Source: Catenulispora sp. EB89 | GTDB lineage: Bacteria > Actinomycetota > Actinomycetes > Streptomycetales > Catenulisporaceae | Reading direction: 5' to 3' | Length of the DNA: 64,000 nucleotides | Assembly: GCF_041261445.1 (NCBI RefSeq) | Contig: NZ_JBGCCU010000002.1 | Coordinates: 124,001 to 188,000 of the forward strand | Part shown: positions 1 to 64,000 of the stretch, piece after piece | Layout of the letters: the number at the start of each line of letters is the position of its first letter | Position numbering within the stretch: the stretch's first letter is position 1 | The notes under the pieces: generated by a model | The model's input: only the letters and a program-made list of their open reading frames with translations | What the model was told of the DNA's origin: nothing | The model's database searches: none | Program-made: the position numbers and the translations under genes

Positions 1-140
1 TTGATCAGCACCCGGCGGTTGGCCTCGTCGCGCGCCAGGACCTTGGTCAGGATCCCGACCCCGAAGTCGAAGCCCTCCAGGAAGAAGTAGCCGATCCACA
101 GCACCGCGATCAGCAGGTACCAGAAGTTCACCAGGCTCAC
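1..140 (-). CDS. cydB: Cytochrome bd ubiquinol oxidase subunit II, N-terminal fragment
   Basis: Only the first 46 or so codons lie in the window; the gene runs off the left edge. The GTG start is 19 bases after the cydA stop, with a GAGAGG-like ribosome site between. The N-terminus reads VSLVNFWYLLIAVLWIGYFF and then LEGFDFGVGIL, the first membrane helix and the conserved FDFGVG signature of CydB. CydB pairs with CydA in the membrane to form the proton-motive bd-type quinol oxidase, used at low oxygen. Order and spacing imply co-transcription with cydA. The remainder cannot be judged. Confidence 0.9.
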   Translation of the reverse strand, partial: MSLVNFWYLLIAVLWIGYFFLEGFDFGVGILTKVLARDEANRRVLI

Positions 141-159
141 GGCCGTCTACCTCTCAGTG

Positions 160-1599
160 TCAGTACGCGAACGCAAGTGGCTGATCCTCGTCGCCGTCCA
201 GAGACGGAGGAGTGGCGACCGGGGCGACGTCATGAGCACCCGCCCGCGCGTACTTGACGCACAACCCCACCTCGACCACGGCCAGCACCGCGTAGAGAGC
301 CGCGAACAGGATCAGCGAGGTCAGCACCCGGCCGGCCGGCACCGACGTCGAGACGCCCTCGCGGGTGCGCATCAGGCCGTACACGATCCAGGGCTGGCGT
401 CCGGTCTCGGTGAAGATCCAGCCCCACGCCGAGCCGATCACCGGGAAGACCAGGGTCCACAGGCCGAACCGCCAGAACCACCGGCCCCAGCGGCCCGACG
501 GCGTGCGGCCCCGCCGGGTGAACCAGAGGCCGAACAGCGCCACCAGCACCGAGAACATCCCGAAGCCGATCATCCAGCGGAAGGACCAGTACGCCATCGG
601 GATCCACGGCCGGTAGTCGCCGGGGCCGTACTTGGCCTGCTCGGCGGCGTTGGTCTGGTTGATGCCCGGGACCGGGTCGTGGAAGTTGCCGTGGGCCAGG
701 AAGGACAGCAGGCGCGGGATCTCGATCTCCACCGAGTTGCGGCCCTTCTCGACGTCGCCGACCGCGAACACCGAGAACGGCGCCGGCCCCTGCGTGTCCC
801 ACAGCGCCTCGGCCGAGGCCATCTTCATCGGCTGCTGCTCGAACATGACCTTGCCCTGCTGGTCCCCGGTCAGCGCGACGCCGACGCCGGCGATCAGCAG
901 TGCCCACAGGCCGACCAGCAGCGAGGGTCGGAAGACCGCGGGCTGCTGCTTCTTGCGCAGGTGGTAGCAGGAGATGCCGACCAGGGCGGCGCCGGCGCAC
1001 AGGAAGCAGGCGGTCAGGACGTGCAGGAAGGTGATGACGGTGGTCCGCTGGGTGATCACGGCCCAGAAGTCGGTGAGCTCGGCGCGGCCCTTCAGCTCGT
1101 TGAACACGTAGCCGACCGGGTGCTGCATGAAGGAGTTCGCGGCCAGGATGAAGTAGGCGCTGGCCATGGTGCCGAAGGCGGCGATCCAGATGCAGGCCAG
1201 GTGCACGCCGCGGGGCAGCCGCTCCCAGCCGAAGATCCACAGGCCCAGGAACGTGGACTCCAGGAAGAACGCCAGCAGCGCCTCGATGGCCAGCGGCGAG
1301 CCGAAGATGTCGCCGACGAAGCGGGAGTACTCCGACCAGTTCATGCCGAACTGGAACTCCTGCACGATGCCGGTGACCAGGCCGAGGGCGAAGTTGATCA
1401 GGAACAGCCGGCCCCAGAACTTCGTGGCCTGGTAGTACTGCTCCCTGCCGGTGCGGTGCCAGGCCGTCTGGAAGCCCGCGACCAGGAACGAGGTGCCGAT
1501 GGTCAGCGGGACGAACAGGAAGTGGTAGACGGTCGTGATCGCGAACTGCCAGCGGGCCACCGACACCGGGTCCATCGCGGCGGTCACGGACTGGTGCAC
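160..1599 (-). CDS. cydA: Cytochrome bd ubiquinol oxidase subunit I
   Basis: This is the haem-bearing, quinol-oxidising subunit of the bd terminal oxidase, an integral membrane protein of about 479 residues. The N-terminal WQFAITTVYHFLFVPLTIG carries the His that ligates haem b595 in this family. GRQPWIVYGLMRTREGVS near residue 390 is the conserved Q-loop/GRQPW region, and the loop is short as in Gram-positive enzymes. The reading frame stays open to 1620, but an AGGAGG site at 1607-1612 sits 7 bases before the GTG at 1599, so I use that start; an internal ATG at 1575 is the other option. cydB follows after 19 bases. No cydCD assembly transporter is visible here. Confidence 0.95.
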   Translation of the reverse strand: MHQSVTAAMDPVSVARWQFAITTVYHFLFVPLTIGTSFLVAGFQTAWHRTGREQYYQATKFWGRLFLINFALGLVTGIVQEFQFGMNWSEYSRFVGDIFGSPLAIEALLAFFLESTFLGLWIFGWERLPRGVHLACIWIAAFGTMASAYFILAANSFMQHPVGYVFNELKGRAELTDFWAVITQRTTVITFLHVLTACFLCAGAALVGISCYHLRKKQQPAVFRPSLLVGLWALLIAGVGVALTGDQQGKVMFEQQPMKMASAEALWDTQGPAPFSVFAVGDVEKGRNSVEIEIPRLLSFLAHGNFHDPVPGINQTNAAEQAKYGPGDYRPWIPMAYWSFRWMIGFGMFSVLVALFGLWFTRRGRTPSGRWGRWFWRFGLWTLVFPVIGSAWGWIFTETGRQPWIVYGLMRTREGVSTSVPAGRVLTSLILFAALYAVLAVVEVGLCVKYARAGAHDVAPVATPPSLDGDEDQPLAFAY

Positions 1600-1644
1600 G
1601 GCTCGGCCTCCTACCGACAAACTGACGCGGTCAGCTGATCACGC

Positions 1645-1675
1645 AGGGTAGTGGAGGCGCGTTCTGTGATGTCAA
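1645..1675 (-). promoter_or_regulatory. Candidate cydA promoter
   Basis: On the minus strand, TTGACA (1670-1675) is followed after 19 bases by TACCCT (1645-1650), about 45 bases before the cydA GTG. The spacer is longer than ideal. I searched this interval for a Rex-type inverted repeat (TGTGAA..TTCACA), which often controls cyd genes in Streptomyces, and did not see one. Confidence 0.4.
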
Positions 1676-1727
1676 AGGCGTGTCACCTGTTCGGCGGCAC
1701 GACCAGGCCGAGTGTTATTTTGCCTGC

Positions 1728-1907
1728 ATGGATTTCTGCGGGCAGTGCGGCGAGCCGACGGCCGCGACCGGCCACGAGCGGTGCGCCGCTCGGGCGGAGC
1801 TGGAGCCGCCGCGGTACTGCGGGCACTGCCGCCGCCGGATGGTGGTGCAGGTCGTGCCGACGGGGTGGTCGGCGCGCTGCGTCGAGCACGGGACCGTCAC
1901 CAGCTGA
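1728..1907 (+). CDS. BsaP-like small zinc-ribbon protein (biotin synthase auxiliary protein family)
   Basis: This is a 59-residue protein with three CxxC-type pairs: FCGQCG at the start, [16 protein letters not shown] in the middle, and a later single Cys in ARCVEHG. The phrase [21 protein letters not shown] is what I recall of BsaP, the actinobacterial protein that supports BioB iron-sulfur cluster function and is normally encoded next to bioB. No bioB is present in this window. The ATG at 1728 has no Shine-Dalgarno sequence, and a TGTTAT box ends 9 bases upstream, so the mRNA may be leaderless. It converges on a biotin carrier gene. Family assignment is from memory of the motif; function here is inferred. 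Confidence 0.6.
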
Positions 1908-1911
1908 AAAA

Positions 1912-1939
1912 GAGCACCGTTCTCCGTAGAACGGTGCTC
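1912..1939. terminator. Bidirectional intrinsic terminator between convergent genes
   Basis: GAGCACCGTTCT (1912-1923) and AGAACGGTGCTC (1928-1939) form a perfect 12-bp stem with a CCGT loop. An A-run precedes it (1907-1911), giving a U-tract for minus-strand transcripts. It lies 4 bases after the BsaP-like stop and 16 bases after the biotin carrier stop, so it can end both. Confidence 0.85.
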
Positions 1940-1955
1940 CGGAGTGTCAGGGCCC

Positions 1956-2171
1956 TCAGCCGATGACGGCGATGAGGTCGCCCTCCTGGACCACGTCGCC
2001 CTCGGCCACGGCCAGGCGCGACACCTTGCCCGAGACCTCGGCCAGGACCGGGATCTCCATCTTCATGGACTCGAGGATCACGAGGGTGTCGCCGTCCTCG
2101 ACCTCGTCACCCTCGGCCGCCACGATCTTCCACACGTTGGCCACCATCTCGGCGCGGACTTCCTCGGCCAC
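1956..2171 (-). CDS. Small biotin/lipoyl carrier protein, TB7.3-like
   Basis: This is a 71-residue single-domain biotinyl carrier. ESMKMEIPV contains the MKM lysine that biotin protein ligase modifies, and the flanking hammerhead is complete (EGDEVEDGDTLVILE, then EGDVVQEGDLIAVIG). The start is the GTG at 2171, 8 bases after a GGGAG site; the longer open frame upstream lacks family similarity. Length matches the free-standing actinobacterial carrier known in Mycobacterium as TB7.3 (Rv3221c), which is also encoded near sigH-rshA, the counterpart of sigR-rsrA found here at 6.7-7.8 kb. It presumably serves as a carboxyl carrier for an unidentified carboxylase; no carboxylase subunit is encoded nearby. 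Confidence 0.88.
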   Translation of the reverse strand: MAEEVRAEMVANVWKIVAAEGDEVEDGDTLVILESMKMEIPVLAEVSGKVSRLAVAEGDVVQEGDLIAVIG

Positions 2172-2261
2172 GTTCGATGCTCCCTCGCAGTCACAAGCTA
2201 AAGATGTACGTGCGCATCCAATCACGCCGTACCCGCTCCATGCCCGCGCAGGGGCCGCCAA

Positions 2262-3599
2262 TCACTCCCCGACCATCCTGCTCAGCGACTCCACGACCGT
2301 CGGGTCGTAGTGCACCGCCAGCCCGAGCCGGATGTGGCGCAGCGCCTCGGTGCGCTCGGCCGCCTCCGGTGCCGCGCCGGCCAGGTCGTCGTAGTCGTTG
2401 GCGACCCGCAGTATGCGGCTGGGCAGCGGGCCGGCGGCGCCGAACGGGTCCGGGTGGTGCTCCACGATCTCGGCGGCGTTGCCCAGCGCCCCGGCACGGC
2501 GGATCACCTCGGCGCCGGCCCGGGCGAGCTCGCGCTGGCGCAGCAGGGACAGCGGGGCGGTGCGGCCGCCGTGCACGGGCTCGGCGACCGAGAGCTGGCC
2601 GATGTCGTGCATCAGCGAGGCGTACTCCAGGTCCAGCAGCTGCGCCTCGCTCAGCCCGAGCTCGCGGCCAATACGCAGGCAGGTGCGGGCCACCCGGCGG
2701 GCGTGGCCGGGCTGGGTCAGGCCGGCCACCTCGGTGATGCGCGACAGCGCCCTGATCGTCTCCAGGTGCACTTCCTTGATACGGGCGAAGCGGCGCAGCG
2801 CCAGCTGGGTGAAGGCCAGCGGCAGGCACAGGGCCGGCAGGACCCAGATGGACATGGTGCGCGAGGCCAGGGTGACCAGCAGGGCGGTGGCCACCACGGC
2901 CAGCCCGACGCGGGTGGTGAAGGTCAGCTCGTCGCGCGCCGCGGCCAGGATCGGCCGCCGGTGCTGGCCGGCCTGCAGGATCGAGCCGACCACGCCGTCG
3001 CTGACGATCGCCAGCAGCAGGAACCCGGCCGTCGCGGCGCCCACCGCGAGGCTCTGCAGGTGGTGGGTGAGGTACTCCGGGTCGACGACGAGCGCCTTGG
3101 CCAGGCCCGGGTCGTCGGGCCGGGTGCCGAGCACCCAGCGCAGGTAGAACATGCGGAACAGCCACGCGGTCAGGGCGACCATCAGGAACCGGCGGACGGT
3201 GTAGTCCAGGGTGGTCGGGCGCCGGACGGCCAGGTGCGGCACGGAGCCGACCAGGAAGCCGAACGCCGCCACCGCGACCGCCTGCGGCGCGTTGTGCAGC
3301 GCCGGCTGGTGGCCGATCTCGGTGAGCACGGCGTAGGCCAGGCCGGTGGCCGCACCGAGCGGCGCCGCCTCGCGGCCGCCGGGCAGCCGGACCCGGAAAG
3401 CCTCGCCGGCGGCGATGATCGCGCCGAAGGCCAGGGCGTAACCGGGCTGGCTGAAGCCGTGGACCGCGCAGGAGGCGACCGCGGCGAACGCCACGAAGCT
3501 GGCCAGGACCAGCAGCAGCGGGTTGCTCTGCGCCCACGCGGTCTGCGCGTCGCTGTCGGAATCGAAGGCCCGGTGGCTCGGGGGCTTGGCGTGGTTCAT
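2262..3599 (-). CDS. Membrane protein with a degenerate HD-GYP domain
   Basis: The first 265 or so residues of this 445-residue protein are hydrophobic with about seven likely membrane segments. A cytoplasmic HD domain follows: GHARRVA, then LMHDIGQL (the HD pair is present, but Gln replaces the usual Lys), then VEHHPDPFGA, where a canonical enzyme has HHExxDGxGYP. The metal-binding His/Asp residues are partly kept and the GYP loop is lost. The ATG at 3599 overlaps the stop of the upstream HD-GYP gene (ATGA), so translation is coupled and the two probably act together. It may be a weak phosphodiesterase, another HD hydrolase, or a partner/sensor for the upstream enzyme. Confidence 0.75.
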   Translation of the reverse strand: MNHAKPPSHRAFDSDSDAQTAWAQSNPLLLVLASFVAFAAVASCAVHGFSQPGYALAFGAIIAAGEAFRVRLPGGREAAPLGAATGLAYAVLTEIGHQPALHNAPQAVAVAAFGFLVGSVPHLAVRRPTTLDYTVRRFLMVALTAWLFRMFYLRWVLGTRPDDPGLAKALVVDPEYLTHHLQSLAVGAATAGFLLLAIVSDGVVGSILQAGQHRRPILAAARDELTFTTRVGLAVVATALLVTLASRTMSIWVLPALCLPLAFTQLALRRFARIKEVHLETIRALSRITEVAGLTQPGHARRVARTCLRIGRELGLSEAQLLDLEYASLMHDIGQLSVAEPVHGGRTAPLSLLRQRELARAGAEVIRRAGALGNAAEIVEHHPDPFGAAGPLPSRILRVANDYDDLAGAAPEAAERTEALRHIRLGLAVHYDPTVVESLSRMVGE

Positions 3600-6394
3600 G
3601 CCGAGGACTCCTCGGAGTCCTTCGCGTCGGGATCGCGCGGCGGCCACGCGGCGTCGCCGGGGCCGAAGAAGTGGAGCGTCGACGACGAACCGCCGGCGCC
3701 GTGCAGGAACCACGCGGGTCCGGCCGAGGACCCGTTGCGGCTGTCGGCCTCGGCGAGATCGGAGAGGTCGGCGAGGTCGGCGGCTTCGGCGGCGGCCTTC
3801 GAGGCCTCGGCGGGCGGCTCGGGCGCGGTCCACGGCTCCGGAGACGGCGTCCAGGCCTCGGGGTCGCCGGTCTTGGGCGGATGGACGGGGGCGACGCCGT
3901 CGCCGTCGGCGGCCGGCTCGACGACGAGTTCCGTGACGGAACCGGTGACGTCGTGGCAGGGGACGACCGGCTTGCGGAGGTCGAAGTCGGCCGCGGGCTC
4001 GGGGCCGCGCGGATCGGGGTCGGCGGCCGGCGTGGCGGCACGAACGCGCATCGAGCCTCTGGGGTCGCCGCGCAGGCCGGGGTCGACCGGCCAGCGGGGG
4101 GACGGGTTGGCGGCGCGCTGGGGGTCGGTGGATTTCGGGGCCTCGGGTTCGGGCTCCGGCTCGGGCTCCGAACCGAACGCCGCCGCCAGATCGGCCAGAT
4201 GCTGGAGGAAGGCCGAGCGATCCGGCACGACCGAAATCTCGTGATCGGGGTCGGGCTCCGGCTCGGCATCGAGAGGCACCCCGGTGTCGGCCGATTCAGG
4301 CTCGGCGCCCGCGATCGCGCTGCTCTGCTGGATCACCCGCTCGGCAGGCGGCGCCTCGGGGTCCGCGACCGGGTCACTCGGCCGCATCCCGGGCGCGGCG
4401 GGCAGCGCCTCGGCGCCCGCAAGCTCGGCAGGCGGCACCTCGGGGTCCGCGACCGCGTCGCTCAGCCGCATCCCGGACGCGGCGGGCAGCGGCCCGGCAC
4501 CCGCAAGCTCGCGCTCGGCAGGCGACGCTCCGGAGTCCGCGACCGCGCTGCTCCGCTGGATCACCCGCTCCGCAGGCGGCGCCTCGGAGTCCGCGACCGC
4601 GTTGCTCTGCTGCATCCCGGGCGCGGCGGGCAGCGGCCCGGCGCCCGCAAGCTCGGCAGCCGGCGCCTCGGGATCCGCGACCGCGTCGCTCGGCTGCATC
4701 ACAGGCTCGGCCAGCGGCGCCTCGGCGTTCTCAGCGTTCTCAGCGTTCTCGGCCGCCTCGCCGTCCCAGGCCCAGCCCTCGTCGGGCTCCGGCCCCGCCT
4801 CGCGCACCACGGCCGAGTGCATCCGCTCCGACCAGCCGTCGTCGAAGTCCGCGCCGGCCGCACCGCTCACGCCGGCCGCCAACTCCGGCTCCGGCTCGGT
4901 CACCCGCTGCCCCGGGATCCCGCCCAGCAGCTCCGGCACCGGCCGCGTGCCGTCCTCGGGGCCCGGCTCCCCGCCGTGCTCCAGCCAGCTCGGGTACCAG
5001 TCCGAGAACCACTCCACCGGCACGAACGGGTCGTCGTGGTCGGCGAAGGAGAAGCCCGGCACCCGCTTGGGCAGCGGCCAGGGGCCGGTCGCCGCGGCGG
5101 CGGTCGCCTCGTCCTGCGGGGGCTCGGCGGGCACCAGTTCGGTGGGCAGCCAGGGCTGGCCGGAGCGCTCCGCGAGTTGCAGCGCGGCCTCGAAGGCCTG
5201 GACCAGCGCCGGGTCGAACTGGGTGCCGGCGCCGCGGCGGAGTTCGGCCACCGCCTGCTCGACCGAGCGGGCCGCGCGGTAGGAGCGGGTGGAGGTCATC
5301 GCGTCGAAGGCGTCGGCGACGCCGATGATGCGGGCGAACTCCGGGATCTCGTCGCCCGACTTGCCCGTCGGGTAGCCGCGGCCGTCGAGGCGTTCGTGGT
5401 GGTACAGGACGCCCTCGTAGACCTCGGTGAGGAACCGGATGTCACGCAGCACCGCGACCCCGTGGTTGGGGTGCATGCACATGAGCTTGAACTCTTCCTC
5501 GGTCAGGCCGCCGGTGCTGGTGAGCAGCCGGGTCGGGACGCCGAGTTTGCCGATGTCGTGCAGAAGCCCGGCGAAGCGGAGCATCACCAGGCGGTCCTGC
5601 GGCATCTTCAGCTGCTCGGCGAGCATCTCCGCGCCGCGCGCGACCCGCTCACTGTGACCGCGGGTGTAGGAGTCCTTGATCTCCACGGCCTGCACCAGCG
5701 CGGCGATCGTGCCCTCGTGCGCCGCGCCCTCTTTCGCGTACTGCGACAGGCTCCAGTGCGCTATGTACATCGGCACGACCACCAGCGGGGCGGTGTACCA
5801 GCCGATGTCGTCCCACAGCGACAGGAAGATCAGCGCCAGCACGCCCGAGGAGTAGTACGGCATGGTCGCGCGCTTCAAGTCGCCGCGCAGCGCGTCCACG
5901 AACCGGATGTGCGTCGCCAGCCCGGAGTAGCCCGCGATGATCAGGCCGTTGACCACCAGGGAGGCGGTGACCGCCGCCGCGGAGGGCCACAGGAACTCCG
6001 GGAAGGACAGGAAGTGCCCCGGGACGTGGCCGCCGGCCAGGTGACACACGGCGGCCCCGGACGCCGGCACCAGGCTCGACATCGCGGAGTTGACGATCTG
6101 TTTGGTCCAGGTCCAGCTCGGCAGGCGGGGCCACGGCACCGAGCTGATCAGCCCGACGATGGCGGCCGCCGGCGGCGCCAGGACCAGCACCGTGATGAGC
6201 GTGACGACCAGGGAGACCGACATGGTCCAGCCCGAGGTGCCGATCTGCACGCGCGAGAGCCGCTCGGCGGCGACCACCAGCGCGCACAGCGCCAGCAGCA
6301 GGGGCAGGTGGGTCCTGGACAACGGCAATGTGGCGATGGCTGCAAAGGCCACCGCCACCAAGCCGAAGATGTAGCACCGCACGGAGAACGGCAT
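3596..6394 (-). CDS. Membrane HD-GYP protein, probable c-di-GMP phosphodiesterase, with long acidic tail
   Basis: The N-terminal 215 or so residues form six or seven membrane segments. A complete HD-GYP domain follows at about residues 225-405: GHSERVARG, LLHDIGKLGVP, MHPNHG, YHHERLDGRGYPTG, VADAFDAMTS. These are the metal-ligand and GYP motifs of enzymes that hydrolyse c-di-GMP to pGpG or GMP. The last 500 or so residues are low-complexity, rich in Ala, Pro, Glu and Asp, with an imperfect repeat (about 565-700) and no recognisable domain. At 932 residues it is far longer than a typical HD-GYP protein because of this tail. The start has AGAGG 7 bases upstream, and the stop overlaps the next gene. 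Confidence 0.85.
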   Translation of the reverse strand: MPFSVRCYIFGLVAVAFAAIATLPLSRTHLPLLLALCALVVAAERLSRVQIGTSGWTMSVSLVVTLITVLVLAPPAAAIVGLISSVPWPRLPSWTWTKQIVNSAMSSLVPASGAAVCHLAGGHVPGHFLSFPEFLWPSAAAVTASLVVNGLIIAGYSGLATHIRFVDALRGDLKRATMPYYSSGVLALIFLSLWDDIGWYTAPLVVVPMYIAHWSLSQYAKEGAAHEGTIAALVQAVEIKDSYTRGHSERVARGAEMLAEQLKMPQDRLVMLRFAGLLHDIGKLGVPTRLLTSTGGLTEEEFKLMCMHPNHGVAVLRDIRFLTEVYEGVLYHHERLDGRGYPTGKSGDEIPEFARIIGVADAFDAMTSTRSYRAARSVEQAVAELRRGAGTQFDPALVQAFEAALQLAERSGQPWLPTELVPAEPPQDEATAAAATGPWPLPKRVPGFSFADHDDPFVPVEWFSDWYPSWLEHGGEPGPEDGTRPVPELLGGIPGQRVTEPEPELAAGVSGAAGADFDDGWSERMHSAVVREAGPEPDEGWAWDGEAAENAENAENAEAPLAEPVMQPSDAVADPEAPAAELAGAGPLPAAPGMQQSNAVADSEAPPAERVIQRSSAVADSGASPAERELAGAGPLPAASGMRLSDAVADPEVPPAELAGAEALPAAPGMRPSDPVADPEAPPAERVIQQSSAIAGAEPESADTGVPLDAEPEPDPDHEISVVPDRSAFLQHLADLAAAFGSEPEPEPEPEAPKSTDPQRAANPSPRWPVDPGLRGDPRGSMRVRAATPAADPDPRGPEPAADFDLRKPVVPCHDVTGSVTELVVEPAADGDGVAPVHPPKTGDPEAWTPSPEPWTAPEPPAEASKAAAEAADLADLSDLAEADSRNGSSAGPAWFLHGAGGSSSTLHFFGPGDAAWPPRDPDAKDSEESSA
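4284..4700 (-). repeat. Imperfect repeat encoding Ala/Pro/Glu-rich units in the HD-GYP tail
   Basis: Within the tail, units of about 25-40 residues recur with the skeleton PPAE(RVIQ)..(LAGAGPLPAAPGM)..S(D/N)AVADPEA. At least four copies of VAD(P/S)EAPPAE-like text and four copies of LPAA(P/S)GM can be read. The DNA shows the same recurring blocks, for example cggcgcctcgg and gcatcccgg, indicating expansion by duplication. Confidence 0.75.
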
Positions 6395-6663
6395 CGGTCA
6401 TCCTCTAGTCCGCGCAGGGAGCGCGTCGGCACCGGTCAACGCAAAACCCTGTCACGAAACTCCCGGTGGGTCCACAGGCCGACACATGGGGCGGCGCCGG
6501 CCCGTGGCCCTACTGGAGTTGGGATCACCCGACTCAGACACCACCGTCGCCAAGACGAATCATCGCGGACCACCATCCCTCGAATTTCGCCCGCGGCTGT
6601 CGGGCAGACCGCGGGAATGGATCAAAGCACGTACGAGTACAGAGGAAAAACAGCCGCCAGTCA

Positions 6664-6691
6664 AGAAAAGATCCACTCTTCCGAGTGGATC
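6664..6691 (-). terminator. Rho-independent terminator, second of a tandem pair after rsrA
   Basis: GATCCACTC (6670-6678) pairs perfectly with GAGTGGATC (6683-6691) around a 4-base loop. On the minus strand the stem is followed by TTTTCTT, a classic intrinsic terminator for the sigR-rsrA transcript. Confidence 0.85.
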
Positions 6692-6704
6692 CGACCGGAA
6701 CGCG

Positions 6705-6733
6705 CCAGGGGCACGCCATAGGCGTGCCCCTGG
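6705..6733 (-). terminator. First terminator hairpin after rsrA
   Basis: CCAGGGGCACGCC (6705-6717) and GGCGTGCCCCTGG (6721-6733) form a perfect 13-bp stem with an ATA loop, 17 bases past the rsrA stop. There is no U-run of its own; the U-rich hairpin follows 13 bases later, making a tandem terminator. Confidence 0.8.
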
Positions 6734-6750
6734 GACCGTTCTCCGTACCG

Positions 6751-7032
6751 CTATTCTCCGGCGCCGCCCACGGCGACCTCGCCGCGCACCTGCCGGATCC
6801 GGGCGAGCACCTTGTCGCGCAGGTCGACCGGCGGCTCGTCACACCCGCAGCAGCGCTGCACGAGCTTCTTCACCATCGCGTCCAGCCCGTACTTCTCCAA
6901 ACAGGGCTGGCACTCGTCGAGGTGGCGCTTTACCGCCGCACAGTCCTCATCGGGCATCTCGTTGTCGATGTACTCGTAGAGATGGTCGAGGACCTCGGTG
7001 CACGGCGTCTCGTGCGGCTGGCCGCAGCTCAT
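6751..7032 (-). CDS. rsrA: Zinc-binding redox-sensitive anti-sigma factor RsrA
   Basis: This is a 93-residue anti-sigma factor of the ZAS family. It holds sigma-R inactive under reducing conditions and releases it on disulfide stress. The Cys/His pattern is C3, C11, H37, C41, C44, C61, C62 and C64. HLDECQPC provides the HxxxCxxC zinc motif, and C11/C44 correspond to the trigger-disulfide residues of the Streptomyces protein. Its ATG is 6 bases after the sigR stop, so the two are co-translated. The length is normal for the family. Two terminators follow. Confidence 0.95.
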   Translation of the reverse strand: MSCGQPHETPCTEVLDHLYEYIDNEMPDEDCAAVKRHLDECQPCLEKYGLDAMVKKLVQRCCGCDEPPVDLRDKVLARIRQVRGEVAVGGAGE

Positions 7033-7038
7033 GGCGCT

Positions 7039-7845
7039 TCAGTTCCCTTCCGCCGAGGCGGCCACCAGGCCGCGCTCCCGCGCGTAGTCCTCAAGCATCG
7101 CACGGAGCTGCCGGCGCCCGCGGTGCAACCGCGACATCACGGTGCCGATCGGGGTGCCCATGATGTCGGCGATCTCCTTGTAGGCGAAACCCTCGACGTC
7201 GGCCAGGTAGACCGCGATGCGGAACTCCTCGCCGATGGCCTGCAGGGCTTCCTTCACATCGGAGTCCGGCAGGTGGTCCAGCGCCACCGTCTCGGCCGAG
7301 GGCAGACCCGCCGAGCTGTGCGACTCGGCCCGGGCCAGCTGCCAGTCCTCGATCTCCTCGGTCGGGCTGACCTGGGGCTCGCGCTGCTTCTTGCGGTAGC
7401 TGTTGATGAATGTGTTGGTGAGGATCCGGTACAGCCAGGCCTTGAGGTTGGTGCCCTCGCGGAACTGGTGGAAGGAGGCGAACGCCTTCGCGAAAGTCTC
7501 CTGGATCAGGTCCTCGGCGTCGGCCGGGTTGCGGGTCATCCGCAGCGCGGCCGGATAGAGCTGGTCGAGATACACCAGGGCGTCGCGCTCGAAGCGCTCG
7601 TTGCGCGCGTCCTCGGACTCGCCGGGGTCTACGCGCGGCGCATCGGCCGTGCTCTCGGCGGATGCGGCGGACACGGCTTCGGCGACAGGCATCTCCTCGG
7701 CGATGACGGCCTCGCCACGTGCGTCGTCAGCGGTCACGGCGACCGTCCTCACCTCCTCGGGGTTTCCCGAAGAGCTTATCCAAGGCGAGACCCCCGACAA
7801 ATCGATCTTGACTGCCGGACGCCGCTGCTTCAGTGCCAAAGTCAT
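7039..7845 (-). CDS. sigR: ECF sigma factor SigR, thiol-oxidative stress regulator
   Basis: Sigma region 2 is intact ([20 protein letters not shown], then [14 protein letters not shown]), as is region 4 ([20 protein letters not shown], then [19 protein letters not shown]), very close to Streptomyces SigR. I choose the ATG at 7845 because GAGGGG lies 6 bases upstream; the frame is open to a TTG at 7887, but the transcript from the sigma-R promoter would start at about that point. This gives 268 residues, with roughly 80 residues of Ala/Glu-rich sequence before region 2, longer than the standard SigR and reminiscent of the unstable sigma-R-prime isoform of S. coelicolor. rsrA follows directly. 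Confidence 0.93.
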
Positions 7846-7894
7846 TCCTGTCCCCTCGACAACGTGGTCGGACCCTTGAGGGTTCAAGCGTTGT

Positions 7895-7920
7895 AACCGA
7901 GGACAGGGCAGGTGTATTCC
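7895..7920 (-). promoter_or_regulatory. Sigma-R-dependent autoregulatory promoter of sigR
   Basis: On the minus strand, GGAAT (7916-7920, preceded by G) is followed after exactly 18 bases by GTT (7895-7897). This matches the sigma-R/sigma-H consensus GGGAAT-N18-GTT. Predicted transcription begins near 7885-7888, about 40 bases before the ATG at 7845, implying positive autoregulation of the sigR-rsrA operon. Confidence 0.88.
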
Positions 7921-7968
7921 CGTGCACGGACCGCCGTGAGCTGGGCCGTACCCGGTGTGACGAACGCC

Positions 7969-8931
7969 TCACGCGGCGTCGGTGATCTCCCGTGCCGCTT
8001 TGCAGTCGTCGGCCATCCGGTCCAGCAGGGCCTCGACCGAGTCGAACTTCAGCGTGTCGCGCAGGCGCGCGGCGAACTCCACGGCCACGTGCGTGCCGTA
8101 CAGGTCCAGGTCGTCCCGGTCCAGCGCGTACGCCTCGACCCGCCGGTCGGTGCCGTCGAAGGTCGGGTTGGTGCCGATGGAGATCGCGGCGGGGTGCCGG
8201 ACGGACTTCTCCGGCTTGTCGACGTCGGTGATCAGCCAGCCCGCGTAGACGCCGTCGGACGGGATCGCGGCGAACGGCACGGTCTCCACGTTCGCGGTCG
8301 GGTAGCCCAGCTCCCGGCCCCGCTGGTCGCCGCGCACCACCACGCCCTCGACCCGGTGCGGCCGGCCCAGCAGCGCCGCGGACTCGGCCACCGTGCCCTC
8401 GCCGATCAGCGCGCGCACCCGGGTGGAGGAGAAGCGGTTGTCCGCGCTCTCGCCCTCCGGGCCGCGCAGGCTGACCGGCACGACCTCGAAGCCGTAGCGG
8501 GTGCCGGCCTCCTGCAGGGCGGCGGCGTCGCCGGCCGCCCGGTGCCCGAAGCGGAAGTTGGCGCCGACCACGACGGCCCGCGCGTGCAGGTGCTCGACCA
8601 GCACCAGCCGGATGAACTCCTCCGGCGCCCAGCGCGAGACCTCCAGGCTGAACGGCAGCACCAGCACCGCGTCCACGCCCTCGGAGGCCAGCAGCTCGGC
8701 GCGGTGGCGCTGGGTGGTCAGCAGCGGCGGGTGGCTGCCCGGCCGCACGATCTCGCTGGGATGCGGGTCGAAGGTGAGCACCACCGTCGGCAGGCCGAGC
8801 GCGCGGCCTTGGGCGACGGCCGTGCGGACCACCTCGCGGTGGCCGCGGTGCACGCCGTCGAAGACGCCGATCGTGACGACCGAGGGGCCGAAGTCCTGCG
8901 GGACCTCGGCGGTGCCGTGCCAGCGTTCCAC
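7969..8931 (-). CDS. ribF: Bifunctional riboflavin kinase / FMN adenylyltransferase
   Basis: This 320-residue enzyme makes FMN and then FAD from riboflavin in the cytosol. The N-terminal adenylyltransferase domain has TIGVFDGVHRGH (nucleotide-binding signature) and FSSTRVRALI. The C-terminal flavokinase domain has GRELGYPTANVE, SDGVYAGW and SIGTNPTFDG. The open frame extends to 9039, but family members begin with a (M/V)xRWxGxxxxP motif; VERWHGTAEVP starts at the GTG at 8931, so I use that. It lies downstream of truB in the same orientation, as in many actinomycetes. I found no FMN riboswitch upstream. Confidence 0.95.
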   Translation of the reverse strand: MERWHGTAEVPQDFGPSVVTIGVFDGVHRGHREVVRTAVAQGRALGLPTVVLTFDPHPSEIVRPGSHPPLLTTQRHRAELLASEGVDAVLVLPFSLEVSRWAPEEFIRLVLVEHLHARAVVVGANFRFGHRAAGDAAALQEAGTRYGFEVVPVSLRGPEGESADNRFSSTRVRALIGEGTVAESAALLGRPHRVEGVVVRGDQRGRELGYPTANVETVPFAAIPSDGVYAGWLITDVDKPEKSVRHPAAISIGTNPTFDGTDRRVEAYALDRDDLDLYGTHVAVEFAARLRDTLKFDSVEALLDRMADDCKAAREITDAA

Positions 8932-9117
8932 GGGGGTGCCTGCCTTGTGGTTGAGAGAGGTTGCCGACACACAAGAGTGCCATCCGGGGCCCGCTGACGC
9001 GCAATCGGTCCCCAGCACGAGCTGTATCCCGACATTCAAAATCTGTGGCCTAGGACTTTTGGACCATGGATGCGCCCCTTGGTGCCATAGGTTCAGTGCA
9101 TAGCTTCAGTGCACAGG

Positions 9118-10035
9118 TCAGATGAAGACAGCGACCGGCTTGGCTTTCTTCCCGCTCGGCAGGTCCTCGTACAACGCCAGGAACCGGCCGTCCGGCCCGA
9201 ACACCGCCACCGGCTCGCCGGGCCGCTCGGAGGCGGCCAGGAAGCCGCCGTGCGCGACCGCACCGGCCTCCTCGACGGTGAGGTCCCGGGCCGGGAACGC
9301 GGCCCGCGCGGCGGCGTCCAGCGGGACCACCGGCAGCTCCCCGCCGCCGTCCACCAGCTCGGTCAGCTCGGCCAGCGGGCGCGCCAGGTCCAGGCCGTAG
9401 GGCCCGACCGCGGTGCGCCGCAGCATCGTGAGATGCCCGCCGACGCCGAGCTGTGCGCCGAGGTCGCGGGCCAGGGCCCGGATGTAGGTGCCGGAGGAGC
9501 ACTCGACGGTCGCGTCGACGTCGACCAGCGCGCCCTCGCGGCGGATGCCGTGGACCTCGAAGCGGTGGATCGTCACCGGCCGCGCGGCCAGCTCCACCGT
9601 CTCGCCCTCGCGCACCCGCTTGTAGGAGCGGACGCCGTCCACCTTGATCGCCGAGACCGCCGACGGACGCTGCAGGATCGCGCCGGTGAATGACGGAATC
9701 GCGCCACGAATCATGTCATCTGACACACCCGAGGCGTCGGCGCTTCCGGTCAGCTCGCCCTCGGCGTCGTCCGTGATCGTGCTCTGACCCAGGCGGATGG
9801 TGGTCTCGTACGTCTTGCGAGTGAGCGCGAGGTGGCCCAGCAGCCGCGTGGTCTTCTCCACGCCCACCACGAGCACGCCAGTGGCCATCGGGTCCAGCGT
9901 CCCGGCGTGGCCGACGCGCCGGGTGCACGCGAGTCTGCGCACCCGGCCCACCACGTCGTGCGAGGTCCAGCCGGCCGGCTTGTCGACGATCACCAGACCG
10001 CCCGGGCCGTCGTCGGCCTTCGTCCGCTTGCCCAC
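9118..10035 (-). CDS. truB: tRNA pseudouridine-55 synthase
   Basis: TruB isomerises U55 in the T-loop of tRNAs. VIVDKPAGWTSHDVV and VGHAGTLDPMATGVL are the family signatures; the Asp of GTLDP is the catalytic residue. SGTYIRALARDLG and the RRTAVGPYGLD region follow as expected. The protein has 305 residues with a C-terminal PUA-like extension, and starts with GTG 4 bases after the rbfA stop. It belongs to the rimP-nusA-infB-rbfA-truB cluster. Confidence 0.95.
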   Translation of the reverse strand: MGKRTKADDGPGGLVIVDKPAGWTSHDVVGRVRRLACTRRVGHAGTLDPMATGVLVVGVEKTTRLLGHLALTRKTYETTIRLGQSTITDDAEGELTGSADASGVSDDMIRGAIPSFTGAILQRPSAVSAIKVDGVRSYKRVREGETVELAARPVTIHRFEVHGIRREGALVDVDATVECSSGTYIRALARDLGAQLGVGGHLTMLRRTAVGPYGLDLARPLAELTELVDGGGELPVVPLDAAARAAFPARDLTVEEAGAVAHGGFLAASERPGEPVAVFGPDGRFLALYEDLPSGKKAKPVAVFI

Positions 10036-10039
10036 CGGC

Positions 10040-10519
10040 TCAGGCGTCCTTGTCCTCGTCCTTGGTGTCGGGGTCGTCGAGGTCGTCGAACTCGTCGTCG
10101 CGCGGGGCCCGGTAGGGGTCCGGCTCGCCGGCGTAGCTCGCCGTGGCCGCCGCGTCCCGGACCGCCGCGTCCGAGACCGCGACCTTGGCCAGCAGGTCCT
10201 CGATCTGCCGGGCGCCCTCCGGGATGGCGTCGGCGATGAAGGTCAGCGACGGCGTGTGCTTCACCCCGGTCTGCCGGCCCACCTCGGTGCGCAGGATGCC
10301 CTTGGCCGACTCCAGGGCCGCCTCGGACTCCGCGCGCTCGTCCTCGTTGCCGTACACGGTGTAGAACACCGTGGCGTCGCGCAGGTCGCCGGTGATGCGG
10401 ACGTCGGTGATGGTGACGAATCCGAGCCGGGGGTCCTTGACCCGGTTTTTGAGGGTCTCGGCGACGATCACCCGGATCCGGTCGGCCAGCTTCGCGGCGC
10501 GCGTTCCGTTGTTCGCCAT
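10040..10519 (-). CDS. rbfA: Ribosome-binding factor A
   Basis: This is a 159-residue KH-type 30S maturation factor. RAAKLADRIRVIVAETLKN, then KDPRLGFVTITDVRITGDLR and TPSLTFIADAIPEGARQIEDLL, match RbfA. The C-terminal 40 residues are acidic (DEFDDLDDPDTKDEDKDA), as in other actinobacteria. The ATG has AAGGAG 9 bases upstream. truB follows after 4 bases. Confidence 0.94.
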   Translation of the reverse strand: MANNGTRAAKLADRIRVIVAETLKNRVKDPRLGFVTITDVRITGDLRDATVFYTVYGNEDERAESEAALESAKGILRTEVGRQTGVKHTPSLTFIADAIPEGARQIEDLLAKVAVSDAAVRDAAATASYAGEPDPYRAPRDDEFDDLDDPDTKDEDKDA

Positions 10520-10549
10520 GCGAACTCACTCCTTCTTGCTCGGATTTGT

Positions 10550-10846
10550 CTAGTCGTCCTCGTCGCTGTGCAGCCGTCTTCGGACGCTGAGCAGCTCGAT
10601 CTCCGGGCGCCACGCTACGGCGCCCTCGAGATCGTCGAGCACTTCGTTCACTCGTGCGGCGGTGGCCGCGACCACCGCGACGCCGATCTCGGCGCGCCGG
10701 TGGAGGTCCAGGTAGCCGGTCTCGGCGGCGCCGACTCCGGCGCGCTTGTCCAACTCGGCCAGGATCGGCTTCACGATCCCGCGCTTCTCCTTCAGCGAGT
10801 GGACGTCGCCGAGGAGGATGTCGAGGGTCATAGTCCCCACGAACAC
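10550..10846 (-). CDS. ylxP: YlxP family protein (DUF503)
   Basis: This is a 98-residue protein of the DUF503/YlxP family, nearly always encoded between infB and rbfA and thought to relate to ribosome assembly; its biochemical role is not established. LLGDVHSLKEKRGIVKPI is the family signature. I place the start at the GTG at 10846 because the family begins MFVGT; an ATG five codons later is the alternative. Confidence 0.88.
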   Translation of the reverse strand: MFVGTMTLDILLGDVHSLKEKRGIVKPILAELDKRAGVGAAETGYLDLHRRAEIGVAVVAATAARVNEVLDDLEGAVAWRPEIELLSVRRRLHSDEDD

Positions 10847-10910
10847 TGCACATCAGGGCCAACCCGGCCCAGGGGATGAGTCCCTACTTCTTCTTAAGTA
10901 GAGAGTAGTA

Positions 10911-10934
10911 GGGGCGGCCCGGATGGGCCGCCCC
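10911..10934. terminator. Hairpin after infB
   Basis: GGGGCGGCCC (10911-10920) and GGGCCGCCCC (10925-10934) form a perfect 10-bp GC stem with a 4-base loop, 15 bases past the infB stop. No U-run follows on the minus strand, so it may cause only partial termination before ylxP-rbfA-truB. Confidence 0.65.
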
Positions 10935-10948
10935 ATTATCGCCACCTA

Positions 10949-13900
10949 CTAGACGCGCGGCTTCTCGCGCATCTCGAAGGTCTCGATGATGTCGCCTTCC
11001 TTGATGTCGTTGTACGACCCGAGGTTGATACCGCACTCGAAGCCCTCGCGGACCTCGGTGGCGTCGTCCTTCTCCCGCCGCAGCCCCACGATGGTGAGGT
11101 TGTCGGCGACGACGGACCCGCCGCGGATGAGGCGCGCCTTGGAGTTCCGCTTGATGACGCCGTCCTGGACCATGCAGCCGGCGATGTTGCCGATCTTGCT
11201 GGAGCGGAAGATGGCGCGGATCTCGGCGGTACCGAGCTGCACCTCCTCGAACTCCGGCTTGAGCATGCCCTTCAGGGCCGCCTCGATCTCCTCGATCGCC
11301 TGGTAGATGACCGAGTAGAAGCGGATCTCGACGCCCTCGCGGTCGGCCTTGGTCTTCGCACGGCCGTCGGGACGGACGTTGAAGCCCAGGATGACCGCGT
11401 CGGAGGCCATCGCCAGGTCCACGTCGGACTCGGTGATGGAACCCACGCCGCGGTGCACGACGCGCAGGTCGACCTCGTCGCCGACGTCCAGCTTGAGCAG
11501 CGAGTCCTCCAGGGCCTCGACCGAGCCCGCACCGTCACCCTTGATGATGATGTTGAGCTGCTGGACCTCGCCGGCCTTGATGACCTTCTCCCAGTCCTCG
11601 ATCGAGACGCGCTTGCGGGAGCGGGCCATGGCCGCGTTCCGCTCGCGGGTCGCGCGGCGCTCGGCGATCTGCCGGGCCACGCGGTCCTCCTCGACCACCA
11701 GGAAGGTGTCGCCGGCGCCCGGGACGCTGGTGAGACCGAGCACCTGGACCGGACGCGACGGCCCGGCCTCGGCGACGCTCTCGCCGTTCTCGTCCATCAT
11801 GGCGCGCACCCGGCCGTAGGCGTCGCCGACGACCATGGAGTCGCCGACGCGCAGCGTGCCGCGCTGCACCAGCACCGTGGCCACGGCGCCGCGGCCGCGG
11901 TCGAGGTTGGCCTCGATCGCCACGCCCTGGGCGTCCATGTCCGGGTTGGCCCGCAGGTCCAGCGAGGCGTCGGCGGTCAGGATGACCGCCTCCAGCAGCT
12001 GGTCGATGTTCAGGCCCTCGCGCGCGGAGATGTCGACGAACATGGTCTCGCCGCCGTACTCCTCGGCCACCAGCCCGTACTCGGTGAGCTGGCCGCGCAC
12101 CTTCGTCGGGTCGGCGCCCTCCTTGTCGATCTTGTTGACCGCGACCACGATCGGCACGTCGGCGGCCTGGGCGTGGTTCAGCGCCTCGATCGTCTGGGGC
12201 ATCACGCCGTCGTCCGCCGCGACCACCAGGATCGCGATGTCCGTGGCCTTGGCACCGCGGGCACGCATGGCGGTGAACGCCTCGTGACCGGGGGTGTCGA
12301 TGAAGGTGATGGCCCGCTCGTTGCCCGCGACCTCGGCGACCACCTGGTAGGCGCCGATGTGCTGGGTGATGCCGCCGGCCTCGCCCTCGATGACGTTGGT
12401 CTTGCGGATGGCGTCCAGCAGGCGGGTCTTACCGTGGTCGACGTGACCCATGACGGTCACGACCGGCGGCCGGACCCGCAGGTCCTCCTCGCCGCCCTCG
12501 TTCTCGCCGAAGTCGATGTCGAAGGACTCCAGCAGTACGCGGTCCTCCTCCTCCGGCGAGACGATCTGCACGGTGAAGCCGAGCTCCTGGCCGAGCAGTT
12601 CGAAGACGTCGTCGGAGACCGACTGCGTCGCCGTCACCATCTCGCCGAGGTGGAACATCACCTGCACCAGGGACGCCGGGTTGGCGTTGATGCGCTCGGC
12701 GAAGTCGGTCAGCGAGGCGCCGCGGGGCAGCCGGATGGTCTGCCCGTTGCCGCGCGGCAGCATCGCGCCGCCGAGCGACGGCGCCTGCATGTTGTCGAAC
12801 TCTTGACGCCGCTGCTTCTTCGACTTGCGACCGCGGCCCGGACGACCGCCGGGACGGCCGAAGGCACCGGCCGTACCGCCGCCGCCGGCGCGACCGCCGC
12901 GGCCGTAGCCGCCACCGCCGCCGGGACGGCCGCCGTAGCCGCCGCCACCGCCGCCGGGGGCACCGCCGCCGGGACGCGGGGCGCCGTAACCGCCGCCGCC
13001 GCCACCGCCGCCGGGACGCGCGCCGGGACCGCCCGCGGGCGCGCCGGGGCGCGGACCGCCGGTACGGCCGCCGGGACCGCCGGCCGGGGCACCCGGACGC
13101 GGACCGCCGGGGCGGCCCTGGCCGGCACCGGGACGCGGAGCCGCACGGCCGGGCATCATGCCCGGGTTCGGACGCGGGGCGCCGGGGACGCCGCCGGGAC
13201 GCGGCGGCATGCCCGGACGCGGGCCGCCGTCGCGGCCGCCCTCGCCCTGCGCGCCGGTCGGCGGGCCCGGACGCGGCGCGGGCCGCGGGGGCTGCTGCAT
13301 GCCGGTCGAGCCGGAGGACGTGAACGGGTTGTTGCCGGGACGCGGACCGGCCGGACGCGGGCCCGGGGTCGGAGCGCCGCCGGGACGGCCGCCCTGGCCC
13401 TGGCCCTGACCCTGCCCCTGGCCGGGACGCTGCGCGCCGGCCGGGCCGGGACGGGCGCCGCCGGGCGCGGGACGCTGGCCGCGGTCTCCGCGGTCGGGGC
13501 GCTCGCCGCCGCGGTCGCGGTCACGATCGCGGTCGCCGCCGGGCCGCTGCCCGGGGGCACCGGGACGCGGGCTCTGACGGCCGGGGATGCTGCCGCCGCC
13601 GGCGGCCGGAGCCTGCCGCGGCGGGATCGCGCCGCCGGGACGCTCGCCCTGGCTGGGACGCGCCGGCGTGGCCGGACGCGCCGGAGCCGGGGCGGGAGCC
13701 GCCGGGGCCTCGGCGACCGGCGCGGGCGCCGGAGCCTCGGGAACGCTGGGCGCGGGGGTCTCGACCACCGGGCTCGCCGCCGCGGCCGCGGCCTGGGCCT
13801 GCGCGGGAACCGCGGGGCCGGGCTTGGGCGCGACCGGGCCGGGGCGCGGACCGGGCTTGGGGGCGCCGCCGGGACGCGGGGCGCTGGAGGACGCCGCGGT

Positions 13901-14128
13901 CTTCGCGGCGGGGGCGGACTGCGCGGAAGCGCCAGCCCTGGAGGCGCCGCCCTTGGCGCCGCCGGATTCGGCTTGTTGGATGCTGTCGATCAGTTTGCGG
14001 ACGACCGGCGCCTCAACGGTGGAGGACGCCGAGCGGACGAACTCACCCAGATCTTGGAGCTTGGCCATCACGACCTTGCTCTCTACTCCGAGCTCCTTGG
14101 CGAGTTCATAGACCCGGACCTTGGCCAC
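10949..14128 (-). CDS. infB: Translation initiation factor IF-2
   Basis: IF-2 is the GTPase that places fMet-tRNA on the 30S subunit. Residues 1-50 are an IF2_N domain ([20 protein letters not shown]). Residues 55-440 or so are Ala, Pro, Gly and Arg-rich low complexity, ending in Gly-Arg runs. A second IF2_N region ([20 protein letters not shown]) leads into the G domain with GHVDHGKT near residue 560, DTPGHEAF and NKID, and then domains II-IV. At 1059 residues it is at the long end for IF-2 because of the linker. The start is GTG, with AAGGAG 4 bases upstream. Confidence 0.97.
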
Positions 14129-14298
14129 TTCACTCCTTCTTCGGCCCGCGTCTGTTCGCGAAGCCGTCTGGTTACTGCATGGGCGTACTCATCGCGTGGT
14201 GCTGCTCATCGAGTGCTCATCGCCTGACTCGACCTGCTTCCGACTAGTACTGGGTTCTCTCTGTTCCACGCACCTGACGCGGACAGGGATGTAGTGCC

Positions 14299-14595
14299 TC
14301 AGCTGCCTTCCAACAACGCGCGGACCGCCGTTGTTTCCAACGGACCGTCGACCCGCAGCGCCCGCGGGAACGCCCGACGCTTCTCGGCGAGGGCCAGGCA
14401 TCCCGGATCGGGGTGGAGGTGTGCTCCACGTCCGGGCGACCGCCCGCGCAGGTCGGGGACGACAGCGCCCTCGACCGCCACGACACGCAGCAGCTCCGTC
14501 TTCGCCGCTTTTGCCCTGCAACCCACGCAAGTGCGCACCGGTACAAGACGCGCCGATGCGGCAGGGCGTGCAGAAACATCCGTCTGGCTAGACAC
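14299..14595 (-). CDS. ylxR: YlxR / RnpM family RNA-binding protein (DUF448)
   Basis: This is a 98-residue protein. PVRTCVGCRAKAAKTELLR and GRGAHLHPDPGCLALAEKRRAF are the family signatures. In B. subtilis the homologue binds RNase P RNA and modulates it. The gene normally follows nusA immediately; here nusA is 3 kb away. A TAGACT box (14601-14606) ends 5 bases before the GTG, so a new, nearly leaderless promoter may serve ylxR-infB. Confidence 0.9.
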   Translation of the reverse strand: MSSQTDVSARPAASARLVPVRTCVGCRAKAAKTELLRVVAVEGAVVPDLRGRSPGRGAHLHPDPGCLALAEKRRAFPRALRVDGPLETTAVRALLEGS

Positions 14596-14638
14596 GTCTC
14601 AGTCTAGCGCCTGGATCACTTCACCGTTCGCCGGGTTA

Positions 14639-14668
14639 TTGACGGGCGGCCATCCTCCGACCTATAGT
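14639..14668 (+). promoter_or_regulatory. Housekeeping-type promoter of the arsR-AHSA1-reductase operon
   Basis: TTGACG (14639-14644) and TATAGT (14663-14668) are separated by 18 bases, a near-consensus vegetative promoter. Predicted transcription starts near 14675, about 50 bases before the ArsR ATG, directly inside the operator-like repeats. Confidence 0.75.
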
Positions 14669-14732
14669 CAACGCATCGGTTGATTAACGCTCTGGTTGAT
14701 AAAGGCGATGGTTGATTACCACCATGGTTGGC
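14667..14732 (+). promoter_or_regulatory. ArsR-type operator with 16-bp-phased GTTGAT repeats
   Basis: TCAAC (14668-14672) and GTTGA (14679-14683) form an inverted repeat over a 6-base spacer, overlapping the -10 end and start site. GTTGAT then recurs at 14679, 14695 and 14711, and GTTGGC at 14727, each exactly 16 bases apart, the last inside the coding start. The layout suits cooperative binding of a dimeric ArsR repressor to its own promoter. Binding is inferred. Confidence 0.6.
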
Positions 14733-15074
14733 AGCGACACCACAGAAACAGCCCTTGACCGGGCCTTCACCGCCCTCGGCGATCCGGTCCGCCGCGCGAT
14801 CGTGGCGCGGCTGTCCCGCGGCGAGGCCACGGTGAACGAGTTGGCGGACCTGTTCCCGATCACCAAGCAGGCGGTCTCGCGGCACATCGGCGTCCTGGAG
14901 GACGCCGGCCTGATCACCCGCAGCCGGGACGGCCAGCGGCGGCCCTGCCACCTGGACCCCGCGGCCCTGGAGCGGCTGACCGCCTGGATCGACGGCTACC
15001 GGCTCGCCGCCGAGAGCAGGTTCCGCAAACTCGACGCGGTACTGGAATCACTCAAAGAGGAGGAAGAACGATGA
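14724..15074 (+). CDS. ArsR family winged-helix transcriptional regulator
   Basis: This is a 116-residue regulator. DRAFTALGDPVRRAIVARLS and the helix-turn-helix ATVNELADLFPITKQAVSRH, followed by IGVLEDAGLITRSRDGQRR, are typical of the ArsR subgroup paired with AHSA1 proteins. There are no Cys metal-site residues, so a metal sensor is unlikely. The next gene starts inside its stop codon (ATGA). It most likely represses its own operon through the repeats upstream. Confidence 0.88.
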   Translation: MVGSDTTETALDRAFTALGDPVRRAIVARLSRGEATVNELADLFPITKQAVSRHIGVLEDAGLITRSRDGQRRPCHLDPAALERLTAWIDGYRLAAESRFRKLDAVLESLKEEEER

Positions 15075-15592
15075 GCACAGATCCCGGATCCGGCACGAGC
15101 ACCGACGCCGGCACCAACCCCACCACCATCGAAGCGCCCGAAGGCACGCCGTTCCTGGACGTCACCCGGGACTTCGACGCCACCCCGGCGCAGGTCTTCC
15201 GCGCCTACACCGACCCGAAGCTGGTCGTGCGGTGGCTGGGCCCGCGCGACCTGGAGATGGACATCGAGGAGTACGACGCGCGCCCCGGCGGCCGCTACCG
15301 CTACGTGCACCACGGCGGCCACCTCAGCGAGGTGCGCGCCGGGTTCCACGGGGTCTTCCACACCGTCGAGGCGGACCGGCTGATCATCCAGACCTTCGAG
15401 TACGAGGGCGTGCCGGACGAGGTGAAACTGGACATCTGCCGGTTCACCGAAGTGGCCGGCAAGACCCGGATGAGCACGCGCTCGGTGTTCCCGTCGATGG
15501 AGACCCGCGAAGGCGCGCTGGCCTCCGGGATGACCTACGGGATCCAGGACTCGATGGAGCGGCTGGCCGAGCTGCTGGCCTCAGGGGTGTGA
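15071..15592 (+). CDS. SRPBCC / AHSA1-like protein
   Basis: This 173-residue START-like fold protein has FLDVTRDFDATPAQVFRAYT, VVRWLGPRDL, RPGGRYRYVH and the C-terminal GMTYGIQDSMERLAELL helix, all typical of AHSA1 (activator of Hsp90 ATPase homologue 1) proteins. The family binds hydrophobic ligands in a cavity; the ligand is unknown. It is translationally coupled to the ArsR regulator, an arrangement common in actinobacteria, and followed after 5 bases by a reductase-like gene. Confidence 0.85.
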   Translation: MSTDPGSGTSTDAGTNPTTIEAPEGTPFLDVTRDFDATPAQVFRAYTDPKLVVRWLGPRDLEMDIEEYDARPGGRYRYVHHGGHLSEVRAGFHGVFHTVEADRLIIQTFEYEGVPDEVKLDICRFTEVAGKTRMSTRSVFPSMETREGALASGMTYGIQDSMERLAELLASGV

Positions 15593-15597
15593 CGGCG

Positions 15598-16200
15598 ATG
15601 AGCAAGGTCATCATGGCGGACGCGGTCTCGCTGGACGGCTTCCTGGCGACCGCCGACGACCAGGTCGGTCCGCTGCATGACTTCTACTTCCAGGGCGACA
15701 CCCCGATCACCGCGGGGAACGCGCACACGTCGTTCAAGGCGTCGGCGATCTCGGCGAAGTACCTCGACGAGCAGTGGTCGCGGATCGGCGCGATGGTCAT
15801 CGGGCGGCGCCTGTTCGACATCACCAACGGATGGAACGGCGTCCCGGTCGCAGGGGACCGCGTTTTCGTGGTGACGCACAGCGTTCCCACGGACTGGGAG
15901 TACCAGGACACCGCACCGTTCACCTTCGTGACCGACGGCGTGGAGAGCGCCATCGCGCAGGCGAAGGAGGTCGCCGGACCGGACCGGGACGTGTCGCTCA
16001 ACGGGGGCGATGTCGGCGGCCAGGCCTTCGCCGCCGGCCTGGTGGACGAGCTGGACGTGGCGCTGGTGCCGGTGGCGTTCGGCAGCGGGAAGCGGTTCTT
16101 CGGCGAGCACTTCGCAGAGCACGTGCTCCTGGACGATCCCACGGCGGTGGTTCAGGGCGAGCGGGTCACGCACCTGCATTACAAAGTCCGCAACGGCTGA
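15598..16200 (+). CDS. Dihydrofolate reductase-like / RibD C-terminal domain protein
   Basis: This 200-residue protein shows the RibD-C/DHFR-like fold: KVIMADAVSLDGFLA at the start, MVIGRRLFDITNGW, VFVVTHSVP, VSLNGGDVGGQAFAAGLVDELDVALVPVAFGSGKRFF. These are the NADPH-binding and dimer features of the YwjB/YyaP-type reductases. The substrate is unknown. It is third in the ArsR-led operon, 5 bases after the AHSA1 gene, and probably co-regulated. Confidence 0.83.
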   Translation: MSKVIMADAVSLDGFLATADDQVGPLHDFYFQGDTPITAGNAHTSFKASAISAKYLDEQWSRIGAMVIGRRLFDITNGWNGVPVAGDRVFVVTHSVPTDWEYQDTAPFTFVTDGVESAIAQAKEVAGPDRDVSLNGGDVGGQAFAAGLVDELDVALVPVAFGSGKRFFGEHFAEHVLLDDPTAVVQGERVTHLHYKVRNG

Positions 16201-16316
16201 CCGGCCGACGAGGTCCGCGACCGGCCGCGCAGGGTGCACCGAGGGGGTGTCCGCCGTGCGCGGTCGGGTCCGTGGGCCCGTCGCGGTTCCGGCCGCGGTA
16301 CGACCAGAGCCGGGGG

Positions 16317-17153
16317 TCAGCCGGCGGCCCAGGACCCGAGCATCCGCAACGAATCCGCCGTCGCGGACCCCGGCGGCGCGGTGAAGACGATCATCGTCAG
16401 GTCCGGGTCGGCGGCGACCGTCAGCGCCTGCCAGTCCAGCAGCAACCGCCCGGCCACCGGGTGGTCGAAGCTCTTGCGGAACGAGTCGGTGGCGCGCACC
16501 TCGTGGCCGCCCCACCACCGGCGGAAGTCCGGGTCCCGGTCCAGCAGCTCGCTGACCACCTCCGCCATCCGCCGGTCCCCCGGCATCAGGCCGACGCTCA
16601 TCCGCAGCCGGGCCACGCTGACCGCGGCGACCTCGTCCCAGTTCCGGTGCATGCCGCGGACCCGGGGCTCCAGGAACAGCATGCGGATCATGTTCCGCTC
16701 CCGCGCCGGCATCTCGGCGAAGTCGAAGTACAGCGCGACCGCGATGTCGTTCCAGGCCACGATGTCCCCGCGCGGGTCGATGACCAGGACCGGCACGTCC
16801 TTCATGGCCTCCAGCAGGTCCCGCAGCAGCGGGCCGACCGCCGGCCGGCCCGCGCCGTCCGCGTCCGCCGACCGGGACCGCACCGGCGGCTGCGCGAGGA
16901 TGTGCAGGTAGGCCCGCTCGGCGTCGGTCAGCCGCAGCGCGGTGGCGATCCCGTTCAGGACGCTGTCCGAGGCCGTGGTGACCCGGCCCTGTTCGAGCCG
17001 GGTGTAGTGGTCCACGCTCATGGTGGCCAGCTGCGCGACCTCCTCGCGGCGCAGGCCGCTCACCCTGCGGGGGTTCCCGACGGCGGGCAGCCCGACGGAC
17101 TCCGGGGCGATCGCCGCCCGCTTCGACTTCAGGAATGCTCCGAGCTCGCTCAC
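16317..17153 (-). CDS. Helix-turn-helix regulator with MmyB-like ligand domain
   Basis: The first 90 residues hold an XRE-type HTH (RVSGLRREEVAQLATMSVDHYTRLEQGR in two parts). The rest is the MmyB-like PAS-fold domain (VLVIDPRGDIVAWND, HRNWDEVA, DPDFRRWW, then FDHPVAGRLLLDWQAL), which in homologues binds fatty-acid-like ligands. I use the GTG at 17153 (VSELGAFLKSKR), matching family N-termini; an ATG 4 codons upstream is possible. It is divergent from the GlcG-like gene with about 100 bases between, which probably holds its operator. Confidence 0.85.
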   Translation of the reverse strand: MSELGAFLKSKRAAIAPESVGLPAVGNPRRVSGLRREEVAQLATMSVDHYTRLEQGRVTTASDSVLNGIATALRLTDAERAYLHILAQPPVRSRSADADGAGRPAVGPLLRDLLEAMKDVPVLVIDPRGDIVAWNDIAVALYFDFAEMPARERNMIRMLFLEPRVRGMHRNWDEVAAVSVARLRMSVGLMPGDRRMAEVVSELLDRDPDFRRWWGGHEVRATDSFRKSFDHPVAGRLLLDWQALTVAADPDLTMIVFTAPPGSATADSLRMLGSWAAG

Positions 17154-17255
17154 GCATCCCAGCATCGCACCCCCGCGCGCCGCGTTCCTGGGGCAGCCGT
17201 CCCCAGGAACAGCCGAGCTCTGGTTGTGCCGGCCGGCGCGGCCGAGTCTTGAGCC

Positions 17256-17660
17256 ATGAGCAACGCACTGAACCTCGAAACCACCACCCGCGTCATCGCC
17301 GCCGGCCAGGAGGCCGCCGCCGGCATCGGCGTCGCCATGTGCATCACGATCGTCGACACCGCCGGGACCCTCGTGGCCTTCCAGCGGATGGACGGCGCCT
17401 GGCTCGGCTCCGTCGACATCTCCCAGCGTAAGGCCCGGACCTCCGCGCTGTTCCCGATGCCGAGCGCCGTCCTCGGCGAGATGTCCCAGCCCGGCGGCCC
17501 GATCTACGGCGTCGAGGCCACCAACGGCGGCCTGGTCTCCTTCGGCGGCGGGCTGCCGCTGGCCGCGGCGGACGGCACGATCATCGGCGCGGTCGGCGTC
17601 TCCGGCGGCCTGGTCGACCAGGACGTCGCGGTCGCCGAGGCGGTGGCCAAGGCGGTCTGA
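17256..17660 (+). CDS. GlcG/HbpS family protein
   Basis: This 134-residue protein is of the DUF336 family (GlcG, HbpS). TTTRVIAAGQEAAAGIGVAM, then ITIVDTAGTLVAFQRMDGA, PGGPIYGVEATNGGLVSFGGGLPL and GAVGVSGG are the family signatures. HbpS in Streptomyces is a secreted haem-binding sensor; this copy has no signal peptide and is therefore cytoplasmic. Divergent orientation to the HTH/MmyB gene suggests it is that regulator's target. Ligand and reaction are unknown. Confidence 0.8.
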   Translation: MSNALNLETTTRVIAAGQEAAAGIGVAMCITIVDTAGTLVAFQRMDGAWLGSVDISQRKARTSALFPMPSAVLGEMSQPGGPIYGVEATNGGLVSFGGGLPLAAADGTIIGAVGVSGGLVDQDVAVAEAVAKAV

Positions 17661-17670
17661 ACCCACCGAT

Positions 17671-17706
17671 GACTGAGGGCCCTGGCGATCGCCAGGGCCC
17701 TCAGTC
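17671..17706. terminator. Bidirectional terminator between the GlcG-like gene and nusA
   Basis: GACTGAGGGCCCTGGC (17671-17686) and GCCAGGGCCCTCAGTC (17691-17706) form a perfect 16-bp stem with a GATC loop. It lies 10 bases after the GlcG-like stop and 24 bases after the nusA stop. No U-run is present on either side. Confidence 0.8.
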
Positions 17707-17730
17707 GCTCTGCTCGGGTACTGCCCGCGT

Positions 17731-18705
17731 CTACTCGGTGACCGGCTCCGCGTCGGACCGGATGTCGATCCGCCAGCCGGTCAGCCGGGCCGCCAGCCGC
17801 GCGTTCTGGCCCTCCTTGCCGATCGCCAGCGAGAGCTGGAAGTCCGGCACGATCACCCGGGCGCTGCGCTGGTCCAGGTCCACGACCTGCACCTTCGACA
17901 CCCGCGCCGGGGACAGCGCGTTGCCGACCATCTCGGCCGGGTCCTCGGACCAGTCCACGATGTCGATCTTCTCGCCGTGCAGCTCGGCCATCACGTTGCG
18001 GACCCGCGCGCCCATCGGGCCGATGCAGGCGCCCTTGGCGTTGACCCCGGCCCGGTGCGAGCGGACCGCGATCTTGGTGCGGTGGCCGGCCTCGCGGGCG
18101 ATCGCGGTGATCTCCACCGCGCCCTCGGCGATCTCCGGGACCTCCAGCGCGAACAGCTTCCGCACCAGGTCCGGGTGGGTCCGCGAGAGGGTCACCTGGG
18201 GACCGCGCGGGCCGCGGCGGACGTCCACCACGTAGCACTTCAGGCGCTCGCCGTGCCGGTACTCCTCGCCCGGGACCTGCTCGGCGGCCGGGAGCGTGCC
18301 CTCGATCTTGCCGATGTTCACCAGCACCGCGCGCGGGTCGCGGCCCTGCTGCACCACGCCGGTGATCAGGTCGCCCTTGCGGCCGGAGAACTCGCCGAAG
18401 GTCTGCTCGTCCTCGTGGTCCCGCAGCCGCTGCAGGATCACCTGCTTGGCGGTGGTGGAGGCGATGCGGCCGAACTCGCTCGGGGTGTCGTCGTACTCCC
18501 GGGTGGTGCCGTCCTCGATGTCCTCCACGGCCCACACGGTGACGTGGCCGCTGGCCCGGTCGACCTGGACCCGGGCCCGGGTCTTCGCGCCGTCGGTGCG
18601 CTTGTAGGCGATGAGCAGCGCGGCCTCGATGTCCTCGACCAGCTTCTCGAAGGGGATCCCGCGGTCCTTCTCCAGGTCGCGCAATGCACTCGTGGGGATG
18701 TCCAT
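17731..18705 (-). CDS. nusA: Transcription termination/antitermination factor NusA
   Basis: This 324-residue protein binds RNA polymerase and controls pausing, termination and antitermination. The N-terminal domain ([20 protein letters not shown]), the S1 domain ([20 protein letters not shown]) and the KH domains ([20 protein letters not shown] and [21 protein letters not shown]) occur in order. It lacks the C-terminal acidic repeats found in proteobacteria, as usual for this phylum. The start is 5 bases after the rimP stop. The usual downstream gene ylxR is displaced 3 kb. Confidence 0.96.
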
Positions 18706-18710
18706 GGTCG

Positions 18711-19322
18711 TCAGCCCTCCTCGTCCTCGTCGATGTCCTCGATGTCGTCGGTCTCGTCCATCTCGTCGACGCCGTCGGCGTCCTCGGCGGATCCGGCGTC
18801 CGCCTCGTCGTCCTTGCGGTTGAACTCGATCTCCACCCGCGCCTTGGCGACCTCCGCGAACGCCAGCCGCCGCTCCTGCGTGGTCGAAGGCTGCCCCTTC
18901 TTCTTGCCGGGCACCTCCAGCTCCAGCAGCACGCCGTCCTCGTCGGTGTCCAGGACCCGGCCGGTGGCCTCGCCGCCGTCGGTCAGCACCGCGCGCACCA
19001 GCCGGCCCTCGGCCCGGCGCCAGTGCTTGGGCAGGGTCAGCGGCCGGTCGGTGCCCGGCGAGCCGACCTCCAGCACATAGGGCTGGTCGCCCATGACCAC
19101 GGCGCCCTCCGGGCCGTCGAGCACGTCGGAGACCACCCGGGTGAGATCGGAGACCGCGTCGAGCGACACGCCGTCGTCGCCGTCCACGACGACCTCGACA
19201 CGGCGCCGGCGGGCCACCTGCGAGACACGGACCGTCTCCAGGTCGTAGCCGGCGGCGGCGACGACCGGCTCCAGCAGCGCTTGCAACCGGTCCGCCGGGG
19301 CTCCGGTTCGGGGGGTGCTCAT
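18711..19322 (-). CDS. rimP: Ribosome maturation factor RimP
   Basis: This is a 203-residue 30S assembly factor. [19 protein letters not shown], then [20 protein letters not shown] and [14 protein letters not shown] are RimP signatures. The C-terminal 35 residues are strongly acidic ([18 protein letters not shown]), an extension seen in other actinomycetes. The ATG has AAGGAG 4 bases upstream. It is the first gene of the nusA cluster. Confidence 0.94.
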
Positions 19323-19439
19323 CGTTCTCCTTGTGCAGTTGTCGTCCGTCGTGCTGTCGCTTCGTAGCCAACACAGTATCCGTTCCGCACCAGGGCGCGC
19401 TCCCGTCGGCGCGGCGTCGGGAATCGCTACACTTTGCCG

Positions 19440-20033
19440 GTGACCTGGGTGCCCGTGGAGCTGACGAGACGCACGATGCTCACCGCGACAGGTGTGGCGC
19501 TGTTAGGCGCGTGTGCTTCTCCGGCCGGAACCAAGAGGTCCGGGGCTTCTCCCGCCAAACCGGTACCAGCGGGGCAGCCGGACCCGGCACGCGACCGCGC
19601 ACTGTCCGCGGAGGCCGATCTGCTGACGCAGTATGACGCCGCCTTGGCACTGCCCGCGGTGGCTGCCGACAGCGCACTCACCGCGAAACTCACGGCGATC
19701 CGCGAGGAACACGCCTCACACGCCGCCGCCATAAAGCAGGGCTACACGCCTCCTGCCGCCCCGACGCCCTCCGCTCCCCCGACGACGGCACCGTCCACGA
19801 CGCCGCCCACGACTCCGCCCACGACGCCGTCGGGTTCTGCCACGACCGCGTCGCAGACCGCTCCGAGCGACCCGAAGACCGCCGTGGCGGCGCTGGCCAA
19901 GGCCGAACAGGACGCCGCGAGCGCCCGGACCTCCGACATCCTCTCCGCCGACGGCGACACCGCGATGCTGCTGGCGTCCATCGCCGCCTCCGAGTCCGGA
20001 CACGCGGCGCTGCTCCTGGGAGGCGCCGCATGA
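19440..20033 (+). CDS. Predicted lipoprotein with ferritin-like helices
   Basis: The N-terminus has TRR and then [14 protein letters not shown], a lipobox-like LGAC, so it is probably lipid-anchored outside the membrane. Two helical segments (about residues 55-100 and 145-195) are joined by a Pro/Thr-rich linker. The pattern resembles half of a ferritin-like bundle. The GTG at 19440 is 6 bases after a TACACT box (19428-19433), so the message is probably leaderless; GTGs at 19449 and 19455 are alternatives. Its stop overlaps the ATG of the DUF4439-like gene. The function is unknown; iron or metal handling is possible but unproven. Confidence 0.65.
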
Positions 20034-20437
20034 GCGCGCTGCAGACCGCGCTCGGGAACGAGCACGCCGCGGTGTACGGATACGGAGTCCTGGCGGTGCA
20101 CCTCACCGGCGCACAGCGGAGCGCCGCGCAGAACGCGTACGACACACATCGCGCGCGCCGCGACATCCTCATCGGGCTGATCGAGGCGCAGGGCGACAAG
20201 CCGGTCGCTGCGGCGCCGGCCTATACGATCCCGTTCCCTGTGAACACCGCGGCGGACGCCACACGGTTGGCGACGCAGTTGGAGGAGCGGCTCGGCGCCT
20301 CTTATGCGGACGTCGTCCAGGCCTCGTCCGGGGACACCCGGCGCACCGGGCTGGAGTGGCTGACGGACGCCGCCGTCCGTGCGGTGCGGTGGCGTGGGAG
20401 CTCTGTGGCGTTCCCAGGTCTGCCCGAACGGGACTGA
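20030..20437 (+). CDS. DUF4439 ferritin-like domain protein
   Basis: This 135-residue protein has ALQTALGNEHAAVYGYGVLA, HRARRDILIGLIEAQG and AATQLEERL-type helices, the pattern of DUF4439, a ferritin-like four-helix family found next to rimP in actinobacteria. The Glu-His pair (GNEHAAVYGYG) could be a metal ligand. No signal peptide. It is translationally coupled to the lipoprotein upstream (ATGA overlap). The role is unknown. Confidence 0.75.
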   Translation: MSALQTALGNEHAAVYGYGVLAVHLTGAQRSAAQNAYDTHRARRDILIGLIEAQGDKPVAAAPAYTIPFPVNTAADATRLATQLEERLGASYADVVQASSGDTRRTGLEWLTDAAVRAVRWRGSSVAFPGLPERD

Positions 20438-20489
20438 CCCGGGGCGCCTCCCTCGGAGCGTTGCAGTCGTTTCAGCCGCTTCAGGCGTC

Positions 20490-22100
20490 TCAGTCGTTGT
20501 TGCCGCTGCCCAGTGAGTCGGACAGGTTCTGCAACTCCCCGGACAGGACCGAGGCCACGCTGTCGGTGATCAGTCCCTGGGTCTGGTCGTCGTTGACCTT
20601 CGAGACCACCTGGTCGGCCTTGTTCTGCGCGTCGTGCAGGTAGTGCCCCTTCATGTTGTGCTGCTGCGCCAGCTGCACCGCGCTCTCCAGATCGGTGATC
20701 GAGTTCTGCAGATCGCGGCCGGCGTTGGGGTCCATCGTGGCCGCGCCCTGCGCGATGTAGGCGTCGATCTGGCCCCGGACGCCCTCCAGGAAGGCGACCG
20801 GGTCCTTGCCCGGGTCGGCGGTCGGCGCCAGCGTGGACGCCGGTCCGCTGGCAGGCGGAGACGTACTCGGCGTACTCGGCGTCCCCGACGGCGACGAGCC
20901 CGACGGCCCTGTCGCGGCCCCGGTCGGGCCGCCGGCGGTGATGCCCGGCGGAGGGGCGGACGTGGTCTGCTTCTCGGCCTGCGAGCCCTTCATGAAGACC
21001 GCCGTGCCGGCCGCCGCGATGAACGCGATGACCAGCGCGCCGAGAACCATCCAGATCCAGTTGTACCGGCGCGGCGGGGGCGGGCCGGGGAACGTCGGCT
21101 GGGCCGGGTAGGAACCGCCGTCGTCATCGTCCGGAACACTCTGCGGGGGAACGCGCGGGCCCATATACGCGGGCTGCTCCTGGGCGGCCAGATACGAGGG
21201 GCGCGTAGGGGCCTCGTACGGCTGCATCACCATGGTCCGGTTCGCCGGCGGCCGCACCGCGCCGGGGATCTCGGCCGGGGCGCCGCGCAGCTCCAGGACC
21301 GCGGCCACGGTCGCGGCCGCCGGCCTTTCCAGGGGGTCCTTGGCCAGGCACTGCCGGTAGATCCCGGCTATCTGCGGCGGCAGGCCGGCGGTCGGCAGCG
21401 GCGGCGGCTGGCGGTGCAGGTGGCCCTTGACCACGTCGTCGACGGTCGCGCCCTCGAACGGCGCGCGTCCGGTGATGCACCAGTAGAGGATGCAGCCGAG
21501 CGCGTAGACGTCGGACGCCGGCAGCGCCCCGCGCCCGGTCAGCTGCTCCGGCGCCATGCACGCCGGCGTGCCGACCACCAGGCCGGTGCGCGCGTCGGTG
21601 TCGGAGGAGGCCTGCGCTATGCCGAAGTCCAGGAGCTTGACCCCGTCGGACATCAGCATGACGTTGCCGGGCTTCAGGTCGCGGTGGATGATGCCGACCT
21701 GGTGCACCGCCTCCAGCGCGCCGGCCAGTTGCGCGCACGCCAGCCGCGCGTCGTTCTCCAGCAGCGGGCCCTGCTCCAGGCGGTCCTCCAGGTTCAGCCC
21801 GGCCAGCAGCTCGGTGACCAGCACCGGCTGGAAGTCGCCGTCCCCGTCCTGCCACTCGATGTAGTCGAAGACGGTGGTCACCCGCGGATGCGACAGCCGC
21901 GCCAGCGCCAGCGCCTCCCGCCGCAGCTGCTCACGGCCCGCCGGCTGCGCGGCGGCACCGCCGTGCAGCAGCTTCACGGCCACCAGCCGGTCCAGGCTCG
22001 AGTCCTGCGCCTCCCAGACGACCGCACTGCTGCCGGACCCGAGGGGCCTGGTCAGACGGTAGCGCTCGGCTATGACGGTGCCGGGGGTCGGTACATCCAT
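20490..22100 (-). CDS. Membrane Ser/Thr protein kinase
   Basis: This is a 536-residue PknB-like (Hanks-type) kinase. Residues 12-275 are the kinase domain: RPLGSGSSAVVWE glycine loop, VAVKLL lysine (K43), IIHRDLKPGNVML catalytic loop, LLDFGIA, GTPACMAPEQ and DVYALGCILYWCITGRAPF. A Pro-rich juxtamembrane segment precedes one membrane helix (about 363-385, WIWMVLGALVIAFIAAAG). The extracellular part is a Ser/Thr/Pro linker plus a helical region of about 110 residues, without PASTA repeats. The signal it senses is unknown. It is convergent with the ferritin-like pair. Confidence 0.92.
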   Translation of the reverse strand: MDVPTPGTVIAERYRLTRPLGSGSSAVVWEAQDSSLDRLVAVKLLHGGAAAQPAGREQLRREALALARLSHPRVTTVFDYIEWQDGDGDFQPVLVTELLAGLNLEDRLEQGPLLENDARLACAQLAGALEAVHQVGIIHRDLKPGNVMLMSDGVKLLDFGIAQASSDTDARTGLVVGTPACMAPEQLTGRGALPASDVYALGCILYWCITGRAPFEGATVDDVVKGHLHRQPPPLPTAGLPPQIAGIYRQCLAKDPLERPAAATVAAVLELRGAPAEIPGAVRPPANRTMVMQPYEAPTRPSYLAAQEQPAYMGPRVPPQSVPDDDDGGSYPAQPTFPGPPPPRRYNWIWMVLGALVIAFIAAAGTAVFMKGSQAEKQTTSAPPPGITAGGPTGAATGPSGSSPSGTPSTPSTSPPASGPASTLAPTADPGKDPVAFLEGVRGQIDAYIAQGAATMDPNAGRDLQNSITDLESAVQLAQQHNMKGHYLHDAQNKADQVVSKVNDDQTQGLITDSVASVLSGELQNLSDSLGSGNND

Positions 22101-22177
22101 GGGGGTGATTATTGCGCGTCACCCTTACTGGACGGTGCCCTGCCGGCTGTGATCGAGACGACCCGGGACCTCGGACG

Positions 22178-22217
22178 CGACACGCCGCCGCCGGGAACTC
22201 CCGGCGGCGGCGTGTCG
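22178..22217 (-). terminator. Strong hairpin after proS
   Basis: GACACGCCGCCGCCGGG (22179-22195) and CCCGGCGGCGGCGTGTC (22200-22216) pair perfectly; an outer C-G pair extends the stem to 18 bp, with an AACT loop. It begins 17 bases past the proS stop. There is no U-run, which is common for terminators in GC-rich actinomycetes. Confidence 0.8.
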
Positions 22218-22233
22218 TGCTCCTGGCGGCGGT

Positions 22234-24006
22234 TCAGCCGCGCACCAGCGTGTGCACGTGCTCGACCAGGTCCGGTGCCGCGACCTCGGTCTTCTCGCCG
22301 GTCTTCCGGTCGCGGACCTCGACCACGCCGTCGGCGAGGTTCTTGCCGACCACCACGATGGTCGGGATGCCGATCAGCTCGGCGTCCTTGAACTTCACGC
22401 CGGGCGAGACGCTGCCCACGCGGTCGTCGTACAGGACCCGCACGCCGCGCGCGCCGAGCTCCTCGGCGTAGCGGTTCGCGGTCTCGTAGAGCACCGGGTC
22501 CTTGCCCGCGGCCACGATGTGCACGTCGGCCGGGGCCACCTCGCGCGGCCAGACCAGGCCGAGCTCGTCGTACATCTGCTCGGCCAGGACCGCGACGGCG
22601 CGGGAGACGCCGACGCCGTAGCTGCCCATGGTGACGCGGACCGGCTTGCCGTCCTTGCCCAGGACGTCGAGCTTGGCGGCGTCGGCGTACTTGCGGCCGA
22701 GCTGGAAGATGTGGCCGATCTCGATACCGCGGTCGATGGACAGCTCGTGGCCGCAGCGCGGGCACAGGTCGCCGGCCCGCACCTCGGCGGCCTCGACGGT
22801 GCCCTCGATGTCGAAGTCGCGGCCGGCCACCGCGTAGGCGACGTGCTTGCCGGCCTCGTTGGCACCGGTCACCCAGGCGGTGCCGACGGCCACGCGCGGG
22901 TCGACCAGGTACTCGTACCCGGCCTCCTTGAGTCCGACCGGGCCGATGTAGCCGCGGACCAGCTTGGGGTGCTTGGGGAAGTCCTCGGCCTCGAACATCT
23001 CGACCTCGCCGGGGGCCACCGCGGCCTCCAGGCGCTTGAGGTCCACCTCGCGGTCGCCGGGCAGGCCGACGATCAGGACCTTCGGCTCCTTCACCCCTGG
23101 GTAGCGGACCTTGACCACGACGTTCTTCAGCGTGTCCTTGGCCTCGATCGCACTGTGCAAATCAGCTCGTCCCTCGCGGGCCAAACCGTTCACGACTGCG
23201 ACCAGCGACTCGATGGTCGGGGTGTCGGGGGTGTCGAGGACCTGGAGCGCCGGGTGCGCGGCGGCGTCCTGGGGCACGGCGGCGGCGGTCTCGACGGCCT
23301 CGACGTTCGCCGCGTAGCCGCAGTTGTGGCACGCCACGTAGGTGTCCTCGCCGGTGGGCGCCGTGGCCAGGAACTCCTCGGAGGCCGAGCCGCCCATCGC
23401 GCCGGACACAGCCGACACGATCTTGTACTTGATGCCCAGCCGCTCGAAGATGCGGATGTAGGTGTCGCGGTGCTGCGCGTAGGAGTGCTTCAGGCCCTCG
23501 TCGTCCAGGTCGAAGGAGTACGAGTCCTTCATCAGGAACTCCCGGCCGCGCAGGATGCCGGCGCGGGGGCGCGCCTCGTCCCGGTACTTGGTCTGGATCT
23601 GGTAGAGCGTGACCGGCAGGTTCTTGTAGGACGACACCTCGCCCTTGACCATGTCGGTGAACATCTCCTCGTGCGTGGGACCGAGGAGGTAGTCGTTGCC
23701 GCGGCGGTCCTGGAGGCGGAAGAGGTTGTCGCCGTACTCGGTCCAGCGGCCGGTGGTCTCGTAGTACTCGCGGGGCAGCAGCGCCGGGAACTGGACCTCC
23801 TGCCCGCCCATCCGGTCCATCTCCTCGCGCACGACGCGGGTGACGTTCTCCAGCACCTGCTTGCCCAGCGGCAGCCAGGAGTAGATGCCGGGGGCGACGC
23901 GGCGGACGTATCCACCACGGACCAACAGCTTGTGGCTCGGGACCTCGGCGTCCGCCGGGTCCTCGCGCAGGGTTCGCAGGAACAGCGACGACATACGCCA
24001 GATCAC
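22234..24006 (-). CDS. proS: Prolyl-tRNA synthetase
   Basis: This class II synthetase has 590 residues. Motif 2 is seen in [20 protein letters not shown] and motif 3 in [19 protein letters not shown]. The insertion between them includes the YbaK-like editing domain (about 225-390), and the C-terminal anticodon-binding domain has [20 protein letters not shown]. This is the bacterial (E. coli-like) type. AGGAG lies 6 bases before the GTG at 24006; an ATG at 23994 is an alternative. A strong terminator hairpin follows. Confidence 0.96.
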
Positions 24007-24191
24007 GGGGTGCTCCTAGTGTTCGATCAGGTAAGGTTGCGCGCCTTGGCCGGAAACCCGCCATAGCGCACTGCTGTCCTGCGAGGATATCCGGCTCGGG
24101 CGTGATCGCTTGCCGTTTGGCCTTTCGCACACGCCTTCAACAGCACGTAAAGACCCTCCCGTATTAACGGCGGGCAGGTTACCGTGCCGAC

Positions 24192-25184
24192 ATGGCAGCA
24201 AAGACCCGGAACGACGTCCTCCGGGTGAATCTGGACCCGGCGCTCGGCGATCTGGCGCTGGCCGAGGCCCGGGACGCGCTGGCGTCCGGGGACTGGGGGC
24301 CGGCGCGGGAGGTTCTGGCCGAGACCCGGAAAGGCTTTGAGGGTCCCCAGTGGGACCGGCGCAGCCACCGGGTGCGGGTGCTCGCCGAAGCGGTCGCGAA
24401 CTCCTCGTGGGTGGAGCGCTGGCAGGTGCTGGAGCCGGTAAATCCGGACGCCGCGTTGTTGCGGGCGCAGGTGGAGACCGTCCGTGCGCTGCGCGCGTCG
24501 CTGGCCGGCGGCGCCGGCCACCGCGAGACCGCGGAGGAGGCCCTGGGCCTGTGCACGCATGCCGCCGAGATGGCGCCGGAGGACCCGACTCCGTGGGTGG
24601 TCATGCTGACGCTGGCGCGCGCCGCCGACCGCGGGCGTCGCAGCGGGCACGACGAGTTCTGGAACCGCTGGCAGAAGATGCGGGCCCTGGACGCGTTCAA
24701 CCGGGACGGCCAGCATGAAGCGCTGATGTATCTGTTCGGCGCTTGGTGCGGATCGCATCAGGAGATGTACGACTTCGCTTATTGGCTCGCTGGAGAAGCC
24801 CCTCCCGGTTCCCCTCTAGCGGCGCTCCCTCTGGTGGCACATGCAGAGGTGTACAGGACGGCGAACGTGGGTGTCCCCCGGCAGCGCCAGTCCTCACCGC
24901 AGGCGCACTGGGGGCGGGACTTGGTCACCGCGGATATAGACCGGGTCATGCACAGCTGGCTGGGGTCCGCTATAGAGCCGCACGCGCAGGCCGATCTGGA
25001 CCGGAACTACTTGCTGCACGCGATGGTGTACTCCGGCCTGGTCGACACCGATGAGACCCGAGCGTTGTTCGACGCGATCGGGTCGCATGCCATGCGCGTC
25101 CCGTGGTCCTACACCGGGGACCCGGAGTCCTCGTTCCTCTACTGGCGCGACCGGGCCTTCCACGCGGACTCCCCACGCCGCTGA
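24192..25184 (+). CDS. Unassigned TPR-like helical protein
   Basis: This is a 330-residue soluble protein, rich in Ala and Trp, made of helix pairs such as ALAEARDALASGDWGPAREVL and ALGLCTHAAEMAPEDPTPWV that resemble degenerate tetratricopeptide repeats. No catalytic motif is visible. I recall similar proteins in Streptomyces but know no function. No Shine-Dalgarno precedes the ATG; a TTACCG box ends 7 bases upstream, so it may be leaderless. It is divergent from proS and upstream of the Ada-AlkA gene, but with its own spacing. Confidence 0.65.
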   Translation: MAAKTRNDVLRVNLDPALGDLALAEARDALASGDWGPAREVLAETRKGFEGPQWDRRSHRVRVLAEAVANSSWVERWQVLEPVNPDAALLRAQVETVRALRASLAGGAGHRETAEEALGLCTHAAEMAPEDPTPWVVMLTLARAADRGRRSGHDEFWNRWQKMRALDAFNRDGQHEALMYLFGAWCGSHQEMYDFAYWLAGEAPPGSPLAALPLVAHAEVYRTANVGVPRQRQSSPQAHWGRDLVTADIDRVMHSWLGSAIEPHAQADLDRNYLLHAMVYSGLVDTDETRALFDAIGSHAMRVPWSYTGDPESSFLYWRDRAFHADSPRR

Positions 25185-25239
25185 CGGTCTGGTCCGAATC
25201 CCGCTAGTACCGCGCACCGCCCTGCGCGACACTCGATGT

Positions 25240-26970
25240 ATGCCCGAGCCAGCTCTCCAGAACGACTTCGATACTTACTACCGGGCGGTGGCCAGCCGCG
25301 ACCCGCGGTTCGACGGCCGTTTCTTCACCGGCGTGACGACCACCGGCATCTACTGCCGGCCGATCTGCCCGGCCCGCACGCCGAAGCCGGAGAACGTGCG
25401 CTTCTTCCGGGTCGCCGCGGCGGCCGAGGCCGCCGGCTTCCGCACCTGCCGGCGCTGCCGCCCCGACAAGGTGCCGGGCTCGCCGGACTGGAACGTCCGG
25501 GCCGACCTGGCCGGCCGGGCGCTGCGGCTGATCGCCGACGGCGCCGCCGACCAGCAGGACGGCGTCGCGGCCCTGGCCCGCACGCTGGCGGTGAGCGAGC
25601 GGCACCTGCACCGGGTACTGGTCGCCGAGCTCGGGGTGGGGCCGCTGACGCTGGCCCGCTCCCGCCGCGCGCAGACCGCGCGGCTGCTGCTGGAGTCGAC
25701 GGCCCTGCCGGTCTCGGACGTCGCGTTCGCCGCCGGCTACGGCTCGATCCGGCAGTTCAACGACTCGGTCCGAGAGGCCTTCGGCGCCACCCCGAGCGAC
25801 ATCCGGGTCCGCTTCGGCACCGGCGCCGCGGCCGCCGAACTGGCCGGGAGCGCCGTGGACGGGGACGGGGCGCTGACCCTGCGGCTGACCTACCGGACGC
25901 CGTTCGACTTCCCGGCGCTGCTCGGCTGGTTCGGCGACCGGGCGATCCCGGGCGTGGACGAGGTGGCCGGCGTCGGCCGCGACCTGGTCTACCGCCGAGC
26001 ACTCCGCCTCCCCCACGGCACCGGCCAGGTGGAACTGCGCGACGACAAGGGCGTGGTGCACGCCCGGCTGGTGGTCGACGACCTGCGCGACGTCGCGGTG
26101 GCCGTCCGCCGCTGCCGCGACCTGCTGGACCTGGACGCCGACCCGGCGCAGGTGGACGCGGTGCTGGCCGGCGACCCGGCGCTGGCACCGCTGGTCGCCG
26201 CCCGCCCCGGCCTGCGCGTCCCCGGCGCGGTCGACGGCTTCGAGATCGCGGTGCGCGCGATCCTCGGCCAGCAGATCAGCGTCGCCGCGGCCCGCACCAT
26301 GACCGCGCGCCTGGTGCAGCGCTTCGCCGCGGTCGAGCTGGCCGCCGAGGCCGCGCTGGTGCCGGAGGCGGCGGTGGCGGGGTCCGGCGGTTCAGTCGGG
26401 GCCGTGGCGGTGGCGGCGGCTGACGCGGGCTCGGAATCGCGGCCGGAGGCGGGCTTCGGCTCGGCGACAGGTGTGGGGGCGGTGCTCGGGTCGGGCTCGT
26501 GGTCGGCAGCGGACTCCGACTCGGTCGCATCAGCAAATCACTTTGTCGACAAGAAAGCGGACCTGGCCCCCTTCCCGCGCCCCGAGACCCTGGCCGCCGG
26601 CGACTACGAAGGCCTCGGCCTCACCCGCCGCACCGCCGCGACCCTCCGCGCCCTGGCCACCGCGGTCGCGAGCGGCGAGCTCGCCCTCGACCGCGGCGTG
26701 GATCGAGCCGAAGCCCGCGCCAAGCTGCTCGCCGTCCCGGGCATCGGCCCCTGGACCGCCGACTACATCGCGTTGCGTGTCTTCGGCGATCCCGACGCCT
26801 TCCCGGTCGGCGACCTGATCGTCCGCCGGCAGGCGGAGCGCCTCGGTCTGCCGGGCACCGAAAAAGCCCTCCTGGCGCACGCCGAGGCGTGGCGGCCCTG
26901 GCGCGCTTATGCCGCTTTGCACCTGTGGGCCAGCGCGAGCGACCCCGACACCGAAGGAACCGAACAGTGA
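25240..26970 (+). CDS. Ada-AlkA fusion: methyl-phosphotriester sensor/regulator and 3-methyladenine DNA glycosylase
   Basis: Four parts can be read in 576 residues. An Ada N-terminal zinc domain has C39, C43, C70 and C73 (GIYCRPICPARTPKPENVRFF); C39 is the expected methyl acceptor. An AraC-type HTH follows (about 90-180; VSERHLHRVL, then AAGYGSIRQFNDSVREAFG). Next come the AlkA N-terminal domain and an HhH-GPD glycosylase (LLAVPGIGPWTADYIAL, catalytic Asp near 525 in FPVGDLIV). A Gly/Ala/Ser-rich insert of about 80 residues (about 362-440) splits the glycosylase. It both senses alkylation and excises alkylated bases, and is coupled to ogt by a GTGA overlap. Confidence 0.92.
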   Translation: MPEPALQNDFDTYYRAVASRDPRFDGRFFTGVTTTGIYCRPICPARTPKPENVRFFRVAAAAEAAGFRTCRRCRPDKVPGSPDWNVRADLAGRALRLIADGAADQQDGVAALARTLAVSERHLHRVLVAELGVGPLTLARSRRAQTARLLLESTALPVSDVAFAAGYGSIRQFNDSVREAFGATPSDIRVRFGTGAAAAELAGSAVDGDGALTLRLTYRTPFDFPALLGWFGDRAIPGVDEVAGVGRDLVYRRALRLPHGTGQVELRDDKGVVHARLVVDDLRDVAVAVRRCRDLLDLDADPAQVDAVLAGDPALAPLVAARPGLRVPGAVDGFEIAVRAILGQQISVAAARTMTARLVQRFAAVELAAEAALVPEAAVAGSGGSVGAVAVAAADAGSESRPEAGFGSATGVGAVLGSGSWSAADSDSVASANHFVDKKADLAPFPRPETLAAGDYEGLGLTRRTAATLRALATAVASGELALDRGVDRAEARAKLLAVPGIGPWTADYIALRVFGDPDAFPVGDLIVRRQAERLGLPGTEKALLAHAEAWRPWRAYAALHLWASASDPDTEGTEQ

Positions 26971-27467
26971 GCACCCTGACCTACACCACCATCGCGACGC
27001 CGGCCGGTCCGTTCACCGTCCTGGCCGATGCCGACGACACCGTCCACGCCGCCGGTTTCACCGCCGACCCGGCGTTCCTCTCCGGCATGCTGCACGCCCC
27101 GGTGCCCGGGCCAGGGGCGCACGACCGCGTGGCCGAGCGCGTGGCCGCGTACTTCGCCGGCGATCTGGCCGCGCTCGACGACGTGCCGGTCGTCTACCGC
27201 GCGACCGGGCCGTTCCGCACCGCGGCGTGGGACGCGATGCGCGCGGTCAAGGCCGGCGGCACCATCAGCTACACGCAGCTCGCGGCCACGGCGGGGAATC
27301 CCAACGCGGTGCGGGCCGCGGGATCGGCGTGCGCGTCCAACGCGATCGCGCTGTTCGTGCCCTGCCACCGCATCGTGCGCAGCGACGGCTCCAGCAAGAA
27401 CTTCCTGTACGGACTGGAGTGCAAGGCCACCCTGCTGGCGCACGAGAAGCAGTACGCGGAGGTCTGA
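26967..27467 (+). CDS. ogt: O6-methylguanine-DNA methyltransferase
   Basis: This 166-residue suicide methyltransferase directly repairs O6-methylguanine. The active-site motif is FVPCHRIVRSDG with Cys133; the helix-turn-helix region includes TGPFRTAAWDAMRAVKAGGT and NPNAVRAAGSACASN, and the Asn hinge is present. The GTG start overlaps the upstream stop (GTGA), so it is expressed with the Ada-AlkA fusion, giving a compact adaptive-response operon. Confidence 0.93.
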   Translation: MSTLTYTTIATPAGPFTVLADADDTVHAAGFTADPAFLSGMLHAPVPGPGAHDRVAERVAAYFAGDLAALDDVPVVYRATGPFRTAAWDAMRAVKAGGTISYTQLAATAGNPNAVRAAGSACASNAIALFVPCHRIVRSDGSSKNFLYGLECKATLLAHEKQYAEV

Positions 27468-27479
27468 GCCCGTCCAACG

Positions 27480-28799
27480 CTAGGGTCCCCCGGGTTCCGC
27501 CCCGGCCGGTCGGTCGCTCCGCGACGCCGTCTGGCCGGGCAGGAACCCGGCCGGCATCGCCCCGACCGGCGCCACCTCGAACAGCACCTGGAACTCGACC
27601 CCGTACTTCTCCTCGATACGGATGCCGATCCCTCCGCACTCGGCCCATGGGATCAAACGCATAGCGCGGAACTCCGCAGGCTCGTGCTTATAGGCCGCCA
27701 TCTGCAACGGCTCTCCACCGCCGACGCGCGGCGCCACGGTCCACGCCACCGGGTTCTCCCGAGGAGAGGCCAGGCCGAGAAACAGCGCACCGCCGTACTC
27801 GACCCACGCGACGTGCTCTTTACGCCGCCCTACCGTGAGCGTCCCGTAGAGGTACTCGACCATCTCGACCGTGTCCGCGTCCTCCCGGATCTCCCGGAAG
27901 TGGTCGTTCACGATCTTCCCCAGCTTCTCCTTCAGCGCCACGTCAACGTGCGCACCCTGCTCGGACGCGGTCCGCAGAGAGTAGAAGGCGATGGACGCCC
28001 TGTCGTCCACCCTGTAGTAGGCACAGGCAGGGGTCGCGTTATAGAGCTTCACCAACAGCTTGCTCCGTGCGCCCTCCGGCAAGTGGTTCCGGATCCGGTT
28101 CAACAGCGCCAGGTTCCGGCTGACCCCGGCGGCGATGTCGATCCCCTCCCCCCTCAGGTCCGCGCTCCGCTGACGCGCGGCGTCAGAAGTCGGATCCAGC
28201 AGCAGGATCTCGACCCGGACCTCGTTGTCTCCGGAGAGGACGTTGCGCAGCGCGGTGACGCAGCGGCTCCGCTCCTCCGCCTCGTCGCCCTCCGCGGTGG
28301 TGACGTCCAGGATGTTGCTGGACGTGTCCATGATCCGCACGAGGTCGTCGCAGCGCTCCAGCCGCTCTATGAACTTCAGGTAGGGAAAACGCTCGTAGCC
28401 GGCCATCGGCACGTAGTCCGCGATGTTCCCGAACTTCTCGTTCGCGAAGGCGCGGATCGCCAGGAACACCGGCGACAAGAAAAAAGCCACAAGCAGCGCC
28501 CCGGCCACGTCGCCGGTGACACCGCGGAAAAATTCCTTCCACTGGCCCTTGTCCGGATGCACCCAGGCCATCGTGATCGTGATCGCCACCGTCGCCAGCA
28601 CCACCGACGACGACCACGCCACCAGCGCGCTCATGCGCCGGTTCCGCATCCGGCTCAGCCAGCCCGGCCGCCCTTCCCGGGCGTCGGCGGGGTCCCGCTC
28701 CCGGTCCCGGTCGCGCTCCTCGTCCCGTTCCTGAGTACGCAGCTGAGGTGCGAAGCCGTTCTCCGGCGTGGGGAATTCTCGAGAGATCTCTTTGGGCAT
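27480..28799 (-). CDS. Unassigned two-helix membrane protein with a soluble nucleotidyl/phospholipase-like domain
   Basis: This is a 439-residue protein. The N-terminal 55 residues are charged, then come two membrane helices (about 58-80 and 95-115), followed by a 300-residue cytoplasmic domain. The segment VRVEILLLDPTSDAARQRSADL resembles the core strand of DUF5919-type domains, which occur in actinobacterial regulators; I recognise no catalytic residues with certainty. AAGGGGG lies 5 bases before the ATG at 28799. It converges on ogt with only 12 bases between. The function is not known; a sensor or effector in a stress response is possible. Confidence 0.6.
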   Translation of the reverse strand: MPKEISREFPTPENGFAPQLRTQERDEERDRDRERDPADAREGRPGWLSRMRNRRMSALVAWSSSVVLATVAITITMAWVHPDKGQWKEFFRGVTGDVAGALLVAFFLSPVFLAIRAFANEKFGNIADYVPMAGYERFPYLKFIERLERCDDLVRIMDTSSNILDVTTAEGDEAEERSRCVTALRNVLSGDNEVRVEILLLDPTSDAARQRSADLRGEGIDIAAGVSRNLALLNRIRNHLPEGARSKLLVKLYNATPACAYYRVDDRASIAFYSLRTASEQGAHVDVALKEKLGKIVNDHFREIREDADTVEMVEYLYGTLTVGRRKEHVAWVEYGGALFLGLASPRENPVAWTVAPRVGGGEPLQMAAYKHEPAEFRAMRLIPWAECGGIGIRIEEKYGVEFQVLFEVAPVGAMPAGFLPGQTASRSDRPAGAEPGGP

Positions 28800-28876
28800 G
28801 ACCACCCCCTTCGGTGTAGGGAACGCCCATCAGAGCATTCCCAAACCGGTAGCGGGTGGAACAACTCAGAACAATG

Positions 28877-29737
28877 TCAGAACAGGATCGACGCGAAAGC
28901 GCCGACCTCCTCGAACCCGACTTTGCGATACACGGCGCGAGCAGGAGCGTTGTAGTCGTTCACGTACAAGCTCACCACTGACGCGAAATCGCGCAGCGCG
29001 TACTCGACCACCGCCGCCATCCCGGCCGCCGCGATGCCCTTGCCGCGCAGCGCCGGATGCGTCCACACCCCCTGGATCTGGCACGCCTGGTCGGTCACCG
29101 CGCCGATCTCCGCCTTGAACACCACGTGCCCGTCCTCGATCCAGGCGAAGGCCCGGCCGGCGTGCACGAGTTCGGAGACGCGCGCGCGGTAGGAACTGCC
29201 GTTGTCGTCGCCGACCGGCGAGACGCCGACTTCTTCGGTGAACATCGCTATGCACGCCGGCAGCAGGGTGTCTATCTGGTTCGGCGTCACCGGCTTCACC
29301 CGGAAGTCCGGCTCCACGGTCTCGGAGGATCCGCGGATCTCCATCAGCGGCTGGCTGGAGCGCACCTCGCGCGCCGGGCCCCAGGTCGGGCGGACCTGCT
29401 CCCACAGCGCCAGCGCGGCCTCGGCCGGCCCGACGATCGAGGAGCAGCGGCGGCCCTGGCGGCGGGCCCGCTCGGCGAAGGCGCGCACGGCCTCCGGACC
29501 GGCCTCGACCGGGACCAGGTTGGCGCCGGAGTAGCACAGCGCGTCGAGCTTGCCGTTCACCATGTGGCCCCAGACCTCGCCGCCCAGACGCCAGGCGTCC
29601 AGGCCGGAGGCCTCGACCCGGGAGGCCACGAAGACGTTCGAGACCGGGTCGCGCGCCAGCAGCGCGCGGACGTCGGCCAGATCGGCCACGCCCAACAGCC
29701 TGGTGTTGGTCCCGCGGACCCTCGACAAAACGCTCAT
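28877..29737 (-). CDS. GNAT family N-acetyltransferase with DUF4081 domain
   Basis: The N-terminal half of this 286-residue protein resembles DUF4081. The C-terminal half is a GNAT fold: IQGVWTHPALRGKGIAAAGMAAVVEYAL gives the acetyl-CoA P-loop (in pieces: THPALRGKGIAAAGM) and SLYVNDYNAPARAVYRKVGF the last strands. The gene commonly lies between ispG and proS in actinobacteria, as here apart from the inserted repair island. The acceptor substrate is unknown. Confidence 0.85.
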   Translation of the reverse strand: MSVLSRVRGTNTRLLGVADLADVRALLARDPVSNVFVASRVEASGLDAWRLGGEVWGHMVNGKLDALCYSGANLVPVEAGPEAVRAFAERARRQGRRCSSIVGPAEAALALWEQVRPTWGPAREVRSSQPLMEIRGSSETVEPDFRVKPVTPNQIDTLLPACIAMFTEEVGVSPVGDDNGSSYRARVSELVHAGRAFAWIEDGHVVFKAEIGAVTDQACQIQGVWTHPALRGKGIAAAGMAAVVEYALRDFASVVSLYVNDYNAPARAVYRKVGFEEVGAFASILF

Positions 29738-29910
29738 CGCACGATCACCAGTTCACTGTACGGCGTTTGCCCGTAGCCTGCCCTGCTCTGTAGCGGAAAC
29801 GGCTGCACACCGGCGAACCATGCGGCTGTTCGGTGCGCGGCCGCGACCACGGAAGCGCTCTACGGAGCCCAGAAAACAGCCCCGTATAGGACGGTACTGG
29901 AAGTGGGGCC

Positions 29911-31080
29911 TTAAAGCGCGGCGTTCACGGACTCCACGATTTCACCGGTCTCGGCATCGATCTCCAGGCCCATCTCGGAGGCGATCTTGAAGGCCTCCTC
30001 GATCAGGGTCTCCACGATCTGTGCCTCGGGCACGGTCTTGATGACCTCGCCGCGCACGAAGATCTGGCCCTTGCCGTTGCCCGAGGCCACGCCCAGGTCA
30101 GCCTCACGCGCCTCGCCCGGGCCGTTCACGACACAGCCCATGACCGCGACCCGCAGCGGCACCTTCAGACCGTCGAGCGCCGCGCTGACCTGGTCGGCGA
30201 GCTTGTACACGTCCACCTGGGCCCGGCCGCAGGAGGGGCAGGAGACGATCTCCAGGCCACGCTTGCGCAGCCCCAGGGACTCCAGGATCTGCTGGCCGAC
30301 CTTGACCTCCTCCACCGGAGGCGCCGACAGGGAGACCCGGATGGTGTCGCCGATGCCCTCGGCCAGCAGCGCCCCGAAGGCGACCGCGGACTTGATGGTG
30401 CCCTGGAACGCCGGACCGGCCTCGGTCACCCCCAGGTGCAGCGGGTAGTCGCAGGCCTCGGCCAGCAGCCGGTAGGCGTTGATCATCACGACCGGGTCGT
30501 TGTGCTTGACCGAGATCTTGATGTCCCGGAAGTCATGCTCCTCGAACAGCGAACACTCCCACAGCGCGGATTCCACCAGCGCCTCGGCAGTGGCCTTGCC
30601 GTACTTCTCGTACAGCCGCTTGTCCAGGGATCCGGCGTTCACGCCGATCCGAATCGGAGTGCCCGCGGCCTTGGCCGCCTTGGCGATCTCGCCGACCTTG
30701 TCGTCGAAAGCCTTGATGTTGCCCGGGTTCACGCGGACCGCGGCGCACCCGGCGTCGATCGCGGCGAAGACATACTTCGGCTGGAAGTGGATGTCGGCGA
30801 TCACCGGGATCTGCGACTTCTTCGCGATCATCGGCAGCGCGTCGGCGTCGTCCTGCGACGGCACCGCGACCCGCACGATCTGGCAGCCGGCGGCGGTGAG
30901 CTGCGCGATCTGCTGGAGCGTGGCGTTCACGTCGGAGGTGAGGGTCGTGGTCATCGACTGCACGGACACCGGGGCGTCGCCGCCCACCGGGACGTTCCCC
31001 ACCATGATCTGGCGGGACTTGCGGCGGATGGCAAGCGGCTTGGTCGGGAGTGCGGGCATGCCCAACGCGATGGCGGTCAA
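29911..31080 (-). CDS. ispG: 4-hydroxy-3-methylbut-2-enyl diphosphate synthase
   Basis: This is the penultimate enzyme of the MEP isoprenoid pathway, an iron-sulfur protein of 389 residues. The cluster ligands appear in [11 protein letters not shown] and [13 protein letters not shown]. The N-terminal barrel includes [15 protein letters not shown] and [13 protein letters not shown]. The start at 31080 is a TTG preceded by GTGAGACC; family N-termini (MTAIxLGMP) agree, though an ATG 7 codons in is possible. dxr and an M50 protease lie upstream in the same order as in Streptomyces. Confidence 0.95.
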
Positions 31081-31255
31081 GGTCTCACCGTTCCGTGAAT
31101 GGTTTTCTGCTCGCCGTCCACGCTACGGCACGTTCGTGAGGCGTTCGCACGCGCCGCGAGATTTTCACTTGGCCTTCACCGGCGCCACGGTGGCGCAGGT
31201 CACAGCTACCGCGCGGACCTCGCCCGGTCAAGCCCCGGTCGGAGCCGACGCCCGA

Positions 31256-32488
31256 TCAGCTCGGGAACTTCAGCGGGTTGGTGATGTCGGCGGCCATCAG
31301 CAGCAGCGACAGCCCGACGAACAGGACCAGGAAGGTGAACGCGGCCGGCATCAGCTTGTTCAGGTCCACGCGGCCCGGGTCCGGCCGGCCGAAGAGCTTG
31401 GCGATCCGGCGGCGGCCGGCCTCGTACAGCGCGATCGCGATGTGCCCGCCGTCCAGGGGCAGCAGCGGCAGCAGGTTGAAGATGCCGATGAACATGTTGA
31501 TGCTGGCGATGTAGTACAGGAACTGGGAGTAGCCGCCGTCCTTGATCACGCTGCCGGTCAGGCTCGCCATGCCGACCACGCCCACGGGGGCGTTGGCCGA
31601 GCGCGGCTGGCTGGTGTCGGTGGCGGCCTGGAACAGCTTGGGGATCGAGGCCGGGATGTCGACCAGGCCCGTGACCGAGCCCTTGGCGTAGGAGCCGAAG
31701 GTGGTGAAGGCGTTGCCGGTCTCGTTCAGCAGGCCGGGGTGCTGGTAGACCAGCGGCGGGGCCTGGATGCCGATCATCAGCGCGAGGTTGACCGTTTTGG
31801 GATCGGTCGAGTTGTTGCCGACGGCCGGGACGATCGTCGTCGTGTGCGGCTGGCCGTCCCGGGTGAAGTCGACGGTGATCGGCACCGGCGGGCCCGAGAG
31901 CTTGCCGCCCGCGCTCACCGTCGGCTGGCCCTTGTGCAGGTCGGTGGTCACGTCGTCCCAGCTGTGCACCGCCGCGCCGTTGATCGCGGTGATCTTGTCA
32001 CCGTTCTGCAGCTTCGCCGCCTGGGCCGGGCTCTCGGCATCGCCCGGAGCGCAGTTTCCGGCAGTCGTCTTCAGGCACTGGGTGACGGTGCCGACCGTGC
32101 CGGACAGGTCGCGCGAAGCGATACCCCAGGTCAGCGGCACGATCAGCATCAGCGCCAGGGCGATGATGAAGTGCATCAAGGAACCGGCCGACAGCGTCAG
32201 CAGCCGCCAGCCCAGCGGCTTGCGGTAGAAGGCCCGCGGCTCGTCCTCGGGGTCGATCGGCTCCAGGTCCGTCATCCCGACGATCTTCACGTAGCCGCCG
32301 GCCGGGATCGCCTTGACGCCGTACTCGGTCTCGCCCTTGCGGAAGGACCAGATCTTCGGCCCGAAGCCCAGGAAGAACTCGGTGACCTTGCCGCCGGCCT
32401 TGCGCGCGCACACCATGTGCCCGGCCTCGTGCAGCATGATCGATGCCACGAGCGCGACGACGAACAGGATGATGCCTAGCGGGCCCAC
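31256..32488 (-). CDS. M50 family site-2 membrane metalloprotease (RseP/RasP type)
   Basis: This 410-residue intramembrane protease has IMLHEAGHMVCARKAGG (HExxH zinc motif, first helix), GGYVKIVGM, a PDZ domain (about 135-225; LQNGDKITAINGAAVHSW), and LLPLLPLDGGHI near the C-terminus, which supplies the third zinc ligand. Homologues cleave anti-sigma factors and signal-peptide remnants in the membrane. Position between dxr and ispG is conserved in actinomycetes. The start codon is GTG. Confidence 0.93.
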   Translation of the reverse strand: MGPLGIILFVVALVASIMLHEAGHMVCARKAGGKVTEFFLGFGPKIWSFRKGETEYGVKAIPAGGYVKIVGMTDLEPIDPEDEPRAFYRKPLGWRLLTLSAGSLMHFIIALALMLIVPLTWGIASRDLSGTVGTVTQCLKTTAGNCAPGDAESPAQAAKLQNGDKITAINGAAVHSWDDVTTDLHKGQPTVSAGGKLSGPPVPITVDFTRDGQPHTTTIVPAVGNNSTDPKTVNLALMIGIQAPPLVYQHPGLLNETGNAFTTFGSYAKGSVTGLVDIPASIPKLFQAATDTSQPRSANAPVGVVGMASLTGSVIKDGGYSQFLYYIASINMFIGIFNLLPLLPLDGGHIAIALYEAGRRRIAKLFGRPDPGRVDLNKLMPAAFTFLVLFVGLSLLLMAADITNPLKFPS

Positions 32489-32549
32489 TTATCCACCTAT
32501 CGTCGTCGGCACTTGCGCCTGGGCTGTACCCGTCACCTAATCAAGTCTT

Positions 32550-33767
32550 TCAGCCGGCTGTGAGTTCCCGCGCGCGCGTACGCGCCCAAGAATCCGCCTC
32601 CAGGACGGCCTCCAGAGTAAGGTCCCCACCCTGAGAGCGCCCTGAACCGGCGTGCTCGGCGACCACCCGTTCGATGGTATCGACGATCGCCGGGAAGCGG
32701 AGGCGGCCGGTGAGGAACGCGGCCACACACTCCTCGTTGGCACCGTTGAAGACGGCCGGAGCGGTGCCACCGGTTGCGCCGACCTGCTTGGCCAGCCGGA
32801 CCGAGGGGAACGCCTCGTCGTCAAGGGGGAAGAACTCCCAGGTCGCGGCCTTGGTCCAGTCCAGGGCCGGGGCGGCGTCAGGGACCCGGTCCGGCCAGCC
32901 CAGGGCCAGGGCGATCGGTAGGCGCATGTCCGGCGGGCTGGCCTGAGCCAGCGTGGAGCCGTCCACGAACTGGACCATCGAGTGCACGATGGACTGCGGA
33001 TGCACCACGACCTCGATGCGGTCGAAGGGGACGTCGAACAACAGGTGCGCCTCGATCACCTCCAGACCCTTGTTCACCAGGGTCGCGGAGTTGCAAGTGA
33101 CCAGCGGCCCCATGTTCCAGGTCGGGTGCTTCATGGCCTGTTCGGGGGACGCGTCCGCCATCTCGGCCCGGGTCCGGCCGCGGAACGGCCCGCCGGAGGC
33201 GGTGACGACCAGCTTGTCCACCTCCTCGGCACGACCGCCGCGCAGCGCCTGCGCCAGCGCCGAGTGCTCGGAGTCGACCGGGACGATCTGGCCGGGCTTG
33301 GCCCGCCGGGCGACCAGGTCGCCGCCGATGATCAGGGACTCCTTGTTGGCCAGCGCGAGGGTCCGGCCGGAGTCGAGGGCGACCAGCGTGGCCTTCAGGC
33401 CGGCGGCGCCGTCGATGGCGTTCAGGACGATGTCGCACTCGCGGGCGGCGAGCTCGGCCGAGGCCTCCGGGCCGGCCAGGATCTCCGGGATCTGGAACTC
33501 GCCGGCCGAGTAGCCGCGCTTCTGGGCCGCGGCGTAGAAGGCGAGGTTCAGGTCCTGCGCAGCGCTGGCCTTGGCGACGGCGACCGTGCGCGCGCCGGTG
33601 GCCAGGGCCTGCTCCGCCAGGAGTTCCGGGTTCCCGCCGCCGGCCGCCAGGCCGACGACGCGGAAGCGGTCGGGGTTGCGGGAGACCAGGTCCAGGGTCT
33701 GGGTGCCGATGGAGCCGGTGGAGCCGAGAAGAATGATGTCGCGCACGGTGTGGGTCACGTCGGTCAT
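32550..33767 (-). CDS. dxr: 1-deoxy-D-xylulose 5-phosphate reductoisomerase
   Basis: This 405-residue NADPH enzyme makes MEP, the committed step of the non-mevalonate pathway. [17 protein letters not shown] is the nucleotide-binding motif; [41 protein letters not shown] and [11 protein letters not shown] are conserved active-site segments. The ATG is at 33767. The M50 protease gene follows after about 60 bases and is likely in the same operon. Confidence 0.96.
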
Positions 33768-33874
33768 TGTGGCTTACCGCTGTGGAGCGCAGGGCGCGTG
33801 CGGGCCGACGGTCACACGAGGTTCACACCGATGTGCTCATTTCCGGGAGGGTCGCGGGAGGGTTGGTGTGCTCT

Positions 33875-34000
33875 GCGATGGCGTGCCCCGCAGTGGCGTT
33901 GCCCCGCAGTGGTGTTCCCGCGATGCGCGCCTCGCGATGGTGTGCCCGCGCCGGTCGGCGCCGCGCTTCCCGCCGCGCTTCCCGCCGCGTGTCCCGCTGC
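33875..34000. repeat. Degenerate short tandem repeats upstream of dxr
   Basis: The 240 bases between dxr and the next gene contain runs of similar 14-16-base units (GCGATGGCGTGCCCC, GCAGTGGCGTTGCCCC, GCAGTGGTGTTCCC, GCGATGGTGTGCCC) followed by two copies of CGCGCTTCCCGC. I see no gene or clear promoter in them. Confidence 0.6.
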
Positions 34001-34008
34001 TTCTGCTG

Positions 34009-34641
34009 CTACATCTCCATCAGGCGCAGCGACAGGCCGCCGACCGGGATCCAGTCGATCTCGGCGCCGGCGTCCCGCAGGTCGGTGAGCACCAGGTCGT
34101 CGTACATCAGGTGGGCCGCGTCGTGCGGCCACAGGACCGCCCACAGCCACAGGCCGCCGGCCTCGCCGAGGAACACCGCGCGGTCGCCGGTGTCCGGGAC
34201 GTTCCACATGGAGGTGGACCGGCCTGCGGCGTAGAGCTTGGCGTGCGCGGCGGTCTGCTCGAAGATCTCGCCCGGGTCCGGGCCCTCCAGCCCGGCGAAG
34301 CGCGCACCGAGGCCGACGCCCATCTCCTCGGCGATCAGCAGCAGTTCCCCGACTCCGCCGAACGGGTTCGGACCGGCACAGGCCACCGCGGTCGCGCGGG
34401 CCCCGGCCTCGTCGCCGGCGTAGGCCATACCGGTGAACTCCCAACCGGTCGGCAGGGGCCAGGGCATCCACACCGGGACCTGGCTGTTGGCGGCCGTCTC
34501 GGCCAGTTCCTTCGCGGTGGGGGGCTGCACCGGCTGCAGGGGGTGGATCGCGCCGTGCAGGTCACACTGCCAGGTCGTGGACAGCAGGCCGGGGGCGCGC
34601 ACCCGGCTCCCACAGCGTGGGCAGCTGGGCTCGGCCTTCAT
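34009..34641 (-). CDS. DUF6758-like protein with N-terminal zinc ribbon
   Basis: This is a 210-residue protein. MKAEPSCPRCGSRVRAPGL gives a CxxC, and a later WQCDLHG completes a small zinc ribbon. VPVWMPWPLPTGWEFTGMAYAG and the ACAGPNPFGGVGELLLIAEE region match a conserved Streptomyces family that I recall as DUF6758. The start at 34641 places the zinc ribbon at the N-terminus; the open frame runs 16 codons further. The function is unknown. Confidence 0.75.
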   Translation of the reverse strand: MKAEPSCPRCGSRVRAPGLLSTTWQCDLHGAIHPLQPVQPPTAKELAETAANSQVPVWMPWPLPTGWEFTGMAYAGDEAGARATAVACAGPNPFGGVGELLLIAEEMGVGLGARFAGLEGPDPGEIFEQTAAHAKLYAAGRSTSMWNVPDTGDRAVFLGEAGGLWLWAVLWPHDAAHLMYDDLVLTDLRDAGAEIDWIPVGGLSLRLMEM

Positions 34642-34798
34642 AGAGACTGACAGTCCTCTCAGGGCGGGCGGTCCGTCAAGCCCTGTCACCCGGATGGCGG
34701 GGGCGGTCGGACCGGGGGCGGGGCGCGGGTCCGGCTACGCGCCCCTCACTGTGTTTCTGCCGCGCCCTGCCGCGCTCCAATCCCGCGCCGGCGTCCGG

Positions 34799-35302
34799 CT
34801 ACGCCGCGGGGGTCGGGCGGCCGGGCTGCTCGCCACCCCGGGCCTCGCCGTACACGCGCTTGGGAACCATCACCTTGCGGCGGAAGACGCACACCACGGT
34901 GCCGTCCTGCTTGTAGCCCTTGGTCTCGACGTAGACGATGCCGCGGTCGGTCTTGGACTTGGACTCGGTCTTGTCCAGAACCTCGGTCTCGCCGTAGATG
35001 GTGTCGCCGTGGAAGGTCGGCGCGATGTGCCGCAGCGACTCCACTTCCAGGTTCGCGATCGCCTTGCCGGACACGTCGGCCACGGACATGCCCAGCAGCA
35101 GCGAGTAGATGTAGTTGCCGACGACGACGTTGCGCTTGAAGTCGGTGGTCTCCTCGGCGTAGTTGGCGTCGAGGTGGAGCGGGTGGTGGTTCATAGTGAT
35201 CAGGCAGAACAGGTGGTCGTCGTACTCGGTGACCGTCTTGCCCGGCCAGTGCTTGTACACCGCGCCGACCTCGAACTCCTCGAAATACCGGCCGAACTGC
35301 AT
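34799..35302 (-). CDS. MaoC family enoyl-CoA hydratase
   Basis: This 167-residue hot-dog-fold hydratase has the MaoC signature in ITMNHHPLHLDANYAEET (catalytic Asp/His region) and NVVVGNYIYSLLLGMSV. In actinobacteria such a protein is encoded with an acyl-CoA dehydrogenase and a CitE-like lyase, both found here at 38.7-40.9 kb. In M. tuberculosis the equivalent (Rv2499c) acts as itaconyl-CoA hydratase with Rv2498c; a mesaconyl-CoA hydratase role in the ethylmalonyl-CoA pathway is the other option. Confidence 0.82.
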   Translation of the reverse strand: MQFGRYFEEFEVGAVYKHWPGKTVTEYDDHLFCLITMNHHPLHLDANYAEETTDFKRNVVVGNYIYSLLLGMSVADVSGKAIANLEVESLRHIAPTFHGDTIYGETEVLDKTESKSKTDRGIVYVETKGYKQDGTVVCVFRRKVMVPKRVYGEARGGEQPGRPTPAA

Positions 35303-35480
35303 CGATGGGGGTCCCTTCTCACCTGGTCGCGCTTGGGCGCGTGGTCGCCGCCGGTCGCCCGGTCGGCGCTGCCGCTGTCCTGAGTTCTGCGGTCATCTTC
35401 GCGCAGCGGGCTACTCGCCAGTAGTACGCCGGGCGGTGAGGTCCGCCACGTTCTTGACGCGGAGGCCCGGCGCTGATGTG

Positions 35481-36518
35481 ATGCCCGGCGTGACCGGGAG
35501 CCCGATATCCGACTACGGATACCCCACGCCGTACGGCATGACGCCGCCCCGCATCAGGACCTCCGTCCGCGGCCTCGGCATCGCGGCGATCGTCCTGCTG
35601 GCAGTGGACGCGGCGCTGGCCGCCCTCGCCGCCGGGTTCCTGATCTGGCGACAGTCGCTGCTCACCGACGTCCTCACCGACCCGGCCGCCGTGAACCCGA
35701 CCAGCCTGGACGACTCCGACTCGGCGACCCGCGCCACCATGGGCTGGTTCACGATCTTCACCCTGGCCACGATCGTGGTCTTCATCTGCTGGTTCTGGGC
35801 CGCACGCAACAACGCCGAGGCCTACACCCCCAACCGCGGAACCCTGCGCGTCGGCTGGTCGGTCGGCAGCTGGTTCATCCCGGTGGCCTCCCTGATCCTC
35901 CCCTGCCTCGTCGCCCGCGACATCCACCGCGGCACCATGCTCGGCCGCCAGGGCAGACCCGCCGGCGGCGGCCTGATCACCGGCTGGTGGTGGGCCATGT
36001 ACGTGGCCTTCTGGATCAGCGGCCTGGTGGTGAGCGGCGAGAACGGCCGCATGCAGAACGACGCACCAGTGGACCGCGTGAGCGACATGCGTTCAGCGGC
36101 CACCGCCGGCATCGTGGCGCTGGCCATCGGCGTGGCGGCGGCACTCCTGGCGATCGCCTACGTGGCGACGATCACGAAGGAACAGAGGGCGCGCAACCTG
36201 GCGGGCGCTTGGTACGGCGGGCCGGGGATGCCGGCGACGCAGGTGCCTTACGGAATGGCCTACGGGTACGGGGTGCCGGGATACCCGATGCCGGGTCAGG
36301 TGCCGGGCCCGGGCGGCTATCCGATGCCGGGGTACCCGACGCCGGGTTACCCGATGCCCGGCCAGCCGCCGGCACCCCCGACGCAGGAGGCGTGGACTGT
36401 ATCGGAACCGGTGCCGCCGGTGCAGGACCGCATTCAGGTCGCCGAGACGCAGACGGCTGAGATCCAGGACATCGAGCCGCCGAAGGAGCCCGGCGACTGG
36501 CTCACGCCGCCGAGCTAG
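35481..36518 (+). CDS. DUF4328 membrane protein with Pro/Gly/Tyr-rich tail
   Basis: Four to five membrane helices span residues 30-235 or so of this 345-residue protein. WFWAARNNAEAYTPNRGTLR and VGWSVGSWFIPVASLILPC are DUF4328 signatures. The C-terminal 110 residues hold repeats of the PGYPMPG type (residues about 258-300) and an acidic end. I start at ATG 35481; a GTG directly before it is equivalent. No function is known for the family. Confidence 0.8.
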   Translation: MPGVTGSPISDYGYPTPYGMTPPRIRTSVRGLGIAAIVLLAVDAALAALAAGFLIWRQSLLTDVLTDPAAVNPTSLDDSDSATRATMGWFTIFTLATIVVFICWFWAARNNAEAYTPNRGTLRVGWSVGSWFIPVASLILPCLVARDIHRGTMLGRQGRPAGGGLITGWWWAMYVAFWISGLVVSGENGRMQNDAPVDRVSDMRSAATAGIVALAIGVAAALLAIAYVATITKEQRARNLAGAWYGGPGMPATQVPYGMAYGYGVPGYPMPGQVPGPGGYPMPGYPTPGYPMPGQPPAPPTQEAWTVSEPVPPVQDRIQVAETQTAEIQDIEPPKEPGDWLTPPS

Positions 36519-36536
36519 GCCGAAACCACTCCCCCG

Positions 36537-36735
36537 GCAGCACCGCGAGCACCGCCGAGCCAGCCCGAAACCGCTCGCTGCAGCCACATCCGGAGCTCGG
36601 CCAAGTCAGCCAGCCCGGCCGCTATCCCGAGCCTCGCCGCAAAAGCCACTGATCAGGACCCTGCCGCCGCACTGCGAGCACCGCCAGCCCAGCCCGGAAA
36701 CCAGCCCCGCCGCTATCCCGAGCTTGCTGGCCCAG
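36537..36735. repeat. Imperfect direct duplication in an intergenic region
   Basis: GCGAGCACCGCC followed by a CCAGCCCGAAACC-like block occurs at 36545 and again at 36674, and GCTATCCCGAGC occurs at 36621 and 36712. The second unit is shorter by about 38 bases. The 292-base gap otherwise holds no gene I can see. Confidence 0.55.
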
Positions 36736-36810
36736 CAGCCAGCCTCGCCACAGCTTCATCCCGAGCGCGGCCGGCACCAACCGGCCCCGTACCGCCCGGC
36801 GCCGCGCCGC

Positions 36811-37659
36811 CTAGTCCTCGACCCCGGCCTCGACCTCGGCGTCGCTCCCGCCGGCCTCCTCCGCGACCGAACCGTAGGCCTCCATCTCCCCGGCGGGCAT
36901 CACCTCGGAGATGTGCGGTGTCAGCTTCTTCAGCAGCAGCGCCAGGTGCTCCTCGCTCAGTACGTCGCCGACCACGGTGGCGTGGGCCAGGTCGCCGATC
37001 AGCGAGGCGGCGCGGGACAGGCCGGCGTCGCGGTCCCAGGCTCGGTAGGTCGCCGCGCGGGCGTAGCCGCGGGCCACGCGGGCGGCGCCGACGCGGTCGT
37101 GGCGCAGGAGCTCCAGGTCGGCGGCGTCCAGGACTTCGCGGCGGTCCACCTCGAAGATCACGTCTGCGCGCTCCAGGCCGGTCCCTATCTGGTCGACCTG
37201 CTGGCGCTCCAGGTTGGAGACCGCGGTGATCAGGCCGTTGACGTGGCGGCCGTGCGGGCCGTAGGCCCACCAGCCCGGGACTTCGGCGACCACCAGGAAC
37301 TCGCGGGTGACGATGGCTTTGGCGCCGACCGCGCTGGAGGGTGTGTAGTGCTCCGGGGCCGAGACCGCCTGGAGCTGGAACAGGCGGAAGCCGCCGTCGA
37401 TGCCGAGGGAGAGGGTCATGTCGTCGGCGATGCCCAGGCCCGCCTGCGCGGGGTCGGGGTAGACCAGCAGTCCCACCGGGACGTCGGACTTCGGCGACGC
37501 TTCGTCGTCGTCGACGGACAGCGGGTCGTGGTCCTGCCACGTCGAGGGGATGAACGTGGTCACGCCCCGCTCGAGCGCGTCGTAGAGGTCGACCTTGTGG
37601 TGGTCCGGCCCCACGAACCGTGTCCCGTCCATCCTCGCTATGACGTAGTAAGTCGCCAC
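36811..37659 (-). CDS. Unassigned soluble protein
   Basis: This is a 282-residue protein starting with GTG (VATYYVIARMDGTRFVG). It has acidic stretches and an acidic end (AGGSDAEVEAGVED). No signal peptide or membrane segment. The N-terminal half looks like a small beta domain; residues 170-260 are helical. I recognise no family. Codon use and strand are consistent with a real gene, with no overlap with neighbours. Confidence 0.6.
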   Translation of the reverse strand: MATYYVIARMDGTRFVGPDHHKVDLYDALERGVTTFIPSTWQDHDPLSVDDDEASPKSDVPVGLLVYPDPAQAGLGIADDMTLSLGIDGGFRLFQLQAVSAPEHYTPSSAVGAKAIVTREFLVVAEVPGWWAYGPHGRHVNGLITAVSNLERQQVDQIGTGLERADVIFEVDRREVLDAADLELLRHDRVGAARVARGYARAATYRAWDRDAGLSRAASLIGDLAHATVVGDVLSEEHLALLLKKLTPHISEVMPAGEMEAYGSVAEEAGGSDAEVEAGVED

Positions 37660-37748
37660 TGTTTACTTCCCGCCCTATACGTTCGCGCTCTTCAACCGCC
37701 TCAAGGCACCATCCTGCCGCAACCCGACCCCGCAGCGGGACCGACCAC

Positions 37749-38615
37749 TCAAAAACCCAGGGAGCGCACGGCGGTGGCGACCGCGTCCGGCCGGTCGGCG
37801 GCGATCAGGTGTTTGGCATCGGGTAACTCTACGACTTCGGCACCGGGAAACAACCCCGCGAACTCGCGCTGACGTTCGACCCACTTGCGCGCGTGTCCGT
37901 CCTCTGACGCGCCCGCCGCCCCCACCAGCACCTGTACCAGAACCTCGGGGAACGGCCGTTCGCAGCGCAGCTCAAGTAACTCCACCGCGCTCGGCCGGTA
38001 CGACCACAGCTCGTTCACCACCGCCGCCGCGACCCGGCTGGAGCGGTAGACGGCGCGCCCCAACTCCCGGTCCGGATCCCGGTGCGTCGTGCTCGCGGCC
38101 TGGTAGACCAGCCGCCGCACCGCCGGCCCCAGCACCTGGTTCAGACCGAGGAGCCTGGTCCCCTGGACGAATGCCTGCCCGAACGCCCGGCCCGGCCCGC
38201 CCGGCGCCGGCGTGATGTCCGGCTCGGCGCTGCCGTCGACGAAGACGATCCCGGCGATCCGCTCGGGACGCAGGCGCGCGAACGCCTCGGCGTGGAACGC
38301 GCCATAGGAGTGCGCGACCACGACGACCTTCTCCTCCGGCCCGACGCCGACCGCGTCCAGCACCCGGCCCAGCCGCTCCGCCTCGCCGGCCAGCGTCTGC
38401 GGGCGCGGCCGGCCGTCCGCCCCGACCTCCGGCTGCGACCAGCCCAGCCCGGGACGGTCGAAGCGCACCAGCCGGTGGTCCCCGGCGAGCATCGGCACCA
38501 CCGGGTCCCACTCGAACCACGCCCCGGCCAGCCCCTGCACGAACAGCACGACAGGACCCTGCGCACCGTCGCGGACGACGTGCAGCAGCGTGCCGTGATC
38601 GTCGACGAACCTCAC
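37749..38615 (-). CDS. Alpha/beta hydrolase
   Basis: This 288-residue serine hydrolase has VVLFVQGLAGAWFEWDPVVP (oxyanion-hole HG-like turn), nucleophile elbow VVVAHSYGAFHAE, VFVDGSAEPD, and the catalytic His in PDAKHLIAADRP. GGAGG lies just before the GTG at 38615, which I take as the start; the open frame continues 9 codons upstream. The substrate is unknown. It is downstream of the acyl-CoA dehydrogenase on the same strand with about 115 bases between. Confidence 0.85.
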   Translation of the reverse strand: MRFVDDHGTLLHVVRDGAQGPVVLFVQGLAGAWFEWDPVVPMLAGDHRLVRFDRPGLGWSQPEVGADGRPRPQTLAGEAERLGRVLDAVGVGPEEKVVVVAHSYGAFHAEAFARLRPERIAGIVFVDGSAEPDITPAPGGPGRAFGQAFVQGTRLLGLNQVLGPAVRRLVYQAASTTHRDPDRELGRAVYRSSRVAAAVVNELWSYRPSAVELLELRCERPFPEVLVQVLVGAAGASEDGHARKWVERQREFAGLFPGAEVVELPDAKHLIAADRPDAVATAVRSLGF

Positions 38616-38730
38616 CGCGCCTCCTCCCGGCCATGATCCCACGCAAACCGGCGGAAACCTTCGAAAACACCGAAGCGCCCGGATCTCCTGGGAGCAACCG
38701 GGCGCTGCGGAAGGGCTGGAAACCAGAGCC

Positions 38731-39924
38731 CTACTTCGCCTTGTAGTCCTCCAGCAGCCGCCGACCGATGATCATCTTCTGGATCTCGGCGGTCCCCTCG
38801 CCGATCAGCAGCATGGGAGCCTCGCGGTACAGCCGCTCGATCTCGTACTCCTTGGAGTACCCGTAGCCGCCGTGGATCCGGAAGGAGTCCTCGACGACCT
38901 CCTTGCAGTACTCGGCCGCCAGGTACTTGGCCATCCCGGCTTCCAGGTCGTTGCGCCGGCCGGCGTCCTTGACCTTCGCCGCGCGCACCATCATCGCGTG
39001 CGCGGCCTCGACCTTGACGCCCATCTCGGCCAGCTTGAACTGGATCGCCTGGTGCTGCGCGATCGGCTTGCCGAAGGTGCTGCGCTGCTGGGCGTACGCG
39101 GCGCCGAGCTCGAAGGCGCGCACCGCGATGCCGCAGGCGCGGGCGGCCACGTTGACACGGCCCACCTCGACCCCGTCCATCATGTGCGCGAAGCCCTTGC
39201 CCGGGGTACCGCCGAGGATCCGGTCGGCCGGGATGCGGTAGTCGGACAGCACCAGCTCGGTGGTGTCGACGCCCTTGTAGCCCATCTTCTGGATCTTGCC
39301 CGGGACGGTCAGGCCCGGCGCCACCTCGCCGAAGCCGGCCGGCTTCTCGATCAGGAAGGTGGTGAGGTTCTTGTGCGCCGCGGCCTCGCCGAGATCGGTG
39401 CGGGCCAGCAGGGCGACCAGCGTCGAGGAGCCGCCGTTGGTCAGCCACATCTTCTGGCCGTTGATGACGTAGTCGTCGCCGTCGGGCACGCCCTTCGTCG
39501 TGATCGCCGCGACGTCCGACCCCAGCGCCGGCTCCGACATCGAGAACGCGGCCCGGACCTCGCCCTCGGCCATCCGGGGCAGGAAGTGCTGCTTCTGCTC
39601 GTCGGTGCCGTGCTGCTTGATCATGTAGGCGACGATGAAGTGCGTGTTCAGGATCCCGGAGACCGACATCCAGCCGCGCGCGATCTCCTCGACCACCAGC
39701 GCGTAGGTGAGCAGCGACTCGCCGAGCCCGCCGTACTCCTCGGGGATCATGAGCCCGAACAGGCCCATCTCCTTCATGCCCTCGACGATCTGCGTCGGGT
39801 ACTCGTCGGCGTGCTCCAGGTCGTTGGCGACCGGGATGATCTCCTTGTCCACGAAGGTGCGGACGGTCGCCAGGATCTCCTCCTGGATGTCGGTCAGGCC
39901 GTCGGTCTGCGCCAGGCGCCCCAT
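38731..39924 (-). CDS. Acyl-CoA dehydrogenase
   Basis: This is a 397-residue FAD-dependent dehydrogenase. FSMSEPALGSDVAA and MWLTNGG form the flavin/substrate pocket, QQRSTFGKPIAQHQAIQF is the second signature, and the catalytic Glu is in LLIGEGTAEIQK. Its start is 1 base after the stop of the CoA-ester lyase gene, so the two form an operon. By analogy with fadE19-Rv2499c-Rv2498c of M. tuberculosis it may act on short branched acyl-CoA; methylsuccinyl-CoA is another candidate. Confidence 0.92.
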   Translation of the reverse strand: MGRLAQTDGLTDIQEEILATVRTFVDKEIIPVANDLEHADEYPTQIVEGMKEMGLFGLMIPEEYGGLGESLLTYALVVEEIARGWMSVSGILNTHFIVAYMIKQHGTDEQKQHFLPRMAEGEVRAAFSMSEPALGSDVAAITTKGVPDGDDYVINGQKMWLTNGGSSTLVALLARTDLGEAAAHKNLTTFLIEKPAGFGEVAPGLTVPGKIQKMGYKGVDTTELVLSDYRIPADRILGGTPGKGFAHMMDGVEVGRVNVAARACGIAVRAFELGAAYAQQRSTFGKPIAQHQAIQFKLAEMGVKVEAAHAMMVRAAKVKDAGRRNDLEAGMAKYLAAEYCKEVVEDSFRIHGGYGYSKEYEIERLYREAPMLLIGEGTAEIQKMIIGRRLLEDYKAK

Positions 39925-39925
39925 C

Positions 39926-40891
39926 TCAGGCCTCCGGGATCTCGAAGGAAGTGGTGCGGCTCATCCCGGCGGCACGGCCCTTGCCCGCGATGACCAGGGC
40001 CATCTTGCGGGAGGCCTCGTCGATCATCTCGTCGCCGAGCATCGCCGAGCCCTTCTTCCCGCCGGCCTCGGACGTGCAGTAGTCGTAGGCGTCCAGGATC
40101 AGCTCGGCGTGGTCGTAGTCCTCCTGCGACGGCGAGTAGATCTCGTTGGCCGCCTCGACCTGGCCCGGGTGCAGGACCCACTTGCCGTCGAAGCCGAGGG
40201 CGGCGGAGCGGCCGGCGACCTCGCGGAAGGCGTCGACGTCGCGGATCTGCAGGAACGGACCGTCGATGGCCTGCAGGTCGTGCATGCGCGCGGCCATCAG
40301 GATGCGCATCAGGATGTAGTGGTACGGGTCGGCCGGGTAGCCGGGGATCAGCGCGCCGACGACCAGCGACTTCATGTTGATCGAGGCCATGAAGTCGGCC
40401 GGGCCGAAGATGATGGTCTCCAGCCGCGGGCTGGCGGCCGCGATCTCGTCGACGTTCACCAGGCCGGCGGCGTTCTCGATCTGCGCCTCGATGCCGATCT
40501 TGCCGACCTCGAAGCCCATCGTCTTCTCGATCTGCGTGAGCAGCAGATCCAGCGCCTGCACCTGGGCCGCGTTCTGGACCTTGGGCAGCATGATGGCGTC
40601 CAGGTTCTGGCCCGCGCCCTCGACCACGGTGACGACGTCGCGGTAGGTCCACTCGGTGGTCCAGTCGTTGACCCGCACGACCCGGGCCTTGCCGGTCCAG
40701 TCCCCCTCATTGAGGAACTTCACGATCGTGTGCCGGGCCTCGGGCTTGGCCAGCGGGGCGCACGCGTCCTCCAGATCCAGGAAGACCTGGTCGGCGGGCA
40801 GGCCCTGCGCCTTCTCCAGGAAGCGCGGGTTGGAGCCGGGCACGGCCAGACACGAACGGCGGGGGCGCTGCGGACGAGCGGACTCGGACAT
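39926..40891 (-). CDS. CoA-ester lyase of the HpcH/HpaI-CitE family
   Basis: This 321-residue TIM-barrel lyase has SCLAVPGSNPRFLEKAQGL, VFLDLEDACAPLAK (Mg-binding Glu/Asp), IGIEAQIENAAGLVNV, IIFGPADFMAS and KWVLHPGQVE. The family splits malyl-, methylmalyl- or citramalyl-CoA. I start at ATG 40891 (MSESARPQ), with GGGAGGG about 10 bases upstream. The pairing with acyl-CoA dehydrogenase and MaoC genes suggests citramalyl-CoA (itaconate/leucine breakdown) or methylmalyl-CoA as the substrate; which one cannot be told here. Confidence 0.88.
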   Translation of the reverse strand: MSESARPQRPRRSCLAVPGSNPRFLEKAQGLPADQVFLDLEDACAPLAKPEARHTIVKFLNEGDWTGKARVVRVNDWTTEWTYRDVVTVVEGAGQNLDAIMLPKVQNAAQVQALDLLLTQIEKTMGFEVGKIGIEAQIENAAGLVNVDEIAAASPRLETIIFGPADFMASINMKSLVVGALIPGYPADPYHYILMRILMAARMHDLQAIDGPFLQIRDVDAFREVAGRSAALGFDGKWVLHPGQVEAANEIYSPSQEDYDHAELILDAYDYCTSEAGGKKGSAMLGDEMIDEASRKMALVIAGKGRAAGMSRTTSFEIPEA

Positions 40892-40960
40892 GGGTGGGTT
40901 CCCTCCCGGGAGTGGGTACGGACCGCTGATAGCCGTCACGTTACTGGCGGGTCACCTAGG

Positions 40961-40975
40961 GCGTCATCATGACGC
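40961..40975. promoter_or_regulatory. Palindrome upstream of the lyase-dehydrogenase operon
   Basis: GCGTCATCATGACGC is a perfect 7-1-7 palindrome lying 70 bases before the lyase ATG, within the presumed promoter region. It could be an operator for a dimeric regulator or a weak terminator for the EamA gene, whose stop is 31 bases away. Confidence 0.35.
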
Positions 40976-41005
40976 GCGCCACTTCCGGGCCGTTGCCTGT
41001 GGGGG

Positions 41006-41959
41006 TCAGTGCGCGTCGCGGCCCCGGTTCGCCGTCACCACGAGCAGCAGCCCGCCCAGGATCAGCAGTGCCCCGGGAATCGCCCAGACCGAGGGGATCT
41101 GGTGCAGGAAAACGGCCGCGACCACGGCCGCGATCGGCACCTCGAGCAGGACCGCGGTGGAGATCACGGTGGCGCTGGTGGTCTTCACGACGCGATTGAA
41201 AAGGGTGTGGCCGAGGAACTGCGCCAGGAGGGTGAGCGCGCCGATCTTCAGCCACGCGTTGCCGCCGAAGCCGACGAGCTCCGAACCGGTCGCCGCGACG
41301 GCGCCGATGAGGAACACGGACGCCGCGCCGTAACAGAGGAAGGCGTAGGTCGGCAGCGACGCGGTCTTGCGCACCTCGCCGCCGATGGTCATGTAGACCG
41401 CGGCGAAGGCGGCGGCGGTCAGCGCGAGCAGGTCGCCCTCGAACGCCCGGAACGAAGCATGGAAGTCCACCCCCGACAGCACCAGCACCCCGGCGAACGC
41501 GACCCCGATCCCGGCCCAGGCGCGCCTGGGGACGTGATGGCCGAGGACGCGCGCGACGATCGCGGCGAAGATCGGCTGGGTCGCGGCGAAGGCCGTCGCC
41601 GACGCGACCGAGGAGAGCTTCGCGGACGGCGTCCAGGTCGCGAAGTGCGCGCCGAGGATGAGGCCGGATATGAGCGCCAGGACGGTGGTCCGGCGCCCGA
41701 GCCCGCGCAGTTCGGCACGCAGGTTCTTGCGCAGGAGGACGTACGGCCCGAAGACGGCGGCGGCTATCGCGTTGCGCCAGAAGGCGATCGCCATCGCCGG
41801 CGCCGCGGTCGCGGCGATAAGCGGGCCGGAGATGCCGGCCGCGCTGACCGCGACGCCGAGCACTGCGATGTCGGCCTTGGGCGGCCGGTGGACGGCGGAG
41901 ACGCGGAGCGGGGCGAGCGTGGGGATTGCGGGCGCGGTAGCGGCGCTGTCCGCGGTCAC
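41006..41959 (-). CDS. EamA/DMT family transporter
   Basis: This 317-residue protein has ten predicted membrane helices in two EamA halves. AISGLILGAHFATWTPSAKL and SATAFAATQPIFAAIVARVL lie in the first half; LLAQFLGHTLFNRVVKTTSAT and LEVPIAAVVAAVFLHQIPS are the second-half signatures. The start is GTG. DMT members export amino acids or other metabolites; the substrate is unknown. Confidence 0.88.
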   Translation of the reverse strand: MTADSAATAPAIPTLAPLRVSAVHRPPKADIAVLGVAVSAAGISGPLIAATAAPAMAIAFWRNAIAAAVFGPYVLLRKNLRAELRGLGRRTTVLALISGLILGAHFATWTPSAKLSSVASATAFAATQPIFAAIVARVLGHHVPRRAWAGIGVAFAGVLVLSGVDFHASFRAFEGDLLALTAAAFAAVYMTIGGEVRKTASLPTYAFLCYGAASVFLIGAVAATGSELVGFGGNAWLKIGALTLLAQFLGHTLFNRVVKTTSATVISTAVLLEVPIAAVVAAVFLHQIPSVWAIPGALLILGGLLLVVTANRGRDAH

Positions 41960-42139
41960 CTGCGGGTCCGGGTCACGGGTAAGCCCCTGTCGTGAAGGGT
42001 GGTCCTGTCGGCGGACAGCAGGGTAGCCGGGGGTGTGCGCAGGCCTGCGGGGTGCTCAGCATGCGGGAAGAACGGGGCGTTTCGGCAGGCGTGTCCCGAG
42101 AAGGCGATCGCGCCGCGCGAGGTGTGAGACGCTACGGCC

Positions 42140-43105
42140 ATGCCCGAGCAGCCCGAGCAGACCACGGACACCCAGCGCCCGAGCGCAACCGCCGAGCCCG
42201 CGACCACGGCCGCCGCCGCGTCGCAGCCCGGCACGTCGAAGTCTGCCGCCTCGCAGTCCGACGCCTCGAAGCCTGCCGCCTCGCAGCCCGCGGCCTCGCA
42301 GCCCGGCGCCTCGAAGTCCGCCGCCTCGCAGCCCGGCGCCTCGCAGCCCGGCACGTCGAAGTCCGGCGCCTCGCAGCCCGTCGCCTCGCAGCCCGGCACG
42401 TCGAAGTCCGGCGCCTCGCAGCCCGTCGCCTCGCAGCCCGGCGCGTCGAAGTCTGCCGCGTCGAAGCCCGCCGCCTCGAAGTCTGCCGCCTCGCAGCCCG
42501 CCGCCGACCCCAAGCCGAGCCAGACCCCCTGGGTCCCCGAGCCCGACTTCGACGCGGCCCTGATCGAGGAGGCCGCCAAGAAGTCCGGCCTGGTCTGGCT
42601 GAGCCCGGCGGGCCTGTCCGCGAAGGGCGACGCCGCCCGCGCCAGCGGCCCGCAGGCGGTGTGGCACGTGTGGCACGACGGCGCCGTGACCGTCGTCGCC
42701 GGCGGCGCCGAGCAGCCGCTGCCGCTGTACGCGGTCCCGGGGCGCGTGGTGGAGGTCGCCATGCGCAGCAAGGACCAGGGCGGCCGGCTGATCAGCTTCC
42801 TGAGCCAGGTCGAACTGGTGGTCCCGGGCACCCCCGAATGGGGCGCGGCGGCCGAGGCCCTGCATGCCGAGCGCCTGAACCTCGCCGAGGGCGACAAGTA
42901 CCAGCAGCGCTGGGCCGCCGAGTCGGCGATCCTGCGCATGCGCCCGCTCGGCGGCGCCGTGGCCCCGGACGGCGGTTCGGGCGCGGCGCGGCCGCTGCCG
43001 ACGCCGGCCGCCACGCTCGGACGGATGCCTCGGATGATCGGCGGGGTGCCGCGTGAGAAGGAGAAGGCGGGTAAAGCCGGCAAGGCGGCCAAGAAGCGCC
43101 GGTAG
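42140..43105 (+). CDS. Protein with 19 tandem pentapeptides and an unassigned C-terminal domain
   Basis: Residues 27-121 of this 321-residue protein are nineteen exact 5-residue units of the form (A/T)S(Q/K)(P/S)x. The rest is a soluble globular domain of about 160 residues (PWVPEPDFDAALIEEAAKKS, VWHVWHDGAVTVVAGGAEQP, RVVEVAMRSKDQGGRLISFL), ending in a Lys-rich tail (EKEKAGKAGKAAKKRR). The globular part resembles conserved Streptomyces hypothetical proteins but I cannot name it. There is no signal peptide. The basic tail might bind nucleic acid; this is a guess. Confidence 0.75.
   Translation: MPEQPEQTTDTQRPSATAEPATTAAAASQPGTSKSAASQSDASKPAASQPAASQPGASKSAASQPGASQPGTSKSGASQPVASQPGTSKSGASQPVASQPGASKSAASKPAASKSAASQPAADPKPSQTPWVPEPDFDAALIEEAAKKSGLVWLSPAGLSAKGDAARASGPQAVWHVWHDGAVTVVAGGAEQPLPLYAVPGRVVEVAMRSKDQGGRLISFLSQVELVVPGTPEWGAAAEALHAERLNLAEGDKYQQRWAAESAILRMRPLGGAVAPDGGSGAARPLPTPAATLGRMPRMIGGVPREKEKAGKAGKAAKKRR
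42218..42502 (+). repeat. In-frame 15-bp minisatellite, 19 units
   Basis: Nineteen contiguous 15-base units (typical unit gcc tcg cag ccc ggc) span exactly 285 bases. Codon choice within units is nearly constant, and higher-order duplications are visible (the TSKSG-ASQPV-ASQPG block occurs twice). This indicates expansion by slippage or unequal exchange, kept in frame. Confidence 0.92.
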
Positions 43106-43276
43106 GGCTATATGAAGAGCAGCGGCGGGGCGGCGGTGAGCGGCACCCGCCGAGCGACCCGCTAGCAGCGCCCGCCGCCAACGCTCCCGGCCCGGGCACC
43201 GAACCCGCAACCACCTCGACCACCCGTTCGGCAGAACCCCGGCATTCACCCCAAACCCCCCGGGTACCGACCGGCC

Positions 43277-44311
43277 ATGAACCGTGCCGCCCTCGAAGCC
43301 GCCAACGCCGACCTGAACGAGCGCGGGCGCAAGGGCCGCATCGGCTTCTTCGTCTTCATGGCGCTGCTGATGCAGTTGGCCTTCGTGGTCTCCTACACCG
43401 GCGCCATGCACGGTCCGCAGCGTCCGCACCGCATGCCGGTCGGGGTCGTCGCGCCGGCGCAGGTGGTGCAGCAGTTGCAGAAGACCTCCGACCAGTCCGG
43501 GCCGCTGTTCACGCTCAAGCCCCAGGCCAGCCCGGCGGCCGCAGAGGACGCCATCAAGCACCGGCGGGTCCTCGGCGCGTACCTCCCGGCCGCGGTCGGC
43601 AGTACCGACCAGCTGCTGGTGACCACCGCCATCGGCCCGGCGGCGCCGCAGGCGCTGACCATCGCCTTCACGCAGGCCGCGCAAGCTCAGCAGCACACGC
43701 TGCAGGTGAAGGACGTGCTGCCGCCGCATCGGGGCGACGCCGAGGGCCTGGTGCCCTTCTACCTGGTCATCGCCTGGACCGTCGGCGGTTATCTGGCCTC
43801 GACACTGGTCGGCCTGATGGGCGGCATGAAGAGTGCGACGCCGCGGCTGGCGCTGGAGCGGATCGGGATGCTCGCCGTCTACAGCGTGCTCGGGGGTATC
43901 GGCGGCACGCTGATCGTGCACACCATCCTGGGCTTCCTCGGCGGCGGCTGGTGGACGCAGGCCCTGATCGGCATGCTCGTCGTCTTCTCCGTGTCGGTCT
44001 TCGCCAACGGCCTGCAGACCTTCCTCGGGCTGGTCGGCACCGGGATCGTGATCGGCCTGTTCGTAATTCTCGGCAACCCCTCGGGTGCGGGTCCGTGGCC
44101 GCGGAACATGATTCCGGGGTTCTGGCGGGTGATCGGGCCGTGGCTGCCCAACTTCCAGGGCACCAACGCGGTGCGCGGTGTGGCCTACTTCCACTCGCAG
44201 GGGCTCTCGACCGCGCTGTGGCTGTTCGTTGTCTACGCGGCGATCGGCGTGGCGTTGTCACTGGCCGGAGCGGGCCGTGACAACGCGATTCTGCGGATGA
44301 GCGAGCATTAG
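43277..44311 (+). CDS. Membrane protein, YhgE/Pip or ABC-2 permease-like
   Basis: One N-terminal membrane helix (GFFVFMALLMQLAFVVSYTG) precedes an extracytoplasmic domain of about 110 residues (PVGVVAPAQVVQQLQKTSDQ). Five C-terminal helices follow (from FYLVIAWTVGGYLASTLVGL to LWLFVVYAAIGVALSLAG). This topology and the MPVGVV..P motif resemble YhgE/Pip-type or DUF3533 permease-like proteins of 344 residues. No ATPase gene is adjacent. The substrate is unknown. Confidence 0.7.
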   Translation: MNRAALEAANADLNERGRKGRIGFFVFMALLMQLAFVVSYTGAMHGPQRPHRMPVGVVAPAQVVQQLQKTSDQSGPLFTLKPQASPAAAEDAIKHRRVLGAYLPAAVGSTDQLLVTTAIGPAAPQALTIAFTQAAQAQQHTLQVKDVLPPHRGDAEGLVPFYLVIAWTVGGYLASTLVGLMGGMKSATPRLALERIGMLAVYSVLGGIGGTLIVHTILGFLGGGWWTQALIGMLVVFSVSVFANGLQTFLGLVGTGIVIGLFVILGNPSGAGPWPRNMIPGFWRVIGPWLPNFQGTNAVRGVAYFHSQGLSTALWLFVVYAAIGVALSLAGAGRDNAILRMSEH

Positions 44312-44325
44312 AGCACAATCGCGGG

Positions 44326-45339
44326 ATGCGCGACTTCATCCAGGGCCTGCCCAAGGCCGAGCTTCACGTCCACCACGTCGGATCGGCCTCGCCGCGCGTC
44401 GTCGCCGACCTCGCCGCCCGCTACGAAGGCGCGACCGACGTGCCGGCCGATCCGGAGCGGCTGGCCGAGTACTTCACCTTCACCGACTTCCGGCACTTCA
44501 TCGAGCTGTACCTGAACGTCGTGGACCTGATCCGCACGCCCGAGGACATCAGGGACCTGACCTACGGCGTGGCCCGCGACATGGCGGCGCAGAACATCCG
44601 GTACGCCGAGCTGACCTGCACGCCGCGCTCGCACCTGCGGCGCGGCATCGACGGGGCGGCGTACCTGGAGGCGATCGAGGACGCGCGGGTGGCGGCGCAC
44701 CGCGACTTCGGCCTCAGCCTGAAGTGGGTCTTCGACATCCCCGGCGAGTCCGGGCTGGAGGCCGCCGAGGACACCATCGCGCTGATCGAGGCCCGGCAGC
44801 CCGAGGCGCTGGTCGGGTTCGGGCTCGGCGGGCCGGAGATCGGCGTGCCGCGGCCGCAGTTCGCGCCGTACTTCGAGCGCGCGCTGGCCCTCGGGCTGCA
44901 CAGCGTGCCGCACGCCGGGGAGTCCACCGGGCCGGAGACCGTCTGGGACGCGCTGCGGCACCTGAAGGCCGAGCGCATCGGCCACGGGACCTCGCTGGTA
45001 CAGGACCCGGAGCTGATCGAGTACCTCGGCGAGCACCGGATCCCGATCGAGGTCTGCCCGACCTCCAACATCGCCACCGGCGTGGTGAAGGACCTGGACC
45101 TGCACCCGATCCGGCAGATGGTGGACGCCGGCCTCGTGGTCACGGTGAACAGCGACGACCCGCCGATGTTCGGCACCGATCTGAACCACGAGTACGAGGT
45201 CGCCGCCAAGCTCCTGGGCCTGGACGAGCGCGGCGTCGCCGAGCTGGCGAAGAACGCCGTCGAGGCCTCGTACCTGGACCCCGCCGGCAAGGCCGCGCTG
45301 GCCGCGGAGATCGACGCGTACACCGCCCAGGCGCGATGA
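44326..45339 (+). CDS. Adenosine deaminase family protein, probably 6-aminodeoxyfutalosine deaminase
   Basis: This is a 337-residue metal-dependent hydrolase. AELHVHHVGS supplies the first metal His pair, SVPHAGESTGPETVWDAL the third His and catalytic residues, RIGHGTSL the His, and VNSDDPPMF the Asp pair. True adenosine deaminases have LHxHxxG followed by GDE; here GFGLGGPEIG replaces it. This variant matches what I recall of SCO5662 of S. coelicolor, an aminodeoxyfutalosine deaminase of the futalosine menaquinone route. A CACAAT box ends 5 bases before the ATG, so it may be leaderless. Adenosine deamination remains possible. Confidence 0.8.
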   Translation: MRDFIQGLPKAELHVHHVGSASPRVVADLAARYEGATDVPADPERLAEYFTFTDFRHFIELYLNVVDLIRTPEDIRDLTYGVARDMAAQNIRYAELTCTPRSHLRRGIDGAAYLEAIEDARVAAHRDFGLSLKWVFDIPGESGLEAAEDTIALIEARQPEALVGFGLGGPEIGVPRPQFAPYFERALALGLHSVPHAGESTGPETVWDALRHLKAERIGHGTSLVQDPELIEYLGEHRIPIEVCPTSNIATGVVKDLDLHPIRQMVDAGLVVTVNSDDPPMFGTDLNHEYEVAAKLLGLDERGVAELAKNAVEASYLDPAGKAALAAEIDAYTAQAR

Positions 45340-45379
45340 TCGGGAATGGCAACGCCCGCACGACAAGTTGGGAACACGC

Positions 45380-45769
45380 ATGACGCTTGAGATCTCGGAC
45401 AAGGCCCGCGCCCTGCTGGAGAAGCCGGTCCTGGTGGACCTGGCCACCGTCCGCCCCGACGGCTCCCCCCAGGTGAACCCGATGTGGTTCAAGTGGGACG
45501 GCGAGCTGCTGTGGTTCACGCACACGAAGAACCGCCAGAAGTACAAGAACATCGCCCACGAGCCGCGGGTGTCGATCTCGATCATGGATCCGGACGACAA
45601 GTACGAGTACCTCGAGGTCCGTGGCGTGGTCGAGGTCGTCGAGGCCGACCCCGAGGCCACGATGTACCAGACGCTGTCGGAGTGGTACGACGGCAAGGCG
45701 ATCGTCCCCGGCGACGCGAAGGACCGCGTGAAGATCGGCGTGCGGCCGACGAAGCTCTCCGGGCACTGA
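45380..45769 (+). CDS. PPOX-class F420/FMN-dependent protein
   Basis: This is a 129-residue split-barrel flavoprotein. LVDLATVRPDGSPQVNPMWF, LLWFTHTKNRQKYKN and VSISIMDPDDKYEYLEVRG are the PPOX-class signatures, and the family in actinobacteria commonly uses F420. I start at ATG 45380; an in-frame TTG four codons upstream is possible. The substrate is unknown. It follows the deaminase by 40 bases and ends at a strong terminator. Confidence 0.85.
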   Translation: MTLEISDKARALLEKPVLVDLATVRPDGSPQVNPMWFKWDGELLWFTHTKNRQKYKNIAHEPRVSISIMDPDDKYEYLEVRGVVEVVEADPEATMYQTLSEWYDGKAIVPGDAKDRVKIGVRPTKLSGH

Positions 45770-45785
45770 GAAGGTAGAAAGCATC

Positions 45786-45825
45786 CGGCCCGGTTCGGCG
45801 AGCGATCGCCGGGCCGGGCCGTTTT
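45786..45825 (+). terminator. Rho-independent terminator after the PPOX gene
   Basis: A 16-bp stem from CGGCCCGG..CGGCGA (45786-45801) and TCGCCG..CCGGGCCG (45806-45821), with two G-U pairs and a 4-base loop, is followed directly by TTTT (45822-45825). It lies 17 bases past the stop. Confidence 0.88.
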
Positions 45826-45859
45826 CGCGCCACCTGAAACAGCCGCCTGAACCACTCGC

Positions 45860-47176
45860 CTAAAGCAGCTGCACCGACTCCGCATAGTGGCAAGCCGCCT
45901 TGTGCACCGCGTCATCGCTCGTCGCCATCCCGCCGGGACCGCGCCCGACCAGCAACGGTTCCTCGTCGACGCACTTGCGCTGCTGCTCGGAGGTCAGCGT
46001 CAGGAACTTCGGGCAGCGGGTCCGGAACCGGCAGCCCGAAGGCGGGTTCGCCGGCGAGGGCACGTCGCCCTGCAGCAGGATGCGCTGGCGGGTCCGCTCG
46101 CGCCGGGGGTCCGGAATGGGGATCGCGGAGATCAGCGCCTGCGTGTAAGGGTGCTGCGGATGGTCGAAGAGCTGGTCCCGGGGGCCGAGCTCGACGATCT
46201 TGCCCAGGTACATCACCGCCACCCGGTCGGCGATGTGCCGCACCACCGACAGGTCGTGCGCGACGAACAGGTAGGCCAGGCCCAGCTCGTCCTGCAGCTC
46301 CTCCAGCAGGTTGATCACGCCGGCCTGGATCGAGACGTCCAGCGCCGACACCGGCTCGTCCAGCACCAGCAGCTTCGGCCGCAGCGCCAGCGCGCGGGCG
46401 ATGCCGATGCGCTGCCGCTGGCCGCCGGAGAACTCGTGCGGATAGCGGTTGCCGTGCTCCGGCTTCAGGCCGACGGTCGCCATCAGCTCCTCGACCTTCT
46501 TGCGGCCGACGCCCTTGTCGCCGTAGAGGCCGTGGATGCGCAGCGGCTCGGCGATGATCTCGTTCACCGTGATGCGCGGGTCCAGGGAGGCGAACGGGTC
46601 CTGGAAGACCAGCTGCATGTCGCGGCGCAGGCGGCGCAGGTCGTTCTTGCCGACGGTGGTCAGGTCCACGCCGTCGAACACCACCTGGCCGCTGGTGGCC
46701 GGCTGCAGGTGCAGCACCGCGCGGGAGGTCGTGGACTTGCCGCAGCCGGACTCGCCGACCAGGCCCAGGGTCTCGCCGGGGGCGATCTCGAAGGAGATGC
46801 CCGAGACCGCCTGCACCACTCCGACCTGCTTGCGGAACAGGCCGCTGGAGCGGATCGGGAACTCCTTGACCAGGTTCTTCACCGTCAGCAGCGGGGCCGC
46901 GGCGGCGGTCGGGGCAGCCGTCGGGGCGCCGGAAGCCACCGGGGTGCCGGCAACCGGAGCGCCGGAGTCCGCAGGGACCGTGGGGTCAGCGGGCACCGTG
47001 GGGTCAGCGGCAGCCCGGGCATCGGCAGCCGGGCTGCCGGAGTCGGCCGAGTCAGCCGAATCAGCCGAATCAGCTGGCACGGCCGCAGCGGCGGAACCGG
47101 CCGAGTCCGCGGGAACAGCCGAGTCGCCGGAGTCGGCCGGCTCCGCGGGGTCGGCGGGCGTCGGGGTGGTGGTCAC
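45860..47176 (-). CDS. oppF: Oligopeptide ABC transporter ATP-binding protein OppF
   Basis: This is the second ATPase of the peptide importer, 438 residues. Walker A GLVGESGCGKST, signature EFSGGQRQRIG, Walker B LLVLDEPVSALD and the switch His in VAHDLSVVRH are present, followed by the OppF C-terminal SGCRFRTRCPKF motif with its Cys residues. The first 95 residues are an unusual Ala, Asp, Ser and Pro-rich extension with PADSAxSA-like repeats, not part of the normal domain. The GTG start overlaps the oppD stop (GTGA). Confidence 0.92.
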   Translation of the reverse strand: MTTTPTPADPAEPADSGDSAVPADSAGSAAAAVPADSADSADSADSGSPAADARAAADPTVPADPTVPADSGAPVAGTPVASGAPTAAPTAAAAPLLTVKNLVKEFPIRSSGLFRKQVGVVQAVSGISFEIAPGETLGLVGESGCGKSTTSRAVLHLQPATSGQVVFDGVDLTTVGKNDLRRLRRDMQLVFQDPFASLDPRITVNEIIAEPLRIHGLYGDKGVGRKKVEELMATVGLKPEHGNRYPHEFSGGQRQRIGIARALALRPKLLVLDEPVSALDVSIQAGVINLLEELQDELGLAYLFVAHDLSVVRHIADRVAVMYLGKIVELGPRDQLFDHPQHPYTQALISAIPIPDPRRERTRQRILLQGDVPSPANPPSGCRFRTRCPKFLTLTSEQQRKCVDEEPLLVGRGPGGMATSDDAVHKAACHYAESVQLL

Positions 47177-48318
47177 TGCGCGGCTCCGCTCTGCGGGTGC
47201 GGGTCGTCCGGGTGCGTATCGGCCGGGGCCGGGGCCGTGTCGGGCCGCTCGCCCGGCGCGGCGTTCGGGTCGGTGCTGAAGATGTCCATCGCGCCCTCGT
47301 GCGTCAGCAGGTCCGAGTGGTGGCAGGCGGCCTCGTGGTCGGCGCCGAGCGCCGGGAGCAGGGCCGGCTCGCTCTCCAGGCAGATGTCGGTCCGCAGCGG
47401 GCAGCGCGGGGCGAAGGGGCAGCCGGGCGGCAGGTTCACCACCGAGGGCGGGGTGCCCGGGATCGGGGTCAGCTTCTCCTGGGAGCGCTGGTCCAGCCGG
47501 GGCAGGGAGCCCAGCAGGCCCACGGTGTACGGCATGCGCGGGTGGTAGTAGATGCCGTCGATGGGGCCGATCTCGACCGGCTTGCCGGCGTACATCACCA
47601 GCACCCGGTCGGCCTGGCCGGCGACCACGCCCAGGTCGTGGGTGATCAGCACCATGGCGGCGCCGGTCTCCTTCTGCGCCGCCCGCAGCGCCTCCAGCAC
47701 CTGCGCCTGGACCGTCACGTCCAGTGCGGTGGTCGGCTCGTCGGCGATGATCACGTCCGGGTCGTTGGCCATCGCGATCGCGATCACCACGCGCTGCCGC
47801 ATGCCGCCGGAGAACTCGTGCGGGTACTGGTCGATCCGCTTTTCCGGGGAGGGGATGCCGACGATCTCCAGCAGCTCCATGGCGCGCTTGCGCGCCACGT
47901 CCTTGGAGACGTCGTTGTGCGCCAGCACCGCCTCGGACAGCTGCCAGCCGATCTTGTAGACCGGGTTGAGCGAGGTCATCGGGTCCTGGAAGATCATCGC
48001 GATCTTCTTGCCCCGGACCTCGGTCATCTCCTTCTCGGTGAGCCCGAGCAGCTCCCGGTCCCGGAACAGCACCGAGCCGGTGATCCGCGCGGTCTTGGGC
48101 AGCAGCCCCATGACCGCCATCGAGGTCACCGACTTGCCCGAGCCGGACTCGCCGACGATGCCCAGCACCTCGCCGGCGTGCAGGTCGTAGGAGACCCCGC
48201 GCACGGCCTTGACCAGTCCGTCGTCGCCGGGGAACGTGACGGTCAGGTCCCGGACCGACAGCACGGTGTCGGCGGCCGGGACCGTGCCGGCCGGGAACCC
48301 GGTGTTCTCTGGTGTCAT
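47173..48318 (-). CDS. oppD: Oligopeptide ABC transporter ATP-binding protein OppD
   Basis: This 381-residue ATPase shows Walker A GIVGESGSGKSVTS, Q-loop MIFQDPMTSLNP, signature EFSGGMRQR, Walker B VIIADEPTTALDV, switch LITHDLGVV and the OppD C-terminal PPGCPFAPRCP motif. The last 40 residues are Pro/Asp/His-rich. The ATG overlaps the oppC stop (ATGA), so C, D and F are translationally coupled. Confidence 0.94.
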   Translation of the reverse strand: MTPENTGFPAGTVPAADTVLSVRDLTVTFPGDDGLVKAVRGVSYDLHAGEVLGIVGESGSGKSVTSMAVMGLLPKTARITGSVLFRDRELLGLTEKEMTEVRGKKIAMIFQDPMTSLNPVYKIGWQLSEAVLAHNDVSKDVARKRAMELLEIVGIPSPEKRIDQYPHEFSGGMRQRVVIAIAMANDPDVIIADEPTTALDVTVQAQVLEALRAAQKETGAAMVLITHDLGVVAGQADRVLVMYAGKPVEIGPIDGIYYHPRMPYTVGLLGSLPRLDQRSQEKLTPIPGTPPSVVNLPPGCPFAPRCPLRTDICLESEPALLPALGADHEAACHHSDLLTHEGAMDIFSTDPNAAPGERPDTAPAPADTHPDDPHPQSGAAQ

Positions 48319-49367
48319 GCGCGGGCCTTCGTCTGCGTCGGGTCGAGGGCGTCGCGCAGGCCGTCGCCGATGAAGTTCACGGTCAGCGCGATCAGGATGA
48401 TGAACAGGCCCGGGAAGTAGAACAGCCAGCCCCGGCCGCCGGTGGCCGCGGTCTCGCCGCTGGTGATCAGCGAGCCCAGCGAGATGTCCGGGAACTGCAC
48501 GCCGAAGCCCAGATAGCTCAGCGCCGTCTCGGTCAGCACCGCGGCGGCCACCAGCAGCGTGAACAACACGATGATCGGGCCGGCCACGTTCGGGATGATG
48601 TGCCGGAAGATGATCCGCCGGTCGGTGGCGCCCAGCGCCCGCGCCGCCTCGATGTACTCCTTCTCGCGCACCGAGAGCACCTGGCCGCGCACCACGCGGG
48701 CCGAGCCGGTCCACAGCAGGCCGGCCAGCACCACGGCCAGCAGCGCCCAGTTGTTGCCGAACTTCTTGCCCAGCAGCGCGCCGACGGCCAGCGCCGGGAT
48801 GGTCAGCACCAGGTCGACCAGGCGCATCATCAGGGTGTCGGTGACGCCCCGGTAGAAGCCGGAGACCGCGCCGTAGATCGAGCCGAAGACGGTGCCGGCG
48901 ATCGCCACGGTGAAGGCGATCTTCAGCGACAGCTGGGTGCCGGCCATCACCTGCGCCATGTGGTCGGCGCCGTTGGAGTCGGTGCCGAACGGGTGGCTGA
49001 ACGAGGGCGCCACCGAGAAGTCGTTGGTGAAGTCGTTCGGCCCGTACTTCCACACCACCGGCCCGATGAAGGCGAACAGGATCACCAGGATCAGCACGAA
49101 CAGCGAGGCCACCGCCAGCTTGTGCTGCCGGAACCGGCGCAGCACCAGCTGCCACTGGTTGCGCGCGGCCACCGTGAACTCGTTGTCGGTCGGCTCCGGG
49201 CCCGACTGCAGTATGTCCTCGCCGCCCGGGGTGACGGCGTCTATCATCAGCCCGGGCTGCTGGCCCTGTTCGCCCAGGAACTCGGCGCCCCGGCCGCCGG
49301 GGGTCCCGGGCAGGTCCGGTTCCACCGGCTCGTCGTTGACGTCCCGCGGCGGGATGTTGTCAGCCAC
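48315..49367 (-). CDS. oppC: Oligopeptide ABC transporter permease OppC
   Basis: Six membrane helices follow a 75-residue cytoplasmic N-terminus in this 350-residue permease. [20 protein letters not shown] and the EAA loop [20 protein letters not shown] are typical of OppC/DppC. AGGAGG (49375-49380) lies 7 bases before the GTG at 49367, so I prefer this to the ATG two codons upstream, which abuts the site. oppB ends 11 bases upstream. Confidence 0.93.
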
Positions 49368-49378
49368 GCTCATCCCTC

Positions 49379-50347
49379 CTAGGACAGCCGGATTCGGGGG
49401 TCGAGGACCGCGTAGAGCAGGTCCGCGATCAGGTTGAAGACGATCACCAGGGTGGCCGAGATCAGCAGCCAGGCCAGCACCGTGTTGGTGTCCTGGGTCT
49501 GGATGCCGTTGATGAACATCGTGCCCAGGCCCTGCCACTGGAAGATGCGCTCGGTGATCACCGTGCCGCCCATGATCGCCGCGACGTCCAGCGTCACCTG
49601 CGTGGTCATCGGGATCAGCGCGGTGCGCAGGCCGTGCCGCACCATGACCCGGCGCGGGGACAGGCCCTTGGCCCGGGCCAGCCGCATGTAGTCGCTGTTC
49701 AGCACGTCCAGCATCGACGCGCGCTGGAACCGGGCCCAGGTGGCGTACGAGCTCAGCGCCAGGGTGATGGTCGGCAGCAGCAGGAAGCCGAACCAGGACC
49801 CGACCCCGCCCCACTGCCCGCCGGGCGGGCCCAGGGTCTTGATGCTGGTGCCCAGCGAGTTGTTGATGTCGGTGGCCCAGATCTTCAGCAGGATCGCGAA
49901 CCAGAACACCGGCAGCGACAGGAAGAAGAACCCGATCAGGGTCGCGACGTAGTCGGTGATGCTGTACTGCTTCATCGCGGTGATCACGCCGACGATCACG
50001 GCCAGGATCAGCGCGATGATGATCGCGCAGATCACCAGCCGGAAGGTGACCCAGACCCGGCGGCTCAGCTCGGCGTTGATGTCGAACGCCGACCCCTGCA
50101 CCGAGGGCCCGAAGTTCCCGTGGATCACCAGGTTCTTGATCCAGTTCCAGTACTGGACCAGCAGCCCGTGGTTCAGCCCGAGCGCCTTCTCGCGCGCGGC
50201 GATCTCGGCCGGCGCCGGCGGCGGGTTCTTCGCCTTGAAGTCGCCCAGCGGGTCCGCACCCCAGGCGACCAGCAGGAAGACCAGGAACGTGGACAGGATC
50301 AGGATCGGGATCGACACCAGCAGTCGGCGGATGGTGAAGGCGAGCAT
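49379..50347 (-). CDS. oppB: Oligopeptide ABC transporter permease OppB
   Basis: Six membrane helices are predicted in 322 residues: MLAFTIRRLLVSIPILILST at the start, LRLARAKGLSPRRVMVRHGL-like EAA loop (YMRLARAKGLSPRRVMVRHG), and VDLLYAVLDPRIRLS-like end. The periplasmic loop between helices 1 and 2 is long, as in OppB. The frame is open 13 codons further; ATG 50347 fits family N-termini. It follows the substrate-binding protein gene after 283 bases that hold a hairpin and a possible small ORF. Confidence 0.93.
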   Translation of the reverse strand: MLAFTIRRLLVSIPILILSTFLVFLLVAWGADPLGDFKAKNPPPAPAEIAAREKALGLNHGLLVQYWNWIKNLVIHGNFGPSVQGSAFDINAELSRRVWVTFRLVICAIIIALILAVIVGVITAMKQYSITDYVATLIGFFFLSLPVFWFAILLKIWATDINNSLGTSIKTLGPPGGQWGGVGSWFGFLLLPTITLALSSYATWARFQRASMLDVLNSDYMRLARAKGLSPRRVMVRHGLRTALIPMTTQVTLDVAAIMGGTVITERIFQWQGLGTMFINGIQTQDTNTVLAWLLISATLVIVFNLIADLLYAVLDPRIRLS

Positions 50348-50364
50348 CTTTCGGGCCTTCTTCG

Positions 50365-50478
50365 TTAAGAGGGTGGAAAGTGACAATTCGCGGCGCGAAA
50401 CGGCCTATGAGCGGCGCCTGGCGTCGCCAGGTGGCCCTTACAGCCAACCAGGATGCGGCGGACCACCTGTCTAGCCAT
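50365..50478 (-). CDS. Putative 37-residue ORF between oppA and oppB
   Basis: An ATG at 50478 has AGGAG 4 bases upstream and opens a 37-codon frame ending 17 bases before oppB. The start reads MARQVVRRILVG, resembling the first residues of OppB-type permeases, and then turns non-hydrophobic. It could be a translated leader that couples oppB to upstream translation, a decayed oppB N-terminus, or chance. Confidence 0.3.
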   Translation of the reverse strand: MARQVVRRILVGCKGHLATPGAAHRPFRAANCHFPPS

Positions 50479-50592
50479 GCTTGCTCCTAGACCGTTTCGC
50501 TAGTTCTCGACGTTTGCTGGCGTTCCGTGTGCCGCAAATCGCCACTCTCCACCCTCTAGAGCGGACGGGACCGTACCTGCGCCGGCAGGGAG

Positions 50593-50619
50593 GCCGGGCG
50601 CACGCTAGGCGCGCCCGGC
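50593..50619 (-). terminator. Intercistronic hairpin after oppA
   Basis: GCCGGGCGC (50593-50601) pairs perfectly with GCGCCCGGC (50611-50619) around a 9-base loop, 12 bases past the oppA stop. No U-run follows. Such hairpins after binding-protein genes commonly reduce expression of the downstream permeases or protect the upstream mRNA. Confidence 0.6.
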
Positions 50620-50630
50620 GGTACTCCTGA

Positions 50631-52430
50631 CTACTTCTCGCCCCACTGCGCGATGTTGTACGTCGGCCCGATCTGCGTCGGGTTGTCGCGCACGTTGCCC
50701 AGGGTGTTCTTGTACGCGATCATCGTCGGCTTCTGGTACAGCGGGAGCGTGTACGCGTCCTTGGTGATCTGCGCGTCGGCCTCGTTCAGGTCCTTCTCGC
50801 GGGCCGTCTGGTCGGGGTTGACCGTGGCGTCGGCCAGCCACTTGTCCACGTTGGCGTTGCTGTAGTACCCGTAGTTGCTCTGCGGGTTGCCCTGCGTCGT
50901 GGTGGTGTACAGGGGCTGGTTCGCCGAGTTCGGGAACGGGGTGTCCACCCAGGCGAAGACGATGATGTCGTACTGGTGCTGGGCGTCGGCCTGGGTCAGC
51001 GTCTTGCCCAGGGCGTCGGTGGAGCTGACGTTGACCGTGATCCCGAGCTGCTTCATGGCCTGCGCGAACAGGTTGCAGGTGTCCTGGCGCAGCTGGTTGC
51101 CGACGGTGTAGCGCATGCTGAACGCCGGGACGGCCTTGCCGGTCGGGTCGACCAGCGCGGTGCCCACGCCCTTGTACCCGGCCGAGGTCAGGAGCTGCTT
51201 GGCCTTGTTCAGGTCGCCGGACTCCGGGTACATCGCGGACGTGTTGTCCTGGTAGCCGGGCTGGCCGGGCACCACCATGCGGTTGTTCAGCACGGCCGCG
51301 TCGTTGTCGAACTGCTTGATGGTCCGGTTCAGCAGGCCCAGCCGGTCGAAGGCGGTGAACATCGCCTGGCGCAGCGCGACCTTGGCCGGCTCGGTCTGGT
51401 CGGCGTTGGCCGGGCCGCCGAAGGCGGTGTTGCGCAGGTTCAGGTCGATGTGCTCCCAGACCAGGCCCTGGTTGATGTGGTAGTCCACGCCGGAGATGCT
51501 CTTGACCCGGTTCACCAGGTCCAGCTGCGGCTGCGGGTAGATGCCGTCCACCTCGCCGTTGGCCAGCGCGGTCGGCTCCTGCGAGGAGTCGGTGATCGCG
51601 CGGAAGTCGACCTCGTCCAGGTTGGCCGGCTTGCCGTAGTACTGCGGGTTCTTGATCGTCTTGATCAGGCTCTTGTCGGCCGAGACGCCGCCGGGGGCGA
51701 TCTCGAACGGGCCGCCGGAGACGGTCGGCGGGTTGGCGTCCAGCCAGGTGAAGGAGGCCGCGACGTCGCCGTGCTGCTTGGCGATGTGCGAGGGCAGGAT
51801 CGAGGTGAACAGGCTCTTCCAGTCCGAGAACGGCTTGTCCTGCTTGAAGGTGACGGTCACCGTCTTGCCGTTGTTGCTGCCCGCCACCGAGGCCACGTCG
51901 CTGTAGCCGGTGGTGCTGGCCACGTCGACGTTCGGGTTGGTGCCGTTCTGCGCCTGCCACAGGTAGATGAAGTCGTCGGCGGTGATCTCGGTGCCGTCGG
52001 ACCACTTCGCGTTCGGCTGGATCTGGTAGACGATCTTCTGCGGCGTGGTCGCGGTGCCGTTGGTGACGACCGGGTCGCCGGCCATCAGGTCGGCGTTCAG
52101 CACCAGCGAGTAGTCCGGCTGCGGGACGTAGACGTCCGGGTAGATGCCGTTGGTGGTCTGCGCGTAGTCGAACGTGTTGCCCAGGGAGGTGAGCGGGTTC
52201 CAGTCCTGGACCGTCTTCTCGATGGTCCAGGTGATCTTCCCGCCCGGTTTCACGGTCGCGACGTTGACCGAGTTGCGCTGTGCGATGGGGGTTCCGGTGC
52301 CCGAACCCGAACTCGTCCCGGAGTTCGATCCTCCGCTGCTCTTGCTGCTGCTGCACGCGGTGGCGGCCAACGCCACCGCTGCCGCGATCGCCCCGGTCTG
52401 CAGCGCGAGTGTCCTCCTGCTGACGCCCAT
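50631..52430 (-). CDS. oppA: Peptide ABC transporter substrate-binding lipoprotein
   Basis: This is a 599-residue SBP family 5 protein. The N-terminus RRTLALQTGAIAAAVALAAT, ending ATAC at the lipobox Cys, is a lipoprotein signal. A Ser/Gly linker follows, then the mature domain with QIQPNAKWSDGTEITADDFI, the classic DppA/OppA segment, and a C-terminal LPLYQKPTMIAYKN. It captures peptides outside the membrane for OppBCDF. GGAGG lies 6 bases before the ATG at 52430. It is the first gene of the operon. Confidence 0.93.
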   Translation of the reverse strand: MGVSRRTLALQTGAIAAAVALAATACSSSKSSGGSNSGTSSGSGTGTPIAQRNSVNVATVKPGGKITWTIEKTVQDWNPLTSLGNTFDYAQTTNGIYPDVYVPQPDYSLVLNADLMAGDPVVTNGTATTPQKIVYQIQPNAKWSDGTEITADDFIYLWQAQNGTNPNVDVASTTGYSDVASVAGSNNGKTVTVTFKQDKPFSDWKSLFTSILPSHIAKQHGDVAASFTWLDANPPTVSGGPFEIAPGGVSADKSLIKTIKNPQYYGKPANLDEVDFRAITDSSQEPTALANGEVDGIYPQPQLDLVNRVKSISGVDYHINQGLVWEHIDLNLRNTAFGGPANADQTEPAKVALRQAMFTAFDRLGLLNRTIKQFDNDAAVLNNRMVVPGQPGYQDNTSAMYPESGDLNKAKQLLTSAGYKGVGTALVDPTGKAVPAFSMRYTVGNQLRQDTCNLFAQAMKQLGITVNVSSTDALGKTLTQADAQHQYDIIVFAWVDTPFPNSANQPLYTTTTQGNPQSNYGYYSNANVDKWLADATVNPDQTAREKDLNEADAQITKDAYTLPLYQKPTMIAYKNTLGNVRDNPTQIGPTYNIAQWGEK

Positions 52431-52457
52431 CTTTCTCCTCCTGTCGGGACACACGAT

Positions 52458-52485
52458 GCGAACGCGCTGCTGGGAGCGCGTTCGC
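52458..52485 (-). promoter_or_regulatory. Perfect inverted repeat in the oppA leader
   Basis: GCGAACGCGCT (52458-52468) and AGCGCGTTCGC (52475-52485) form an 11-bp perfect repeat with a 6-base spacer, 28-55 bases before the oppA ATG. A TAGAGT box lies just upstream on the minus strand. It is either an operator or a 5' mRNA hairpin. Confidence 0.5.
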
Positions 52486-52570
52486 CACTCTATTCCCGAC
52501 AAAGGGGGCATTCAGTGTGAGCATGCCAAAAGAGTGACAGGTGGTGATCAAAGGCGAAGCAGAACACGAA

Positions 52571-52604
52571 GGGCCGGCACCGCACAGGTGTGCGGTGCCG
52601 GCCC
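52571..52604 (-). terminator. Terminator hairpin after ilvC
   Basis: GGGCCGGCACCGCAC (52571-52585) and GTGCGGTGCCGGCCC (52590-52604) form a perfect 15-bp stem with an AGGT loop, 45 bases past the ilvC stop. No U-run follows. It separates the ilvBNC and opp transcripts. Confidence 0.8.
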
Positions 52605-52649
52605 GGAACAGCCTTGGGGAATCAGCCGTGGCGGATCGGCCCCGGCGGA

Positions 52650-54261
<1,612 letters not shown>

Positions 54262-54266
54262 AGTCT

Positions 54267-56027
54267 CTATTCCTCCCCGTCACCGAAGTCTGGGCGCACG
54301 TCTTGCGCGGCCAGGATTTCATCATTGGACACGCCTGAGGGGACCATCGGCCACACCATCGCGTCCCGGTGCACCACGAAGTCCACGACCACCGGCGCGT
54401 CGTCGATCTCCATCGCCCTCTCGATCGTCTTGTCCAGATCGTCCGGCGACTCGCAGCGCAGGCCCACACAGCCGTAGGCGTCGGCCAGCTTCACGAAGTC
54501 CGGGATCCGGCGCGAGTCCAGGTCGGTGTTCGAGTAGCGCTTGCCGTAGAACAGGGTCTGCCACTGCCGGACCATGCCCAGGCTGCCGTTGTTGATGACG
54601 GCCACCTTGATCGGGATGTTGTTGATCGCGCAGGTGGCCAGCTCCTGGTTGGTCATCTGGAAGCAGCCGTCGCCGTCGATCGCCCAGACCGTGGAGTCCG
54701 GCATGCCGACCTTGGCCCCCATCGCGGCCGGGACCGCGTAGCCCATGGTCCCGGCGCCGCCGGAGTTCAGCCAGGTGTACGGGTTCTCATAAGAGATGAA
54801 CTGCGAGGCCCACATCTGGTGCTGGCCCACGCCGGCGGCGAAGATCGTCTCGGGGCCCGCGATCCGGCCCAGCCGCTCGATCACCTGCTGCGGCGCCAGC
54901 GAGCCGTCGGAAGGCAGCTCGTAGCCCAGCGGGTAGGTCTTGCGCCAGCCGTTGAGCTGCTCCCACCAGCCGGCGTAGTCGCCGCGCCGGCCGGCGGCGT
55001 GCTCGGCCTGGACCGCGACCACCAGGTCGGCGATCACCTCGCGGCAGTCGCCGACGATCGGCACGTCGGCGGTGCGGTTCTTGGAGATCTCCGCCGGGTC
55101 GATGTCGGCGTGCACGATCTTCGCGTTCGGGGCGAAGCTGGACAGCTTGCCGGTCACCCGGTCGTCGAAGCGGGTGCCCAGGGCGACGATCAGGTCGGCC
55201 TTCTGCAGCGCGGTGACCGCCGCGACCGTGCCGTGCATACCGGGCATGCCCAGGTGCAGCGGGTGGGAGTCGGGGAAGGCGCCGCGGGCCATCAGGGTGG
55301 TGACGACCGGGGCCTCGGTGAGCTCGGCCAGCACCCGCAGCTCGGTGGTGGCCCGGGCCTTGAGCACGCCGCCGCCGATGTACAGCACCGGGCGCTTGGC
55401 CTCGGTGAGCATCTTGGCCGCCTCGCGCACCTGCTTGGCGTGCGGCTTGGAGACCGGGCGGTAGCCGGGCAGGTCCATCTCGACCGGCCAGGCGAAGTCG
55501 GTGGCGGACTGCAGCGCGTCCTTGGTGACGTCGATCAGCACCGGGCCGGGGCGGCCGGTGGAGGCGATGTGGAAGGCCTCGGCGACGGTGCGGGCGATCT
55601 CGTCGGCCCGGGAGACCAGGAAGCTGTGCTTGGTGATCGGCAGCGTGATGCCGACGATGTCCGCCTCCTGGAAGGCGTCGGTGCCGATGTGCGTGCTGGC
55701 CACCTGGCCGGTGATCGCGACCATCGGGACCGAGTCCATGTGCGCGTCGGCGATCGGGGTGACCAGGTTGGTGGCGCCGGGCCCGGAGGTCGCCATGCAG
55801 ACCCCGACCTTGCCGGTGGCCTGCGCGTAACCGGTGGCCGCGTGCCCCGCGCCCTGCTCGTGGCGGACCAGGATGTGCCGCAGCCGGGTGGAGTCCAGCA
55901 ACGGGTCGTAGGCCGGGAGGATCGCGCCGCCGGGGATGCCGAAGACGGTGTCGACCCCGCTCTCCTCCAACGACCGGATCAACGAGGCGGCGCCGGAGAT
56001 CGCCTGCTGATCGCCGCGGTCTGTCAT
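54267..56027 (-). CDS. ilvB: Acetolactate synthase large subunit
   Basis: This is a 586-residue ThDP enzyme that condenses pyruvate to acetolactate, or with 2-oxobutyrate to acetohydroxybutyrate. [34 protein letters not shown] (catalytic Glu), the FAD domain with [15 protein letters not shown], and the ThDP motif ([18 protein letters not shown], then [13 protein letters not shown]) appear in order. A leader peptide and attenuator precede it. Downstream are ilvN and ilvC in tight coupling. Confidence 0.97.
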
Positions 56028-56063
56028 GACTTTCTCTTCTCTGAAGACTCGTACTGGGCCAAC

Positions 56064-56136
56064 AAAAAACCCCCGGAGCCGGAAGGCTCAACGAGGGGAG
56101 GCGCGTGGCTACTTGTTGAAAGTCAGCCTACGCGCC
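56064..56136 (-). promoter_or_regulatory. ilvB transcription attenuator
   Basis: In minus-strand order: a pause hairpin forms from GGCGCGT-A-GGCT-type pairing (56125-56136 with 56100-56110), covering the end of the leader peptide. Then comes a terminator with stem GAGCC/GGCTC plus an outer CCCC/GGGG (56070-56098) and a T6 run (56064-56069). The alternatives are mutually placed as in classic amino-acid attenuators. Confidence 0.82.
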
Positions 56137-56170
56137 TGGCAAGTACGAGAATCGACTGTCGTGTCGTCAT
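56123..56170 (-). CDS. ilvB leader peptide
   Basis: This 15-residue ORF reads MTTRQSILVLARRVG, with consecutive Ile-Leu-Val-Leu and a later Val, ending at 56123. GGAGGAGGG lies 8 bases before the ATG. Codons for the pathway's products are clustered just ahead of the pause hairpin, so shortage of isoleucine, leucine or valine would stall the ribosome and favour read-through into ilvBNC. The organisation matches attenuation leaders known for actinobacterial ilv operons. Confidence 0.85.
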   Translation of the reverse strand: MTTRQSILVLARRVG

Positions 56171-56203
56171 GGTCGTTACCCTCCTCCTCGCCCCTTCCCT
56201 GTG

Positions 56204-58006
56204 TCAAGCATTGATCGGAGCGGTCTCGCCATGCGAAATGGCCCACGTGGCCGCGAGCGGTTCGGCGACCACCCGGTTGCGGCCCCCGGTCTTGGCCCGG
56301 TACATCGCGGCGTCCGCGCGCCGGAGCAGGTTGGACGCCGTGCCGCCGGGCTCGGAGAACGCCACGCCGATCGACGCGCCGAGGCAGTGCGCCAGCCCTT
56401 CGATGCGGTACTCCTCACACAGCCGGCCGCGGATCCGCTCGGCCACCCCCAGCGCGCCGCCCACCGTGGTGCCGACCTCCAGCACGATCACGAACTCGTC
56501 GCCGCCGAAGCGCGCCACGGTGTCCCCGACCCGCAGCGAGCCGGAGATCCGGCCGGCCGCCTCGACCAGCACCCGGTCGCCGGTCTCGTGGCCGACGGAG
56601 TCGTTGACGCCCTTGAAGCCGTCCAGGTCCAGGAAGATCACCGCGACCGGCTCCCACTCGGCCTGCCGCTGGGTCAGCGCGTGCTCCAGCCGGTCGGTGA
56701 GCAGCGCGCGGTTGGCCAGGCCGGTAAGTGCGTCGTGATAGGCGTGGTGCTGCAGGGTGGCGGCCGCGCGGCGCAGGTCCTCGGTCAGGCGCTGGTTCTC
56801 GAACAGCGTCAGCGCCTGCCGGGCCACCAGCGCGACCAGCACCGCGGCGCCGGCGATCAGCACCACCGGGTCCATCCGGCGCCCGGTGTCCAGGCCGTCG
56901 GCCAGCACACCGCCCAGGCTGAAGGCGCCGGCCAGGTACGGCAGTATCCCGCGCACCGTCCGTAACAGCGAGGCCCAGCGGGACGGCGAGTCGATGAAGC
57001 GCGTCCCGGAGCCGATGCCGCGTGCGGCGGGGACGTCCGGGGCGGCCAGCGTGAGCGCGACCTCGCGGCCGGTGGCGGCGTCGCAGTCGTGCAGGCCGAT
57101 CGAGCATCCGGTGCCGCACTGGTGCATCAGACCCGCGGCCGCGGCGCCGCCGGCCGCGCCGCGGCCGATCCGTTCGGGCCGCCAGCCGTCGCCGTACCAG
57201 GCCGCCACCGCGATCACCAGGTAGCCGGCGAACCAGCCGGTGTCCAGGATGCCGCCGGACCGGTAGCCGTCGCGCACTGCGGGCATGGTGAAGATCGAGT
57301 CGCAGACCACGATCATCAGGTAGCCGACCCGCACCCCGGTGCCGATCCCGCCCCGCTCCCCCGGCGTGCGCGCCCGCAGCGCCAGCAGCAGGCTGACCAG
57401 CACCAGGTCGAAGGCCGGATAGCCGAGGACCAGGAAGGTGCGCACCGGGGAGTCCACCCGCTCGATGGCCAGCGCCAGCGCGAGCACCCAGGCCACCACG
57501 AACAGCGAGCCGGCCACCAGCGTGGTGTCCAGCAGCAGCCGGACCCGGACCGACAGGCTGACCTGCTCGCCGTGCGCGGTGACGAAGGCGGCCAGGGCCA
57601 GCGGCCCGAAGAACAGGAAGGACCAGTCGGCGGCCGACGGGCTCGGCGGCGTGACGTCCAGGACCAGCTCGTACCAGGCCCACACCGCGTTCCCGACCGC
57701 CGCGGCCAGACAGGACAGCCCGGCCAGCAGCCACGAGTAGCAGCGGAAGCAGGCCATCCGGTAGAAGCGCACCATCAGGACCGTGCGATGGATGCACGCC
57801 GCCGCCGCGAGACCCGCGGCGGCGGCCAGACCCGCGTCGCCCATCAGGGCCGGGACCGCGCCGGCCGGACCGACCAGGGCCACGGACGCGTGCGCGGCGA
57901 TCAGAACGGCGGCGGCCTTATAGCCCGGCGGCACGCCGTGGATGCGCGCCCCGGGCAGCCGCCGCATGTGCAGGGCCGGAATCGGCCCTCGCCTGTCCAG
58001 TCCCAT
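56204..58006 (-). CDS. Membrane GGDEF diguanylate cyclase
   Basis: About 9-10 membrane helices occupy residues 28-290 and 345-390 or so of this 600-residue protein. A GGDEF domain follows (about 415-585): HDALTGLANRALL, VIFLDLDGFKGVNDSVGH, active site ARFGGDEFVIV, and GASIGVAF. RVGD, 5 residues before GGDEF, is an intact inhibitory I-site. It should make c-di-GMP from GTP. No EAL domain is attached. It ends 34 bases before the ilvB leader, which must use a promoter near or inside its 3' end. Confidence 0.92.
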   Translation of the reverse strand: MGLDRRGPIPALHMRRLPGARIHGVPPGYKAAAVLIAAHASVALVGPAGAVPALMGDAGLAAAAGLAAAACIHRTVLMVRFYRMACFRCYSWLLAGLSCLAAAVGNAVWAWYELVLDVTPPSPSAADWSFLFFGPLALAAFVTAHGEQVSLSVRVRLLLDTTLVAGSLFVVAWVLALALAIERVDSPVRTFLVLGYPAFDLVLVSLLLALRARTPGERGGIGTGVRVGYLMIVVCDSIFTMPAVRDGYRSGGILDTGWFAGYLVIAVAAWYGDGWRPERIGRGAAGGAAAAGLMHQCGTGCSIGLHDCDAATGREVALTLAAPDVPAARGIGSGTRFIDSPSRWASLLRTVRGILPYLAGAFSLGGVLADGLDTGRRMDPVVLIAGAAVLVALVARQALTLFENQRLTEDLRRAAATLQHHAYHDALTGLANRALLTDRLEHALTQRQAEWEPVAVIFLDLDGFKGVNDSVGHETGDRVLVEAAGRISGSLRVGDTVARFGGDEFVIVLEVGTTVGGALGVAERIRGRLCEEYRIEGLAHCLGASIGVAFSEPGGTASNLLRRADAAMYRAKTGGRNRVVAEPLAATWAISHGETAPINA

Positions 58007-58169
58007 GGCAGTGCGTCACCAACCCTCGCTGACTTCCGACGGAAGGCTGACTCTAGGGCACTGACCCCTTACGCACCGTCATATTAGCGGGAGATAACCG
58101 AGATGAGAGCGTGAATCATCACCGATCGGGTCAATAGCCTGCCTTTCGGAGGACTTCTCAGGGCCCCCT

Positions 58170-59768
58170 TCAGAGCACTGTCTCACCATTGGCGAGCAGA
58201 CCAAAGGTCACCGCGTCGACGAGTGCCTGCCAGGACGCCGTGATGACGTTCTCGTCCACGCCGACGGTCGACCACTCCGTCGTGCCGTCCGAAGTGGTGA
58301 TCAACACCCTGGTACGCGACGCCGTGCCGTGGTCGCCGGTCAGGATCCGCACCTTGTAGTCCATCAGCTCCAGACCCGCCAGCGCCGGGTAAGCGGCGGC
58401 CAGCGCGGTGCGCAGCGCCGTGTCCAGGGCGTTGACCGGGCCGTTGCCCTCGCCGGCGGCGAGCACCTCCTCGTCCTTGACCTTCAGCTTCACCGTCGCC
58501 TGGTTGACCACCGCGCCGTCGGCCAGCTGCTCGGCGAAGGTGCGCCAGGACAGCACCTCGAAGAAGCGCACCGGCGCGCCGCTGAGCTCGCCGCGCAGCA
58601 GCAGCTCGAAGCTGGCGTCGGCGGCCTCGAAGGAGTAGCCGTGCGCCTCCAGCTCCTTCACCCGGTTGGTCACCCGGCCCAGCGTGTCGGGGTCCGCGGA
58701 CAGGTCGAAGCCGAGCTCGCGGCCCTTGAGCTCGATCGAGGCCCGGCCGGCCATCTCCGAGACCAGCATCCGCATGTCGTTGCCGACCAGCTGCGGGTCG
58801 ATGTGCTGGTACAGGCCGGGGTCGACGCGGACCGCCGAGGCGTGCAGCCCGGCCTTGTGCGCGAAGGCCGACAGCCCGACGTAGGGGGCCTGCGGGTTCG
58901 GCGCCAGGTTGGTGACCTCCGAGACCGCGTGCGCGATCCGGGTCATCTCGGCCAGCCCGGCCGGCGGGATCACCTCGCGGCCCAGCTTGAGCTGCAGGTT
59001 GGCGACCACGCTGAACAGGTTCGCGTTGCCGGAGCGCTCGCCGTAGCCGTTGGCGGTGCCCTGCACGTGGGTCGCGCCGGCGTCGACCGCGGCCAGCGCG
59101 TTGGCCACCGCGCAGGCGGCGTCGTCGTGGGTGTGGATGCCGATCCGGGTGCCGGTGGCCTCGCGCACCTCGTGCACGATGTCCGCGAGCTGCGCCGGGA
59201 GCATGCCGCCGTTGGTGTCGCAGAGCACGACCACGTCCGCCCCGGCCTCGGCCGCGGTGCGCAGGCACTCCAGGGCGTAGTCCCGGTCGGCCAGGTAGCC
59301 GTCGAAGAAGTGCTCGGCGTCCAGGAACACCCGGCGCCCCTCGGCCCGCAGGTGCTCGACGGTGTCCCGGATCATCGCCAGGTTCTCCTCCAAGGTGGTC
59401 CGGAGCGCCAGGTCGACATGCCGGACATGGCTTTTGGCCACCAGCGTGACGATCGGCGCCCCGGACTCCCGCAGCGCGGCCACCAACGGGTCGTCGGCGG
59501 CCTTCACACCGGTCCGGCGGGTTTTGCCGAACGCGGCGAGCTGCGCGTGCTTCAGGTCGAGCTCTGTTTGAGCCCGCCGGAAGAACTCCGTGTCCTTCGG
59601 GACGGCCCCGGGCCATCCCCCTTCGATGAAGCCGACGCCCAAGGAGTCCAGGTGCCGGGCGATCGTGAGCTTGTCGGCGACGGCGAGGGTCAGGCCCTCC
59701 TGCTGGCTGCCGTCGCGCAGGGTGGTGTCGTAGACGTGGAAGGACTCGTAGTCGCCTTGTGCGGACAT
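58170..59768 (-). CDS. cimA: Citramalate synthase
   Basis: This is a 532-residue DRE-TIM metallolyase. VYDTTLRDGSQQEGLTL and the GFIEGGWPGAVPKDTEFF motif mark citramalate synthases rather than isopropylmalate synthase (whose barrel has EVGFPS). HTHDDAACAVANALAAVDAG is the metal-binding signature, and the C-terminal half is a LeuA-type allosteric domain (LELMDYKVRIL). It condenses pyruvate and acetyl-CoA to citramalate, which LeuCD and LeuB turn into 2-oxobutyrate for isoleucine. A leader peptide and terminator precede the start. Confidence 0.92.
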   Translation of the reverse strand: MSAQGDYESFHVYDTTLRDGSQQEGLTLAVADKLTIARHLDSLGVGFIEGGWPGAVPKDTEFFRRAQTELDLKHAQLAAFGKTRRTGVKAADDPLVAALRESGAPIVTLVAKSHVRHVDLALRTTLEENLAMIRDTVEHLRAEGRRVFLDAEHFFDGYLADRDYALECLRTAAEAGADVVVLCDTNGGMLPAQLADIVHEVREATGTRIGIHTHDDAACAVANALAAVDAGATHVQGTANGYGERSGNANLFSVVANLQLKLGREVIPPAGLAEMTRIAHAVSEVTNLAPNPQAPYVGLSAFAHKAGLHASAVRVDPGLYQHIDPQLVGNDMRMLVSEMAGRASIELKGRELGFDLSADPDTLGRVTNRVKELEAHGYSFEAADASFELLLRGELSGAPVRFFEVLSWRTFAEQLADGAVVNQATVKLKVKDEEVLAAGEGNGPVNALDTALRTALAAAYPALAGLELMDYKVRILTGDHGTASRTRVLITTSDGTTEWSTVGVDENVITASWQALVDAVTFGLLANGETVL

Positions 59769-59801
59769 GCCCGGGACTCCTCGGCTGTGCAGGCTTCATA
59801 G

Positions 59802-59839
59802 AAAAAACAGAAAACCTCCCGTGGGAATCCACGAGAGGT
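59802..59839 (-). terminator. Attenuator terminator in the cimA leader
   Basis: ACCTCCCGTGG (59814-59824) and CCACGAGAGGT (59829-59839) form an 11-bp stem in the RNA with one G-U pair and a 4-base loop. On the minus strand it is followed by TTT CTG TTTTTT (59813-59802). It lies wholly between the leader ORF and cimA, 34 bases before the ATG, so it can only serve as a regulated or partial terminator. Confidence 0.87.
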
Positions 59840-59864
59840 CTGCGCGCTGGCGGTGGGCAGTGGC

Positions 59865-59921
59865 TTATCGCTGCTCCGGTGCCGGCGCGCACGCCGTAAT
59901 AATCTGCGGCTGATGCTGCAT
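59865..59921 (-). CDS. Candidate cimA leader peptide with Ile-Ile codons
   Basis: An 18-residue ORF reads MQHQPQIITACAPAPEQR and stops 26 bases before the terminator stem. The two Ile codons are both ATT, a codon avoided elsewhere in this GC-rich sequence. TGCGCGC just after them (59885-59891) is complementary to GCGCGCA (59841-59847) directly before the terminator stem, a possible pause or antiterminator pairing. No clear Shine-Dalgarno is present, so leaderless translation or a different frame (an overlapping MLIPCSIS frame) must be considered. Confidence 0.5.
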   Translation of the reverse strand: MQHQPQIITACAPAPEQR

Positions 59922-59968
59922 GGGATCAACATTGCCACAACTCCGCGCGGCTGGGACAGTGCATCTCG

Positions 59969-61249
59969 TCATGCGGGATCGGGCACATCACGCATGTGGC
60001 GCAGCGGCGAGAAGAACACCCAGGCCACGGCCACGTAACTGCCGATCACCGCGATCCACAGCGTGGGCCGCAGCCCGAGCCAGGTGCCGACCACACCGCC
60101 GAGCAGCGCGCCCAGCGGCATGGTGCCCCAGACGATGAACCGGACGCTGGCGTTCATCCGCCCGAGCAGCGCGTGCGGGGTGATCGCCTGCCGGTAGGAG
60201 ACCTGCGCGACGTTGTAGACGACCGCCATCATCCCGAAGAACGCCAGGCCGGCGCCGTAGAGCAGCACGGCCCAACCAGGCCTCGCCAGCGGCGCCAGGA
60301 ACGCCGGGATCCCCAGCACCAGCGGCGCCAGCCAGATGATCCGCGCGCTGCCGAAACGCTTGGCCAACGGCCCGGCGGCGACGCCGCCGACCATCCCGCC
60401 GACCGCGGCCAGAGTCAGCAGCAGGCCGACGCCGCTCGCCTTGAGGTGCAGCACCCGGACCATGAAGGGCATCTCCACGGCCAGCATCATCGCGCTGAAC
60501 AGGTTGCTGGTGCCGGTGCAGGCCACGACCTTGCGCAGGATCGGGTGCCCGAGGACGAAGTGCAGGCCCTCCTTGACGTCGTCCCGGATCCTGCGCTCCT
60601 TGTGGCCGGGATGCGGCGGCTGCTCCGGCGTCCGGATCAGCAGCAGCGACAGCGCGGACAGGCCGTAGCTGGCCGCGTCGGCGACCAGCGCCCGCGCCGC
60701 GCCGAGCGCCCCGACCAGCACGCCGCCCAGCGACGGCCCGGCGAACTGTGCGAAGGACTGCGTGACGCCGAGCTTGCCATTGCCGTCGACCAGGTCCTCC
60801 CGCTCCAGCAGGGTCGGCAGGTAGCTCTGGTAGGCGACGTCGAAGAACACCGTCAGCACGCCGGCCAGCAGCGCGACGATCAGCAGGTGGAGGTAGGTCA
60901 GGTGCAGCCCGGGCAGCGTCGCCAGCGGCACCGAGGCCATCAGCAGCAGCCGGCCCAGATCGCACCACATCATCAGCCGGTGCTTCGCGGCCCGGTCCAC
61001 CATGGCCCCGGCCGGCAGCGCGACCAGCAGGAACGGCACCGTGCTCATCGCGGTGAGCAGGCCGACCTGGAAGGTGCTGGCGTCCAGCAGCACCACGGCG
61101 GCCAACGGCAGCGCCAGCACGGTGACCGAGCTGCCGATCTCGCTGACCGACTGGCCGCCCCACAGCAGCAGGAAGTCGCGGTGGCGCCACAACGAACGGC
61201 GGGGCGCGGAGTCGGTCGGGGTCTGTGTCACCTTTAAAGGCTGTGTCAC
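59969..61249 (-). CDS. MFS transporter
   Basis: This 426-residue protein has 12 predicted membrane helices. FLLLWGGQSVSEIGSSVTVL is the typical first helix of the MFS_3 (macrolide-efflux-like, enterobactin exporter) group, and PAGAMVDRAAKHRLMMWCDL is the loop 2-3 motif. The frame starts at GTG 61249; a second GTG at 61231 repeats the same context, and choosing it would remove a rare TTA leucine codon at position 5. The substrate is unknown. Confidence 0.88.
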   Translation of the reverse strand: MTQPLKVTQTPTDSAPRRSLWRHRDFLLLWGGQSVSEIGSSVTVLALPLAAVVLLDASTFQVGLLTAMSTVPFLLVALPAGAMVDRAAKHRLMMWCDLGRLLLMASVPLATLPGLHLTYLHLLIVALLAGVLTVFFDVAYQSYLPTLLEREDLVDGNGKLGVTQSFAQFAGPSLGGVLVGALGAARALVADAASYGLSALSLLLIRTPEQPPHPGHKERRIRDDVKEGLHFVLGHPILRKVVACTGTSNLFSAMMLAVEMPFMVRVLHLKASGVGLLLTLAAVGGMVGGVAAGPLAKRFGSARIIWLAPLVLGIPAFLAPLARPGWAVLLYGAGLAFFGMMAVVYNVAQVSYRQAITPHALLGRMNASVRFIVWGTMPLGALLGGVVGTWLGLRPTLWIAVIGSYVAVAWVFFSPLRHMRDVPDPA

Positions 61250-61309
61250 TCCCCGACCTTCTCGCGCGCCCCGCTCGGTTTCAACCGAACAGCGGCGAAA
61301 ACCCCGCCA

Positions 61310-62407
61310 CTAGGCGATCTTGCGCAGCCAGTGGTGCAGGTCCGGAGCCTTGCCGGTCTGGATGTCGAGCAGCGCCTCGCGGATCTTCAGCGTCACCGGG
61401 CCCGGCTCGCCGTTCCCGATGGTGAACTCGCCGTCCTTGCCCTTGACCTTGCCCAGCGGCGTCACCACGGCCGCGGTGCCGCAGCCGAACACCTCGGTGA
61501 TCTCCCCGGAGGCCACGCCGTCGCGCCACTGCTCGACCGAGATGGTCCCCTCCTCGGCCGGGATGCCGAGGTCGGCGGCCACCTTGAGGAGCGAGTCGCG
61601 GGTGATGCCGGGCAGCAGCGAACCGGTCAGCGCCGGCGTCATCAGCCGCGCGTCGGCGCCCTGGCCGTAGACGAAGTAGAGGTTGTTGCTGCCCATCTCC
61701 TCGACGTACTTGTGCTCGAAGCCGTCGAGCCACACCACCTGGTCGCAGCCCTGCTCCACGGCCTGGGCCTGGGCCAGGAAGCTGGCCGCGTAGTTGCCGC
61801 CGCACTTGGCCTCGCCGGTACCGCCCTTGACCGCGCGCACGTAGTCCTCGGACAGCCACACCGTCACCGGCTTGACGCCGCCGGCGAAGTAGGAGCCGGC
61901 GGGACCGGCGATCAGCATGAACAGGTACTCCTTGCTCGGCGAGTTCACGCCGAGGCCGACCTGCGTGGCGAACATGAAGGGGCGCAGGTACAGGCTGCGG
62001 CCCTCGCCCTCGGGCACCCACTCGCGGTCGGTGCTGACCAGCGCGTCGATGGCGGCCAGGAACAGGTCCTCGGGCAGCTCCGGCATCGCCATCCGGGCCG
62101 CGCTGCGGTTGAAGCGCGCGGCGTTGGCGTCGGGGCGGAAGGAGACGATCTGGCCGTCGTCGGTCCGGAACGCCTTCAGACCCTCGAAGATCTCCTGGCC
62201 GTAGTGCAGGACCGAGGCCGCCGGGTCCAGGCTCACCGGGCCGTAGGCCGCCAGGACGGCGTCGTGCCAGCCCTTGCCCTCGGTGTAGCGGATCGTGACC
62301 ATGTGGTCGGAGAAGATCTGGCCGAACCCGCCGACCGCCTTCAGCGCCTCGCGCTCTTCAACGGGCTTGGGGGTGCTGCTCGGCTTAAGTTCGATGGTCA
62401 GTGACAT
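61310..62407 (-). CDS. ilvE: Branched-chain amino acid aminotransferase
   Basis: This is a 365-residue fold-type IV PLP enzyme that makes isoleucine, leucine and valine from their keto acids. HYGQEIFEGLKAFR, YLRPFMFATQVGLGVNSPS, the PLP lysine in GGTGEAKCGGNYAAS and VWLDGFEHKYVEEMGSNN are the family signatures. EVFGCGTAAVVTPLG near the end binds the phosphate. AAGGAGG lies 9 bases before the ATG at 62407. It lies downstream of leuB on the same strand with its own likely promoter. Confidence 0.95.
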   Translation of the reverse strand: MSLTIELKPSSTPKPVEEREALKAVGGFGQIFSDHMVTIRYTEGKGWHDAVLAAYGPVSLDPAASVLHYGQEIFEGLKAFRTDDGQIVSFRPDANAARFNRSAARMAMPELPEDLFLAAIDALVSTDREWVPEGEGRSLYLRPFMFATQVGLGVNSPSKEYLFMLIAGPAGSYFAGGVKPVTVWLSEDYVRAVKGGTGEAKCGGNYAASFLAQAQAVEQGCDQVVWLDGFEHKYVEEMGSNNLYFVYGQGADARLMTPALTGSLLPGITRDSLLKVAADLGIPAEEGTISVEQWRDGVASGEITEVFGCGTAAVVTPLGKVKGKDGEFTIGNGEPGPVTLKIREALLDIQTGKAPDLHHWLRKIA

Positions 62408-62501
62408 CTCGCGCGTCCTCCTTGACGGCCTAGACGGCCAGCTCTGGCCCGGTGTGCAGCCGAGGTGCGCAGCTCGCAGCGCCCCTCCCAGGGAAAATCC
62501 C

Positions 62502-62545
62502 ATTATCTGAGACCGTACCTCAGGAGCGGGTCGAGGCATACCTCG
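62502..62545 (-). promoter_or_regulatory. Candidate ilvE promoter and palindrome
   Basis: On the minus strand GATAAT (62502-62507) is a good -10 box without a clear -35. CGAGGCATACCTCG (62532-62545) is a perfect 5-4-5 palindrome at about the -35 to -40 position, a possible operator for ilvE. Confidence 0.4.
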
Positions 62546-62574
62546 GTTCACGCCCTGGCGCGGGCGTGACGCAA

Positions 62575-62607
62575 ACCGGCCTGGCATCCTGCTGCCGCCA
62601 GGCCGGT
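62575..62607 (-). terminator. Terminator hairpin after leuB
   Basis: ACCGGCCTGGC (62575-62585) and GCCAGGCCGGT (62597-62607) form a perfect 11-bp stem with an 11-base loop, 30 bases past the leuB stop. No strong U-run follows. Confidence 0.7.
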
Positions 62608-62637
62608 CTCCGGGTGTGGATGTGTTACAGCGGCGTG

Positions 62638-63714
62638 TTACAAACCGGCGGCCCTGGCCGCCAGCGCGTCGCCGATCTCGGAGGTCGTCCGCGGCGTGGT
62701 CTGCGTGGCGCGCTCGGTGAGGTCGGCCTCGACGGCCGCCTCGATCCGGCGCGCGGACTCGGACAGGGCCGGGCTGGCCTTGGTCCGTCCGAGGTGGTCC
62801 AGGAGCAGGGCGGCGGAGAGCACCGCGGCGGTCGGATCCGCCTTGCCCTGCCCCGCGATGTCCGGCGCCGAGCCGTGTACGGGCTCGAACATCGACGGGA
62901 ACGTGCCGGTGACGTCCAGGTTCCCGGAGGCCGCCAGCCCGATGCCGCCGGTGACGGCGGCGGCGAGGTCGGTGATGATGTCGCCGAACAGGTTGTCGGT
63001 GACGATCACGTCGAACCGCTCCGGCTGGGTGGCCAGGAAGATGGTCGCGGCGTCGACGTGCAGGTAGTCGGTGGCCACCTCGGGGAACTCCGCGGCGACC
63101 TCGGTGAAGATCCGGCTCCACAGAGAGCCGGCGAAGACCAGCACGTTGGTCTTGTGGACCAGCGTCAGCTTCTTGCGCGGCCGGGCCTGGGCCCGGGCGA
63201 AGGCGTCGCGCACCACGCGCTCGACGCCGTAGGCGGTGTTCAGGCTGACCTCGGTGGCCACCTCGTGCACCGTGCCCTTGCGGATGGTCCCGCCGTTGCC
63301 GGTGTACGGACCCTCGGTGCCCTCGCGGACCACCACGAAGTCGACCGCGCCGGGCTCCTTCAGCGGACCCGGTACGCCCGGGAACAGCCGCGAGGGCCGC
63401 AGGTTGACGTGGTGGTCGAACGCGAAGCGCAGCTTGAGCAGCAGCCCGCGCTCCAGCACGCCGGAGGGCACGCTCGGGTCGCCGATCGCGCCGAGCAGGA
63501 TCGCGTCGTAGCCCTTGAGCTCGTCGAGCACCTCGTCCGGAAGCGTCTCGCCGGTGGCGTGGTAGCGGCGGGCCCCGAGGTCGTACTCGGTGCCCTCCAC
63601 CTTCACGTCCTGCGGCAGCGCGGCCTGCAGGACCTTCAGGGCCTCGGCGGTGACCTCGACGCCGATGCCGTCGCCGGGGATCACGGCCAGCCGGATGGAA
63701 GAGGGTGCTGTCAT
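62638..63714 (-). CDS. leuB: 3-isopropylmalate dehydrogenase
   Basis: This 358-residue NAD-dependent decarboxylating dehydrogenase serves leucine synthesis and, in the citramalate route, oxidises 3-methylmalate to 2-oxobutyrate. [50 protein letters not shown] (substrate Arg/Glu), the catalytic Lys in [23 protein letters not shown] and [19 protein letters not shown] are conserved. Downstream ilvE is separated by a terminator hairpin. Confidence 0.95.
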
Positions 63715-63778
63715 GGTCCTACGGTAGACCGTGTCTCGATGGGCAAGCTGCGAGCGTTCGCTATCTGGACAGCGGGCC

Positions 63779-63883
63779 TCAGCGGCTGCGCCGGTCCAGC
63801 GCCTGCTGCAGTGCCTCGCGGGCGGCCGCGGCCGCCTCGGAGGACGCGGCGGAAGTGTGACGGGGACGGCGGGTGCGGGTCAT
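63779..63883 (-). CDS. Putative 34-residue ORF upstream of leuB
   Basis: An ATG at 63883, with GGAG 7 bases upstream, opens a frame of 34 codons rich in Arg and Ala (starts [10 protein letters not shown], ends QALDRRSR). It ends 65 bases before leuB. There are no branched-chain codon clusters, so it is not an obvious attenuator leader. It could be a small basic protein or chance. Confidence 0.35.
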
Positions 63884-64000
63884 GGCGGACTCCAGACAGA
63901 CTCGAGATGCGGAATTGTCGTCGTAATGGGGAGGACGACTCCGAAGGGGTGCCGGAGTACTGCTGAGAATCGACTACCGCGGTAAGGGTGGCCTGCGGCG

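Follow-up and report, generated by a model that had tools for sequence, protein, structure and literature searches.

What controls cimA in Catenulispora sp. EB89? The gene encodes citramalate synthase, the enzyme with which an established route to isoleucine begins; a reading made from the sequence alone had proposed that the gene sits behind an isoleucine-type attenuator. In the window (the whole stretch of DNA that was analysed, 64 kb long), the minus strand carries leuB, ilvE, an MFS transporter gene, the putative leader, and cimA, in that order. The leader region is made up of a −10-like hexamer, the leader ORF, a hairpin (P1), a terminator with its U-tract, the SD sequence, and then cimA:

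59929 to 59934, minus strand: −10-like hexamer CAATGT, 7 nt 5′ of the leader ATG (from sequence)
59865 to 59921, minus strand: leader ORF, 18 codons plus TAA, encoding MQHQPQIITACAPAPEQR
59898 to 59903, minus strand: putative control codons ATT ATT (Ile-Ile), inside the leader ORF
59881 to 59891, minus strand: 5′ arm of P1, TGCGCGC.GGC (MFE structure and covariation)
59841 to 59851, minus strand: 3′ arm of P1, GCC.GCGCGCA, adjoining the terminator (MFE structure and covariation)
59812 to 59841, minus strand: intrinsic terminator hairpin AGACCTCTCGTGG-ATTC-CCACGGGAGGTTT, 13 pairs with a 4-nt loop (covariation)
59802 to 59814, minus strand: U-rich tract TTTTCTGTTTTTT, found in every aligned element
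59777 to 59782, minus strand: cimA ribosome-binding site GAGGAG, 8 nt 5′ of the cimA ATG (from sequence)
58170 to 59768, minus strand: cimA, citramalate synthase of 532 aa (TIGR00977), the predicted regulated gene

The short ORF that the sequence-only reading had placed between the MFS gene and cimA is there, as is the terminator with its U-tract 5′ of cimA. The cimA product scores 638.7 bits against TIGR00977, for which the cut-off is 450. The paired ATT codons had been pointed out in a genome said to prefer ATC, and the four neighbouring genes (cimA, MFS, ilvE, and leuB) bear this out with 56 ATC codons and 0 ATT codons for isoleucine. The MFS gene is on the same strand as the leader and ends 47 nt 5′ of the leader ATG. 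Because CAATGT lies 7 nt 5′ of this ATG and no SD sequence was seen, transcription probably starts at or beside the ATG, making the leader leaderless; the promoter-like hexamer is upstream of the leader and not downstream of 59802. Folding of the leader RNA is 5.3 SD better than that of dinucleotide shuffles. At the base of P1, TGCGCGC (59891–59885) pairs with GCGCGCA (59847–59841), and the helix extends inward through GGC (59883–59881) and GCC (59851–59849). Counted from the first nucleotide of the last Ile codon, the GCGC base begins 10 nt further on. P1 and the terminator share at most 1 nt, and both are present together in the MFE structure.

We looked for the same arrangement in relatives. 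Across eight genomes of the genus Catenulispora the leader is nearly letter-identical, and the stretch from the terminator to cimA varies in both length and sequence. At the level of the order, Streptomyces leaders encode MLSFAMIIGSRRAGPQ and have P1 and a terminator as in the window. Class-wide, a parser recovered this arrangement ahead of cimA in 94 of the 118 sampled genomes. This parser demanded an Ile codon, and codon positions were hence retested without that demand. Among 41 non-redundant loci picked by P1 and the terminator alone, all 41 have ATT or ATC close 5′ of P1, and thirty-four have adjacent Ile codons. These codons cluster at −14 to −8, against about one per position in shuffles. 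The predicted attenuator is thus widespread in Actinomycetes, occurring in most sampled genomes, including those of Streptomyces, Micromonospora, and Amycolatopsis.

Of the 39 leaders in a non-redundant set, thirty-eight have their last Ile codon beginning 8–11 nt 5′ of P1 (6 nt in the remaining one). The leader stop codon falls anywhere from 4 nt 5′ of P1 to 23 nt inside it. Since the spacing between the isoleucines and P1 is fixed while the stop codon moves, the position of the Ile codons is what is held. The peptides themselves are divergent except for their isoleucines (e.g. MAQALIIG and MTFCLIIP, each given up to the stop codon), which make up 19 per cent of leader residues in the non-redundant set. 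A [TC]ANNNT hexamer ends 5–8 nt 5′ of the start codon in 31/39 of the non-redundant cimA leaders, and an SD-like sequence precedes the start in only 2/39. The distance from the element to cimA ranges from about 20 to >200 nt across loci. ATT accounts for 49/78 (63 per cent) of leader Ile codons versus 5/969 (0.5 per cent) in the cimA coding sequences. Class-wide, the control codons thus favour ATT roughly 100-fold relative to the cimA genes, although one tRNA-Ile is expected to read both ATT and ATC.

Covariation of the terminator in relatives had been suggested as a check on the attenuator, together with conservation of the Ile-Ile codons, and both came out clearly in its favour. We aligned 38 diverse elements with MAFFT using sequence only. 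In this alignment, 93.7 per cent of cells in P1 and the terminator are paired, with 73 double changes compared to 21 ± 5.6 in shuffles (0/500 shuffles as high); sliding the structures along the alignment gave at most thirteen. The upper P1 pairs covary, unlike the basal GCGC/GCGC, whose 5′ arm is invariant and whose 3′ arm differs only by a G-U pair in two sequences. This conservation of the basal GCGC goes beyond the needs of pairing. The P1 loop varies in length and sequence, leaving the Ile codons as the sole conserved unpaired stretch. In the loci parsed across the class, P1 and the terminator are 0–2 nt apart.

A covariance model built from the 38-element alignment was then run on named cimA loci held out from another collection, although some of these genomes may share species with genomes used earlier. 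The model matches 61 of these 80 loci, and each match lies 5′ of cimA on the gene's own strand. Genera with matches include Streptomyces, Kitasatospora, Nonomuraea, Actinomadura, Micromonospora, Amycolatopsis, Pseudonocardia, Kribbella, Cellulomonas, and Demequina. Ile codons lie 8–14 nt 5′ of P1 in all 61 matches and are in tandem in fifty-seven. The held-out set shows 112 double changes versus 24 in shuffles, in an alignment that leans towards the model. Because the Ile codons, P1, and the terminator recur upstream of cimA both across the class and at the held-out loci, the leader is not a product of chance. The sequence-only reading was to be given up if cimA homologues lacked a conserved short ORF or hairpin; both are conserved.

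We conclude that transcription of cimA is very probably controlled by an isoleucine-responsive attenuator of the ribosome-mediated type, as first proposed; the Ile codons found class-wide and the position of P1 and the terminator upstream of cimA support that proposal. The control codons are tandem codons for the end product, an intrinsic terminator separates the leader ORF from the gene, a hairpin lies within reach of a ribosome at the control codons (8–11 nt in 38/39), and the target gene acts in the biosynthesis of the amino acid that would be sensed. This end-product logic counts in favour of an attenuator because cimA belongs to the isoleucine route and ilvE and leuB are close by. In the proposed mechanism, RNA polymerase would begin transcription at the leader ATG or close to it. 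A ribosome would load on the 5′ end of the transcript and translate the leader peptide, in which one to three isoleucines are the only conserved residues. With isoleucine plentiful, the ribosome would pass and leave, P1 and the terminator would form, and transcription would end 5′ of cimA. With isoleucine short, it would wait at the Ile codons with its leading edge reaching the GCGC base of P1. Given the conserved spacing and the usual ribosome footprint, a ribosome that held the last Ile codon in its A site would cover the first few nucleotides of P1, i.e. this same base. P1 would then be unable to close and the polymerase would continue into cimA. Leader translation, stalling under isoleucine limitation, and read-through are all steps that we infer. 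Once freed, the 3′ arm of P1 may pair weakly with the 5′ arm of the terminator, which is one possible link between the open P1 and read-through.

How such a leader would switch is less clear from its structure. The complementary TGCGCGC and GCGCGCA had been noted as a pair before our analysis, and they do pair, as the base of P1. The role implied for them, as a structure competing with the terminator, is not supported: the pair adjoins the terminator, with at most 1 nt shared. Class-wide folding of the elements turned up no conserved structure that would exclude the terminator. At equilibrium the terminator forms as readily with a ribosome mask (0.92) as without one (0.93). Pairing between the P1 3′ arm and the terminator 5′ arm goes from 0.01 to 0.45 before the terminator 3′ arm is made, but it is no stronger than for shuffles (mean z −0.14). 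Several candidate antiterminators were tried and rejected. A mini-hairpin that joins these two arms, GCG(C)AG-ACCT-CTCGC, is frequent, but its mean z is this same −0.14. Pairing of the P1 loop with either terminator arm, a type of pairing suggested for ilvB-II, gave mean z values of 0.27 and 0.36. A match seen by eye in Catenulispora between CACCGGAG in the leader and CTCTCGTG in the terminator is absent from the folds and unconserved. Finally, a hairpin enclosing the Ile codons in the Catenulispora fold has 3.96 spanning pairs class-wide, compared to 4.07 in shuffles.

One way to assign P1 a classical part is to treat it as the antiterminator itself. A stalled ribosome would leave P1 free to disturb the base of the adjoining terminator, and a ribosome that reads on would cover the P1 5′ arm and let the terminator form. 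The gap of 0–2 nt and the position of the stop codon, just 5′ of P1 or within it in the parsed leaders, fit this account. There is also a precedent in C. glutamicum ilvBNC. In its three-hairpin model the middle hairpin is the antiterminator (36–79), which shares 3 boundary nucleotides with the terminator (77–113), and mutations are supportive (PMC11857589). Against it, the two helices at our locus overlap by at most 1 nt and coexist in the MFE structure, and the conserved spacing puts a stalled ribosome at the very base of P1. We regard P1 as antiterminator as less likely than not, although this is a division of opinion about mechanism within isoleucine-responsive attenuation and not a competitor to that function. 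A further caution is that regulation of S. coelicolor ilvB was unaffected by changes to its leader codons (cited in PMC1262725); a leader peptide alone is thus no proof of classical attenuation.

Accounts that dispense with attenuation have less in their favour. If the leader acted on translation of cimA, by reinitiation or SD sequestration, it would resemble the LEU element and the ileS T-boxes, which are thought to act at translation in actinobacteria (PMC1262725); however, a strong terminator with a U-tract stands between leader and cimA and the distance to the gene is highly variable, making this account quite improbable. A riboswitch or protein-binding RNA with an incidental ORF could explain why the GCGC(G) base of P1, 4–5 bp long, is nearly invariant beyond what pairing needs. 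It would leave the freely varying P1 loop and the Ile codons as the only conserved unpaired stretch to be accounted for, it has no Rfam match, and we hold it to be a shade more improbable still. The least credible account, with next to nothing to recommend it, is a plain terminator of the MFS gene beside a chance ORF. The MFS gene does lie just upstream on the same strand, and the terminator would insulate that gene too. Conservation of the Ile codons already rules this account out: throughout the class the element accompanies cimA and keeps its Ile codons at a fixed distance from P1, and a promoter-like hexamer sits between the MFS gene and the leader.

Isoleucine-responsive attenuation thus being preferred, we compared the leader to known systems. 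In enterobacterial trp, ilv, and leu attenuators the leader is SD-led and the 2:3 antiterminator is well defined. The cimA leader resembles them in its end-product control codons and in having a terminator before the first gene, but it is apparently leaderless, and we found no conserved antiterminator. Closer at hand is the Streptomyces leuS attenuator, which likewise combines a leaderless ORF, control codons, a hairpin, and a terminator (PMC8079986, PMC1262725); it differs in having Leu codons, where cimA has Ile, and a tRNA synthetase as its target. In the actinobacterial ilvB and ilvBNC leaders (Corynebacterium ilvB-II, PMC10272879; C. glutamicum, PMC11857589) there are again adjacent hairpins, the last being the terminator, with an ORF that runs into the preceding hairpin and branched-chain control codons. 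These leaders mix Ile, Leu, and Val codons, whereas only Ile is conserved in the cimA leader; the primary sequences differ, and a competing helix has been proposed for them but none was found for cimA. Within this phylum, the LEU element of leuA likewise has a leader ORF 5′ of a synthase gene, a paralogous one, but it has Leu codons and a pseudoknot, pairs with the leuA SD, and lacks a terminator (PMC1262725). With its Ile codons and strong terminator, the cimA leader does not belong with the LEU element.

The window has no Rfam match that reaches gathering score, and permissive scans gave only sub-threshold hits, so no covariance-model match places the leader among T-boxes or another Rfam family. 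For Actinobacteria, elements of trp, leuS, ilvB, cys, leuA, and ileS were predicted by Seliverstov et al. (2005), who reported that the remaining amino acid pathways showed no conserved structures (PMC1262725). A reannotation of S. lividans lists eight leaders, none for cimA (PMC8079986). The sequence-only reading knew of no described cimA leader, and we found none published for cimA or citramalate in Actinobacteria within the open-access literature. The cimA attenuator is thus apparently undescribed. The gene holds the committed step of the threonine-independent isoleucine route; its control element is in neither Rfam nor the leader lists we found. It would offer a handle for strain engineering and for annotation, and it raises the mechanistic question of how a leader switches with no visible antiterminator.

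Not every cimA locus has the element. It is absent at the sampled cimA loci of family f18 and at the named Pseudofrankia locus L200, and f18 may be Frankiaceae because the Pseudofrankia locus likewise lacks it. In f23, which has streamlined genomes, cimA is directly behind ilvE with no attenuator. The f18 loci share another block, GGCGGCGAACCCGTC..CGTCGCGCG, one frame of which gives a conserved peptide, GGEPVxVARSG. The block lies 140–190 nt upstream of cimA (L096, L097, L098, L106, L108, L112, and L116), occurs in diverged forms at four further loci (L083, L084, L085, and L091), and had no Rfam match among the loci scanned. The block may encode another kind of leader peptide or be a small ORF; it carries no Ile.

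The covariance model also recovers leaders of other genes. In the whole 11.9 Mb genome it has two matches at E < 0.01, namely cimA (3e-17) and a leuS leader (1.2e-4). The latter (L143, G000:C6:390592-390687, minus strand) encodes MRAVTLLLMSPR ahead of a hairpin and terminator, and it corresponds to the leuS leader known from Streptomyces, reported from S. lividans TK24 as MRAVRLLLSEPR (PMC8079986). In other actinobacterial classes the model finds the same layout upstream of ilvB (leaders ending in LVLIT and similar) and of a few other genes. We tentatively suggest that cimA leaders may belong to a phylum-wide leaderless family with one architecture, in which mainly the control codons differ and there is no mutually exclusive antiterminator. 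In the shared architecture the control codons would conceivably keep a set distance from a hairpin, which in turn adjoins the terminator. The codons would perhaps be Ile for cimA, Leu for leuS, and Leu, Val, or Ile for ilvB, and possibly Val or Ile for a gene resembling isopropylmalate dehydrogenase and for an isochorismatase-type hydrolase. If this reading is true, the switch is the opening of the hairpin beside the terminator and not classical competition.

Further genes lie behind leaders of this kind. At ten loci from other classes (L159, L162–L166, L168, and L173–L175) a conserved protein of about 100 aa (..GTAEWQAPGQVALDM...WFERYF..) is directly behind the attenuator, and in some cases ilvB is next downstream. 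Leaders ending in GLLVVVT and SVLVVI (L161 and L172), with the hairpin-terminator layout, lie upstream of an isochorismatase-type hydrolase, an unexpected gene for which branched-chain amino acid control is a possibility. At L171, a leader encoding MSFSQVVIIR is followed by hairpins 5′ of a gene resembling isopropylmalate/isocitrate dehydrogenase.
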